Origin: Bolinopsis microptera
Taxonomy: Eukaryota; Ctenophora; Tentaculata; Lobata; Bolinopsidae
Direction of reading: 5' to 3'
Assembly (NCBI RefSeq): GCF_026151205.1
Contig: NC_087077.1
Location: 10,779,983 to 10,843,982, forward strand
Length of the DNA stretch: 64,000 nucleotides
In this document: positions 1 to 64,000 of the stretch, piece by piece
Numbering within the stretch: the first letter of the stretch is position 1
Layout: each line of letters opens with the position of its first letter
The notes under the pieces: generated by a model
Seen by the model: only the letters and a program-made list of their open reading frames with translations
What the model was told of the DNA's origin: nothing
Databases searched by the model: none
Program-made: the position numbers and the translations under genes

Positions 1-680
1 TGCAAATTTAATTTCTATACTGAAGTCTGTTTGATTGATTTGATATTAGTGGATATCAGTTTCTGTACTGGTACCAGTTACTGTCAGGTTAGATAGGATC
101 AAAGTGTGCTGAGCGGTCACACCTACTATTATTATATTCTAGAGGGGGTGAATTGACCCGTGATTTGCTTACCTGGACTGTTTTAATTTCATTTTGTGGT
201 ACCTTATGTCTTTTTGTAGATATAACTTCATTAAGGTTTATGTAGCAATTTATTAAGTAAAGGAATTCCCCAATTCCAGTGGTATTTTGTGTAATTGGGT
301 GGCACTGTCGCTAATTTGAGATGAATCCTCTGATTTGATGGACAACCTCTAACTTTCCATTACACTATAGTACATTTTATTACAATGCTCGGCACGTACG
401 TGCGTGTTTTGAGATAATTAAAATAACGTTTTAAAAACTTAAACTTGTGAATTTATTTGATATATTCTAACTGTCAAGTATGTGGACGTTGCGAAATACT
501 GTATTTCATTTTCATTTCTAATAAGATTCTTATTCCCGAAGATTATGTGTCCTAATTTGTTGAGATTATAACTTTAATGATGTGGTCAGTGGTGAATTTT
601 GGGATATACGTGGGTTTCTCATCTTCCTGCCAATTGAATTTTGAATTTTGAATTTTGACCCGCCCATTCTGTGATCCTAT
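1..680. other. noncoding, no gene seen
   Basis: AT-rich sequence with no supported open reading frame, RNA gene or strong repeat. Near 640 there is a short AATTTTG tandem. Confidence 0.5.
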
Positions 681-1026
681 AGCATAGGGGGGGGGGGTAC
701 CAATGGCATAAATGGCATAATGGAGAATTGGCCAATAAAAATTTCCATTTATGCCATAAAACGTATGCCATTTATGCCATTTTTGATATAATACATTTCT
801 AGTTTATTTATTTGTCATATGAATCTTTAACGATCATTCCAAGCGTTATAAAGCATGAAACATGTCTCTTATTCAAGTACTAATAATAATTTGCGAATTT
901 AAAGTCAAATATGAAGACCTAAATTCATGGCATAAATGGAGAATTGGCCAATAAAAATTTCCATTTATGCCATAAAACGTATGCCATTTATGCCATTTTA
1001 TGCCATTGGTACCCCCCCAGCATAGG
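681..1026. mobile_element. fold-back MITE with 8-bp target duplication
   Basis: The termini are inverted: a G-run followed by TACCAATGGCATAA on the left (689 on), and TTATGCCATTGGTA followed by a C-run on the right (to 1018). Both ends contain the same AATTGGCCAATAAAAATTTCC block and ATGGCATAAATGGCAT-type motifs, so the element is largely palindromic. AGCATAGG occurs immediately outside both ends (681-688 and 1019-1026), which fits an 8-bp target site duplication. No coding capacity. The 8-bp duplication suggests a hAT-mobilised element, but the G-rich terminus is not a textbook hAT end. Confidence 0.7.
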
Positions 1027-1132
1027 AGTATAGGTAGGAGTATAGGTCGATACTATCAGTTATCCATATCAAGTTTCATGCAGTCCACTTTCACACAGTC
1101 AGATTCATGACTGGGCAGTGGGCTCTTAATAC

Positions 1133-1600
1133 TAATTCGCTCACTCAAAAATTATCACGTGACATTAGTTTTTATGGTTTTGCAACCGAACACAACGGTT
1201 TTACATAAACCCTAATCCCAACCACAACCCCAAAGCTATCCATAACCCTAACCCGAACCCTAACCCTAACCCGAGCCCTAAACAATAAAATTCATGTATA
1301 TACTAGCCTTTCATAATTCTCCAGGGAAGAATTTTTACCCTATACGTCATAGGGCCGGGGTGATTCGGAATCAGCGTCCACAATTACTGGGCGGCGCTCA
1401 GCCTGTCATTCCGCCTAATCTCTATTCGCCTAATCTCTATTCACCTAATCTCTATTATGAATATGAACATAAATATAATAGCCTGGGATCCCCCGGTAAC
1501 GTCCAAAAATACACCAATTATGTTTACTTTCATATCCTCAGGGCCTTTTCACAAGAATTTTTTTTAAATTTGGGCAAGCGATATATAGTGGGAGCGGATT
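1133..1600. mobile_element. diverged MITE carrying telomere-like repeat, copy 1
   Basis: Shares, in the same order, a TCACGTGAC motif, a degenerate CCCTAA block, the sequence GGGGTGATTCGGAATCAGCG and a CAGGGCC..TTT..AAG stretch with the better preserved element at 9341-9705. Its ends (AATTCGCTCAC on the left, GGGAGCGGATT on the right) are imperfect inverted repeats. Boundaries are approximate. Confidence 0.45.
1206..1284 (-). repeat. degenerate telomere-type (TTAGGG)n block
   Basis: About a dozen CCCTAA-like hexamers, many with substitutions (CCCGAA, CCCAAC, CCGAGC). It is internal and flanked by a repeat element, so it is not a chromosome end. Confidence 0.75.
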
Positions 1601-1900
1601 GACTGAGTCAATTTGATATAATTATAGGGCAATTAAAACTAAATCGGTATCTTGACAACTCGGTTTCCCGAATCACCCCATCTTCAGATAAATTTATTGA
1701 TTAGATCTGAAACATACCCCAAAATCTTAATTTCTACGTTTTACAAGACTGTTTTGGTGTGGATTTGTCGGTAAATTTTGTTTGGATTACTGGTTTTGTC
1801 GGATACACCAATTGCTCCTTTATTATTAGCTGGATTTAATTTGCAACAATAGTTCATTTTGATTGAGCTGGTCTGCAGTTGTGCAACATGAATAGTAAAT

Positions 1901-2432
1901 ATCACAGTGCTGGCAAGCACGAGCGGTGTCTTTATTGGGGGTATACTATGTACCCCCTTTACTATTCTATCCCCTTTACTATTATACCCCCTTTACACCC
2001 CCTTTGGTACACGTCGGAAGCCTCTTTCGTGCACGCGAAGCGTGCACTCCGGCCGGAGGCGGCGGCCGAAGGCCGACGCCTCCGGCAGGAGTTTTTCAGG
2101 CATTAAGACTCATCGGAAGTCGTTCAGCAGATTTATTTTTAGTTCAAAATATTCTAATTTGATGTCAAAGATGTCAGAAATAAGAAATAGTTATGTTGAG
2201 ATTTTTAAAAAATTTGCATAAAATACTCGCCAGCACTGTTATACGAAATTCGGTAAAAAACCCGAAATCGCCATATTCAGGTGCCTTAAAAACCATGTTA
2301 AAATTGAGTTAGAGATCTGAAACTTTGCAGGGCGTCTAGACGTTGACCTAATCGACTGTAAAAAAAGTTTCAAGTTTCAGGAGCATCGGGAAATTGGTTT
2401 TCTAGAACCCCTGTTTTACGACAGATTGTCGT
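1901..2432. repeat. repeat module R1, copy 1
   Basis: Interspersed module found three times in the window (also 2454-2944 and 59464-59958). It starts ATCACAGTGCTGGCAAGCACGA, continues with a TATACCCCCTTTACTAT-type run, a GAA-triloop hairpin, an internal inverted copy of its end (GCCAGCACTG near 2232), and finishes with the hairpin ACGACA-GAT-TGTCGT followed by a TA/CA microsatellite. Copy 1 carries an extra GC-rich hairpin (2055-2083) missing from copy 2. Short open frames inside are not conserved as proteins. Confidence 0.8.
2029..2047. other. GAA-triloop hairpin containing GCGAAGC
   Basis: GTGCACGC-GAA-GCGTGCAC is a perfect 8-bp stem closed by a GAA loop. Its core GCGAAGC is the heptamer known to form an exceptionally stable DNA mini-hairpin. 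A second GAA-loop hairpin (stem CGGCC/GGCCG inside GGAGGC/GCCTCC) follows at 2055-2083. Equivalent hairpins occur at 2571-2589 and 59590-59604. Confidence 0.7.
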
Positions 2433-2453
2433 GATATATACATACATATATAT

Positions 2454-2944
2454 ATCACAGTGCTGGCAAGCACGACCGGTGCATTTATTGTGGGTATACT
2501 ATGTACCCCCTTTACTATTATACCCCCTTTACTATTATACCCCCTTTGGTACACGTTACAAGCCTCTTTCGTGCACGCGAAGCGTGCACTCCGGCCGGAG
2601 GCGTTTTTCAGGCATTAAGACTCATCGGAAGTCGTTCAGCAGATTTATTTTTAGTTCAAAACATTCTAATTTGATGTCAAAGATGACAGGAATAAAAAAT
2701 AGTTATGTTGAGATTTTTAAGAAATTTGCATAAAATACTCGCCAGCACTGTTATACGAAATTCGGTAAAAAACCCAAAATCGCCATATTCAGGTGCCTTA
2801 AAAACCATGTTAAAATTGAGTTAGAGATCTGAAATTTTTCAGGGCGTCTAGACGTTGACCAAATCGACTGCAAAAAAAGTTTCAGGTTTCAGGAGCATCG
2901 GGAAGTGGGTTTTCTAGAACCCCTGTTTTACGATAGATTGTCGT
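2454..2944. repeat. repeat module R1, copy 2
   Basis: Direct tandem copy of the module at 1901-2432, separated from it only by a TATACATACATATATA microsatellite. It has the GCGAAGC hairpin at 2571-2589 but lacks the second GC-rich hairpin. Ends with ACGATA-GAT-TGTCGT, where one stem base differs from copy 1. Confidence 0.8.
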
Positions 2945-2970
2945 GATACATATATACATATATATATATA

Positions 2971-3992
2971 TTCAGGGATAGACGCTTTGCCAGTCAATTG
3001 TAGCCTGTATTTAATTGTCCATAGATTTAAAAGTCTAAAAGATACAGCCATTTCCGACCACAGGTCTTGCAAATAATTGTTTATACTTTAGTTTACATTG
3101 TATACAAAAATTATATGACGTCATAAACACCCCTTGATGACGTCATCAAGTTAACCGTTTTTAAAACTTGATTTTTGACAAAGTAATAACTTTTAAAATT
3201 AATTTTAAACCATTAAGGAGTAATTTTATTCAAAATCTGAGGAAATTTTCACCTTAGATATTTGTTCAAGCATTCTGAAAATCTACCGGAAAGTTTTTCT
3301 AGCTTGCTCCTTCATAAAGATATTCGTCATTGAAGTTTGTGCTTTTTTGAAGAATTATTTTATAAAAACGTCAATTTTGCGATTTAGTATTCTCTGGTGT
3401 TGGGCCATGCCTTGGGTTGTGGAGCTCAGTTCTGCTTCCTATAGGTATAAATTGTGTCATAGGCTAGTTTTAAAGTTGAAAATCGAAAAGTTGCACACGT
3501 TGGGACACGCCCAAATTGATAGAAAATCGCTAAAATCACTGAAAATTGCTGTTTTCGTCATTTTCTGTCAACTTTAGAGTGCCGTTGTGATTACAGTTCT
3601 TCTTAAAATACTTTGAAACTTTGCATGCTTATCAAGCTATATATAAAACAATTACATGCAAAAATTTACGGCGATTCAATATTGGATGCGCACGCAACGT
3701 CTGCTCAAAGTTTGCACGTGCGAAAGGTGAGAATTTTGCTCATTCGTGATTTCCAACAAATTCTGCTTTGCCACGACAGTTTAGTGTCATTATATATGAA
3801 TTTAATGCCAACTTGAATGAGTATTAAGTGGCATATTCAGTCAGTGATCGACCGATATGCTTCCCTAAACACAAGGAAATGTTTTTAAAGGATAGATTTC
3901 GAAATCGTTGAAACTTCCTCCTTATTAATGAAGATATCAGTTTATATTTCGACTTTATAAAGTACCCTGACATTATAATCAAAAAGAGATGA
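2971..3992. repeat. repeat module R2, copy 1
   Basis: About 1-kb module beginning TTCAGGGATAGACGCTTTGCCAGT after a TATATA microsatellite. Repeated at 4525-5553 and 59985-61013. It contains the perfect 18-bp palindrome CTTGATGACGTCATCAAG (3133-3150), with a CRE-type TGACGTCA core preserved in all three copies. No convincing coding frame: the short open frames begin at non-ATG codons and their stops shift between copies. It is always followed directly by the P hairpin module. Confidence 0.8.
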
Positions 3993-4506
3993 TATTTTAC
4001 CAAAACCCATAATCATGGGTAGAGTGGACCGCTGTCAGTGTCTCTCTTTCCCAAACAAAAGGAAATGATATTACTTTGATTGACCGTTCTCAAATGCAAA
4101 ATGATACCGAGAATGAAATCGGTCGCTCGCTTTTCCCATTCATTTACAATTGTAATAGATTAAGAAAAACTACCCAAATGCAGCTGCACTCGGCAATGAA
4201 GATTCAATAAACTTCAGCTAATTCAATAAGTAATACTAATAACTACCACCCTTACCCCGAAATACTAGGTATCGACCCGAACGCAACCCAAAGAGATTTT
4301 TACAGCATCTGATTGATGTAATCAATCGAAACTTATTACAATTCGTAAGCCGTGAATGAATGGGAAAAGCGAGCGACCGATTTCATTCTCGGTATCATTT
4401 TGCATTTGAGAACGGTCAATCAAAGTAATATCATTTCCTTTTGTTTGGGAAAGAGAGACACTGACAGCGGTCCACTCTACCCATGATTATGGGTTTTGGT
4501 AAAATA
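3993..4506. mobile_element. long-arm hairpin module P, copy 1
   Basis: Begins TATTTTACCAAAACCCATAA and ends with its reverse complement TTATGGGTTTTGGTAAAATA (allowing the ATCATGGG/CCCATGAT extension). Arms of roughly 165 bp (3993 to about 4155, and about 4335 to 4506) are almost perfectly complementary around a loop of roughly 180 bp. No coding capacity. It resembles a long-TIR MITE but always occurs at the end of R2. Other copies: 5554-5915 and 61014-61531. Confidence 0.8.
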
Positions 4507-4524
4507 CTTATATACATATATATA

Positions 4525-5553
4525 TTCAGGGATAGACGCTTTGCCAGTGAATTATAGCCTGTATTTAAGTGTCCGTAGATTCTAAAGTATAAAAGATACA
4601 GCCATTTCGGACCACAGGTCTTGAAGATAATTGTTTAGACTTTAGTTAACATTATGTTAAAAAGTAATTCAACGTCATCATCACCACTTGATGACGTCAT
4701 CAAGTTAACCATTTTTAAAACTTGATTTTTCACAAAGTAATCATTTTTCAAATCGATTTTACGCCATTAAGGAGTAATTTTATTCAAAATTTGAGGGCAT
4801 ATTGAAGTTAGATAATTGTTTAAGCATTCTGAAAATCTACCGGAAAGTTTTTCTAGCTTGCTCCTTCATAAAGATATTCGCTATTGAAGTTAGTGCTTTT
4901 TTAAAGAATAATTTTATAAAAACGCTAATTTTACGTTCTAGTATTCTCTGGTGTTGCACCATCCCTTGGGTTGTGGAGCTCAATTTTGCTTCCTAAAGCT
5001 CTAAATTGTGTCATAGGCTAGTTTTAAAGTTGAAAATCGAAAAGTTGCACACGTGGGGACACGCCCAAATTGATAGAAAATTGCTAAAATCACTGAAAAT
5101 TGCTGTTTTCACCAATTTCCGTCAACTTTGGAGTACCGTTGTGATTACAGTTCTTCTTAAAATACTTTGAAACTTTGCATGCTTATCAAACTATATATAA
5201 AACACCATCATGCAAAAATTTACGGTGATTCAATATTGGATGCGCACGCAACTTCCGCTCAAGGTTTGCACGTGCGAAAGGTTAAAATTTTGCTCATTCG
5301 TGATTTTGAACAAATTCTGCTTTGCCACGACAGTTCAATGTCATTATATATGAATTTAATGCCAACTTCAATGAGTATAAAGTGGCATATTCAGTCAGTG
5401 ATCGACCGATATGCTTACCTAAACACAAGGAAATGTTTTCAAAGGAAAAATTTCGAAATCGTTGAAATAACCTCCTTATTAATATTAATGAAGTTATGAG
5501 TTTACATTTCGGCTTTGTAAAGTACCCTGACATTATAATAAAAAAAGAGATGA
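4525..5553. repeat. repeat module R2, copy 2
   Basis: Diverged copy of 2971-3992, joined to the preceding P module through an 18-bp TATACATATATATA spacer and not preceded by R1. It retains the CTTGATGACGTCATCAAG palindrome at 4687-4704. Confidence 0.8.
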
Positions 5554-5915
5554 TATTTTACCAAAACCCATAATCATGGGTAGAGTGGAGCGCTGCCAGT
5601 GTCTCTCTTTCCCAAACAAAAGGCAATGATATCAATTTGAATGACCGTTATCAAATGCAAAATGATACCGAGAATGAAATCGGTCGCTCGCTTTTCCCAT
5701 TCATTTACAATTGAAATAGATTACATGTTATAAATCGAAACTTATTACAATTCGTAAGCCATGAATGAGTGGGAAAAGCGAGCGACCGATTTCATTCTCG
5801 GTATCATTTTGCATTTGATAACGGTCATTCAAATTGATATCATTGCCTTTTGTTTGGGAAAGAGAGACACTGGCAGCGCTCCACTCTACCCATGATTATG
5901 GGTTTTGGTAAAATA
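5554..5915. mobile_element. long-arm hairpin module P, copy 2 (short loop)
   Basis: Same arms and termini as 3993-4506, but the loop is reduced to a few tens of bases, giving 362 bp instead of about 515. Its seven differences from copy 1 in the outer arm are mirrored in the opposite arm. Confidence 0.8.
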
Positions 5916-6584
5916 TAACTACAGGAATTTTCAGTTTAAATCTCGTGATCATGATACTGGTATTTGGATGGTCACTAAATTGTAAAATATACAGATCTGT
6001 GAATAGAATCGGCTAAATATTTGGTAATCTGTTCACAAAATTAAATATCGATCAATTCGAACTAATCTCATTCGATAGTCGATCGGAAAACTGAATCTAT
6101 TCTTTTAAAACGAACGTCGAACATACTATAAAAAATTTGAATTGAATGGAATTTGAATTGAATGGAATTGGAATGCCTGCCATGCCAAACCTTTTGAATC
6201 TGAACATTTAGCTCACTACGTACAACTCAGTATTATCATTGATGTCACCACGCTGGCCTGTAACATTACAAAATCTCTGACAAGTGACAACTGGTGTGTT
6301 CTAGGCCGGTTCACGGTATCAGTTTGTGTCCTTCATGACTTATTTGAAAGCCTTAAATTTTCTGTAAGGACTGTAATTACTTTTGGATTACATAATATTG
6401 CATGCCTAGGATTCTTCGATACGTAATGGATAGTATTAGTGGCTCCAGCCACTAGAAAATAAATCCTACCGCTCACTCTAAAATACGAGTATTTATTAAA
6501 CTAGCTTTTTTTTCACGATCGGATAAATTAATATCTGAATTTGTCTTCCCCGCATAATGCTATTAATTCTATAGTGCGGTAGTA
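5916..6584. other. noncoding, no gene seen
   Basis: AT-rich sequence with a short GAATTGAATGGAATTT tandem near 6140. Nothing else supported. Confidence 0.5.
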
Positions 6585-6706
6585 TACTCGTATTGTCATA
6601 CGTTGTATGACCCGCCGCGCACGAAGTGCGCGGCTCCCCCTGTAGCGTCGAAGACGCTACATAGTGAAACGACCGTGGGGGTCGCAACGTGATACAATAC
6701 TCGTAT
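6585..6706. mobile_element. small fold-back element with two GAA hairpins
   Basis: Imperfect terminal inverted repeats (ATACTCGTATTGTCATACGTTG on the left against CAACGTGATACAATACTCGTAT on the right) enclose a GC-rich core. The core has two perfect 9-bp hairpins with GAA loops, at 6614-6634 (stem GCCGCGCAC) and 6641-6661 (stem TGTAGCGTC). No coding capacity. Element status is inferred from the inverted ends only. Confidence 0.5.
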
Positions 6707-6804
6707 CGGTATAGTAATTGAGTTTGAATGGTAACGCCCTAGTATGAGTATGATTATAGTCAAGCTAAGGAAATTGCAAGTAGAAGTACCGCTTCTCAGC
6801 TATT

Positions 6805-6833
6805 GTGGTTTATTTTTAGTGACAATAAACCAC
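6805..6833. other. hairpin, 10-bp perfect stem
   Basis: GTGGTTTATT (6805-6814) pairs perfectly with AATAAACCAC (6824-6833) around a 9-nt loop, and pairing can extend three more bases outward with one wobble. Role unknown. Confidence 0.5.
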
Positions 6834-6839
6834 GATAGA

Positions 6840-7876
6840 TTGTACAGCGGTTTAGATTATCGAGATTTGACGACTTGCAGTACTTGTTACGATATTATGC
6901 ACGAAGAAAAGCATTAGATTTTGAAAAAGACTAACCAACTAAATTGAATGGTAACAATGGCGATCTGCTTTTTTCTTCCCCAACTTGACCGCTGACGAAT
7001 GAAGTGGTGTGCATATTAACTTGAATATTATTCTGGATGTATTGGCTATTGTTGTAGAGTTTTAGAATGATAAAGAAGGTCCGCGGTTATAATTTGTGCG
7101 GTAATCAGTAATCGTAATTAACCTCTAATAGTTCAGACTTCACAAAGCTGTAACTGTTGATTTAAATTCTGATCACCGGTATTGGAGTGGATGGTATTAG
7201 TATTTATGCTTATACTTTAATATTTTAATTCAGTTTGCAATTATTGACTTCCAGCTGCAGCGTGATAAGTGCACCTTTCAATGTCATCCAACTATGTATT
7301 AACTTATGTGGAACATGGCTAGTGTTGAGATTTGACTTCACACATTTGTGACAAATTCCGATCAGGCCTTAAGGAATTTATAGTTAATTTCAGTATCTAC
7401 ATATTTAAATGTGTGTCAAATTCTGTGAATAAGATTCTACAACATCTCTGTACCACTACCAGTTATAGTTATACTTGTATATAACTATAAGTATAACTGG
7501 TACGTATAGCAGCAAAAATTGAGCACAGAAATTAAAGATTTACGACCAAATTTTATGACACCAGCAGCTGCAGCTATCATCACACATGGGCAACAAAAAT
7601 AGCCATATTTCCGAACGAGCGAGCTTGCTCTAAAAGTGAGACCGCAGACCGTCACGGCTCCAGTCATGCAGTTCCAGGCTGGATTATACTTCTGGGATGG
7701 TCACTAACTACTAGTTAAACTAGGTCAACGTTTTGAAGTTCAGTGCTATAAGTATAGCTATAACTGTCCGATCAAAACAAGCCTTTAACTCATGTAAATT
7801 GTAAACCCGACTCCGTTACTCGTTAGTCAGTGTTTTTTTTTGCAGACAGCTGATTGCTGATTCCAGCCGTGTTCTA
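6840..7876. other. noncoding, no gene seen
   Basis: No supported gene. Near 7461-7500 there is an inverted ACCAGTTATA/TATAACTGGT pair in AT-rich DNA. Confidence 0.45.
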
Positions 7877-8158
7877 CTTGTTCCCAGTGGCGTAACGAAG
7901 CGCCCCGCCAACCCTGCTGTCGGGGGAGGGGGGGCACCGAATCGTCGTTTGAATGTGGGACAATTTCGAAAAACTTAACTACGGTACTAGTCTAGTATAG
8001 CAAAACTGCGCGTAGATTTTACCGGAGTATCGTCTAAAATCATCTAATTTGTTCAATTATAGGCAGGGGCGTCAAAAGGGGAGGGACGCCAACGCCCAAC
8101 AGGGGGGCGCTTTTTTAGCGGGGGCGCCAACAGGCAACGTTACGCCACTGCTCGTTCC
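7877..8158. mobile_element. non-autonomous hAT-like element
   Basis: Terminal inverted repeats CAGTGGCGTAAC (7885-7896) and GTTACGCCACTG (8139-8150) are perfect and have the CAGTG start typical of hAT elements. The flanking octamers CTTGTTCC (7877-7884) and CTCGTTCC (8151-8158) match at 7 of 8 bases, as expected for an aged hAT target duplication. The 266-bp interior is G/C-run rich with no transposase, so it depends on a partner in trans. Confidence 0.8.
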
Positions 8159-8820
8159 TGGAAGTTGTTTAAATCTGACTTTGGAGGCCGTCTGCTTTGT
8201 TTTGACGGATGATAAGAGTCTAAATTTCTTTGGTCTATATTACCAATGAACAACCTGATTAGATTACGATGGACAACCTGCCGTTTTGATTTCCATAATA
8301 TCATTATCATACATCTTAAAACCTTTTTAAAAATATCCCTTTACTTCTACATAACAATCTGATCACGCATTTTAAATCGTATCACTTAATTCCTGATCCC
8401 TCCATACTACAAGTACAATATGCATCAAGGCAGGCCATGTTTAGCAATAACAATTTACATAATATAATAATACATATCACATGATAATACGTACCTCTTA
8501 TTCTAGACTTAATTGCGCGTGTATGGATGATTTGTGAACTGTACATTCACAATTTTAACTATAATATTAGCACGTGCGCGCGTCTTAAAAATGATCACGT
8601 GACAACGAAAACGTAATCACGTGACCTCGACCAACTCAGCAGTGGGTGGTGTCGGAAGTTGAATTGGTGTGCGGGCCCCAACTATTTGAAAAAGTCCACG
8701 TCTTGTCATCATTAAAAATGTTCGTTTCCGTTCTGTGTTTCGCCTGACTAGGTAGTATATCTCGTATCCTTATCCTTATCAATCGTATATAATAATAATT
8801 AATTAGCAATTTTTTCATTC
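8159..8820. other. noncoding, clustered CACGTG motifs
   Basis: No gene seen. 8567-8625 contains three CACGTG cores within about 50 bp, two of them as TCACGTGAC. Confidence 0.45.
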
Positions 8821-9337
8821 AGATGATGTGGTACGGTTTTTAGACTGATTAAAAATTATGTAAATTTCTCTCACATACCCATACTGATACCCAATGACGA
8901 AGAAGTGTCGTTATCTTTGAGAATTCTAAACTTCTAAAGATATATAGGATGGGTTGGCAGATGCGAACTTAATAATTAATTATAACTTCATCAACCAGTC
9001 ATCGATATTATCTAATGATAATGTGTGCGTGTGAGCGACTAATAATGGTGTAAATTAAGTACTCAATTTTGGACTAAAGTATTTATTGCTATAGTTTGAC
9101 GTTAATTAATTAAATTTAAGTTATTGGACAGTGCCTGCAGTTATAAGGAAGCGATAATTTGAAATATGAGATCATTTGGGAAAAAATAGGTTCATTGCAT
9201 TGTTGGTAAAATGATCATTTCGTTACATTTACGAATTTTAGTAGTAGTACGATTGTATTTGTTGTAGTAGATCTTTATGAAGTTGTAAAGTTATATTAAG
9301 ATCCTTTAGTCACATTCACAATTATAAGGGATGATGA

Positions 9338-9708
9338 TTAATCACTCTACACTCGACTGTCACGTGACTTTTTAAACACAGTTCCTCTTATAGGTGGCTC
9401 TGAATGACCATTCGAAACACTATAAACCCTCTAATCTGATCCCAACCCTAACCCTAACCCAACCCCTAACGGAAGCATATGCTAAAACCCTAACCCTAAC
9501 GAAAAATTAAACCAACTTCCTAGTATATGGTCATATCACGTGATCGAAACAGTTTTTCGCCGATATCTCGCTAGGGGAGCATTTTAACCCTTTGTCATGT
9601 GGGGTGATTCGGAATCAGCGTTCGAAAATACATCGCATCAGATGGATTTCAACCTTGATCAGGGGCCCTTTAAGAAAAAATCTCGAAGATCGAGTGTAGA
9701 GTGATTTA
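9338..9708. mobile_element. PIF/Harbinger-like MITE carrying telomere-like repeat
   Basis: Perfect 16-bp terminal inverted repeats ATCACTCTACACTCGA (9341-9356) and TCGAGTGTAGAGTGAT (9690-9705), bounded by TTA on both sides (9338-9340, 9706-9708). A TTA/TAA 3-bp duplication is characteristic of PIF/Harbinger elements. The 365-bp interior has no transposase. It contains two TCACGTGA motifs, a telomere-type block and GGGGTGATTCGGAATCAGCG, all shared with 1133-1600. It interrupts one copy of a local duplication, which supports its insertion. Confidence 0.75.
9424..9500 (-). repeat. telomere-type (TTAGGG)n block inside MITE
   Basis: Two short runs of CCCTAA hexamers separated by about 20 bp of unrelated sequence, lying wholly between the terminal inverted repeats of the element at 9341-9705. 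Confidence 0.75.
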
Positions 9709-10050
9709 GCACGCTCGAATTACAAGACCTTCCTCATCCTGTGTCTTCAAGATTCTAGATTTGATTTGTTAAAACTTTGATAATATCTCATTTAAATCTT
9801 CACGTGCCCTAGTTTCATCACGTATACTGTGGACGTGACACAATTAAGGTTATTGCATTCAATTAATATTATAAAAGTGACTAATCTTAAACCTATCTTT
9901 GATTGGCCGAATTGTACCATCCTGAGAAATTTTGGATGGGTTATTGAAAATCCGATTTCATTTTTATTTAACATCACCCAATCTAGCAGATCGCTATATC
10001 AGTTCCCATATATCCTCCTATCAATCTCTTAATTCTCTTTTTTTTCAGTC

Positions 10051-10590
10051 TTGATGACGATTTTTAGACTAATTGCTTTAAAATTAAAGTATGTCAATTT
10101 CTCTCACATACCCAATAATGAAATAGTGTCTTTATCTTTCTGGCTATTCTAAAGATAGTATGGGTAATTGGCAGATGCAGATTGCAGACTTACTTTATAA
10201 CTTTATCAACCGATCATTTGATCGTGTGCTGGCGACTAATAATTGTATGATAATTAGGTGCTTAAATTTGGACATTTCTATAATTGAATTTGAAAACCAT
10301 AGTTTTGCGATAATTTTAAGTTATTGAACAGTGCCCAGTAGGGAATCGAACTGAGCCAGGCCGTCGATAATTTGAAATATGAGATAATTTGAGAAAAGGT
10401 TATAGATTCATTGCAATTGATAAGATTTATCGTTACATTTTGATTTACGATTGCATTTGTTGGAGTAGATCCACTTTCTCGTCTTCCTGGGGGGCAGGAC
10501 TCTGGATTCTGGTGATGTTTTAGTTATTCTCACTAGTATTGATTTGTTAGAACTTTAATAATTGCTTATTTGAAGCTTCACGTCTCCCAA
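10051..10590. repeat. diverged segmental duplication, copy B (uninterrupted)
   Basis: Collinear with 8821-9290 plus 9720-9800 but without the MITE. No coding frame is conserved between the copies. Confidence 0.7.
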
Positions 10591-12654
10591 ACAAGCAAGC
10601 AGGGAGGCCTGCAGAGGTAGATTATCTGATATTAAGCACCCAAACAATCATACATTTATCCTAAACTATTGGAGCAAACGTCGTCTAAGCTCAGGATCAG
10701 ACGTCTGTCAGGGTTTGGAAGTTGCCCACTCATGCACAGTGCCTGCAGATTATACTAATCTTATCTATCGGCGCAGGAAATTTACATTCAATTTCATCAT
10801 CATTACACTCCTGAAATTCATTGTTCCTCATTCAGCATCCCATGCTGAACAAAGATCCCTCAGTGTTATTTGACCAACATTTATTACAATTTACTGCCCT
10901 CGGTTAAAACGTGTAAATGTTAAAAACCAGTTTACACAGAAACTTATTACATTAATTATGCGCAGTTTTGAGAGGTTTATACTGTAACTGGTTGTTTGTT
11001 TTCTTGGTAACATATTTCATAAGCTCCTTTATATCCTAGTTAGAGTTTAGACTTAGTGTAGGCCTTGTAATACGTCTGCTAAGCACATGTCATGCCACTT
11101 GACGGCCCTTAAAGTATTGTTTAAAACATAATTTACTATCATTACAACTGGAAACTGAAGCCCTAGAGTTTAATATGGGATATAACTTGGTGCAGTTACG
11201 CAGCCTTGCTAATAATTGCACAGTAAGTAATTCGAAAAGTAAATAGTGGCCTGACCTTTGAAGTTTGGACGACCCTGTATTAGTTCCCACAATCCTATAG
11301 TCTAATGATTGCTAATAATAACTGGTATCAAGTTATCCCAATAACCCCGATTGTACCTGGACCTTGCTTCCGGGACACCGATAAACTAGTGTTATAACTA
11401 GTGTTCTACAATATACAGGGAAGGGTATATTGTATACTTTGTAACCTTACTTGTTATACATTAATTGTAGCCATTAATGATTGTCATAGTGATAGAGGAC
11501 TGTTTTCTGTTTAGCTGTACGTTTCTAGTTCTGTAGACTTCCAGAACTTTCTACAAGCGCTCTTCAGCCAGTATATTGGATAAGTGTTTATTTAATTGGT
11601 TAATCAGATCCGATAATCTCTTCTTCAGATCTTGCGTCCGCGTCCAATGATACATGTTAAGGCTGAATCATCACACAAACATTTGCTCAGTATTTGGTCA
11701 CGCTTTAATATTAGTAATATTCGTTTACAAATGACTAAATGAGGACTTTTTATTTTAGATTAGCTACCGTAGCTCCGTCGAGGAAGAAACTAGTTGGACT
11801 TGTCTATCACTATAAGTTGGTGAGCTACATTTATGGCCAACCTAAACTACGAATAATTAACCATATAATTACTTTTTTATAACACGTTATTTGCACACTC
11901 ACAGCGTCAGGAAATATAAGCATCTTATTAAGAAACTGCTACGAATATCTGGTTAATAAACGAACAGCTGTTTGTGTAAATTCCGCTGTTTTCAATGCGG
12001 CTAGACGGACATTGAGTTGACGAAAGCACAAATTCCGTCTTTATGATCACTAAATGTCCTAAATCTTATAGTACACTTTCCTGTACTCTAACCTGCTAAC
12101 GTAGATACTACGTTCTTACGTTAGTAGTCCACGGTATTTTCACGCTTCGATTAACAGATCATATTATCTTTATTAGTCCTAGATATTAGATAGACTGATT
12201 CCTTTCGTAAACACTTTTACTCTGTATCATTTTGGTAATTGGTTATATTACTGGTTATGGTTATCTTCTATGAAATAGAGGTGTACACATGCATAGCCGG
12301 CATGTCCGAGATTATTCAAAAACAATGGTACGCAAATCTACAATTACGTACAAAATTCTTTGCTAAATTACTTAAATATTTTACAGGATTCTCGAGTCTC
12401 GACAGGTCTTCGTTCCCATTAAAAATAGAGCTATTTCGTCAAAGGCAGGCAGCATATAATGCATCGAACAATGCGGCGATTTTCATAAAATACTCTATAG
12501 TTTAATAAAATTAGTGTAGTTGTGCTTGGTAAAACAATAAATTAGTTGATTTCAAACCAATTTCAGGTCCAGATAAGAGCACAACCATTATTATAATACC
12601 CCCGTTACTCTTCCTCATTACGTTTATTTTCAACTCTAATGAAGCCTGTTCAGG
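10591..12654. other. noncoding, no gene seen
   Basis: No supported gene. A perfect 10-bp hairpin occurs at 11407-11434 (TACAATATAC, 8-nt loop, GTATATTGTA). An open frame at 12302-12505 has an ATG and no database-recognisable motif, and is not called. Confidence 0.4.
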
Positions 12655-12850
12655 TCTGGTGGTACCTAGCGTACAAAAGCTATTTCAGGTCTTGTGGTAG
12701 CGTACAAAAGCTATTTCAGGTCTGGTGGAAGCGTGTTTTGTATTTTAGACACTGTTATAGACTCCCACTGGTCACGGTCCTTAGTTTTACTCCTTTATAA
12801 ATATTGTGGTCTTAGCTTTATTTCTTTATAAATATTGTGATCTTGAGTTT
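12655..12850. repeat. short tandem repeats
   Basis: Three degenerate copies of a roughly 38-bp unit containing TTCAGGTCTGGTGG and GCGTACAAAAGC (12652-12735), followed by two copies of a unit containing TTTATAAATATTGTG (12785-12850). Confidence 0.6.
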
Positions 12851-15800
12851 GATTCCTTTGTTCGCTGCTGAACTGTACTATTTCTCTCGTAATACGCACT
12901 GTTATCAGCCTCTATCTTATTTTATCAGCCGTTTTTTTAAAACTACAGTTTATTAGATAAGAACCATAATATGGCCATATTGTGAAGGTGCTGCTAATCT
13001 TCAAGCGATTTCCAGGACCCCCAGCTAGATATAAAGCTGCTGTAAATGTACGTCAGTATTTTCAGTCGCTCTTCACACTCATTTCTCGACTCCCAGCCAG
13101 TTTTAGGCCTGCTGGCGGAAGTTTTAGGTCTGGCAGACTAGTGACCTGAACGAAGAGAAATATCCTTCCTCTCCCGTTTGCGTTCCTTCCGGCTAATTAT
13201 ATCTCTGACTAAACCACACGGGACTTTTCAACTTGTTCAATTGTCAACTGTTAGAGTGTACAAGTCTAAGTTTATAATAACTCTTTTATTATACGCTATT
13301 ATGTTGTGGACTTTTGAGTCTACTGATAGAAGAAATTATAATTGACATTGAACAAATTTATTATTTCTTTTGTTTGTTTGCACTTTTGTCCTCTACCGGC
13401 TACCCTACCCGAAATTCTCCCGTACTGTGGAGAACCTTTAGATAATATATACTAGATAACTCGGTTATGAGCTCGAGTTCGTAGGAGACAATCGGTCGTA
13501 AGTTGGGAAGTTCGGTAGAATCCTTAAAACTTGATAAGTTCAAACCGTGAGAACCGTGCAAGGTAAATTTGTGGATGCAGTGGCTGTTGCAGCCTTAGCT
13601 CAGCTAGGCTGCAGCTGCATAGTGCATATAATTATACAGTGCACATAGTCCGACACCATTCCTCCTGTTAGCTTCAATAGACTGCTTTAACTTTGAAGAA
13701 ATAGACATCGGCTGACATAATTTGCAGAATTTGCAGTACAGATTTTAAAATCAGACAAATTATACGTTTTATTTTTTAAATCTCAGCGTATGTCAATTAA
13801 TATTTTACTCCCAGCTTGATTTTTGGCATAAAACTAACTGCATAACGAGCCAATTATAGCCCGACACCTCCTGTCCAGTCTCTCCACTTTTTATATTTTG
13901 AGGTTACTTTAAAAAGTGGTAGCATCGTCACGACTCCAGTTAAACATCAGCCGATATAGTGTCCTCCGAGACACCATTAGTATTTACCAGGGGCACGTGC
14001 TGTTGTTGCGATTAAGTCTGTTACTATAGTTACCCTGTAATAGTTGTGGAGAGAGACAGTGTGAAAATATGGTGTTAACACCACGTACGGGATCTAGGTG
14101 GGAGCTAGGTGGGCTGGAGTTATAACTTGGCGTCTATCTTACTGGGATCGCGCCAAGAAGAATTGTACCCCTCCCCATCCTCCTCATCCTCCTCCCTAGT
14201 CGTCCATGTAAATATAGATCATGATAAAGATCTCGCTATGTCCGTTACTAATCTAAATGTAGGTACTCTTTCCTAATCGAACTGTGGGTTGGACAAATAC
14301 TGTTCTTTTCATTCGTTTCATTTCAAATACTTCGTTGCGATGTACTGCTACACATAACAGGATGATTTAACAATATCTTTTAGATACAGGAAAACAGTAA
14401 ACACTATCGTTGTATAATTGTACTTTTTAGTCGTTACAAAACATTTCGTAGAGAAAATTGAGCAGTATTGAGCATTGTGCTTACTATCTGAACTCAAAAT
14501 AGAATGAAATGATAACAAAATTATGTCTTAACTATATATTGCAGAGTGTTGAGACGATCATATTCACAGTTTAGAGACTAGGTTCGGTGACTATTTTATT
14601 TATAAACATCTGTTTTCGGTCACAATTTGCTTAGTAGCAGCTCTGTATTAAGTTTCTGTACTAAAGGTACTAATAGGTATTTATATTGTATGGTTTAGCG
14701 GTTTACGTTTCAAAATTCGTGATCTTTTTGTATTTCTACACTGAGTAATATCTGTTGTATTTTATCGATTTAATAGTACTTATATTGATAAGTCATAGAT
14801 TGGACCACTATCATAGCACGCCTCGCTAAAATCTGGATGCTGAAATCTCTACAATAGCATCTTATAGTGCGGCACCAGCTCGTCTGGTGGGAGGAGTTGT
14901 ACTTCTATTACTTACCTTATTAAAATATTGAGATTTAAAGGTCGTGGTAACAGGAGAGGTATTATTACATATTATTATATCATATGATTATAATTAACAG
15001 ACTACAGAGAGTCCTAACAGCTACAAGAGGTCTATGATACTATTACTAGAGGTCTGTGGTGATTGTTGAAGTGGTACTGCAAGGTTCAATGTCATTACTA
15101 ATTACCATACTTTAGTTAATGTTGATACCGGAATCTATTAGAGACGATCACGCACGGCGGCACGGAGCTAATTAATTATAGCTGATTAATAACTAATAGT
15201 AATAGAGTAGTTAGAGCTTCAGTTTTGTGCAATCTCAGCAGTTCCGTCCACTGAAGTGCTGAATTTTTACAGATTATTAGCTTGGTTACTGCAACCAATA
15301 CAACTAGAACTTTTCTAATTGTTGGATAGAAAATGTCATTAATTAATCCGTGATTTCCGCCTCAAATAACCATTATCACTCCGCAGCCACTACCACTACA
15401 GTTACGTATCAGTTCCGATAACATCACCAGACTCAAGTCTCCACTGTATACGTCTTCTTACTCCCCACGTGACTGCACAAACATCAGTAATTGCTCACAG
15501 TCATCATATATTCGCATTTAAGATCCACGTTATGTATATAACTAATATCTTCGTCTGACACAGTGTCTTTATCTGAGTTGCTGCACGATTGTCTGCTTGC
15601 TAGTTCACATCAACTTCCAGCCATTATAACTTACAATCACTTCGCACCATCTTATTCAACAACCATGTTATTCGACACACCTGGTTTTTGCTTGTCATCT
15701 GTTCGGCCGTCTTGGAGATCTAGCAATCGACACAAGTAGGCCACATTCCTACTGTCCTCATTCCTACTGTCTTCACTGCTACTGTTTTGATAGTAACTCG

Positions 15801-16127
15801 TTGAATGTTGATGTGACATTTTTGGGGAGATTGGATAGAATTCTGCAGAAACCAGGTAATTAGATTTTACATGCAGCACTCGAATAATTAAACAACTCTC
15901 GGATTATGAATAATTAAAAATGTTCGTTCGTCCCCTCTACCGTAGCGACAGACTGCCACTCTTCACGCGAGATTGTGTTTTATTAAATTGCTTGATCATT
16001 TTTGCTTAGTACCATCGCGGTTGATTAGATGTTTTTCAACAAATTCGAGATATCAATAAACAGTTTCCGAATTGTTTTAAATTGAACCTCCACCGTAGCT
16101 TGATGTCGACCACATCGATAAAAAGCG
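12851..16127. other. noncoding, no gene seen
   Basis: Unique-looking AT-rich DNA with no ORF, RNA gene or repeat that I can support. It could be intron or intergenic DNA. Confidence 0.4.
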
Positions 16128-16172
16128 GTATAAATAGTGGTATAAATAGTGGTATAAATAGTGGTCAAAAGT
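16128..16172. repeat. tandem GGTATAAATAGT
   Basis: Three copies of a 13-bp unit. Each contains TATAAATA, a TATA-box-like string, but repeated and with no adjacent gene visible. Confidence 0.6.
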
Positions 16173-17010
16173 GGTAAAACCGTTGTTTGAATACTGGTAA
16201 AAAGGCTGAGTCGGAGATAGTGATACGTTAAGAGGTTGAGTCAGTGAGGTGTGCATTAGAAGCTAATTGCTACACCGAAGCCCCCTAACACAAACAATAT
16301 CGGTGGCGCGATCACCGCGTCATCCCTGCTTTATCTGAGATTATCTGCCCACTATCTTCTTCTTGCCGGTTCGTTAAGTTTACCATTAAGTTAACGGTTA
16401 ACCAACTCTGTTTTGACGAATGACTGCTGCGGTCTCCAGCGGCTGACTTGAGAACAATCACTATTAACAGAAATCATCTTATTTCAACCTGAGCTGGATT
16501 TCCATGTTTTATACTTTTAACTTGTGTTAAAAGATGGGAAAACAACTCGTATTTAAGTCGATCTCAGCAAACTCACTTAACTTGCCATGTGACTGGATTT
16601 TGTGTGTAAAAATACATGCTCCTGTATGCTGATTAGCTGAGAGCTGGCACGTGTCAGAGAAATTATTTGTGACCTTTATTTTAGTAATAACAAAGTCTGC
16701 TGTTAAGACTGGTCTAGAATCTCAGACCTGCATACAGCATATTATAATCGTATTCTGTTGATGATTGTTTTAGCTTTTAAGAAACAGATTAGGTATCAAT
16801 TTATCAGTGTCGTTTTATGTTCTCAGTCTCAAAATGGCAAACTTCATCTTCTTCAAATATGACAAATTCATTAATTGTAATCAGTCATCTCCTACGACGT
16901 ACAAAGCATATGAAGTTTTCCTTTTAAGTGCTTTACAAAGTGTTACAGAATCAAACGATTCGTCTTAATTTTCTATCAATTACAAAATCCACTTTATCAA
17001 ACAAATTCTT

Positions 17011-17451
17011 AAAAGTGGGGAGAATGCTCCCCTGTAGGAATTTTTGAGCACCGAAGGGCCCCGAAGGATACATCATGAGAAGTTCTAACTGAGAACTGAA
17101 CCCGCCAGCCATGACCCTGGCAGATCCCCCGCCCTAATGTATCGATAGCTGCTCACCTTCTCGCGAATCCAGCGTGTAACAGCGTGTAAAGGGCTGAAGT
17201 CTGAACAAGGAGAAGCATTTATATAAACCTCACTCCGTATTGGGTGCCCGCGACTTTCGAGAGCAATCTGCAGATTCCTCTCTACTCGCCACTGTATATC
17301 AGTACAAAAGTAACCTTTATATGGAAATGCTATGCAAAATATTTCCTTGTGTCAACGGAACTGTAATCCAATGACGGAATTTCTTCAGAAGTCAGTTTGA
17401 ATTACGACATGACCGACACAGAATTGCAATATTAACCAAGGGAACCATACT
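17011..17451 (+). repeat. unknown dispersed family GGGGAG-hairpin, copy A
   Basis: The 5' block AAAAGTGGGGAGAATGCTCC is a GGGGAG/CTCCCC 6-bp hairpin with an AATG loop (17017-17032), followed by CTGTAGGAATTTTTGAGCACCG. The 3' block (about 17297-17451) carries TTTATATG, GCAAAATATTTCCTTGTGT and a GTCAGTTTGAATTACGACATGACCG stretch. Both blocks recur at 19760-20112 and 23906-24322, while the 180-270 bp between them is unrelated in length and sequence. No coding frame. Class unknown. Confidence 0.65.
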
Positions 17452-18359
17452 TTCTCTTGTCTTACTTCACTTACTCGGTACTCGATATAATATATAAGGG
17501 CAATTTCATGAAACATGAACAAGGAGGGGAAAAAATAAATTTCAGTTATGAAACTAGCTTTGATTGGAGTCTGAAAGAGAAGATCATAAACTGTAAGACA
17601 CAAAAAACCGCTTATAAATATCTCACTTCGTTTCTGTGTTATCGCGTTTTCAAAATACCCATAAATTGTCATGTTGTACAGGCCAAAACTACTCTATAAT
17701 AAAAGCTGTTTACTAAAAAGAGATTGTTGTAATATTCATTAATTCTTGATCTGTAAAGGTGCATACCACTTCACTGAAGCTGTATGCAAAATTTGGGACT
17801 CAAAATTTAAGCAGATTCAGAGCAATTCTATTCTACTTTCTCCTGTTTTTAGTGTGAATTACTATACATAAAAAACAAAAAAGTTTTCTGCTGGCCACAT
17901 TTCATGTTATTTCTTGCTGAAATCTTGCTAAAACAAGCTAACTCTGATGTCAAGACATAATGTACTTGTTTATTTAGATCCATAGATATCAGATCATGTC
18001 AATACCAGCGTCAAGTAAGTTACATGTCAAGTAATTTACGTGTCAAGTAATTTACACATATGCTTTTTATTCAGTAATAGTAGTAAAACACAACAAGTAA
18101 CGATTGTCAAACAGAATAAAAGTTATTTAACAGTGATAATAGATTGGTTCTGGTCAGAATTTCATTAAAGAAATCTATAAAAATGGTTAAAAATGGTTTA
18201 AAATTGACTTTTCGAAAATAATACTTTACTTTACAGAAAATCCAGTGGCCTGCTTGAACACAAATTTTTGAGCTGGGAAACATTCGTACATTTACGCCCA
18301 CCTACCTACTATGTATAACTGGGCTAACTGTGGACCCAATCAGTGGATCAATCAACCAA
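17452..18359. other. noncoding, no gene seen
   Basis: Contains a three-copy TGTCAAGTAATTTAC tandem at about 18000-18060. Overlapping short frames on both strands have no recognisable product. Confidence 0.4.
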
Positions 18360-18939
18360 TTAAGGGGGCCGGGTGGTCTTCATCAAAATTCCCTCGAAAT
18401 TGACTTTATAGTTGTTTCTGATAGAAGGGAGTGATATCTATCAGATGCTTTTGGTCCCATGGAAAAATATTATTCCTAGCCGAAATTATTGTCGGTCAAA
18501 GGTCAGCACTTATGTGTAATTGTATTGCGCAAGCGATTTTCAATCACGTGTCCTGAAAATCGAGTCTAAAAATCTATCTTCTCCTACATTTTTTGAGCAA
18601 TCACCCTGAAACTTTCAGGATATGTTCTAGAGATAATTTAAAAGAGATGAGCCAGACAGAATTTTGAGATAGGCCTTTAAACATATTTTATTCGATTTTG
18701 AAAATCTTGGACCTCGTTTTTTGACGATTTTTTGAGGTCCAAGATTTTCAAAAATTGAAAATCGCTCGCGCAATACAATTACACATAAGCGCTGACATTA
18801 GACCGATCATAATTTCGTCTAGGAACAATATTTTTCCATGGGACCAAAAGCATCTGATAGATATCACTCCCCTCTATTAGAAACAACTATAAAGTCAATT
18901 TTGAGAAAATTTTGATGAAGGCCCCCCCGGCCCCCTTAA
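18360..18939. mobile_element. long-TIR MITE with TTAA duplication (piggyBac-like)
   Basis: TTAA flanks both ends (18360-18363, 18936-18939). Inside are inverted termini GGGGGCCGGG and CCCGGCCCCC (allowing extra Cs on the right). The arms continue as near-complementary sequence for about 180 bp, including GACTTTATAGTTGTTTCT, AGTGATATCTATCAGATGC and CCATGGAAAAATATT and their reverse complements. A second nested hairpin near 18693-18757 has the stem GATTTTGAAAATCTTGGACCTC. The 572-bp element has no transposase. TTAA is the piggyBac target, so that class is inferred. Confidence 0.75.
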
Positions 18940-19759
18940 TTGGCTTATGATAAACTGATATATCATTATTAATCATATATTACATAGTTCATACACTTAG
19001 CAAACGAATTAAAGACAAAGGGGCAGCTTTAAACAGTTAAAATCAAAGGATTGTGTAACAGTGTAAACTACTTGACACAAAAGAGTAACTTACTTTACAA
19101 GGAACAAAGGCTTCTACAGAACACAGCTATTAACCATTTACCAAAACAAACCCTTTCCAGTGCAGGCAAGACATTTGCCAGTGTGCATGAAAAATATTTA
19201 AATGTTTACTCTCACACCTGGGCACGAAATGAGATTTCAATACACGTTGGTCAGGAATGTCAATTTGTGCCCTGTAATTTACTTTACATTTTCAAACGTG
19301 CCTCACTCAAAAGCCATAGCAGTTGGAGTAAAAATCTTAATATAGCTGTGTGTGGAGTGCATAGGAGATGTTTCATGCAATTTATCATGATTCTGTTATG
19401 TTTGTGTAATGCTTGAGAGTCAGAATAAGGCCAAATTTTTGTGCAAAGTGTAATTTACTTTACGTGAAATCGCCCATAAATACTTATGCTCTTATGTAAT
19501 GTTATGTAATGCTTAGTCTTGTATGAGAGTATCGTCTGAAGTTGTCGTCCCCAGCGGTTCAGCAGTTTCATATTTTAGCTGATTGAAATCGAACTTACAA
19601 GATCGCATATAAGCTATATTTGTTTGATTTCTATATCTAACACAGCTAATAAGTTGGTAAAAGGTATCTTGGCAAAAGATTGACTTTGCCTAATATAATA
19701 AGGTATAAAATTTATATCCCGATGTTTTTTATCAACTCTTATCTAATAACAGTACTACT
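18940..19759. other. noncoding, no gene seen
   Basis: A 121-codon open frame (19051-19416) begins at TTG and shows no domain, so it is not called. A TTATGTAATG tandem is at about 19490-19512. Confidence 0.4.
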
Positions 19760-20112
19760 AAAAGGTGGGGAGAATACTCCCCTGTATGAATTTGAGCAAC
19801 GGCCGCCGGCTGGCCCCGTGTTCTTCCACTACACCTTATCACCTAATGTAGCGGGCTCGCAGTCTTTAACACAGTACAGATGCTAAATGGAGCTCTAGGG
19901 AATTCCCTGTAGTTCCACAGCTGTGTGGCGTTCAACGCAATTCCATCTAGTTGCCACAACGTACTGGTGCAAAAGTTACTCTTATATGGGGATTAAGTGC
20001 GAAATATTTCCTTGTGTTTTCAAGAACTGTTATTCAATTACTAAACTTCTCTGGTTTCAGTTTGAATAACAATATGACCGGCAGAGAAATTAGATATTAC
20101 CCATGGGAACCG
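19760..20112 (+). repeat. unknown dispersed family GGGGAG-hairpin, copy B
   Basis: Hairpin GGGGAG-AATA-CTCCCC at 19767-19782, then CTGTATGAATTTGAGCAACGG. The 3' block (about 19958-20112) aligns with copy A over about 150 bp, including GCGAAATATTTCCTTGTGTT and CAGTTTGAATAACAATATGACCG. It is the shortest member because its central segment is only about 170 bp. Confidence 0.65.
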
Positions 20113-21124
20113 AAATGTATCCTATCTTGCACCTTTACCACTTAATTAACGGTTAAGTTTAAGAAAAGTGCCTAAAATTGCCCCTTCCAGCTGCTCTGCA
20201 GTTCTTATTGTTTTCCATTTGATTATACTTGAGCCATTTGTTTGATTTCTATCAACAAGGTAATCTAAATAATTGCTGGAATAATAATTGGCATGAGGTT
20301 TGTTGGCACGTAGAAAGTGAGTGTTAAATCCTTTAAATGGTTTTAATAACTCTAATCAAATTACGATACTTCTGCGCAAGTCAGTTAAAATTACAACAGA
20401 GCACAGTCAATTATTGTAATCTGATATATGATTTATCTTGTATCTCCCTGCACGTAAACAATTCTCATTTTACGTTCTGTATCTTTTGTGTAGAATCAGA
20501 GAACGAAGCTCTGACCTATAAAATTTTTGATCAATTTATCATACCCTGATTGCTATGACTTGATCTACCTCAAATTGCTTAATTAAGCTATAGTGGGGCA
20601 TATATTGTTCGGCTTGATCTTGTTTCTGACATTTTCTATCGTATCTCTTACAATGTACACTAAGATATTGCTCAATTTGATCATATCCCCAACCTCGCTG
20701 ATCGTATCTCTCCAACAATTCGCACTACACTCCGGCTATAACCGGATAATGAACTATACTATGAACGTCTCAGCAACAAGGTCATTAGCTATCATTGTAT
20801 TGACACACAGTTCCTTGTATTATACAGTCAACAGTAGTTGTGCGTTGTTATAATACCAGATATTACAGTTGTTCCTTAGCTTGACTGAAGACTGTGTTCT
20901 GATACATTCATTAGGAGAATTAGACACATTTTTGCTCCCCGCTCGATATGCATTCTGTTGATTTTATTAAGTCTCATTCTTGTTGTTGAATGATGAAGTT
21001 TGCTATGACTCAGCTGACCTTCATCAAAAACAATTTGCACTTCATGATTGTTCCGTGTTACTTTATGGGCCTGCAGCCGTGCACTTGGCCTCTGAGCTAA
21101 ACCATGGTTTGACAATTGACATAG
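20113..21124. other. noncoding, no gene seen
   Basis: Several short open frames on both strands in 20337-21115, none with a recognisable motif or good start context. Confidence 0.4.
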
Positions 21125-21315
21125 TGTGTCAAACTAGCGTCTTGCATCCCAGTTATCATATAAGAGACTAGAGTCACGTTTAGTAGTTCAGTTAGTCGCG
21201 GAGTTCGGCTTCACAAATAAACTGTAATGAGGACTAGTATTGTTGCAGGCCTATCTCTTTGTGTTTCGTATTGTGTACTTGGAGTTAAATAAATAAAGAG
21301 AACGATTAAGACACA
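21125..21315 (+). mobile_element. possible solo LTR
   Basis: Begins TGTGTC and ends GACACA (perfect 6-bp terminal inversion with TG..CA ends). Inside are a TATA-like ATATAAGAGACTAGAG and two AATAAA signals (21216 and about 21285). No convincing 5-bp target duplication (CATAG against ATATG) and no internal retroelement, so this is tentative. A promoter plus 3' end of an ordinary gene could look similar. Confidence 0.25.
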
Positions 21316-22280
21316 ATATGCACGTTACAGTCTGCATTTAATGATTTGTTCCGTTCGAATTTAACCGTCCATTCATCTTTTAGTTCGTGGACCTTTGATC
21401 TAAACGATTCTTTATCAAAGCCATTTTGCTCAAATACAAAAGTTTCAATTAATTTCAATAGAGAAAGTTGTATCTACTTCTAGTAATTATATACCACGCT
21501 TGCTTAAGTCTATATTTGAACTATTGCTCGAAAGTTTGTCGTAAAAACTATTTGTCTTCAAGTTGGTGACCCGAAATATTGTTTATAATTTGCTGAAAAA
21601 GACTGAGTTTTGATGAGCCACTAAATCATATTACCCAGTGCTTTGCCTGCCCCTAGGTTAGCCACGTGGTTACTGGTTAGTACCCTAAGAGTAAAACTGA
21701 AAATCAGAAAGGCTTATCAAAAGAGTTTATTAGATGAAATGTAGTCAACTAAACTTGCAAGGAGTTTTCGAATGTACTAGAATCCATTTCAGGATTAAAC
21801 CACGTGTACGCGTGCTCACTAAATAACGGATTTAAAATGTTCCTGTTTGAAATTCAGCTGCAATAAGAATGACTTTCCAGACCTTTAAAATATGAATCTC
21901 GGTACTTAAGAGCCCTATCACCTTGTAGCCTAGTAGCCTAAAGTAGCTAGGAAACCCTAGATCTAGCCAGCCCAATTTAACTTATTCGTTGTATCGTTAG
22001 TATGATACCTAGTATCTAACTTTTATTAATTGTTAAGCAAGTATGAAGATAATGTGATACAATGTGATACGTGTCACTCCAAGTAACGGTAGCATAGTTA
22101 CCACACAAGCTGCAAACACAACAGAATGATAACGTGCAGCTTATTGCAACTGTTGTCGTCTTAACAACCCCCACTGCAGGATACCCTTATTTCCCAGGAT
22201 ATGCAGGAATGCCTATCAGGAATGCAGCTATCATAGTTAACGACCAATCACAAGCGGCCGTGCTCAGTATAACACTGTTT
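21316..22280. other. noncoding, no gene seen
   Basis: No supported feature apart from a few CACGTG motifs. Confidence 0.4.
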
Positions 22281-22352
22281 AAAATCTGTCATTTGGCCTG
22301 CTGTGCCTGACTGTAGCATTAGTCACGCACAGCAGGCAAAATAATGGATTTT
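22281..22352. ncRNA. miRNA-like 72-nt hairpin candidate
   Basis: Arms 22281-22312 and 22321-22352 pair over 32 positions. As RNA (read on +) there are 27 Watson-Crick pairs, 2 G-U wobbles and 3 single mismatches, with an 8-nt loop GTAGCATT. The core GCCTGCTGTGC/GCACAGCAGGC is perfect for 11 bp. Length, stem and loop fit an animal miRNA precursor, but a tiny inverted repeat is equally possible without expression data. I do not recognise the arm sequence as a known miRNA. Confidence 0.35.
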
Positions 22353-23905
22353 ATAACAATAAATAGTCGTGAACTCACAAAGGTCAGCTGTTTAGAGACA
22401 GTTTTTTGAGACCTCTAAAACGTGAATGAGGTAGTCTCCCTGAACCAGGGCTACAGTACGGGCAGGTTAGTGGGAAGTGCAGCTGTTAGCACCAGCCAGC
22501 TACTTTGCTCCCAGCTGGGCAGAGTGCTGAAAGTGGTGCTGAACACATGTTTACAGCCTGCCCAGTTACAGCAGGGTGCTGATGTTGCAAGGTTGACATT
22601 TACTGGGGTTTAAAAGTAGTGTCCCGCTTGGTGGGAAGCTTGGTAATTTGTTTTTTGTATCAAGTGAGAGTTCTTATTATGTGGGGCTATTCGAAGTTAG
22701 AAGTTTTTTTTTCTATCAGCCGTTATAAGTGCAGTGTTCAATGACGGTCAATTATGAATTTATGGTAAGTTTGTTATTGGTTGTTCTATTAAATATAACG
22801 TTTTAGTGGTTGAGTTTAATCATTAAAGGAATCATTTGAAAATCTGATCTTTTTAACCAAGTCTCATTGAGTCAGATACTAAGTATAATCTACTATACAT
22901 CTACTATACATATACTATACATCTACTGTAGAGACCATTTTGTTTTTGGAGCTGTTAGATGATTAGTTAATCTCTCACAATCCCAATTTTTATAATCTTT
23001 TGAAGAAGGACTGTGTCATAGGGCTAAGAGAGCAGATGATATGTCTTGAACTTGGCGTGCTCTTAGGTTAGACAAATGGGGATGATTCGTGCCCTAATGC
23101 TTAATATCACATCTAGAGGGTTACAAAAGGAGATGTTCACTTGATTCCACTGTAGTCTGTGAGATATCAATATTATTATGGACAGTGTGATTAAGCTTAC
23201 GTAGTACTACTATTTCCGATATCAATTTATACCCACGAGCTAATTACCAGCTAACACCGCAGGATTCATCAGTGATCGTTGATTAATGACTGCAGTAATG
23301 AATAAAGCGGTTTAGAGCTAGATCTAGACATATAACACCCCCGCAAGTATTAACATGTCCCATTAAACATTGCAACCAACTTCAATCTACCAAATAAGTT
23401 TTCAATAAATATGATTAAAGTTGTGGCGGCGGATCCAGCGAATGAGAAGTTCGCGGAGAGGTCACGTGACATTAATAAAGTTGTCGTGAAACAGTAATTA
23501 CAAACATGTTCACAGTGTGGTGGCAGTGAGAGTTTTTGCTCTCTTACTCTCCATGCTCGGTGGATGATTTGTCGCAGATCGCAGCAAGCTGTTTACAATG
23601 TGTCATCATGTCCTGGGAAGCTCGGCTCTTAGTGGTTTACTCACTGATTACTTATCCCTGTGCCATTCTGCTGATTCAGTCTTCAGATACAGTATAATAA
23701 CGATTTGCAGTGGATGTCATCTTTTAAAGTTATTTGTCATGTCCACTTTTCTTAAAGCAAAATAGTAATATTCAACGTTCGTCCGTCCCGGAGCAGAGTC
23801 TAAACCCTAGTTCTGCTTGTGAGTTTGAACCCGTTTCTGAGGTTGATATCAGAAACCAGATTTTGATTTCTATATTTTCATGAGCACTAATATCTTGTTA
23901 AAACT
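22353..23905. other. noncoding, no gene seen
   Basis: Contains a short TACTATACATC tandem (about 22890-22930). An open frame at 22431-22613 begins at GTG with no ATG and is not called. Confidence 0.4.
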
Positions 23906-24322
23906 AAAAGTGGGGAGAATGCTCCCCTGCAGACTACTTTTAACACCGGCCGCCCCCGGATCCCTAGGGCTGGACCCCAGCTCGATGGTGAACCTTACCA
24001 GCGTCAACCCACTACTTACCCGAAGACAATTCGCGACTTGTACCTCGAGGGTAATGGGTTGGAGTTACGGCTACATGCCACCTTGCTGAGGTCGTGCGGA
24101 TGCTTTGTGGCTATCAGAACGCTCCTTGTCCCGGCAGTGCAGGCTGCTACTTACTAACAAGCCATGCTGTGGACTCGTCCCATCCTGCCACAAAGTATCA
24201 CGGCTAAAGTTAGCTTTATATGCAGGGATTATGCGAAATATTTTCTTGTGTTTCTGTGAACCCCAATACGTTATACGATTACAAAGTTTCATGTGGTCAC
24301 AAACCAAATATGACCAATAGTT
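23906..24322 (+). repeat. unknown dispersed family GGGGAG-hairpin, copy C
   Basis: Hairpin GGGGAG-AATG-CTCCCC at 23912-23927, then CTGCAGACTACTTTTAACACCGGCC-like sequence resembling copies A and B. The 3' block near 24205 carries TTTATATG and GCGAAATATTTTCTTGTGTT. The central segment is GC-richer than its surroundings and unrelated to the centres of A and B. Confidence 0.6.
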
Positions 24323-24355
24323 CGTCATTATACACGTTCACTCCTGATTGTAGCC

Positions 24356-24553
24356 ATGGCGTCCGAAAAGGCAATCTCCAACATATCAGAATTCCTAGAG
24401 GTATCCGAGACCAGGATAAATCATCTGTTTGAAAATCAGCAGAAAAGATTCAAATACTTTGTAAGCAAGGTATTTAATGTGAAAGCATACTTCAGAAAAG
24501 AATCTACACCTATTGAGGCAGTTCTTGAACAAAGGCATACATTACACGACTAG
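24356..24553 (+). CDS. possible 65-aa small protein, unknown
   Basis: An ATG in strong context (GCCATGG) opens a 65-codon frame ending in TAG. The product is hydrophilic, with acidic and basic residues spaced as in an amphipathic helix (residues about 10-45 are rich in E, K, R, F and L). There is no signal peptide, TM segment or motif I recognise. It begins 34 bp after the 3' end of the dispersed repeat at 23906-24322, so it could be an exon using repeat-derived 5' sequence, part of an unknown element, or a chance frame. Composition looks more protein-like than other frames of this size in the window, and that is the only positive argument beyond the start context. Confidence 0.3.
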   Translation: MASEKAISNISEFLEVSETRINHLFENQQKRFKYFVSKVFNVKAYFRKESTPIEAVLEQRHTLHD

Positions 24554-27224
24554 TTTGCACTAGAACTTAATTGACACGTCAAGTGTAAATTGTTTTAGAT
24601 GGTTATCGTTCTGGGTAACGGAAGAATGCTAAGTCAACTTATAGACCTGATCACTAGTGGGAATGTGAACCATATTTGCTCTGTTAGTTTCTTTTAGTAG
24701 TTAGATTATTGCAAGCATTGAAAATAGGAATGTCTTCTACTCTTTAGCTGAATTAGCAGCTGAATTAGCAGCTGAATTAACATCTAACCAGGCAGACAGT
24801 TTCATTGACCATAATTTCTGAAATATTTCCGTATCATCTGTTTATTAATAGAATCAGGTAATTTTATGAAGTCGACAAAATTCTTATTTACAATCGTTTA
24901 GAAAGAAACATTTCCATATTCAGATTTACATAATGCTATAATGGTGAGGATGAAATAAACCTGATCAACACAGCATTACATCGTGGTTAAGGTCGAGCAT
25001 CAAATTTGGATACCCAGAATCTATCTCTAGATAGACCGTAGAACAGCCATTCCTTGGAGTATGACTATGAGACAATTGCCAAATGTGGCTGCTCAGCATT
25101 TTCAAGTCTTGGCGGCCGAGTTTCAATGCTACGTTATACCTGTAAAACTTCTACGGCTAATCTGATCCGCGGTAGGAAAGTGTCTTGTTTTTTTGGGAAA
25201 CATTCTTGACAAAAACGGATTCTTGGTCATGTTAAACATTAAGCTGGTAACGTACGGTATTACTTACTGTCGTTTGGAATTTCACTCAGTCTAAATTAAT
25301 TCCCCTTCATTCGAATGAGACTTTCGGGATTATTTTATGTCCAAATATTGATACCATTAAATTTTTGTGGTCAGCTCAAATTAAGTAAACGGGTATAATT
25401 CTTTGTGGGGCAAATGTCAGCCTGCAGAACACTCAAAATAGTCAACGTGACACAAAGGGACTGCATGTTCTCATGGATTAACATAGATTGAAAATTTGTC
25501 AAAAAAACAAACTTTTAGCCGCCGAGTCAACAGGATATTTACCTTGGGAAGCACCTGTCCCCAAATTTGTCTGGTTGGCCGTCTAGGCTCACTGTACAAA
25601 TAAAATATTCGGATCTCCGAGTCTTCTTAATGGGCTCGAAAAATGTCTTACGGTACGTAGTTTTTCTTCGGAAAATGATGATCTAATGTCAATAATTAAC
25701 CAGTAACCATTTAATGACAATTATATTATTTCTTTTCATTTTAGATAATGATAGGTGGCTTATATCATGCAGAAATTCTCTGCTGTAAGGATATTTTGTT
25801 AGTCTATATTTGCTAGTCTGTATGCATTCCATTTCTGAGGCTTTCATTCCGCAAATTTTAACGTCTGAATTAATATGTTAATAATGTTAATAATGATTTA
25901 TTCAGCTTTGATGATAACAGTTGCTTACATAGTTACTAATGCTTATATAATAATATGCGAATATTATATTAGTGTTCTAAAATTGGCGTCCCTTCCGTCA
26001 CCTACTTTCGTCACAAGAACCGCTCCTAGATGACATGTGACACAATCAAATCTCTTGTTCCTCCATCGGAATACGTCTTACTACTTTTCTAGAACAACCC
26101 CGTTTAAACAATCCCACTAACATCTTAAGATGTTGCAGAGTTGTTAAAACGAGTGACTATAACTATTTAAGTTGTAAAACTGACCTTGTTCTAGGTATCC
26201 CGGTTTTGAGCGTAAGAGATCACACCCTGATGTCTTATGTCTCACTCTCCAGTACTGACGTTTTGTCCGCTCTCTCTCTCTCTCTCTGGTTAAACCCTAA
26301 ATGTCGCGGTTAAGCTTGTAGTTTCGTAGGTTAAACTGTCAGATTAATAGTGTTACGTGATTTTGTACGTGGGCACGTGCCACGTTGGCACGTGATCTCC
26401 TATATTTAATATATTTCCAATAGACTTGCTACGAGTTCACAGTTTCAATATTGTGTAGAGAAAAATAATGGTTTGCGGTTTTCCAGCTGTACGTTTTGTT
26501 GGTTAAGTGTTAATTTTCACGGCTCTTTGAAGTGGTGATTTGTGACACTAGTGGCGGTTTATTCAGTGCTGGAGGTGGCATGATTGTTAATATTCTGGAA
26601 TTCTCTGTGGTAAAGTTCACAACTCAGAGAGGAGGGGGTGACGTATTAACCTTTCCTCATGATTAATAGCTCCGGTGATTTATACCAGATCTTTGCACAT
26701 ACTTGATCCTTTGCTCACCACTGGGGAGGAAGTTGGTTTCAATTTAATCTGCGTGTCCTGTCACGGGGTAGAGAAGGACGAGGACCACGGGGTTGTATAA
26801 AAGGTTAACCACTTGCTTAGGATCCTCCTCCTTGACATAGCTTTGAAAGGGTAAAAGTAACTTTTGTTTCCGGACGTGTTTTCAAGCAGAATTTGGTTCA
26901 GGGCATAACTGAGAAGTTTAATAAGTTCAGTTGGGAATTGGGATCCATTTCCCTCCTAGCTTCTGCCAGGTACACCATGACGGCTTCCTTTCCAGGGCAA
27001 ATTTCCTGGAATTAATTTTATGGCTTCAACTTCAGCTCCATAATCTCATTTTGTTTCCGTTTCACATTCCCTCTTCCAGTCCCTCGCTGCATTACATATT
27101 TCCCTCTTTCAATAACTCTCCTCGGTGGCTCAGCTCAGTGTTACCTCTCCCTGGCTCACTCTTTTCAAAAGAAGAAAAGAGACAAATTATGAGCTTTTGG
27201 TAACTTAAGTTAGGTATTAGGCTT
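24554..27224. other. noncoding, no gene seen
   Basis: Contains a three-copy AGCTGAATTAGC tandem (about 24745-24782), a short CT microsatellite (about 26271-26287) and paired GGCACGTG motifs near 26372-26395. No gene supported. Confidence 0.4.
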
Positions 27225-27268
27225 CAACTTATACAAAATCTGCCGGCTGGTAGATTTTGTATAAGTTG
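27225..27268. other. hairpin, 17-bp perfect stem
   Basis: CAACTTATACAAAATCT (27225-27241) and its exact reverse complement (27252-27268) surround a 10-nt GC-rich loop. It is short for a miRNA precursor. Role unknown. Confidence 0.55.
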
Positions 27269-27672
27269 TGGTGAACGGCTGAAAGCTGAGAAGGTTGGCC
27301 AAATAATTTGCGCTCCTTTCTGGTATTTTTCTGGAAAAGTTCATACTCTGTCATCCGAAAATTTCATTTGAATGATGGAAATTGTATTTCCAATCCAGGA
27401 TGGATAAGTTACCAATCGATTGCGTCCGAAAATTCACAGAATTGACGTAATAGCCTTAATCTTTCCTGTAAATCTATACCTCTAAAGCTTTAAATTCAGG
27501 AATGAAACAAATTTTCCGTTAGTTACAGCCATCATGGTTTAGTTTCTCAGTAACATTTTAATCTTTAAATATGTCCTAAGTTTCACTAGCTTTTCTTCTT
27601 GACGCCTTTCTGCAAACTAGTTTGATATAACTGGACCGTGTCTTGACTTTCTCTTACGTATGAATTTCAGTT

Positions 27673-28158
27673 AAGGGGGTGGGGGTCAGTGTTGTAGTGG
27701 TTCACAGCTGGTAATGTGTGCTCTGAGGGGGGGGGGGGTCAGTGTTGTAGTGGTTCACAGCTGGTAATGTGTGCTCTGAGGGGGGGGGGGGGTCAGTGTT
27801 GTAGTGGTTCACAGCTGGTAATGTGTGCTCTGAGGGGAGGGGGGGGGGTCAGTGTTGTAGTGGTTCACAGCTGGTAATGTGTGCTCTGAGGGGGGGGGGG
27901 GGGGTCAGTGTTGTAGTGGTTCACAGCTGGTAATGTGTGCTCTGAGGGGGGGGGGGGGGTCAGTGTTGTAGTGGTTCACAGCTGGTAATATGTGCTCTGA
28001 GGGGGGGTCAGTGTTGTAGTGGTTCACAGCTGGTAATGTGTGCTCTGAGGGGGGGGGGGGGGTCAGTGTTGCAGTGGTTCACAGCTGGTAATGTGTGCTC
28101 TGAGGGGGGGGGGGGGTCAGTGTTGTAGTGGTTCACAGCTGGTAATGTGTGCTCTGAA
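27673..28158 (+). repeat. minisatellite with long G runs
   Basis: Nine copies of a roughly 46-bp unit (TCAGTGTTGTAGTGGTTCAC plus AGCTGGTAATGTGTGCTCTGA), separated by G tracts of variable length, from about 5 to about 14. The non-G part is almost invariant and the G tract varies, as expected from slippage. Confidence 0.9.
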
Positions 28159-28334
28159 CACTGATGTTATACAGTTTTGGTGCAGGGATGTAACATTGAT
28201 TTGATGGCGTGACACTGTGTAAATTACTACAACTCCTTGGCCACAGTCCTGAGTCACTGCTACAATAGCTACAGCTGTAGTAGTCAACTCATAAATCTTT
28301 CTCACACTTGTCAAGCTAAACAGCACTTATAACA

Positions 28335-29180
28335 TGTCCCCCTACACACTGCGCACAACTCTACATCTCCCCTACACACTGCGCACAACTCTACATCTCC
28401 CTACGCACTGCGCACAACTCTACATCTCCCCTACACACTGCGCACAACTCTACATCTCCCTTACACACTGCGCACAACTCTACATCTCCCTACACACTGC
28501 GCACAACTCTACATTTCCCCTACACACTGCGCACAACTCTACATCTCCCTACACACTGCGCACAACTCTACATCTCCCCTAAACACTGCGCACAACTCTA
28601 CATCTCCCCTACACACTGCGCACAACTCTACATCTTCCCTACACACTGCGCACAGCTCTACATCTCCCTTACACACTGCGCACAACTCTACATCTCCCTA
28701 CACACTGCGCACAACTCTACATCTCCCCTACACACTGCGCACAACTCTACATCTCCCCTAAACACTGCGCACAACTCTACATCTCCCTACACACTGCGCA
28801 CAACTCTACATCTCCCCTACACACTGCGCACAACTCTACATCTCCCCTACACACTGCGCACAACTCTACATCTCCCCTACGCACTGCGCACAACTCTACA
28901 TCTCCCCTACACACTGCGCACAACTCTACATCTCCCTTACACACTGCGCACAACTCTACATCTCCCTTACACACTGCGCACAACTCTACATCTCCCCTAC
29001 ACACTGCGCACAACTCTACATCTCCCTAACAGACTGCGCACAACTCTACATCTCCCTACACACTGCGCACAACTCTACATCTCCCTTACACACTGCGCAC
29101 AACTCTACATCTCCTCTACACACTGCGCACAACTCTACATCTCCCCTACACACTTCGCACAACTCTACATCTCCCTTACG
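28335..29180. repeat. 30-31 bp minisatellite, about 27 copies
   Basis: Tandem unit CTACACACTGCGCACAACTC plus TACATCTCCC, 30 or 31 bp depending on the number of trailing C/T. Long frames on both strands here come from the repeat period and encode only repeated peptides, so they are not genes. Confidence 0.95.
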
Positions 29181-30895
29181 AATATCACACAACTGTAAAA
29201 TATTTACTTCCACACGACAATAACCAGGAATCATCATCACCTTGACTGAGTAGCTAGTAACAAACAGATAGCAGCTGCAAGTAACACGTTATATTTAACT
29301 TATACCCACGTCGATCATATAACGTAATGTGTAGATATGTTGGATATACACAGCACGCTCAGTTGTGGAGTTAATTCCACGGATATGTATCTGCTAGTCG
29401 CTTTTAACGGCAGCTATACCAGTCTTACTGCAGTCTTCTGATTTATATGTCACTAGCTACTGTAGTCTGTAGTAGTTTGTGTTTGTGTGTGGACTTGATC
29501 GCACTGAATACTCACTCATTATTGGGAACCTGGTATTTGCATATTTGCATATTCTTCCGTCATGTATTTGCATATTCTTCCTCGTCATCTTTTGTCTCGG
29601 GGCAGTGTTCTTATTTAATATTGTAACTGTAGCAGATCCTGTCAAATCGAGAGTGTATGATTTTATTCTCCTGGATTATTTGACATATTTTAAATAGTAT
29701 TATCCAAGTTTCCCTTATATTCCCTCATTTAAAATTGACGATTTTATCTATTAAATTCCCTCTTTAATGGAGTGGGGTAATGGTATTTATGTGCATACTA
29801 TTAGTATTTATGTGCATACAACTATTCCTCGTCATCCACTATATCGGGGGGGGGGGGGGGGGGTGTTGCTACTTGCATGTACTATACTAGTTCCCGATAC
29901 TCTGTGATTGTGAGTGTTGTGCTGGGTTATTATATTATGTGCTGGGTTATATTTAACATACTTTAAATATTTTGATGAGGACTTCTTTTAAATTCCGTTA
30001 TTTTTTGACGATTTCTTTATATTTGATTTATTAATCCGGGCGCCTGGCCGGTGGAAGACTTATAATAATGTAAAATGTAACACAGTTCTTGGGTAAATTT
30101 TCAAATCGTTTTTATGAAAATCTCGTACTTTGTTTTTGAGTATCTGCCGTTAAGTTTGGGTCTCCAACCACTTATCATCTCTATTATTAGAGTAATATAG
30201 TGTATTGGTAGGAAATTAATTTATGCAGTCATTTGAGAACAAAAGACGTTTTTGTAGAAACATTTGCAATCACATTACATAATATTATAAAGAGAATATA
30301 CACTATACAGGTATACTTATAATTAATAAATAATATACGCATGACCAAAGCTAAATGCCTGAATGCCAGCAAGACTCTTTTTCATTTAATTTCGGTTACG
30401 TAGTTCAATTTGTTTGATTTGCTCCGCCGATGAATTTTAAATATGCAGCTTTTTGTTAACCTTTTATTAAATTATACGTACATTATTAAAATACAGGATG
30501 TCATTTTTATTTATTCCATCTAGCTGCTATGGTAAATTCCGCTACTGACCGTTCTCTTACTGCCCTCAACTCCAATCTGTGTCTCTTAGCCAATCTGTGT
30601 CACTTAGCCAGTTAAAGTGCTTCAGTGAGGATGTTTTTTAGAGTTTTATAATAGTATTTTATAACTGTCTCCTTAGTGTGCTCTCCCAGCTAATAGACTG
30701 TCTAATGCACTGTATTCGTTTAAAAAGAGACAGTTCATTTTGCATTCCAGACCCCCTCTTTAGTTCTGTTTAGTCGCTGTTTCAGTGAAGATCTGGTGTT
30801 TATGTGTGTGTAAATGCCGGATCTTTCGTAAACAAGAGCTGATAACTAAAAGGGCGGGTCTGTATGTGTGTGTGTTCAAAGTGCACATTGCAGTA
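29181..30895. other. noncoding with an 18-bp G run
   Basis: No gene supported. A homopolymeric G run occurs at about 29847-29864. Confidence 0.4.
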
Positions 30896-30980
30896 ACTCA
30901 CTGAAAACTCACTGAAAATCACTAATAACTCACTAATAACTCACTAATAACTCACTAATAACTCACTAATAACTCACTAA
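30896..30980. repeat. 11-bp tandem repeat TAACTCACTAA
   Basis: Six or seven near-perfect copies, with degenerate CTCACTGAAAA versions at the left edge. Confidence 0.8.
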
Positions 30981-31269
30981 ACGTACTTGTGCGCTTATAT
31001 GATATTCACCGATATCGCTCATATTTCCCTGAGATGAGCTATGACATCTCTATTGTTTCGGATGTGATGCCGTTCTTCTAATATTGTTAAATCGGTAAAT
31101 TGTTCGAGTTTCATTTCATGAAATGGATCTGATTTGTCTCCTGCTAGGCTGAAGATCGCGCCATATATAAACATCATGTACATTTTACTCAATTGAACTG
31201 ATACATAACGTTACTGTAGGTGGGTCATATCCGTATGTCATTAGCATTCCATTACGGTCTGGAAAATAG

Positions 31270-31825
31270 GCATTTACAGTTCCATCTCGATTGATCGCTG
31301 TCTGTCACGCTATCAGTTACCTAAAGGTTTGTTTTTTTCTGTTTTAAGACTACATATCATATTTCTGAATCCCTTGATTACCTGGAAATCCCCATTGACT
31401 ACCTGGGAAACTGGCGTTCATATATTCACCAATTTACTTCTAAGTTCTTAGGTGTAAATCAGTCATTGGTCGTTACACGAAAATAGCGGCTGTTCTGTTT
31501 CATCTTATGATACTTACCATCATATGTTCATTGTTCATCTGTTTATGATAGATTAGCTGACCAGATACCCCTTATTAATATTATCATTAACCATTTACCC
31601 TTCCAAGTTCCATCTCAATTGATTGCTGTCTGTTACTGCTCTGTTTTGTGTTTTGTTGCTTATATTTCTGTTTGATTAATACTCTTGAACAAAGAGTTAC
31701 TTTCTACTATCTGTCTAGTTTCATTCTAGCTAGTATAGCAGTTGTTCTGTTTTATTATTCTTTACATTTCGGTATGTGTGTTTATCTGTTTATCATATGA
31801 GTCTAATAGATATGTTGAATGCTCG
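31270..31825. repeat. diverged tandem duplication, period about 325 bp
   Basis: 31275-31580 and 31600-31820 share AGTTCCATCTCRATTGATYG followed by CTGTCTGT, a later TAGCRGYTGTTCTGTTT block and an ATCTGTTTATSATA block in the same order. No coding frame is retained. Confidence 0.55.
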
Positions 31826-31924
31826 TTAGACGTTCGGCAATCTGTTTGAAACCATTTTATTGTTTGAAACAGATATTGCTATCAGGAATTAGCGTATAAA
31901 GCTGTAAGTGACTCCGTTATTTCA

Positions 31925-32012
31925 GCTTTGAAGTAGAAGGAAATACTTTGAAGTAGAAGGAAATAGCTTGGTAGTAGAAGGAAATAGCTTGGTAGTAGAA
32001 GGACATATCTTA
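31925..32012. repeat. about 20-bp tandem repeat
   Basis: Four copies of a unit containing AGTAGAAGGAAATA, the last ones with GCTTGGT instead of CTTTGA. Confidence 0.75.
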
Positions 32013-34600
32013 GAAGTCGTTTAAAATATATGATCCACTGAAGTTATTATCGGTAAAGTCGCTAAATGTAATAAAATGCTCTCTAACAAGTCTCTAACAG
32101 GCTACTAACAGGCCGCTTACAAGTCAGTAGAGACTGTCTCTAAGAATGGCTTGTATTACCAACTATTGGCTTTCTCATCCTACAGACTAGACTTCACCCT
32201 CACCGAGCTATCTTAATAACAGCTGGTCTGGCTCTGTGTGATCGTGTCATTAAGCTAGCCATAAATTAGTGTTTAGTAACCGATCTGTGTCAAACTCTAA
32301 CATTTGCTTGTAATCTACGATACAATTATTTCCTGGTACTTTCTCAGGCTGTTCACGTTAATTGATCTTTTTATGATTTCATCCTCAACTCATTCTCTTA
32401 AATTACCAACACGTAAACGCCACCCCACATGTAATATTTAAAGTGTGTTGGTCGGTGGATCAGTTGGAGGTTAATAATAACTAACACCCGTCATAACACA
32501 GCACATTAACCGCCCCCCGCCACTCACTATCACACTCATTATGACTTTATGACGTCGACGTAATTATATGCCTGGTCCTGTGCCGACACAACAGATGAAG
32601 GCAAACTGATTGTACCTGTTATGCTGGGAGCACAGTCAATAACTTTGCAGTTAACTTAGTCAGTAACTTAGGAGTTATTTCTAGGATCTTGGTCAATAAC
32701 TATAAACTATGTGTTTACTCTTCTCCTCCTCATATGATAGTGATGCGAGCATAGTCAACTGCACGCCCTTAACTGCACGCTCATTATTAGTAATACTAAG
32801 GACCTTATAATCACCTTTTATCGCTCCCAGATAATTCGCATGTTGACCCGTTATAATTCGTCCCTCCATAATTTACTTGATCGTATCATATATAATCAAA
32901 TGATTGTTGATTAACCTAAAAGTGTATTTTATCCGTATTTGAGAACAATATTTAGGTTTTTAGAAATTTTAATCCCGTATTTGTCCCTATAAACATCATA
33001 TCTTCGGGTTTATCATTAAACTGCACGTTGATGGGGTCAACAAAACACACTAAAAATACGAACAACTCATGTTCCTGCCACCTGATAATTCCATATCATA
33101 ACCACAATAACTCAGATGTAATTACTCTGATCTGTGATGGTATCCTATTTTGTCCCTCTTCATAATAGGATAATATTCCTGATCCTACCATATTTATATA
33201 TAATACATTATATTTATATATGTATAATCATAACTTATCCTACGACCGACCTATTTTATTATTTATGCACTGTGAGTACCGTCTCTGTTGTTATGACTAC
33301 CATTTCATCTGCTGATAACCTCAATTAGAAGGGCAGAAGTAAGAACAAGTTTTCCTACCCCTTTCCACCCCTTGCTCCTCTACTACGATGATGTGCGTCA
33401 TTACCATCGCCACACTACTGTTAGCACGTCGTATAATCACTACCTTTCAGCTGTTTATACAGCTCATGCCTTCATATACAGCTGCACCTTCATAACCCGA
33501 TAGTTTATCTTACAGATTCCTTCTCAGTTCATTTATCTTGAACGGAGCTTTAGTCACGTGCACTTCAACATCTGGTAACAGTGCACTATTAGTGGTCACC
33601 ATGGTAACAACTCTTTTAGAGGAGGTGGAAAGAAATCCTCAACATCTAGTCGTAAATAAAAAATCTTCAACATCTAGTTATAAACTGAAATATTTTGAAC
33701 AAATCAACATGTTATCATCTGGTTAAACCGTGAAAGTGAAGAGTTATAAAAGATATTCTGTCTGCAGGATACCGTGACCAATAATAACACGTGATCAATA
33801 ATAACTCGTCAGATTTATAGGGTCATGCATCCTGTTGTTTTTCAGAGCGTTAAAGCTCATTTAAATTATATTAACCACTCTCCGCTCTCGCTCCATGATG
33901 TTTTTGAGAAACAGATGGTGGATAAATAATGTCATTGGTCCAATCTCGGGAAAGTGATCTTATTTTACAGCTGTGAGGTCACACGAGAGGTGTTGCCTCC
34001 CTCACACGGTCGATCTGTCCCCTCATCAAGTTCAGGTGGTGTCTTAAGACTTGTGTGATTCCGTTTCTTATGTGTTATAATATACCATACCACACATAGT
34101 AGAGCTTTATACCATACATGTTACATCTATTTTAGTCAATATCAGTTTCGTGGAATTTTGCTATCTCATTTAGATATTTTGATGACATTTGTAATTTATT
34201 TTCTATTTTGAGAAGCGATCATCAATTTTGATTCCCCAGTCCGTAGTCCAAAATAGGTTCAAATATGTCGTGAAATCTATGCTTGTCTTTAATCTCCTTG
34301 CAAATTGCTTATAAAATTGCCACGAACTACACTTTTGTCAGTCACCCGTTCTATGATGGCTGATGATAATTTTGTGGCACCGTACAACTCCGTAATTTAT
34401 CGGATATTTATCACTACTGCCACTCTCTTTCAGATGGCTTCTTGAATTACTTGCTCCTACCGAGACCCATGTTTGTTGTCGATATATTAGTTGGACGACT
34501 TCAGAATATCTTATGATGAGTAATAGTAGGCTTCATAATTAGAGTTCTCGAAGGGGCTTCCTCTTTTTCTCACCTCCACACCTAAGATATTGTTAACAAT
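32013..34600. other. noncoding, no gene seen
   Basis: No supported gene. A short repeated AATCTTCAACATCTAGT motif occurs near 33640-33690. Confidence 0.4.
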
Positions 34601-34805
34601 AGAATCTAGGAGGACAAGTGGAACTGGCACGGGAACTCATTTTGAATACCGACATTTGGTCACAGTATTTTTATCAGGGACTTGAAGGAAAAAGTGGGAC
34701 TAGCGCGGCGACTCGCTTTGTACCGACAGTAAGACATGTTATTACAGACATTTAGCAGTGTTTAGGTAGCAGTGTTTAGGTAGCAGTGTTTAGGTAGCAG
34801 TGTTT
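34600..34805. repeat. diverged duplication plus 14-bp tandem repeat
   Basis: 34610-34665 and 34683-34735 share an AAGTGGRACT..GC..GACTC..TTTG...TACCGACA framework. 34752-34807 holds four copies of AGCAGTGTTTAGGT. Confidence 0.6.
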
Positions 34806-34807
34806 AG

Positions 34808-37017
34808 GTAATTTTATGTATGGTATTTCAGGAGTTTAAGAGGTTCGTTATACTTATATTATCTGGTGAAGTTATTACTTTATTAATTAGATTTCAGGAA
34901 CCTTTCTAATTATATGGGATGTGCTTTAGGAGTATTTATAATTGTAATTAGGTTACAATGAAGCGATGGTCATATTTCCAATTATTAGTCGCTGCAGTGG
35001 ACTAACGACCAGGAATATTAGCATCTCCTAATGGCTAAATCATATTTGCTCCCCCGAAACGGAGCTCCTTTAATAATTGGTCCTCTGAATGGAATTTAAT
35101 CATCATTATTCTATCTTTATAATTATTCTATCTTTGTTCCTGCATTGCTCTCCCGGCCTATTCATATTATTGTAATCATCAATATTTCACTTTTATTAAT
35201 TACCGATTGTGGCACGTTTTTATTGATCATAACCCCAACATTTTCGTCGGGGATCAAGTTAAACTGTTATATGCAGTTTTACCATCACCAGTTATCCGTC
35301 TCCGTAGAAGCATCTATTTTCTGGTACAGTTTATATCTGATACTATCAGGAGCAACAATAATGGTCGACTTTGTCAATTTGGTCTGATAAAGATTGAGTC
35401 CAGTTTCTCTGGGCACTTATTGTGACCACGTAATCAAGTAAAACTATAAGCATTACAAATGTCACTATATAATATGAACACTCAGTGAAGCTGTCATAAA
35501 TTTCACATAAAGACTAAAGTTAAACATGATAATATCTAATATAAGTTTTCATGTATTACTGCCGTTTAGTTTCGTGTCTCTTGGATCTCGTTGCCACTGG
35601 TATATAATATGATTTTAACAGATAACGGCGCCGAATGCTTTTTATGTTATGGGACTTGGGAGCCTGGGAGGGTTATTTCTATGTAGCACTAATTTTGGTA
35701 AGTTTCTTGTCTCTTTTTATTTTGACGTAAATTATCTTAGCACGATTGTGGGGTCAAAAAATTGAAAATTCTAGTTGAATCTTAATCTGGATTAAATATT
35801 CCCGTCTAAAACATTAGATTCAGTATTTATAATGTTAGAAATTGAAGCTCCACCCAATTGTTTGCAGAATCGATTAACAGTGGAAAGTGTTATTAAACCG
35901 CTAGTCGTGTAAGTCCTATAAATAACCTAGTGATCCTACACATTTCATCTGAGAGAATATGTGATATGGAATTAAATTCTCGTTACTGTCATGGTCAAAT
36001 CGTAATGTGATGATACCTCGGAGTCAATAAATAAGTTGCTATAATTTCCATATTTTATGTCACGCTTAAATGGCTTGAAATATACTTGTTGGGGTATTAT
36101 ATTTTCATTTTGGAAGTGTGTTATAAATATTGTAATTCTATGTTCATATTTCTTGTTCAATATTTTATGTTCCATTTTCATATTTTATGTTACTGTGGGT
36201 ACCATATACTGGGTTGTTCAAAATTAGCACTATTTCAAGATAGCAACTAACAGTCACTAATACTAAACTGATCAATTACTTGAAAACCTAGTACTTCAAC
36301 TTCAGTGCCTCTAAAAAAAGACACATTACTTGTATAGAATTCTAAGAATTTATTTTCGCAGAAAAACTCTCCCCTACTCTGTGCGGGGTAATGCAGATAC
36401 TTGCAATTTGCATACCAATAGTTTTACATACCCTTATATTTCAGTCAAACATATCATCTTCTGAGCTGTTATCAGTTCATCACGTACTGTTAACTCTGTA
36501 GTTACTAGTTATAATGGAGTATAATAATAGGAAGACTTATCTGTTACCATACAGCGTCCCGTTATAGGGAAATCTATCAAATCTGATAGGAAAAGTATTA
36601 ATAGATAGGGTGTTAATAGGTCATATCTATTTATTAATTAGATCTATTTATCTAATTAAGTTTTCCTACGACCAACATTTCAACTCGCTATCCACTGATA
36701 TTATGTTAAAAAGTAAAAAAAAAACACCTGGTTTTCACCCCGACTGTTTCCAATGTCCTAGTCAGGTTAGCGTCATAATGAGGTTAAATTATGGGTCTGG
36801 GAGACGGTAAACCTCCTCCAATGAGGCTACATTCCTCCTCCACGTGCACTGAACAAAGTCGCACGTGCACTGAACAGTCCTTCGGTTTACCCTTCATCAC
36901 CTTTTCTCTTTTTTCATCTCTTCCTGTCCTGGCCACTTAGTGTCTGTATGGACATTGCTTGAATATTTCCTCCAGCATGATTAAATCTATCACTCTGGTT
37001 GGCCTTTAAACTCTTCT
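34808..37017. other. noncoding, one possible exon
   Basis: No gene can be modelled. 35622-35697 is bounded by an AG acceptor and a GTAAGT donor with one open frame; see findings. Confidence 0.35.
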
Positions 37018-37217
37018 TCTCCTCCCATCCTTTCCTCTGATTGACTACTCCTCCCATCCTGTCCTCTGATTGACTACTCCTCCCATCCTGTCCTCTGATT
37101 GACTACTCCTCCCATCCTGTCCTCTGATTGACTACTCCTCCCATCCTGTCCTCTGATTGACTACTCCTCCCATCCTGTTCTCTGATTGACTACTCCTCCC
37201 ATCCTGTTCTCTGATTG
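37018..37217. repeat. 29-bp minisatellite, about 7 copies
   Basis: Unit CTACTCCTCCCATCCTGTCC plus TCTGATTGA, nearly perfect. The last copies carry TTCTC in place of TCCTC. Confidence 0.9.
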
Positions 37218-40200
37218 GATCTAAACATGATTGACAGTCCAAGTGATTTAATAATCTCGATGATAGCTGTGCATGGTCCCCACTCCACTTTTCTAATGTC
37301 CAGTTCAGGGGTCGTTTAACCAGCCCTGCCTTGCCAAGGAGAAAAAGAACGTACGTGTGTCTTGGACAGCTTTTGGTTGGTAAATACCTGCTTTTAGGGA
37401 TAGCTTGTCGATATCTTAGGATACCTGTCACCAAACTGATAAAATGCCTGATATCTCTTTAAGTGTTGAAATAAGGCACGACCCTTTCAAAATTTTGACA
37501 ATAACATTTATGGAGTTTTATCACCCAAAAGGAAAGCTTATTATCACGTGATTGTGCATACAATTCCTGATTTCAAGACACCCATCCGATCTTGACGGTA
37601 TAAGATTATTTAGAGCTGTACAAATTCCATTTTCTCGCTCTCCTTTTCGTCTACTAGCCGTCATCACCACGCTTAAAAGCTTGCTTTACAGATCCGGAAT
37701 ATCACCCGACCTCATATTATGCTAAAAATAAACGCTCCGACTCTTATATAACTGTTATTATGAATGCAATATGTTTGTATTTCTAACAAAGTATGATATC
37801 GATGTCGCGCGCATATGGGAAATAGAGTTTCCTTTTTTTACTTGTAGGTTTTTGATGGAGTCTGTTAGACTCGTGTGACACGAAAATAACCAAATACAAA
37901 TATTTGAACTATCGACTTTTAGTATTGTTATTTATCTTTATCTGCCGGAGATAATTTTCATCAGCTATTTTCTTAAATTTTTAAACGCTATTTAAATAAT
38001 ATTTGGCAGTTCATAATTAAATAGCCAATGAGGTTTTCAAAATCTAACGTCAAAATCCCATAATATTTTTATTGGAGTACAGAAATAAGAATCCACCTAA
38101 AGTTGATAATTTAACATCCTGTGAAGTTCCCAAACCTTTATCTTGTGGACTTATTCAGCTTCATTGCTCTAATTATAGTTCAATTATGATCAATTACTGT
38201 AGACAGACCTCCACTCCACCTTATGAAGTGAAGTACAATGTTGTTCTGAGGAGACATTAAAAGCAGAACCACGCGTTATTCAATTTTTCCGGACGAACAG
38301 TTGGATTAAAATGAGCTGGCACTCGGTGAAACACTCTGTGAACACTCGGTGAACACTCGGTGAAACAAGCCTTACTTTTACTGCAAAGAATCCATTGGTT
38401 GATACTTTGTATTTCAATAAAGTACGAATACAATAAAGGCCTCATAGCCGCCACTTTTAATCATACCGTAAGTTTGTTAACTGCAATGTTTAATTTATTT
38501 AATATTATAATGGCAGAAGTCAGCAGCGCGGAGCCGGTATTTTTAACGTCTTGAATTGTTGATAGCAATTAGTTTGGTAACATGAACCATATAAGCATAT
38601 AGTAACATGAACCATCTCTTGGATACTTTACTGCTTTCTCCCACCATACTGTTAACTTTGCGGCTCATCTGTGTTCTGTAAGACTAAGAGTCATCATGGT
38701 CTTGTGTGCTAAATGGAAGAGCTTCGGATGGTCAAGAAATAAAAAACATTGTCTCTTTTATAGGTCCAAAATACTCTTTACCGTCTTCTCCACAATACTA
38801 ACTCAGCCTTGCTGGCTCGCTCTGTATTTTTACCAGGGGTCAAGGTCTTGTAGTTGTGCTAAATGTTTGTGGAATATTTGGGACTGTGTGATTTTATGGC
38901 GCCATCGACAAATACAGTAATCCCAAACATGGCACCATTATATCATACGAGCTGATCTTCGGCAGTGCTGGTTCCTAATTCCTTTATTCTTGACTCTTCG
39001 TCATCCTCGAGGCTAAATATTTCTTGTCTCTTTCCCTCTCTCAGTCTCCATTATCTTATTTCGGAGTATTTACTCGAGTACCAGGGGCACCATGCCGTCC
39101 AAATACTTGTAAACAACACAAGGAAACAAAAATAGTTATATACTCATCATGTTTCCCCATCTTTCCATTTCCGTGTGTGATTATTTGAGTCCTAGGACCC
39201 CTGGCAGTTTTGACAGGGCTGTCAACAACTTTATCAAAAGTGAGCCAGCCATAATCCTGTCATAGATCATAACAATCATCACGTCGTAATGATAAGATTC
39301 CACCACATAGTTATATAAATATTCGGTCTGTGTTGAGTTGACCTCCACTTTTCAGCTGCACAAGATTTTGCAAATCTAGACTCGCGAAAGAGACGCCATG
39401 TTTGTTGATTTCTGCACTTATTAAATCAAGCAAGTGTTTTTTCTTCAATCTATTTCGGTTCTTTGAATCTGCTAATCTGTGCTATAAAAATGTTGCAGGT
39501 GTCACTGAGTAAATCCAAGGTGTGTTTTATATCGAGTTATCGAATGAAACATGAATATTTTATTGTCAAAGAAACCGATTCGTTTTTGTACGAGATATTC
39601 TAAATTCTTGTAAGGTGTTTAAGAAATCAGATCAATTTGTCATTAGTTAAATGATTTCTGATTTTCTGATATAACAAGATCAATTTCATTCAGAATGTCA
39701 TTTACTGAAGCGTGATCTATATATCTTGTCTGGTATTTAGATTTATTTACAAGATATTCATATACATACATTGATGTAGCTGACTGAAATCAAATCTTAA
39801 GGGCGGCCGATTCCATTTATGCCGTCTCAAGTTTATCTCTATTCTCTTTATACTTATTAAGTGCGGAGTCTCGGCCGTTTGCAGGTCTTCTCTCTCTAAA
39901 GCTCTAAGTCTAAGCTCTATCTCAACTCTTTTGAACTCTTGTTGGGTTTTTTGTGAAGAAATAAGTAATATATTTCGTTGAAGTCAGCCTAAAAGTGAGA
40001 TTGAAATCAGAACTTAAGAAATGTAGCAACGAACAGAATTCCTCGTTACATAACGTTTTTTGAGGACAGTTAGTCTGTAGTAAACTTTTGTACCAAATTC
40101 AGTGATGTGCACCGCCGACCACCTATCTGCGACTTTTTGTGTATCAGCGTGAAAAGAAAAACATAAAAGTAAAAATTTTTAAATACGTAAAAACATTATA

Positions 40201-42776
40201 TTACTCTCCATCTAAATGTTCGAATTTCTAACTTTCGTTACTTATTTATTATATGGATTTACTGTTTGTCTTTTTGCAAAAAAAACTAACCTGGTACAGT
40301 CCCTATTGTATACTTATATGGACGCTTCAGGCTTTACTATTGTTTGTTGTCTGAAAAAGTGTCTGAAAATTGTATTTCTGTTTTTCTGGAGTCCTTTTTA
40401 CAGTGACTTCTGAACCGACTAAAGTTTAAACAATAAAGTATAAACCATCGAATAACAATTGAACAATTGATGGGAGGTTGAAACTTGGAGAGTGAAGCCA
40501 TATCTTTTAGCCAAAAGTTGAATGAACATCGTAACTGATCTAGGTGGAGCTTTATATCCGATTCTGTGGGTCAGTTCTTTCATTTCCAACTGTATCGCCA
40601 TCAGTTGCAACTGAACTATTGGATGTTTTTTCCACATGAGTTTGCTGAATTCTGATAGACAAGGGCCAGTTATGTTCCTTATCTTCCTGCAAGTATATAT
40701 ATCTACACAATAAGCATATATCCACAGAGCTTTTCTTTTTTAAACTCCACACAGAATTAGAAGTACCAGATCTACTCTGTTAGTGAGCCGCACTAACTTT
40801 ATAGAAGTTGAGTCACCTGAACGGTTTGATTGCATGGTACCTAGGCGACCAATCATCTTCCCACTCAACGCTAGAATACTTCACTATCCCACACCAAAGT
40901 GGTGCTTGTCACGACAAACTTCTGTTAGATTAACTCCACCTAGAACTCTAGCAAGGATAACACGGATTATAATGTGGTAGTGTTGATAACTGAATAACAG
41001 TAGATAAACCACATTTGTTGAAGTAATAATCGCACTCTCTCGTACTACTCTGTTAGATAAAGTCATCCTGTTAGTTAGATTAAAGGTTAGAACTGTGAGG
41101 TTAGAGATGATAACGTCATTCTGATTGTATAAAGGCTAGAACTGGTCAGGTCCATCCCGCCCACTACACCACATTACTTTATTGTGGTGTTCTCTGATCT
41201 AGAGTGAACGTTCTAGTTGTTCAATCTGTTTTTAAATAACTTTCTACCAGAGTACCACATGTTTCGTCCAATTGTTGTGGTGGCTTCTCCAGTGCTTTCT
41301 AAGTATTCAACTATTCAATCGGTGTTTAATCATCTGAACGACTTTCAACCAATTTTATCGTCAGATTGTTTTGGGAGTTATCATTCCTTTGAATCAGGTA
41401 TTGTGCAATTCATCATACTATTCGCTGTGCTTTTATGGTTGATGCTTGCTGGGGTAGTCAAGAATAGTGAGCAGTGAATAGTAGCAAGGAGTTGGATCAC
41501 TCATTTGTGGTTTTTCCGTTTTTATTGTGTGGGTGAAGTGGGCTACCTTTTTCAAGTACGTTCACTACGTTTTATCGGTGGTGTTCTTGAGGTTATTCAA
41601 GTTTTTGTTGCTCGAGTTATCTGGCCGTCTATTGCTGTAATTCTCCGCGGATGAGTGCGCTAATTTACTTATTTAAATAACGCACACTTAAATTCTCACA
41701 AATCTTTCGTCATTGCTTGCTACTTTACGTTCCTTGAGTGTTTAGTCTGACTTGGCTATCTTGCACAGGGAAAATACATTTACTCAATCTTACGTCTTTT
41801 TTACGTCTTTTCTCTCATACTTTCTTTCTTTTCTCATATTCCTGACATTTATCTAATCGTATCTTTACTTTAGTCTTGTATCATGGCGACGGAAGATAAA
41901 TGATCTATTAGAAATTGCACCTCACAATAATATAGAATTACACTGCTGGCTCTAGAGTGAATTATTTTGTGCACTTTATTCGCATTTTAAATCTTGAAAA
42001 CTTCAAAAACTTTTGACCTGTCTAAAATCCATCATTTACCGAAAGTCCTACGCAAGTGGAATAGATATGCTAACTCAAGAGTAAACGATGGTATATAGTA
42101 CACACTTGCGGTTACTGATGTCTGAAAATGTCCTGGAACCAGCAACCCAGCCACTAGATCCGAGAGCTTTAACTATTATATACAGTACACACACGCAACA
42201 TGTTTACAGATTATAGATCTTAGGACATGACCCGCATGGGAATTGGTGTCTGTCTTTTGTATTTTCGATACTATTGTCCAATTCACTATTGTAGTATTGT
42301 GTGAATCTTTTGTTAATTTGATTTTTTGCTTGAGCTCGTTATAGTGCCCGAACTATCTTTATCAACGCGATTGCGCCATACAATAGGTGATAAAGGTAGG
42401 ATTAGACTTCAAAATTTTAGCTACGATATTTTAGTTGTTTTCATTTTATTTCTATACATTTGTTTCAGTCATCTAATAGAGCGGTCAATCAGCCCTAAAA
42501 ATGGTCAAATCACCCGAGTTATGATTCCAGATAATGTTGTACGGGCCCACTAGACCTCTAGAGAGACGTAGTCTGTTTAGAGTCACCGTGAGTGACAACT
42601 TTGTTCTTCACAAGAATAGTGTTCTTATTAAAGAACAAATATGACGCTAAAGTTTTCACACTTGGTTTCCAATCTCTCCGTGGAAGACTCTAGAAAGTGG
42701 ACTAATAGGTTGTCGCTTGTCAGGTAAAGTTCACACACAGAAAAGGAGTTCAGTCTAGCAAACGGGAGTGAAGTTC
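37218..42776. other. noncoding, no gene seen
   Basis: Several 60-86 codon frames occur, most from non-ATG starts and without recognisable motifs. No RNA gene or clear element seen. Confidence 0.4.
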
Positions 42777-43040
42777 ACATAGTTGTACCAGTTTATATAG
42801 ATGTACCGTTCACATAGCTGTACCAGTTTATATAGCTGTACCGTTCACATAGCTGTACCAGCTTATATAGCTGTACCGTTCACATAGCTGTACCAGCTTA
42901 TATAGCTGTACCGTTCACATAGCTGTACCAGCTTATATAGCTGTACCGTTCACAAAGATGTACCAGTTTATATAGCTGTACCGTTCACATAGTTGTACCA
43001 GCGTATATAGCTGTACCGTTCACATAGCTGTACCAGCTTA
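42777..43040. repeat. 35-bp minisatellite, about 7.5 copies
   Basis: Unit CACATAGCTGTACCAGCTTA plus TATAGCTGTACCGTT. Each unit is itself built from two TAGCTGTACC half-units. Confidence 0.9.
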
Positions 43041-43284
43041 ACGGCCCCAAACCAAACTTTTTCTGGATATCAGTTTATTCTCGAGTTTAAACGTAAATCC
43101 AACGTATGAACACATTTATAGTTTTACTTGGTTTGGGTGGCATCATGATGATTTGAAAAGTTGTCCTAACTTCTTGTACTTGTAGAGCTGCTGTTCCTAT
43201 AAATCGCATTATATCAGAGCAGGTAACCAGGAGCTGGTAACCAGGAGCTGGTAACCAGGGCTGCTAACCAGGATTACCAGGAGT

Positions 43285-43331
43285 AGAGCCTGGGCTGTAA
43301 TCATGCTAACCACGATTACAGCCCAGGCTCT
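43285..43331. other. perfect 18-bp hairpin
   Basis: AGAGCCTGGGCTGTAATC (43285-43302), an 11-nt loop, then its exact reverse complement (43314-43331). It lies just after a GGTAACCAGGAGCT tandem (43221-43260). Confidence 0.7.
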
Positions 43332-44414
43332 AGTCAGATGATAGTAGGAACTATTTTCCTGTGCCCATATAAAATATGTCATCTCCAGTCATAATCTCAT
43401 ATTAGAGTATTAGATTTGGTGGTGTGCTACGTTATTTGCCGGGAACTTTTCGACCGAAATGGTTTTGCATCGCCTCACTTATAATGTCCGTGATATTAAG
43501 TTACAAAATTGCACTCGTCTGAGCATGTCATTATCATCATTATATTATATTATAAGTGTAATGAACCATATTATTAGCAGATCACATACGGCTATTTTAT
43601 GTTCTGACTCAGCCGCTTTTTGCTGAGCCAATTTAATATATACCATCATACTGGCTGCATTTTCTTGTTAAATATGCCGCCGTTTATAATTATTGTTAAA
43701 TATATGTTCTTGGTTTATTGTTAAACTTTATGTCCGTCGACTGGAGAGTAGTTAAGACTGAATTTTTATTCGAATAAAACTTGAACCTCTCTACCAGCAG
43801 TACTGCTTGTCTGATTGACAATACTGAATACAGGTACGTGATACAGGTTGTAAGGGTTCAACAAGCAACCAAGCAACTGTCCTCTAAATAAATTCTGGCT
43901 TTTGCTTTGTTTATTTTACAATAAAGTAGTTAGTTACTTGCAAGCTGCAAGTTTAAGCTTTTGTATTGCTTGTATCAGACAAGCAAAATAGGTGATACAA
44001 GTAATATGGGTTCGCTCGACCAACTGTCCTCTACCAATTATATCTGGGAACATTTCCTTGTTTACAAAACAATAACATAGCATTAGTTGAGTAAACCGCA
44101 TAAGTCTCAGAGTTTTATATCTCCGTCTATGTCCCTCTGTCACTCCCAGCTTCGAAGCCATATAGTGTGAATTAAATTAAAAATACTTAATTAGCATCTG
44201 CAATTAGTGTCAATGGTGCAAGTAGAATTAACAAACATATACTCGAAACCTCCAACATAATCATACTTATAAGTTAGAAAACTCTCAGTCCGGACTTCCC
44301 TCCTGTCCCTCCCAGCCAGTCCTTGGGTTGCTGTTTAACGTTGGAGGTGCGAGCCGAGTTTAACTCAATAACATAGCTGAACACTCCGAGATAAAGGTGC
44401 GAACAGGAAGCTTG
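43332..44414. other. noncoding, no gene seen
   Basis: A 75-codon frame on the minus strand (43934-44161) has no recognisable features and is not called. Confidence 0.4.
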
Positions 44415-44830
44415 GCATATTCAGACATCGCAGACAACGCAGATAGTTGTGAGCTTTTGGAACAGTTTATTATACGCATTTTATCCGGCTTGTTTCACCC
44501 TGAAACGTTTACGAAACTGTTTGGAAACCCCCAGAAAGCTGGTAAGTGAGAGGGCTGTCCCACGTTGGAGCACCCTCTGATTCATTATTCCGGCGTGTAG
44601 TTCAGGGCTTGGCACAGTCTCGTTAAACAGTCTGGGGTTTCAGGCAGAAGCGAGGCAGCGAGCATATTCAGGCATCCAGACAGCTGTTTCAGTTATATAC
44701 TGTCCGCATTGTATCCGGCTTGTTTCATACTGAAGCGATTTGAGAAAGCTGCCAAGATCCGGGCTGTCCCACTGTGTAGGACTCTCTTACTCATTACTCC
44801 ATCGCAGACTTCAGGGTCTACCACAGCTCC
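44415..44830. repeat. diverged tandem duplication, period about 247 bp
   Basis: GCATATTCAGRCATC (44415, 44662), ATCCGGCTTGTTTCA (about 44479, 44711), GGGCTGTCCCAC (about 44553, 44760) and TCATTAYTCC recur in the same order. A consensus-quality donor, CTG|GTAAGTGAG, lies at about 44541 in the first copy only. Confidence 0.65.
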
Positions 44831-45155
44831 AGACAAGCGGAGAGTTAGAGCTGACAGAGGTGATACATTGTTTCACCTATACAAGGGCTGCTAGTTTCAT
44901 GTTGCTACCTTTAGTTCACCTTTGTCAGCCCGAACCTCAGACAGTTGGAAATGATTCGGGAGTTCTACCTCTAACTAACAGCCTCCTAAATTCAGTTTTT
45001 AAGGGTCTGAAGGTTAGAGATATCTTTTAGTTAGCAGCAGATCCAATTGAACTCTAGTTTTTCTTCATTGAAATAACTTTAAGCTGCGGTTTCGAGCTAG
45101 CTAGGCCAGCTAGCTAGGCCAGCTAGCCAGAGTGGCTGATTGAGCATGTTTATTC

Positions 45156-45230
45156 GGTGCAGAATGGCCAGATGAGCATGGCACGTGACCTCAGATGAGC
45201 ATTGCACGTGACCTCAGATGAGCATTGCAC
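45156..45230. repeat. 24-bp tandem repeat with CACGTGACC
   Basis: Three copies of CAGATGAGCATTGCACGTGA plus CCT, so two CACGTG motifs sit in phase 24 bp apart. Confidence 0.75.
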
Positions 45231-48060
45231 GGGTATTCAGTACGTGTGACCTGTGAGTGTTCACCTCACTGTGAATCAGACCAAGTGAACGCTACTCCCC
45301 CAGATTCCACAACCCCATTAATCAGAGCAGTGAGTCTCTGAGTACAGGGTAGATTTGTAGAGCTGGTTACTGTGAGGTCTGAGCTCCAGTAAGGTCTGTG
45401 AGTCTCTACCAGACGTGTCTCTCAGACGTGAGAATATCTCTAGTTGGGGAGGTAGACTTTAAGGCACGATACCGTGTAATAGACACGGTTTTCACTGTAC
45501 CGGGCACAATATTGTTACTTTTAGTTGATTTTATAGTAATAAGAGAAGCAGGAACTATGAAGAGAGAAATGTTAATTGTCATTCTAGGGAATGTTGAAGA
45601 TTTCTACGAAGTCTGTGTGAATATCTTGTATTTCGTGCTAGTCAGGGTAGATACAGTGCAGCGTTCTAATGAGGATGATATGTTGTAGCAGAAGAAGTGA
45701 TTGTGTGGCAGGAGAAGTGAGTGTTTGGTATATTCTTACAACAATAAAGTGTGAACAGCTCCAGCACAAAGGGGGTTAAGTGTTCAGAACTCTGGCTCCC
45801 TCATGCAGTGAATGTGAATTGTTTGTCATGTGGGGCAGTTAATTAGCGCCGCGCAAATCTTCGTTCTGTTGTATCGGTTTAAAGATCTCTACAGTCAAGC
45901 ACTTTTTATTGTATGGATTGATGATTTTGCTGCCAAAACGCATAACTTTAAACTTTTATCTTTTGTTGTATCGCAGATTCAAGTCTGTTCAAGTGTCTTT
46001 GCTTATGCTAGTACGAAACGTTTTGATTCGTTGCGTTTTGTTTCGTGTATCAATTTACAAAAGGTCGGGTCTTTTTTTCCTAACGAACCTAAACGACACA
46101 TAATTTAGTGTCAAATTCAACTTACAGAAATACTGAAAACTTCCTCCAAGTCCAAGTATGCAGCAGATTCTAACTAGTTATGTCTAAGTGACATCACTTG
46201 TAAGTTGTAAAGTTGTAAGGACAAGTTCCTGTCCTTTAACTACAGACCTTATGTATTGGAGCTGCTGCTGGAAACTTTTAACTTTGTAATCGGGCAAATT
46301 TGAGTGTTGAAACTTCACAGCCTTATCACACTCTGTCAGTTAGTTACTTCGTCATTTCGCACTTTGAGAGCTGAGGATATCTGCTCTGGTATCACCTCAT
46401 CTCGCTGATCTAAAGTCTAAACTGACACCTTGTCTGCTGAAACCATGTTTAATCTTGTCCTCCTTTATTTTAACAACATTCTGCAGCTTTGCTCATTAAG
46501 TGAACTGTCGCCTAGGCCAGCGTGGGTTCCAGTTCAACTTCAACTCTGACATAATATTCTGATTTTGTGATATTCCGGCAGTAAAAATTTAAAAAGACGG
46601 CGGTTACCAAACTTTGAGTTGTCACTTGAGGGTTTTCGGTTGTTGGCAGACGACAGATAGTGGACAAACTATCCTGTTTGACGTCATTAAACGTGATGGT
46701 GACGTCACTATCGCGTTATTTAGATTTTAGACCCTGGTTAAATACACCCGGTATATCCACCATTATGCAGAACTTTTTCAGCCTTCCTTCTAATAGCTTC
46801 CGCTTGCCACTTACCTTAGACTTGAATTCATAGTTCTAATATTCAGCGGACAGTTGGTAATTTACTACTTTTACTGGTGTTAGTTTATTGATTATATTGT
46901 CATATTATTTTTACGAAAAGGTCTGACAGATATGGAAATAGGTGTTTTCCAGCACATCCAGTTAAACAATAGGCACGTAGGTCGTACGTGACGTAGGACT
47001 GCATACAATTAATTGCAAAGTTCTATGATACTTATATTTTTTAAATAGTTATAATAAGTTAATAAACGTTTTAGCAATTAGCAATACGAGAAGGTTAGAA
47101 CCAATATGATATTCGTACTTGCCGGTCACGCACTTGTTTTACTATAGCCATTGTCTATTTTCAACTTGCTAAAACGGCTTCAACAAACTACCAAACTGAT
47201 AAAAATGACCGTTAAAAACTAAATGTCTAGTGTTCCACCACATTGCAGTCCATCTTCACTCTCTTACTAACTCCAGAAGATCAACACCGTCTGCGATACG
47301 ATCATCTTGTTGAGTCTTATAAACTGTTCCTGTGTTTTTCTACCCTTTTAAGTTAAACGTTCCGTTGCCACTAACATGCTAGCAATTTTACAGTTCATTT
47401 TATCTGCGATTATAAAGATCAACACCTGACAACATTCCTCAGCTTTACGTCTGGGTTCTCAAATCTCAACCTTACTTTTGGTGATGCTCTCCAATCTATA
47501 AAGAGTCTAGAGCAGTCGACCTTGCCCGGCTGGTTTTAGGTCCACTGCCGCACAGTGAAGATCAACACTGTCTGGGATACCTACCCAGCCCACCAGAATC
47601 ATCAGTGCAGTCATTCTGCTGTTTCCTTACTAGCTGAACCAGCCTTGTCAATCTAACTAAAGTTGGTCAGCTTTTGTTTGCATCACATACGGAACAGTGG
47701 TCTGTCAACTCTAGCCAGGTCAATGTAATCATAACAGAATCTGGGGCATTGTGCCCCAAAGTTGTTAGTTATTATAATATGTCCTCAACTCATGATCACC
47801 AATTTCTGTGTCGCTACGTTATCAGTTATTATAGCCTCAGCTGATCACCAATTTCTATACATTTCACTTAATGATATGCAACCAATGACGGCTGAGACGG
47901 CCCAGAAGGATTCTCCCAAACGGTCAGAACTGTGTTTGTCGCCAAATCACGTGATTAGTGAAGCGTTTAGTCGCGTGACTTGGACTCGTTATTGTCGGGT
48001 ATCCCACGCATTAATATCAGCTCGGTGTCTGAATCATATTCAAGACCTTTCGCTTATCAA
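45231..48060. other. noncoding, no gene seen
   Basis: Open frames of 92-111 codons at 45398, 45830 and 47762 start at GTG or TTG and lack domains. Two TGACGTCA (CRE-type) sites lie about 27 bp apart near 46680-46708. Confidence 0.4.
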
Positions 48061-48205
48061 TGCACATCACAGCAGCACGAGAGGGGAGGGCAGCTAGTAT
48101 AATGGAGCACATCACGGCAGCACGAGAGGGGAGCTGGCAGCTAGTATTATGGAGCACATCACGGCAGCACGAGAGGGGAGGGCAGCTAGTATAATGGAGC
48201 GGTGG
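48061..48205. repeat. 46-48 bp tandem repeat, 3 copies
   Basis: Unit contains GCACATCACGGCAGCACGAG, AGGGGAG and GCAGCTAGTATAATGGA. Confidence 0.85.
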
Positions 48206-51200
48206 AGGTTGGAGGAGTGGGAGTGTGGGAGAGAGGCAAGGTGTTATATTTTGTTATTCTGTTGAAATTTTAATAAGGTTCCCCGCATTTTGATAAGTAC
48301 CGTATTTGATTCCCAGATTGAAATTTAAGTGAAGAATTTGTGAATAGTCAGTTAGTTAATTCCAGCAATTATCAAGTACACTCCCCAACTTGTCTCTGAA
48401 ATGTGAAAGTTAGACAAAATATAGTGCTGCCTGACCTTTGTTACAGCTGTTTCATGTCACGATTGTTAAACTATTAAACTTAAAGTAGTGACGACATGAT
48501 ATCTGGCGCTGAAAGAAGACAAGTATTGGGAGAAATAAGTGTCTTGATTTTAATAACCCATCAGGAGATTTGCCAATATGGGATTGGATTACATTAGCTG
48601 TACACTGGAAACAGCTCGTAATGTTAGGTGATAATCAGTTTCTCCTCTTGTCAGTTGTCTTCTTTTGTATGGTCGCGAGCTTTTTGTGTCCCCGACATCC
48701 AGTTAAACTTAAAGATGGCCTTCAAACAAGCCTACATGTTCTCATCTGTTGAGATGTGAGATGTGTGACCATCCACGCTCAACCATTACACTGTATTACA
48801 CTGTATTAATTACACTAGCATCGAACTTAAAACTAGTATTTTCAGTGAGGGTGTCATTGTTTCTTCGGATTTGTAACATGTATATTTCAATATTTCGGAG
48901 GAGTAGTCAATATCTTATTCTTCTTCTTTTTCAGGGTTATTAAATGTTTAAGTGTCTTTTGATGCTAGCTGTGGCATATTATTGTTGATCATTTACGTTT
49001 CTTGATACGGAGCTGATACTTGGAAGCTCTCAACAACCTTCCCATTTACTTGTTTCGGTTTTTCTACCTTTTCAATGATCGAGAGACTAGAATAGCCCAA
49101 CTCAGCATCCATGACCAAGAATAGCTCAACATCTTAATATAGTTACAGGGACTATTTTCTCATTTTCTGCAACATTTAAAATCTAAAGCATCTACAAATA
49201 ACAGCAATTTATGGTCAATTTTCTCCCTATAAATACGTAAGTACCGGTAAATGCCTATTAGCGGTATTCACCAATTATAGCGATAATCACGTCATTACTA
49301 CGTCTCTGCACAAATTGACTCCCCCTGGCAGTTAAACAGACGTTGTTCCTGGTTACAGGATGAGTTTAAAATTAAATAACAATTTACCGATTTTTTTCCG
49401 TTTTCATCTGGTACGGATGGTCTGATGAGACCGTCACTCGAGTGATATCAAGTTAGGTACTTTATACAACAATGGGAATTCACCAAATATTTCAGATCCG
49501 TTCATTGGAATTTCGTTAGACACATTTCTTATCCTATACCGGGCATATACCAATTTTTCCCGATTTCTCCCACATTAGAAATTGTTCGTCAGTAGGTTAA
49601 AAAATGTATGACGTCCATCATGCCACAAGGCTTTGCATCTGAATCATATTCTGCTGCTTTATTCGACCAATAATAATTCTGTGTGACGTGAAATGTTGAA
49701 TAATTCCACAAAGTTTCCCTCTCTAATATTACCCTCTCACACGAGAGATGTCGAACACTACCTTATATGGCAATGTTACTATAGCAACACTACCTTACAT
49801 GGTAACTGTACTACCTCTCATGAAAGATGTCAAACTCAGTGACAATGTTCCGTAGTTAGTCTGCTACGTCCATGTATTATTTCCACAGTAGTCTACAAGC
49901 ACGTAACATGTGAGAATGAGGAGTGCAGTACAGCAGCTATTTACTTGTACCAAGTTATTGATATACCGGATAACGTAGAACCAAATACCGAAGTAATGGA
50001 ACAATTATACACGATATCCCATCTTCCAAGTCTTCTTCCAGTATAAGTACCATGTAGTCACATAAGTCCGTCAGTTATACAGCTACTTATACAGAGGGAT
50101 CGTCCAGATATTACGTCAGCTTTCTATAGGGGAGATAAAGGTTTCGAAATCGGCCACAACACCGACACTGTATTATGCAGATTGACACAGAAGCTCTAAG
50201 TGCACATTTGCTGACGAAGAAAGGATCTTAATCTTCACAGGTTATTAATTCGTAGAATTGATAATTCGTAGAATTGATAATACATATTATGTATTAATCT
50301 ATTCTGAACAGTATTACGCATCCCATCTTTTCCGTCCTCATTGAATACAAAAACAGGTTTATTTGTCTTGTTAATATATATTCACATTCACAGTCTATAT
50401 CATACGTATACTATTGTTAATCTGGATAAAATTACGTAATAAATATAATGGTGTGACGCAGTAATCCGGAATCCCTGCCCCTTTGACGTCAGAAAATTAA
50501 TCGGTATCATATTTAATCGCTATTATAAGTTCGATCGGTATTATATTTCAAAACTTTATTCAAAGGGGCTAATAATCGCTATTCGTCATTTTTGATTATT
50601 CCGTCAGTCTTGTATTTCCGTCAGTCGTGCCGAGACGGCAGATTTGCTTATATTTACTATATTTTTATGGCAACCTTCACAGTTTTTTTATTGTGATAAT
50701 GAATTAAAAGTGCGAAACTTGCTAAAAAAGGAGCAATTTCTGCTGCAAAACAGAAAGTGGAAAGCCACTTTGATACAAGTGTAATTGCAATGTGTCATGT
50801 AGGAGAGTGGTGAGGCAACGAATCCGATTACAGGCACTGCAACCACCCTGATGTAGAGACCTGGTTCTCACAGTCTCACCTCTGTTTCTTTAATTTGGTT
50901 AATGGTTGTTATTTTGCAGTTCCTTATTGTTAGTGCTATCTTTTATGTCCGGATATCACGTCAGCAAGCGTCCTATCAGAAAATAGTCAATGAATAGCTT
51001 TTGTCATAGCATGGGTAACACTAATTTCGATGCATAATTACGTCAAATCGATAAGGAAACTGCATTTATTTTTCCGGAGAAATCTTGCGTTTGCATGCAT
51101 GTTGGAGTAACCGTATTGACATTCAACAAAAACACGCGATATTTATCATCAGCATTCAATTTATTCATAACGCTCTTTCCGGATGCCCCTAGTCACAAGC

Positions 51201-54200
51201 ATCCGACTTAAGATGCCCCCTTTTTGACGGTCTCAATTAGAGAGCGATTACTTTAAAATCAGTATACTTGATCTCTCAGTGGCAGGGGGCTCTCTCTATT
51301 GCATGGTGTTTACAACAAAATCACTGCGACTGTTATTAAATAATCCATTCATTACTTCCAATACAGCATATATTTTTAGTAACGGCATTATTATTGAATG
51401 TTGTTACATTCAGATTAATTGTTACACAGTGGAGCATTTATTTTTATGTTTTACTGTTAACTGTAATTATTCAATAATTATATTTTTGTTCGGGGTATTA
51501 GCAATTCTCATATAGTGTTTAATTCCTGTTAAATTCATAGTGCAAAATCTGGGACAATCTGTTACAAGAAACATATCCAGCATAATATAAGATAATTTAA
51601 GATATACGGTCTAATTTTGGAAGAAAAATATTTGCACACAAAGCTAATTTCTTTGAACCACGGTATTAAGGTTTCACAACCCAAGTATTTCTATAATTAA
51701 AACTAAAGTATGTAGATTCATTTAACGTGAGTTTTCCTGCCAAAATATGTCGTTTACCCTAGGTGTTAACTGTGACTTAAACACAATTAATAATTAACCG
51801 ATAATTACAGGACACTCCCCAATTTGTTGGTGCTGTTCTATTACTATTACTTATAATTTGGGGCGAGTGATATAAAATTGATGTATTGGATTACACCATT
51901 CATTCTTTATTAATTAGTTACACACCCTACTTAAGATGTCAGCTTCATTAGATTCGTCATTATGGTTATCTAATGAAATCTATTGTCACCTTAAAGTACT
52001 TATAGTTATATAATTATAATATGGCATTTTATTTTACTACAAGTCCTAATTTTGTATGCTCTGCCAATCGAATTCATGGCGACTTTAGCTATCTTCCTCC
52101 AAATTGAATGATTGAGTTTATTATTATGATCTTTGTCCCAATTTATCCCTATTCTAACATAAATGTACTAAGTACTTACTATTAAGTTGCTTTACCACTT
52201 ACAATCGTTTAAAATCCTGCTTTAAATTTAATGTTGATAAATTAAAGAACTCTATTTAATTTGATTATTTAGATTAACCAATGGAAAAAATGGGACGAAC
52301 TGATTTAGCGATTTAATGTTTGACCAAGTACCTAATAATCCTAACCATTTTATTGGCCATTTGCACTGACTGCTGTAGTTTTATGATAGAGTAAACATCC
52401 AGAATAATTAATTGAGTTCTATTTAAAGTATTTTTGATTTTATGAGATCCGTGTTTGTTTTAAACTTTCTGTTCCGATGAGGAGATAAAGTATTTTGATG
52501 AGAGCCGTTCAGACATGGCCACCGTATTGTGTAAATTATTTAGTAAAATCTTATAAAATATCTTTGCCCCATAGGAGCGGGGTAGTACTGTGTTTCGTTC
52601 GATTCGTAGGTACTAACTAATTTATACGAATACTAACAATTTTAACTTTAACTTATAGATTGATGGGAACAAACGGGGGACTTACTTACCATGTGCACGG
52701 ATCTGAATTCTCCAGGTAAGCTTCTTTATTAGTTCCGTTTTATCTGAATTCTTACCGACCATGGTACAAAGGACTGAAAACTCAAACTGACATACAGACA
52801 AACATGCTCCAAGTATGACCGATGTCAACAAATTGTCAATTTTTTGAGCTTTAAATTTCATCTTTAAAATAAATACCTTATACTTCGAAATTCTTTGCCT
52901 GAACCGCCGCACCGGTCAAAGAAACCATTATGTAACATACACTAGGAATTTTCATTGAAGTTTTTAATATTTATAAGCATTTCGGTTCCTCGTAATGCTT
53001 TTATAAGACAGAAATTCTGAAATTAGGCGGCCAGAAAGTAAGCAGTAAGTCGCCCTTTCCATTTGCCGCACAATTTACCACACCAAGTCCCACCCAACAT
53101 TTAAAAACGAACAGAAAAGCCGATATAACAAAAATATGTACGATATGAAATTTTATTTTACAAGAATCCCGTACCGTTTTGAATAACTTATACTATTTCA
53201 AAACCCGCAAAGTTTTAAGTTTTACTATAAAAAAGCCCGCGCTGTTTTAAATTACAAAACCCCGCAACGTTCTAAGTTTTTCTTTTTTTAACTTGAAGTT
53301 TACTTTACAAAATCCGTACAAAATTCCACGTAGCAGCCCAATAATGTAGAATGAAGAAGCATTATTTAATATTTTGGCCAACATAAAACGGTCGGCAAAA
53401 AGTTATGCCTACGGTTGATGGAAATCTAGCGTCCGCTAACCGCCGTAATTCTTGTTAAGTTTAACGGACGTTGATTCATCGCTATACATTACAAACCCTT
53501 GTTCACCACCATTCTGGTGAAATAATGGCTTCACATGCTTTAACAGTATTAGAATCACTACTGTACGTCGTTTAGTTCTCAAAATTGCATGTTACTTCTT
53601 TACTTGGAGTTTTACTTGCGTTCGTCTCCGCGACTATATTGATAAGCTTGCGCTGCCTTTTCAGGAGCCATGAATAGTCGTCCCTGTCATTGAATAAATA
53701 AAATAGTTACATTTTATTGATAAAACGTTATATTGTTACATTTAGATCTAGATTATACTAATATGAACTGCTTATAGTATACTTTAAAATTAAAGTGTGC
53801 CTTGAAGGATCAAAATAATATAAACTATAAATTATACTATCATTGTAATCCTGAAAACGCGCTTTAATATATGAGTTTTAAAAAATTCGTAATGAAGATT
53901 TCAGGCGCGTGCTGAATTGCATCCTTATCTTGTTTCATATATGACGACCGTCAGTCATGGCCTTGCCAGCTAATGAGTTATGAAACCTTCCTTCTAGAAT
54001 AATCCGAAGCTCTCTTGGACCTAGCACAAACCATTGAGATAATGCACTACACTAAAATCAAATTCACTAAACGTAAAGAACTAAACCTTTTGACGCCAGA
54101 CACCTTGACTTACTTCCACTTATATAATCTAATTTTATCATCTTACTACTTAACTTATTCAATTTAGTCTATCCAACCTTTTCTCTTCTCCTTGACATAG

Positions 54201-55134
54201 CTATGCTAATTAACTAATTAGGTACGTTAGGAGGTAATTGATATGACGTAATTGAGGCCACGAACTCGAGCAACTCCACACAAGTATATATATATATTTA
54301 AATTGTTTAGAGTAATAAGCCACTGTAAGTAAATTCGGCTCTTGTCGGCTGCTAACCACCCACATAAATGTATCATATCCTGTATATTCTCGAACTTATT
54401 AGTAGTTACATCCCCCTGCCACTAGGATCTCTGCCGCCAATATAATGCCGCCAAATTGATAAACGCCGCCAAATTGACGGCTGTTATTTTTTTGTATTGT
54501 TATTATAATAATTGTGTCTAAAACTCTTTTAATTTGACCGTGGATATTATACCATAGTAAGCTCTCCCCGATGATTGATGTCCTCTAATCTTGTCAGTAA
54601 GGTTTGTTTATAACTAAATGATATAAATCAATTATCTGTTTAAGGCTGGTGATTGTGCTATGCGTGTCTGTGCTTAGTACTATATAATTAATTATCCGTT
54701 ATCGACGTGTATAACAAGAAGTCGTACAATGGTTAAAAACGTGACCAATTATCGTTGTAATCAACTTAACTGAAGTCGTTATCTTTCAAATCAGCACTCT
54801 ACCAGAACACGAGTTAACGTAAAAATCAAATTTAATTGCACCATAAATAAATAATATAACATTTCCGTGGGAAGCACAAGACATTTTGATTTTCTGCCTT
54901 TGATTCCCGACATCCGCCCACATTGGGCGACGTCAGTCAGGAGACCTCATGCGTCAATTCTGTAATTGAGTAATTGTTGTCAATTCTGTAATTGTGTAAT
55001 TGTTTCCCATACAGAGTTTGTTATAAGAACAATGTCTTCTCCATCAAAGTTACTCCTCCGTATAACGGTAATTAAGGCCACTAACATTCGTACAGTAATA
55101 ACGTTAATATATAAAATGTAAAATTAGACCCGTT
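48206..55134. other. noncoding, no gene seen
   Basis: AT-rich sequence with only trivial repeats: a two-copy AATTCGTAGAATTGAT near 50252-50285, a three-copy CGCCAAAT motif near 54435-54480, and a duplicated TCAATTCTGTAATTG near 54955-55000. A minus-strand frame (52682-52912) ends in a good donor; see findings. Confidence 0.4.
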
Positions 55135-55313
55135 GTAGGAGAAAATACACCTCCTCCCTTCCTAGAATTCTACTATAAGTAGTCTGCATCATTTATCAAA
55201 CCGGCCTTTGAGTATGAGCGTTATTCGTAGGAGAAAATACACCTCCCTTCCTATAGTTCTACTTTAAGTAGTCTACCTCATTTAACAAACCCTTTGAGTA
55301 TAAGCGTTATTCG
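55135..55313. repeat. two-copy 92-bp tandem repeat upstream of exon 1a
   Basis: GTAGGAGAAAATACACCTCC begins at 55135 and 55227. Both copies continue through CTACTWTAAGTAGTCT and CTTTGAGTATRAGCGTTATTCG. The second copy ends 24 bp before the ATG of the exon at 55338. The position suggests the promoter or 5' UTR of that exon; this is inference only. Confidence 0.8.
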
Positions 55314-55337
55314 TCTTGGTTGTTGATACAGTACTAT

Positions 55338-55447
55338 ATGGCTTTCGTTAAGCTTAAAACGAAGCCTTTGCCGAAGGCTAAGGTCGTTAAAAAGAAGCCT
55401 AGAGTCGTTTATGCGAGGCCGAGGCCTCGATCACCGGGCTATGTACG
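55338..55447 (+). CDS. alternative first coding exon (1a) of SV2/SVOP-like transporter
   Basis: An ATG opens 36 codons plus two bases, ending at a CG|GTAAAT donor. If not spliced, the next in-frame codon is TAA at 55449. The peptide is basic, Lys/Arg/Pro/Val-rich, and clearly paralogous to the exon at 56060-56172: both have M-x-FVK near the start, P-K-x-KVV in the middle, PRV, R-P, and end GYVR at the boundary. Start, phase (2) and donor are identical in the two, so splicing to 56594 would give a 516-residue transporter with a different cytosolic tail. Both may also share a CCGGCCYTTGA motif upstream (55200 and 56001). Alternatively it is a decayed exon duplicate or an independent 37-aa peptide gene. 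The open frame after divergence favours function. Confidence 0.6.
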
Positions 55448-56059
55448 GTAAATGTGGGGTTCATTGGGGAATTTACATTGAAACATCAGACTTAACCCGA
55501 CCTCCGAAATTGCGAAAGATACCAATTATTCTTGTTTGAAAGCATTATCAACTACATTCGACACGACTGACCAGTGGTTAGAAATAGAGATTATGGGGTC
55601 TACCTTGTGTTTCACAAGATATATATAAAATTTAGAATTTGAATCGAGTTTAAATCTGATCACCCACTCTTCTAGAACTTTCCTTAAGTACCACATAAAA
55701 TCCTCCTTCATTTACCATTTTAAACCATGTAATATAATCAGTAATTACACTAATTCAACATGGTTACACAAGGTTAATCCAATGTTGTGACCAAAAAAAC
55801 ACTAGCCTCATCAAACTACGTGGCCTTGGAATGTCCAGTATTTGAATATTTGAGTTTGTTACTGCGTTCATTTTAATTCTACGGAATAACGGTATTTATA
55901 ATTTGCCACGGCCTCTCTTGTCACCCTGCTAAATAAACGACGATCTTCCTAATTTGTCGAAGACCTTAAAGTGGGATCACCCCATAGTTAAAATACTAAT
56001 CCGGCCCTTGATATTTATTTCATTTGATTTGCTTGCTGATCCACAGCTGCTGAGTTGTT

Positions 56060-56172
56060 ATGCCTTTCGTTAAATTTAAAAAGAGGGCTGAGCCTAAGCC
56101 GAAGGTCGTTAGTAAGAGCCCCAGAGTTGAGAAATTAAGGCCGAAGGACACTCAATCGTCAGGCTATGTGCG
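56060..56172 (+). CDS. first coding exon (1b) of the transporter
   Basis: 37 codons plus two bases ending CG|GTAAAT. The encoded tail is rich in Lys, Pro and Arg. An in-frame TGA 9 bp upstream fixes this ATG as the first. Joined to 56594, the split codon becomes CGC (Arg), the same residue as the unspliced CGG. Confidence 0.7.
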
Positions 56173-58974
56173 GTAAATTGGGGTAGACGGGGTTTAGTGA
56201 GACACTAAAGACTGAATTTTGATTCTGATCATTAATAAAATTTAATTGGCAAAAATACATATATTCGTAACGAGATGGTTCGAAGTTTCAGTGTTTAACC
56301 ACTGAACAGTGAACGCTGCTATTACTCTATTAGTTTAATACAATGGTTGTGACTTGTGATCATGTGACCTATATTCTATTTTTGGATAGCCACATATCAC
56401 CACTTTCTATCATCACTCTGATGAATAAACGGAAAACATGCCGACAACAACTACATCCGACATAACAGTGACCAGTCCTGAATTATTTAATAAATTAATA
56501 ATAATATTTCCTTCCGTTTCACAAGATGTTTTCTTGCATTTTTTCACAAAATATTTCCTTGTGTTTCATAATATAAAAACCTCTATTCCTCAGCCCGACT
56601 GAGTACGTGACACAGATGAACAGGAAAAATGCTCTGCAACTAGCAGACCAGGAAGTAGCTCTTCAGGAGGTGCTACATTTTCTTGTACAGGGTCTAGCTT
56701 ATCTTCTGCTTATCCTGATTATCTGCAGCTTTGGGTTCGTCACCGGGTTAGAGGTGAGTTTCAACGTGCTTTTAAACGGATTTAGATATTTCGAACTTTC
56801 ATTTTCTATTAACATTACGTTTGGAGGATCAGCAGATTATCAATTTATTGACCAGGAACGACTATTTTTTGTTGCACCCCTCTAAATTCCTCTTCCACAG
56901 TACCTATCGTATCCTCTCCTGATGAGACAGTTGACCTGTACGGAAGAATGGGGAACCATATACCAAAGTGTTTTACCGTCAGCCAATTTACTGGCAAACA
57001 TGATCGGATCTATCGTTGGTGGCATTGCTATTGATAAGATTGGAAGGAGACCAGTATTTATTGTTTCTGCGCTACTTGCTATTGTCGCAGGTTGGTTTAC
57101 AAAATTTAACTTTTTTTATACATAAGCTTCAACTTAAATTTTGTTATTGTAGCATGTATATTGTATAAGTTCAACTAGCAGCGACTTTTTAGCCAAACAA
57201 ATGTGATCACACAATCCTAATTCATATTGTATAAGTTCCGTAGAATATATGAAAACAAAGTTAAACGAAAAACTTGAATAGTTAAAATTAATTATACATA
57301 TTACATTTTACATGCATATTCTAATTTTCTTGAATGGCGTACTCAATTCTGCTATCTGTATATTTATATATATACTACTTGAATATGTAAATTCAGATTT
57401 TAAGTCTCCGTCCGGCTCATTAGACAGGGTAACAGAGTCTGTTAGCAGAGTCCGTTAGCAGAGTCTGTTAGCAGAGTCTGTTAGCAGAGTCTGTTAATAG
57501 AGTCTGTTAGCAGAGTCTGTTAGCAGAGTCTGTTAATAGAGTCTGTTTGCAGAGTCTGATAGCAGAGTCTGTTTGCAGAGTCTGTTAGCAGAGTCTGTTA
57601 GCAGAGTCTGTTAGCAGAGTCTGTTAATAGAGTCTGTTAGCAGAGTCTGTTAGCAGAGTCTGTTAGCAGAGTCTGTTAGCAGAGTCTGTTAGTAGAGTCT
57701 GTTTGCAGAGTCTGATAGCAGAGTCTGTTTGCAGAGTCTGTTTGCAGAGTCTGTTAGCAGAGTCCGTTAGCGGAGTCTGCACCTTAAGTCAGTACTCAGT
57801 CATACGTATATTTAATTTTCGGACACTGTTTATTATCATCAATTATTTTCACCTTATTAGTTATTAAACCTCCATTTTTGCAGAGTTGGTGAGCATGATC
57901 TCGATGGAGACGACCCTGTTCATAGTGGCACGCGGTCTCTCCTCCCTGATAATGGGTGTCCTGTACATCACCACCCTGCTCTACACGATAGAGACATGTC
58001 CAGCTAAACACAGACTCCACTCCTACTTCCTACACTTTCTTGCACAAAACGCTGCCACCACCATTGTCCCTCTCATTATAAGTAATTCTCCGGTTGATGG
58101 GACTACTAACATTTGGCCTGCTGTCTCCAACAGTGTGGTCGTTCTGTTGGCTCTGGGAGTCATCGTGGGGATCCTCTACCCAGAGCCCTCCCAGAGCAGC
58201 AAAATCCGAGCCAACACCGGTTCAAAGTTCCAGAACAGGTTCAGTGTCATGCAGCTGGAGAATGATGACGAGATTCATGCGGAGCCTGAATTCGCAATGT
58301 ACACTGACATGTTTTATAAGGGCGGCAAGGTTGTGGGGTGTCTTCTCATACTCCTATTTTTTATCGGAGGTTTAACTTCCACATCATTGTATCTCTCGTT
58401 TCCCATCATCTATAACTCAAACGGGGTGTGCACTGCGAATGAACAATATTCAAAGCCGTGCATGGAGGAGACTGCGAGTTATGCGACTCACGTGACGAGT
58501 ATCGACGAGCTGGTAACAGTATTTGGGTGTTCCATCTTAGGATCAGTGCTAGCGTACATAGCAGTACAGAGATACGGGAGGAAGAACAGTTACCGGGCCC
58601 CCGCAGCTTTTAGAGTGGTCGTTATTGTCAGTATGGTGATGTGTGGCAGTCACCGTCTCATGCTGTCCCAGGTTGGTCTCCTCGTCCTGTTCACCAACAC
58701 CATGGACTTCACGCTAGATCTTTACTGCTTAGAGCTGTTCGCTGCTAGAAGCAGAGCCACTTCCTTTGGGTTACTCAAAGGACTCAAGTTCTTTGGAACT
58801 GCCATTGCGTTCTTAATTAATCCTTTTATTTTAACGTACGTACCTCCAGACCTTTTGTGGTCAATATATACTGTGGTAGGGACTATTTTATTCGGATGCT
58901 CGTTAGGCCTTAGGAAAGACACTTTTATTATGGCAATTAATATTGAAGAATCTACAATAGACGTTGGATTGTGA
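56060..58974 (+). CDS. SV2/SVOP-like major facilitator transporter, 4 exons
   Basis: Exons 56060-56172, 56594-56753, 56901-57090 and 57884-58974 join in frame (phases 2, 0, 1) to 517 residues, a normal size for this family. Residues 1-70 are a basic cytosolic tail and linker. TM1 is about 72-90. Residues 131-141 hold the MFS A motif (GG-x-x-x-D-x-x-GRR), the TM4 Arg is R171, and TM6 ends in YPEP near 253. A charged central loop spans about 255-302. The second-half motif RYGRK is near 384, and ELFAARSRATSFG is near 438-450. The main luminal/extracellular loop, with two cysteines, follows TM7 (about 325-365), as in SV2/SVOP rather than SLC22, whose large loop follows TM1. It is expected to move a small organic solute across the plasma or vesicle membrane; the substrate cannot be predicted. 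SLC22 membership remains possible. Confidence 0.85.
56594..56753 (+). CDS. exon 2 of the transporter (linker and TM1)
   Basis: The acceptor follows a pyrimidine-rich CTCTATTCCTCAG and the donor is GAG|GTGAGT. The frame is open from the first base, through seven codons, to an internal ATG at 56616. That ATG would be the start if the first exons were not used, giving 472 residues. It encodes a hydrophilic linker then TM1. Confidence 0.8.
56901..57090 (+). CDS. exon 3 of the transporter (TM1-TM3, motif A)
   Basis: Acceptor TTCCACAG, donor GCAG|GTTGGT. Encodes C-T-x-E-W in the TM1-TM2 loop and the GRRP motif after TM2. The exon ends in phase 1, completing GAG with the first two bases of the next exon, which keeps TM3 continuous. 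Confidence 0.85.
57431..57780. repeat. 13-bp minisatellite inside intron 3
   Basis: About 27 copies of CAGAGTCTGTTAG with TAATAG and TTTGCAG variants. It fills nearly half of the 793-bp intron between 57091 and 57883. Each unit contains CAG or TAG, so it adds many AG dinucleotides well upstream of the real acceptor. Confidence 0.9.
57884..58974 (+). CDS. exon 4 of the transporter (TM3 to C-terminus)
   Basis: The acceptor TCCATTTTTGCAG is strong. The 1091-bp exon runs to a TGA at 58972 and encodes most of the protein in one piece: TM4-TM6, the central loop, TM7-TM12 and a short cytosolic tail ending in acidic and hydrophobic residues. Confidence 0.9.
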
Positions 58975-59232
58975 CTTGATTTTATGATTTTAGATTTTTA
59001 TCGTATACAACATTTCAGCATTTGACATCTGTATTTCACTGCTTCATGAAAAAATTGAAACTTCAGGACAAAGTGATGAGTAACTCCTCGCCAGACTTGA
59101 GACTTAATGAAAACAAATCCATAGATACTGATAGATACTAAATATAAAATAATTATAATGATATAAATTCTACAAAGAGTAGTTAACATACAATATAAAG
59201 GAATCAAGTCGGAACATCACCCTATCAGTATC

Positions 59233-59238
59233 AATAAA
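59233..59238 (+). terminator. candidate polyadenylation signal of the transporter
   Basis: The first AATAAA after the stop codon, 259 bp downstream. It is the only canonical hexamer I see before the next repeat block. Confidence 0.5.
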
Positions 59239-59463
59239 TCACTCTCTGCAAAGAGATGGGGAGATACAACATGGCACAACTACATGCACAGCCCATTATA
59301 AAAACCTGAGGATTCATCTAAATCCGTGTCGGCTTCGTTAGTCGGTACGCGTACCCAAGTAACTACTAGTACTATTAGTACAGTTGTGCAATATTCGTTG
59401 CCGAATGGTGAGTCGCGATCGTGTTTTTTATAAAATTCTAAAGATTATAGTATAACTATCATA
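59239..59463. other. noncoding spacer
   Basis: Unique sequence between the transporter 3' end and the repeat composite. Contains ACTAGTACTATTAGTAC, a short palindromic stretch, near 59366. Confidence 0.4.
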
Positions 59464-59958
59464 ATCACAGTGCTGGCAAGCACGACCGTTGCATTTATTG
59501 TGGGTATACTATGTACCCCATTTACTATTATACCCCTTTTACTATTATACCCCCTTTGGTACACGTTACAAGCCTCTTTCGTGTTTCGTGCATGCGAAGC
59601 GTGCCTCCGGCAGGAGTTTTTCAGGCATTAAGACTCATCGGAAGTCGTTCGACAGATTTATTTTTAGTTCAAAACATTCTAATTTGATGTCAAAGATGAC
59701 AGGAATAAAAAATAGTTATGTTGAGATTTTTAAGAAATTTGCATAAAATACTCGCCAGCACTGTTATACGAAATTCGGTAAAAAACCCAAAATCGCCATA
59801 TTCAGGTGCCTTAAAAACCATGTTAAAATTGAGTTAGAGATCTGAAATTTTTTTAGGACGTCTAGACGTTGACCAAATCGATTGCAAAAAAAGATTCAAG
59901 TTTCAGGAGCATCGGGAAATGGGTTTTCTAGAACCCCTGTTTTACGACAGATTGTCGT
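59464..59958. repeat. repeat module R1, copy 3
   Basis: Same module as 1901-2432. The GCGAAGC hairpin is shortened (59590-59604, one wobble pair) and the following GC-rich part reads CTCCGGCAGGAG. Ends with the ACGACA-GAT-TGTCGT hairpin. Confidence 0.8.
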
Positions 59959-59984
59959 GATACATACATATACATATACATATA

Positions 59985-61013
59985 TTCAGGGATAGACGCT
60001 TTGCCAGTCAATTATAGGCTACATTCAGGTGTCTGTAGATTTGTACCTATAAAAGATACAGCCATTTCCGACCACAGGTCTTGCAAATAATTGTTTACAC
60101 TTTAGTTTACATTGTATAAAAAAATTATTTGACGTCATAAACACCCCTTGATGACGTCATCAAGTTAACCGTTTTTAAAACTTGATTTTTGACAAAGTAA
60201 TAACTTTTAAAATTAATTTTAAACCATTAAGATGTAATTTTATTCAAAATCTGAGGAAATTTTTATCTTAGATAATTGTTCAAGCATTCTGAAAATCTAC
60301 CGGAAAGTTTTTCTAGCTTGCTCCTTCATAAAGATATTCGTTATTGAAGTTTGTCCTTTTTTGAAGAATTATTTTATAAAAACGTCAATTTTGCGATTTA
60401 GTATTCTCTGGTGTTGGGCCATGCCTTGGGTTGTGGAGCTCATTTCTGCTTCTTATAGGTATAAATTGTGCATTAGGCTAGTTTTAAAGTTGAAAATCGA
60501 AAATTTGCACACGTGGGGACACGCCCAAATTGAAAGAAAATTGCTAAAATCACTGAAAATTGCTGTTTTCGTCATTTTCTGTCAACTTTAGAGTGCCGTT
60601 GTGATTACAGTTCTTCTTGAAATACTTTGAAACTTTGTATGCTTATCAAGCTATATATAAAACAATTACATGCAAAAATTTACGGCGATTCAATATTGGA
60701 TGCGCAGGCAACGTCCGCTCAAAGTTTGCACGTGCGAAAGGTGACAATTTTGCTCATTCGTGATTTCCAACAAATTCTGCTTTGCCACGACAGTTTAATG
60801 TCATTATATATGAATTTAATGCCAACTTGAATAAGTATTAAGTGGCATATTCAGTCAGTGATCGACCGATATGCTTCCCTAAACACAAGGATATGTTTTT
60901 AAAGGAAAAATTTCGAAATTGTTGAAACTTCCTCCTTATTAATGAAGATATCAGTTTATATTTCGACTTTATAAAGTACCCTGACATTATAATCATGAAT
61001 CAAAAAGAGATGA
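59985..61013. repeat. repeat module R2, copy 3
   Basis: Closest to the copy at 2971-3992. CTTGATGACGTCATCAAG is retained at 60147-60164. Same order R1, microsatellite, R2, P as at the left end of the window, so the composite moves or was duplicated as a unit. Confidence 0.8.
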
Positions 61014-61531
61014 TATTTTACCAAAACCCATAATCATGGGTAGAGTGGACCGCTGCCAGTGTCTCTCTTTCCCAAACAAAAGGAAATGATATTAATTTGA
61101 TTGACCGTTCTCAAATGCAAAATGATACCGAGAATGAAATCGGTCGCTCGCTTTTCCCATTCATTTACAATTGTAATAGATTAAGAAGAACTACCCAAAG
61201 GCAGCTGTACTCGGCAATGAAGATTCAATAAACTCCAGCTTGTTCAATAAGTAATAACTACCACCCTTGTCCCTTACCCCGAAATACTAGGTATCGACCC
61301 CAACGCAACCCAAAGAGATTTTTACAGCATCTGATTGATGTAATCAATCGAAACTTATTTATACAATTCGTAAGCCGTGAATGAATGGGAAAAGCGAGCG
61401 ACCGATTTCATTCTCGGTATCATTTTGCATTTGAGAACGGTCAATCAAATTAATATCATTTCCTTTTGTTTGGGAAAGAGAGACACTGGCAGCGGTCCAC
61501 TCTACCCATGATTATGGGTTTTGGTAAAATA
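61014..61531. mobile_element. long-arm hairpin module P, copy 3
   Basis: Same termini as copy 1, with arms of about 165 bp and a loop close to that of copy 1. It ends about 50 bp before the truncated reverse transcriptase. Confidence 0.8.
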
Positions 61532-61581
61532 AAGAGTATAATGAAACTTGTGGAGTAACAGAATAATTTTTTACCGTTTAA

Positions 61582-62759
61582 ATCCAACCACTCAAAATTG
61601 CCAACAGCTGTCATAATTTTACCACTGTATTGGCCCACGTTGTTAACAGCTCGTTCGAACAAGGGGTCTTTCCCCAAGCCTTGAAAACGGCAAAAGTAGT
61701 TCCTGTACATAAAGGTGGATCTAAAACTGACATCAAAAATTACAGACCGATATCTCTACTTGCCACTTTCTCAAAAGTCTACGAAAAGCTTATGCACAAT
61801 CGAGTCATAAATTTTTTGGATACCTACAATATTCTTTGTGAAAATCAATACGGCTTCCGCCCAGGTAGGTCTTGTGAACATGCACTTCTTAATGCTAAAG
61901 ACAGAATTCTCAATTCAATGTCTAAAAAGCAAGTTACTTTGCTCCTCTTGATTGACTTTAGCAAAGCCTTTGACCTTGTGGATCACTCCATACTCCTGAA
62001 TAAGCTCGAGCACTATGGCATAAGAGGTCTAGCTTTAAACTGGTTTAAATCATATCTTATGAACAGAAACCAGTTTGTATCAATTGGATCCTCTGAATCC
62101 TCAGCCAATCCAATTATTTACGGTGTACCCCAAGGTTCAATTTTGGGACCTCTCCTTTTTATAATCTACATAAACGATCTTCCTCAAATATCAGAAATAG
62201 CTAATTTCATCATGTACGCAGATGATGCAAACATTTTCCTAACAGGAGAAAATATAAACGAGGTTTATGATAAGCTCAAAATTCTTAGCGATGTCTTAGT
62301 TAAATGGGTAGATAACAACGGATTAGCTCTAAATCTTAAAAAACGAATTATATGATCTTTTCTCGACAAAGAAACCTCATTTATCGCGATGTAGTAATTT
62401 CTGGTGTCACAATCGAAAGAAAAACAGAAGCCCGTTTCTTAGGTGTTATAATAGATAACAAACTGAACTGGTAGCAACATATTTCTGCCATGAAAATGAA
62501 AATGGCCAGATACATTGGAGTCATGTACAAACTTAAAAAATATTTGCCTCTGGAAGCACGTTTACAAATATATCACAGCTTTGTGCAGTCTCACCTTAAT
62601 TACTGCTCCCTCGTCTGGGGTTTTGCTGCCAAATCCCATATAGAAACACTATTTGTTAAACAGAAAATGGGTCTTAGAGCAATACTACCAGGTTTTGTTA
62701 ATTACTGGTACAAAGATGGTACACCACCAGCAAGTACCAAGGGGAAGTTGGTCGTTTAG
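61582..62759 (+). pseudogene. CR1/Jockey-type non-LTR reverse transcriptase, truncated and broken
   Basis: The frame from 61582 (after a TAA) to 62355 encodes reverse transcriptase. Counting from 61630, NYRPISLL lies at about 37-44, FRPGR at 76-80, the motif-A aspartates in DFSKAFD at 109-115, GVPQGSILGP at 165-174 and YADD at 196-199, so the catalytic aspartates are intact. There is no endonuclease domain or ORF1, and the 5' end stops near the P hairpin. The frame breaks at an A-run near 62340. The thumb-like remainder continues in another frame to 62759 and has a TAG at 62472-62474. It cannot make a complete enzyme. Clade assignment to CR1/Jockey is from motif style only. Confidence 0.85.
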
Positions 62760-62764
62760 CTCCG

Positions 62765-63394
62765 GACAGTCTATGCAACGTCTATGCAACGTTCGTGCAA
62801 CAACAAAAGAACCGTCTATGCAACGTCTATGCAACGTCCCTGCACAATGAACACTCTATGCACACTCCCTGCACGGTCAGTCTATGCAACGTCTATGCAA
62901 CGTCTATGCAACGTCCCTGCGCAGTACCATATGAACACCGGCTACTAGCCGGCTAGTAGCCACTTTTGTAATAACAGCTCCTCAACTTCACATTAACAAC
63001 CGGCTACTAACCGGCACTTGAAAAGTGGTCACTAGCCGGCTACTAACCGGCTACTAGCCGGCTAGTGACCACAAAGTGGCTACTAACCGGCTACTAAGCG
63101 GTCACTAGCCGGCTATTAGCCGAGCTCTAAAGCAGACCTATTAGTAGCCGGTTCTAAACCGGCTACTAGCCGGCACTTGAAAAGCGGTCACTAGCCGGCT
63201 ACTAACCGGCTACTAACCGGCTAGTTACCACCAAGTGGCTACTAACCGGCTACTAACCGGTCACTAGCCGGCTCTAAAGCAGACCTATTAGTAGCCGGTT
63301 CTAAACCGGCTACTAGCCGGCACTTGAAAAGCGGTCACTCGCCGGCTACTAACCGGCTACTAACCGGCTAGTAACCACCAAGTGGCTACTAACC
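62765..63394. repeat. minisatellite with higher-order structure
   Basis: Two repeat types: TCTATGCAACG (11 bp, about 62770-62930) and CCGGCTACTAA/CCGGCTACTAG (about 62938-63394). The second is arranged in larger units that repeat CTCTAAAGCAGACCTATTAG and ACTTGAAAAGCGGTCACT, giving period-level order above the 11-mer. CCGGCTAGTAGCCGG-type inversions make it hairpin-prone. Confidence 0.85.
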
Positions 63395-63397
63395 GTA

Positions 63398-64000
63398 CTC
63401 CTTTTTATAATCTACATAAACGATCTTCCTCAAATATCAGAAATAGCTAATTTCATCATGTACGCAGATGATGCAAACATTTTCCTAACAGGAGAAAATA
63501 TAAACGAGGTTTATGATAAGCTCAAAATTCTTAGCGATGTCTTAGTTAAATGGGTAGATAACAACGGATTAGCTCTAAATCTTAAAAAACGAATTATATG
63601 ATCTTTTCTCGACAAAGAAACCTCATTTATCGCGATGTAGTAATTTCTGGTGTCACAATCGAAAGAAAAACAGAAGCCCGTTTCTTAGGTGTTATAATAG
63701 ATAACAAACTGAACTGGTCGCAACATATTTCTGCCATGAAAATGAAAATGGCCAGATACATTGGAGTCATGTACAAACTTAAAAAATATTTGCCTCTGGA
63801 AGCACGTTTACAAATATATCACAGCTTTGTGCAGTCTCACCTTAATTACTGCTCCCTCGTCTGGGGTTTTGCTGCCAAATCCCATATAGAAACACTATTT
63901 GTTAAACAGAAAATGGGTCTTAGAGCAATACTACCAGGTTTTGTTAATTACTGGTACAAAGATGGTACACCACCAGCAAGTACCAAGGGGAAGTTGGTCG
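63398..64000 (+). pseudogene. second copy of the reverse transcriptase 3' part
   Basis: Bases 63398-64000 repeat 62152-62754 at a constant offset of 1246. By eye I find one difference: TCG here against the TAG nonsense codon at 62472-62474. It starts abruptly within the reverse transcriptase, just before the YADD region, directly after the minisatellite, and shares the upstream A-run frameshift. It runs off the window. Confidence 0.85.

What the first reader, a model, noticed from the sequence alone, without database searches (positions are those of the whole stretch)
55338..56753. Two paralogous, phase-matched first exons encode alternative basic N-tails of one transporter
Seen directly: two short frames 722 bp apart (55338, 56060) have the same start motif, the same KVV..K.PRV core, the same GYVR end and the same CG|GTAAAT donor in phase 2. 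The next acceptor (56593/56594) continues in frame from either. The paralogues have diverged in the middle but keep frame and ends, and length differs by exactly one codon. Inference: mutually exclusive first exons, perhaps from two promoters, giving 516- and 517-residue transporters that differ only in a Lys/Arg/Pro-rich cytosolic tail that could set trafficking or lipid contact. I know of no described SV2/SVOP gene with such a duplicated basic tail exon.
Basis: partly seen in the sequence, partly recalled or inferred. Interest (0 to 1): 0.75.

Follow-up and report, generated by a model that had tools for sequence, protein, structure and literature searches.

The report
Twin alternative first exons, ctenophore transporter
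A comb-jelly membrane-transporter gene carries two related copies of its short first coding exon, so it can probably make one transporter with either of two positively charged front ends; this is a real but moderately interesting case of a known kind of alternative exon.

Summary
Two frames at 55338-55447 and 56060-56172 encode homologous 37/38-residue Lys/Arg/Pro-rich tails, end in the same phase-2 donor (CG|GTAAAT) and join in frame to the acceptor before 56594, giving 516 or 517 residues. The best new evidence is a sister gene 27 kb downstream. It keeps one tail exon with the same donor, and its second exon has no Met, so a tail exon (or another upstream exon) must supply the start. Three tail exons were found in this genome. 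In the sister gene slot 1a survives only as the last few codons plus intron, behind a gag-like fragment; so both slots seem to predate the gene duplication, and 1a is dispensable in one copy. Assembly statistics fit the ctenophore Bolinopsis microptera. Arrays of spliced-leader-like RNA genes, some beside 5S rRNA, mean the choice may be made by trans-splicing instead of two promoters. Joining 1a to 1b would hit a stop at once. There is no RNA evidence. The SV2 label was tested and not met; SVOP could not be tested; it is an MFS protein.

The parts
55338..55447 (+). Alternative first coding exon 1a: 37-residue tail (13 K/R, 6 P, net +13), donor CG|GTAAAT
56060..56172 (+). Alternative first coding exon 1b: 38-residue tail (12 K/R, 5 P, net +9), donor CG|GTAAAT
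   Evidence: homologue in the sister gene at L003:5274-5386
56594..56753 (+). Shared exon 2; contains TM1 and an internal ATG at 56616 that the sister gene lacks
56901..57090 (+). Shared exon 3
57884..58974 (+). Shared exon 4 with stop codon
55325..55331 (+). Candidate (inferred) acceptor GATACAG; its AG is 55330-55331, 6 bases before the 1a ATG
   Evidence: read by eye; no RNA evidence
56038..56046 (+). Candidate (inferred) acceptor GATCCACAG; its AG is 56045-56046, 13 bases before the 1b ATG; splicing from 1a to here gives Arg-Cys-stop
   Evidence: read by eye; similar site in the sister gene; no RNA evidence
55135..55314 (+). Two tandem copies of an 89-base unit just upstream of exon 1a; possible promoter-proximal element, function unknown

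Best explanation
Exons 1a and 1b are tandem-duplicated, alternative first coding exons of one MFS transporter gene in a ctenophore, most likely Bolinopsis microptera. Each supplies the start codon and a basic, proline-rich cytosolic N-tail and splices in phase 2 to the shared exon at 56594. An mRNA that joined 1a to the site before 1b would read Arg-Cys-stop, so only one tail can be used productively per mRNA. Shown from sequence: frames, donors, homology, the sister-gene parallel. Inferred: that both are expressed; that the 5' end is formed by spliced-leader addition at an AG just before each ATG, or else by two transcription starts; that the tail tunes sorting or membrane contact.
For: Both models give intact 516- and 517-residue proteins. 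The sister gene (tail at C6:10862273) repeats the anatomy: tail exon, CG|GTAAAT donor, phase-2 acceptor, 512 residues; its exon 2 has no Met, so an upstream coding exon must supply the start. A composite tail query matched 3 places in the genome at E up to 10, these three exons. Neutral drift of 1a from a 1b-like start (0.2 or 0.27 substitutions per site, indels at half or all of the per-lineage intron rate; 20,000 runs per setting) leaves it open with ATG, frame and donor GT in 1.75-4.8% of runs, and 6-9% of those keep net charge 9 or more. From the sister tail with AT-biased mutation (0.15-0.27, 0.014 indels per site) 3.1-7.4% stay open and 13-28% of those keep charge 9 or more. Leader-like RNA genes are abundant in this genome.
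Against: No transcript data. Residues change fast: dN/dS about 0.59 for 1a-1b, 0.52 for 1a-sister, 0.38 for 1b-sister. The tail exon is no more conserved between sister genes (79.6%) than the 130 bases upstream (82%). Without indels, 9-24% of the neutral runs keep the exon open. Slot 1a is lost in the sister gene. The AG sites were read by eye, an AG there is common by chance, and the 1a/1b upstream flanks are not significantly alike (227 of 2000 shuffles). The leader-like RNAs fold no better than shuffles (3 of 3 tested, z -0.64 to 0.25) and match no Rfam spliced-leader family.
Confidence: 0.65

Rival explanations
1. Only 1b is a working exon; 1a is a decaying spare copy that happens still to be open.
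For: The sister gene keeps only the 1b-like exon; 1a-1b dN/dS is about 0.59; an open frame survives drift in 1.75-24% of runs depending on settings.
Against: Both slots seem to predate the gene duplication, because the sister keeps the end of 1a and the following intron; 1a kept ATG, frame, donor and net charge +13 while 1a and 1b diverged by dS 0.535.
Confidence: 0.22
2. The exons are separate genes for short basic peptides that end at the TAA overlapping the donor, unrelated to the transporter.
For: CGGTAA gives a stop in frame right after each tail and in the sister copy.
Against: The stop is a by-product of a GTAA donor in this phase; the tail lies directly upstream of exon 2 in both genes, and the sister's exon 2 has no start codon of its own.
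Confidence: 0.05
3. In gene A the main protein starts at the ATG at 56616 in exon 2, with a spliced leader joined straight to 56594, and the tails are minor forms.
For: Gene A has an ATG at 56616; leader-like RNA genes are present.
Against: The sister gene lacks that ATG (TTGACC); the tails stay open and basic.
Confidence: 0.08

Closest known systems
GLUT9/SLC2A9 splice variants (MFS)
   Same: An MFS transporter with two splice variants that differ in tissue distribution and subcellular location (passage in PMC7462842). That they differ in the N-terminal tail is recalled; the reference list there shows a title ending 'alternative splicing alters trafficking'.
   Different: I recall no report that the GLUT9 first exons are tandem paralogues; not checked here. 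In the present gene they are.
GLUT11/SLC2A11 alternative-promoter isoforms (MFS)
   Same: Alternative promoter usage and three isoforms, from a reference title seen in PMC7462842.
   Different: Homology between those first exons was not examined.
Alternative trans-splicing of C. elegans sma-9
   Same: One locus yields different proteins through an unusual trans-splicing event (abstract of PMC2904332).
   Different: sma-9 gives shorter transcripts; here two paralogous coding first exons would compete, which is not demonstrated.

Membership tests
Major facilitator superfamily (PF00083/PF07690) | Match above the curated cut-off | tested here: met
   PF00083 60.5 bits against 22.3; PF07690 58.2 against 33.4
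Major facilitator superfamily (PF00083/PF07690) | About 12 transmembrane segments | tested here: inconclusive
   A 19-residue Kyte-Doolittle scan at threshold 1.4 lists 10 segments
SV2 synaptic vesicle protein | Match to TIGR01299 at its cut-off | tested here: not met
   21.9 bits against 637.3
SVOP | Orthology to animal SVOP genes | not testable with these tools
   No animal gene collection was searchable; best solved-structure matches are weak: SLC22A6 E 0.001, SV2B E 0.0036 (10 distinct sequences at E up to 1)
Tandem alternative first exons | Paralogous exons with the same phase and donor, each able to join the shared exon | tested here: met
Tandem alternative first exons | Both used in transcripts, one at a time | not testable with these tools
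   No RNA data held
Spliced-leader trans-spliced gene | Genome has spliced-leader RNA genes | tested here: met
   Of 12 copies read, 12 have a leader end AATTTGAG, 11 of 12 GTAAG after it, 10 of 12 ATCTTTTGG (Sm-like, label recalled); 40 scored matches of 339 candidates. Against: fold z-scores near zero, no Rfam leader family, no RNA
Spliced-leader trans-spliced gene | Leader found on this gene's mRNA | not testable with these tools
   No RNA data held

The most novel reading that the evidence does not exclude
Isoform choice is made by spliced-leader trans-splicing: the pre-mRNA carries two leader-accepting, protein-coding first exons that are tandem paralogues, and the trans-splicing machinery picks the cytosolic tail of the transporter. 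As a further, less likely extension not counted in the probability, the sister gene's 1a slot was taken over by a gag-derived open frame that runs in frame into the same donor.
Probability: 0.25. Interest if true: 0.6.

Novelty: new member of a known kind. Interest (0 to 1): 0.4.

Why it matters
If both tails are used, this gene is a compact natural experiment on what a basic N-tail does for an MFS transporter: two tails on one body, and a sister gene that kept one. If the choice is made by spliced-leader addition, it would be a directly testable case of trans-splicing diversifying a protein and not only capping mRNAs.

Tried and rejected
Tails as a wider exon family: only three matches at E up to 10 (a short query, so misses are possible); exon 1a with its flanks as DNA matched itself and the sister tail exon, nothing else, at E up to 10. 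SV2 membership: not met. Co-duplicated promoters: upstream similarity not significant. The gag-like ORF in the sister gene's 1a slot as a new first exon: it is a partial piece of gag (56% to the nearest relatives; no Pfam match) whose frame runs into the same donor; frame agreement alone is a one-in-three chance, so it is left as an aside. The 'Ty3-like' label for the relatives is my reading of their open frames, not a family match. Leader-like RNA as a folded, Rfam-known RNA: fold energies of 3 copies no better than shuffles; no Rfam match for six copies; for three array stretches only SmY below its gathering score (23-24.5 bits against 39) besides 5S rRNA. Structure prediction and fold search were not run: the spliced protein is not contiguous in the window DNA. 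Other species could not be compared: the searchable collections are prokaryotic, viral, plasmid or (0 scans left) metagenomic. Papers, in the held library only: 'ctenophore' + 'alternative first exon' 0; 'SVOP' + 'alternative first exon' 0; 'Bolinopsis' + 'spliced leader' 0; a five-term search on tandem first exons of transporters gave 4 papers, judged unrelated from the listing; in a two-of-three-term search (34 papers, 10 listed) none of the listed ten holds 'alternative first exon'.

Full report
What was checked. With exons 55338-55447 or 56060-56172, then 56594-56753, 56901-57090 and 57884-58974, both models translate without an internal stop to 516 and 517 residues. 1a and 1b align over 162 columns at 69% identity.

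The organism. The assembly is 264,652,675 bases in 232 contigs; C1 is 26,206,493 bases; search places fall on C1 to C13 plus a few small contigs. Published figures for Bolinopsis microptera are 265 Mb, 13 chromosomes, largest 26.2 Mb, but 346 scaffolds (table seen as a passage of PMC11797021). The species is inferred, not proven.

The sister gene. A second copy lies 27 kb downstream: exons L003:5274-5386, 5623-5767, 5941-6130 and 6304-7394, 512 residues. It has a tail exon of the 1b kind with the same donor. Its exon 2 begins in the same phase but has no methionine (TTGACC where gene A has ATGAAC). Without an upstream coding exon the first start would fall in exon 3, beyond the first membrane segment. 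This is the strongest evidence that tail exons are translated as part of the transporter.

History. In the sister gene, sequence matching gene A from 55440 (the last codons of 1a, its donor, the following intron) is present from L003:4529; the rest of 1a was not found in the 24 kb compared, and a gag-like open frame, L003:3815-4537, abuts it. So the 1a/1b duplication seems older than the gene duplication. Tails differ by dS 0.49-0.54 in all three pairs, while the bodies differ by dS 0.096 overall (exon 2 0.242, exon 3 0.043, exon 4 0.088); introns and intron parts are 72-83% identical in gapped global alignments, which flatter identity. Gene conversion of the body is a likely reason; this is inference.

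Constraint on 1a. dN/dS is about 0.59 for 1a-1b, 0.52 for 1a-sister and 0.38 for 1b-sister, on about 25 synonymous sites each, so residues change fast. What is kept is frame, ends, donor and net charge (+13, +9, +11). In neutral simulations with indels, 1.75-7.4% of runs keep an open exon with ATG and donor; without indels 9-24% (20,000 runs per setting). This favours selection on 1a without proving it. The tail exon is no more conserved between sisters than the 130 bases upstream (79.6% and 82%).

How the choice may be made. Ctenophores add a spliced leader to many mRNAs: the leader was on 56% of Hormiphora Iso-Seq reads, and the motif of an earlier study occurs 491 times in Mnemiopsis (PMC8527503, section read). 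In this genome the end of the Hormiphora leader plus GT gave 8 matches with up to 3 mismatches against 4 for the reversed control; the best one, on C13, was unique when extended (1 match, control 0). The shorter pattern TNAATTTGAGGTAAG gave 7 matches, 5 on one strand of C13 within 88 kb, control 0. Of 12 copies then read, 12 end in AATTTGAG, 11 of 12 continue with GTAAG and 10 of 12 hold ATCTTTTGG, which resembles an Sm site (recalled label). A 230-base query gave 40 scored matches of 339 candidates, 28 on C13 and 12 on C5, many 700-880 bases apart. Two of three array stretches fetched also hold a 5S rRNA gene on the same strand. Against a spliced-leader RNA: 3 of 3 copies fold no better than shuffles, and no Rfam leader family matched. 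Leader addition is therefore probably available here, not shown. An AG lies 6 bases before the 1a ATG, 13 before 1b and 13 before the sister's ATG; these were read by eye and such an AG is common by chance. If 1a were joined to the 1b site the frame would read CGC TGC TGA, a stop; the sister letters would give CGT TGC TGA.

The protein. Pfam gives Sugar_tr and MFS_1 above cut-off. All 13 NCBIfam matches listed are below their cut-offs, SV2 included. The tail precedes the first hydrophobic segment (residues 64-82 of the 1b form) and should be cytosolic in an MFS protein (general knowledge of the fold).

Verdict. A real pair of homologous alternative first coding exons, probable but unproven in use, of a known general kind.

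Noticed in passing
L017, L018, L019, L009-L014 (C5:21.34-21.35 Mb; C13:12.78-12.95 and 15.24 Mb): Arrays of spliced-leader-like RNA genes (leader end, GTAAG donor, Sm-like site), in two of three stretches fetched beside 5S rRNA on the same strand.
   Followed up: partly
L003:3815-4537: A 241-codon gag-derived open frame sits where exon 1a would be in the sister gene and runs in frame into the same donor; nearest relatives in the genome are 56% identical.
   Followed up: partly
window 56594-58974 versus L003:5623-7394: Body exons of the two sister genes have dS 0.04-0.24 but their tails about 0.5, suggesting gene conversion of the body.
   Followed up: partly
window 57433-57779: 13-base minisatellite (CAGAGTCTGTTAG, about 27 copies) in intron 3 of gene A; the sister's intron 3 is 173 bases by the exon ends.
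   Followed up: no
window 61014-61168 and 61377-61531: Inverted repeat, 155-base arms 99% complementary, near what looks by eye like reverse-transcriptase sequence (no family search).
   Followed up: no
L015:1064-1774: 42-base tandem repeat, about 17 copies, whose reading resembles the end of the gag-like frame in L003.
   Followed up: no
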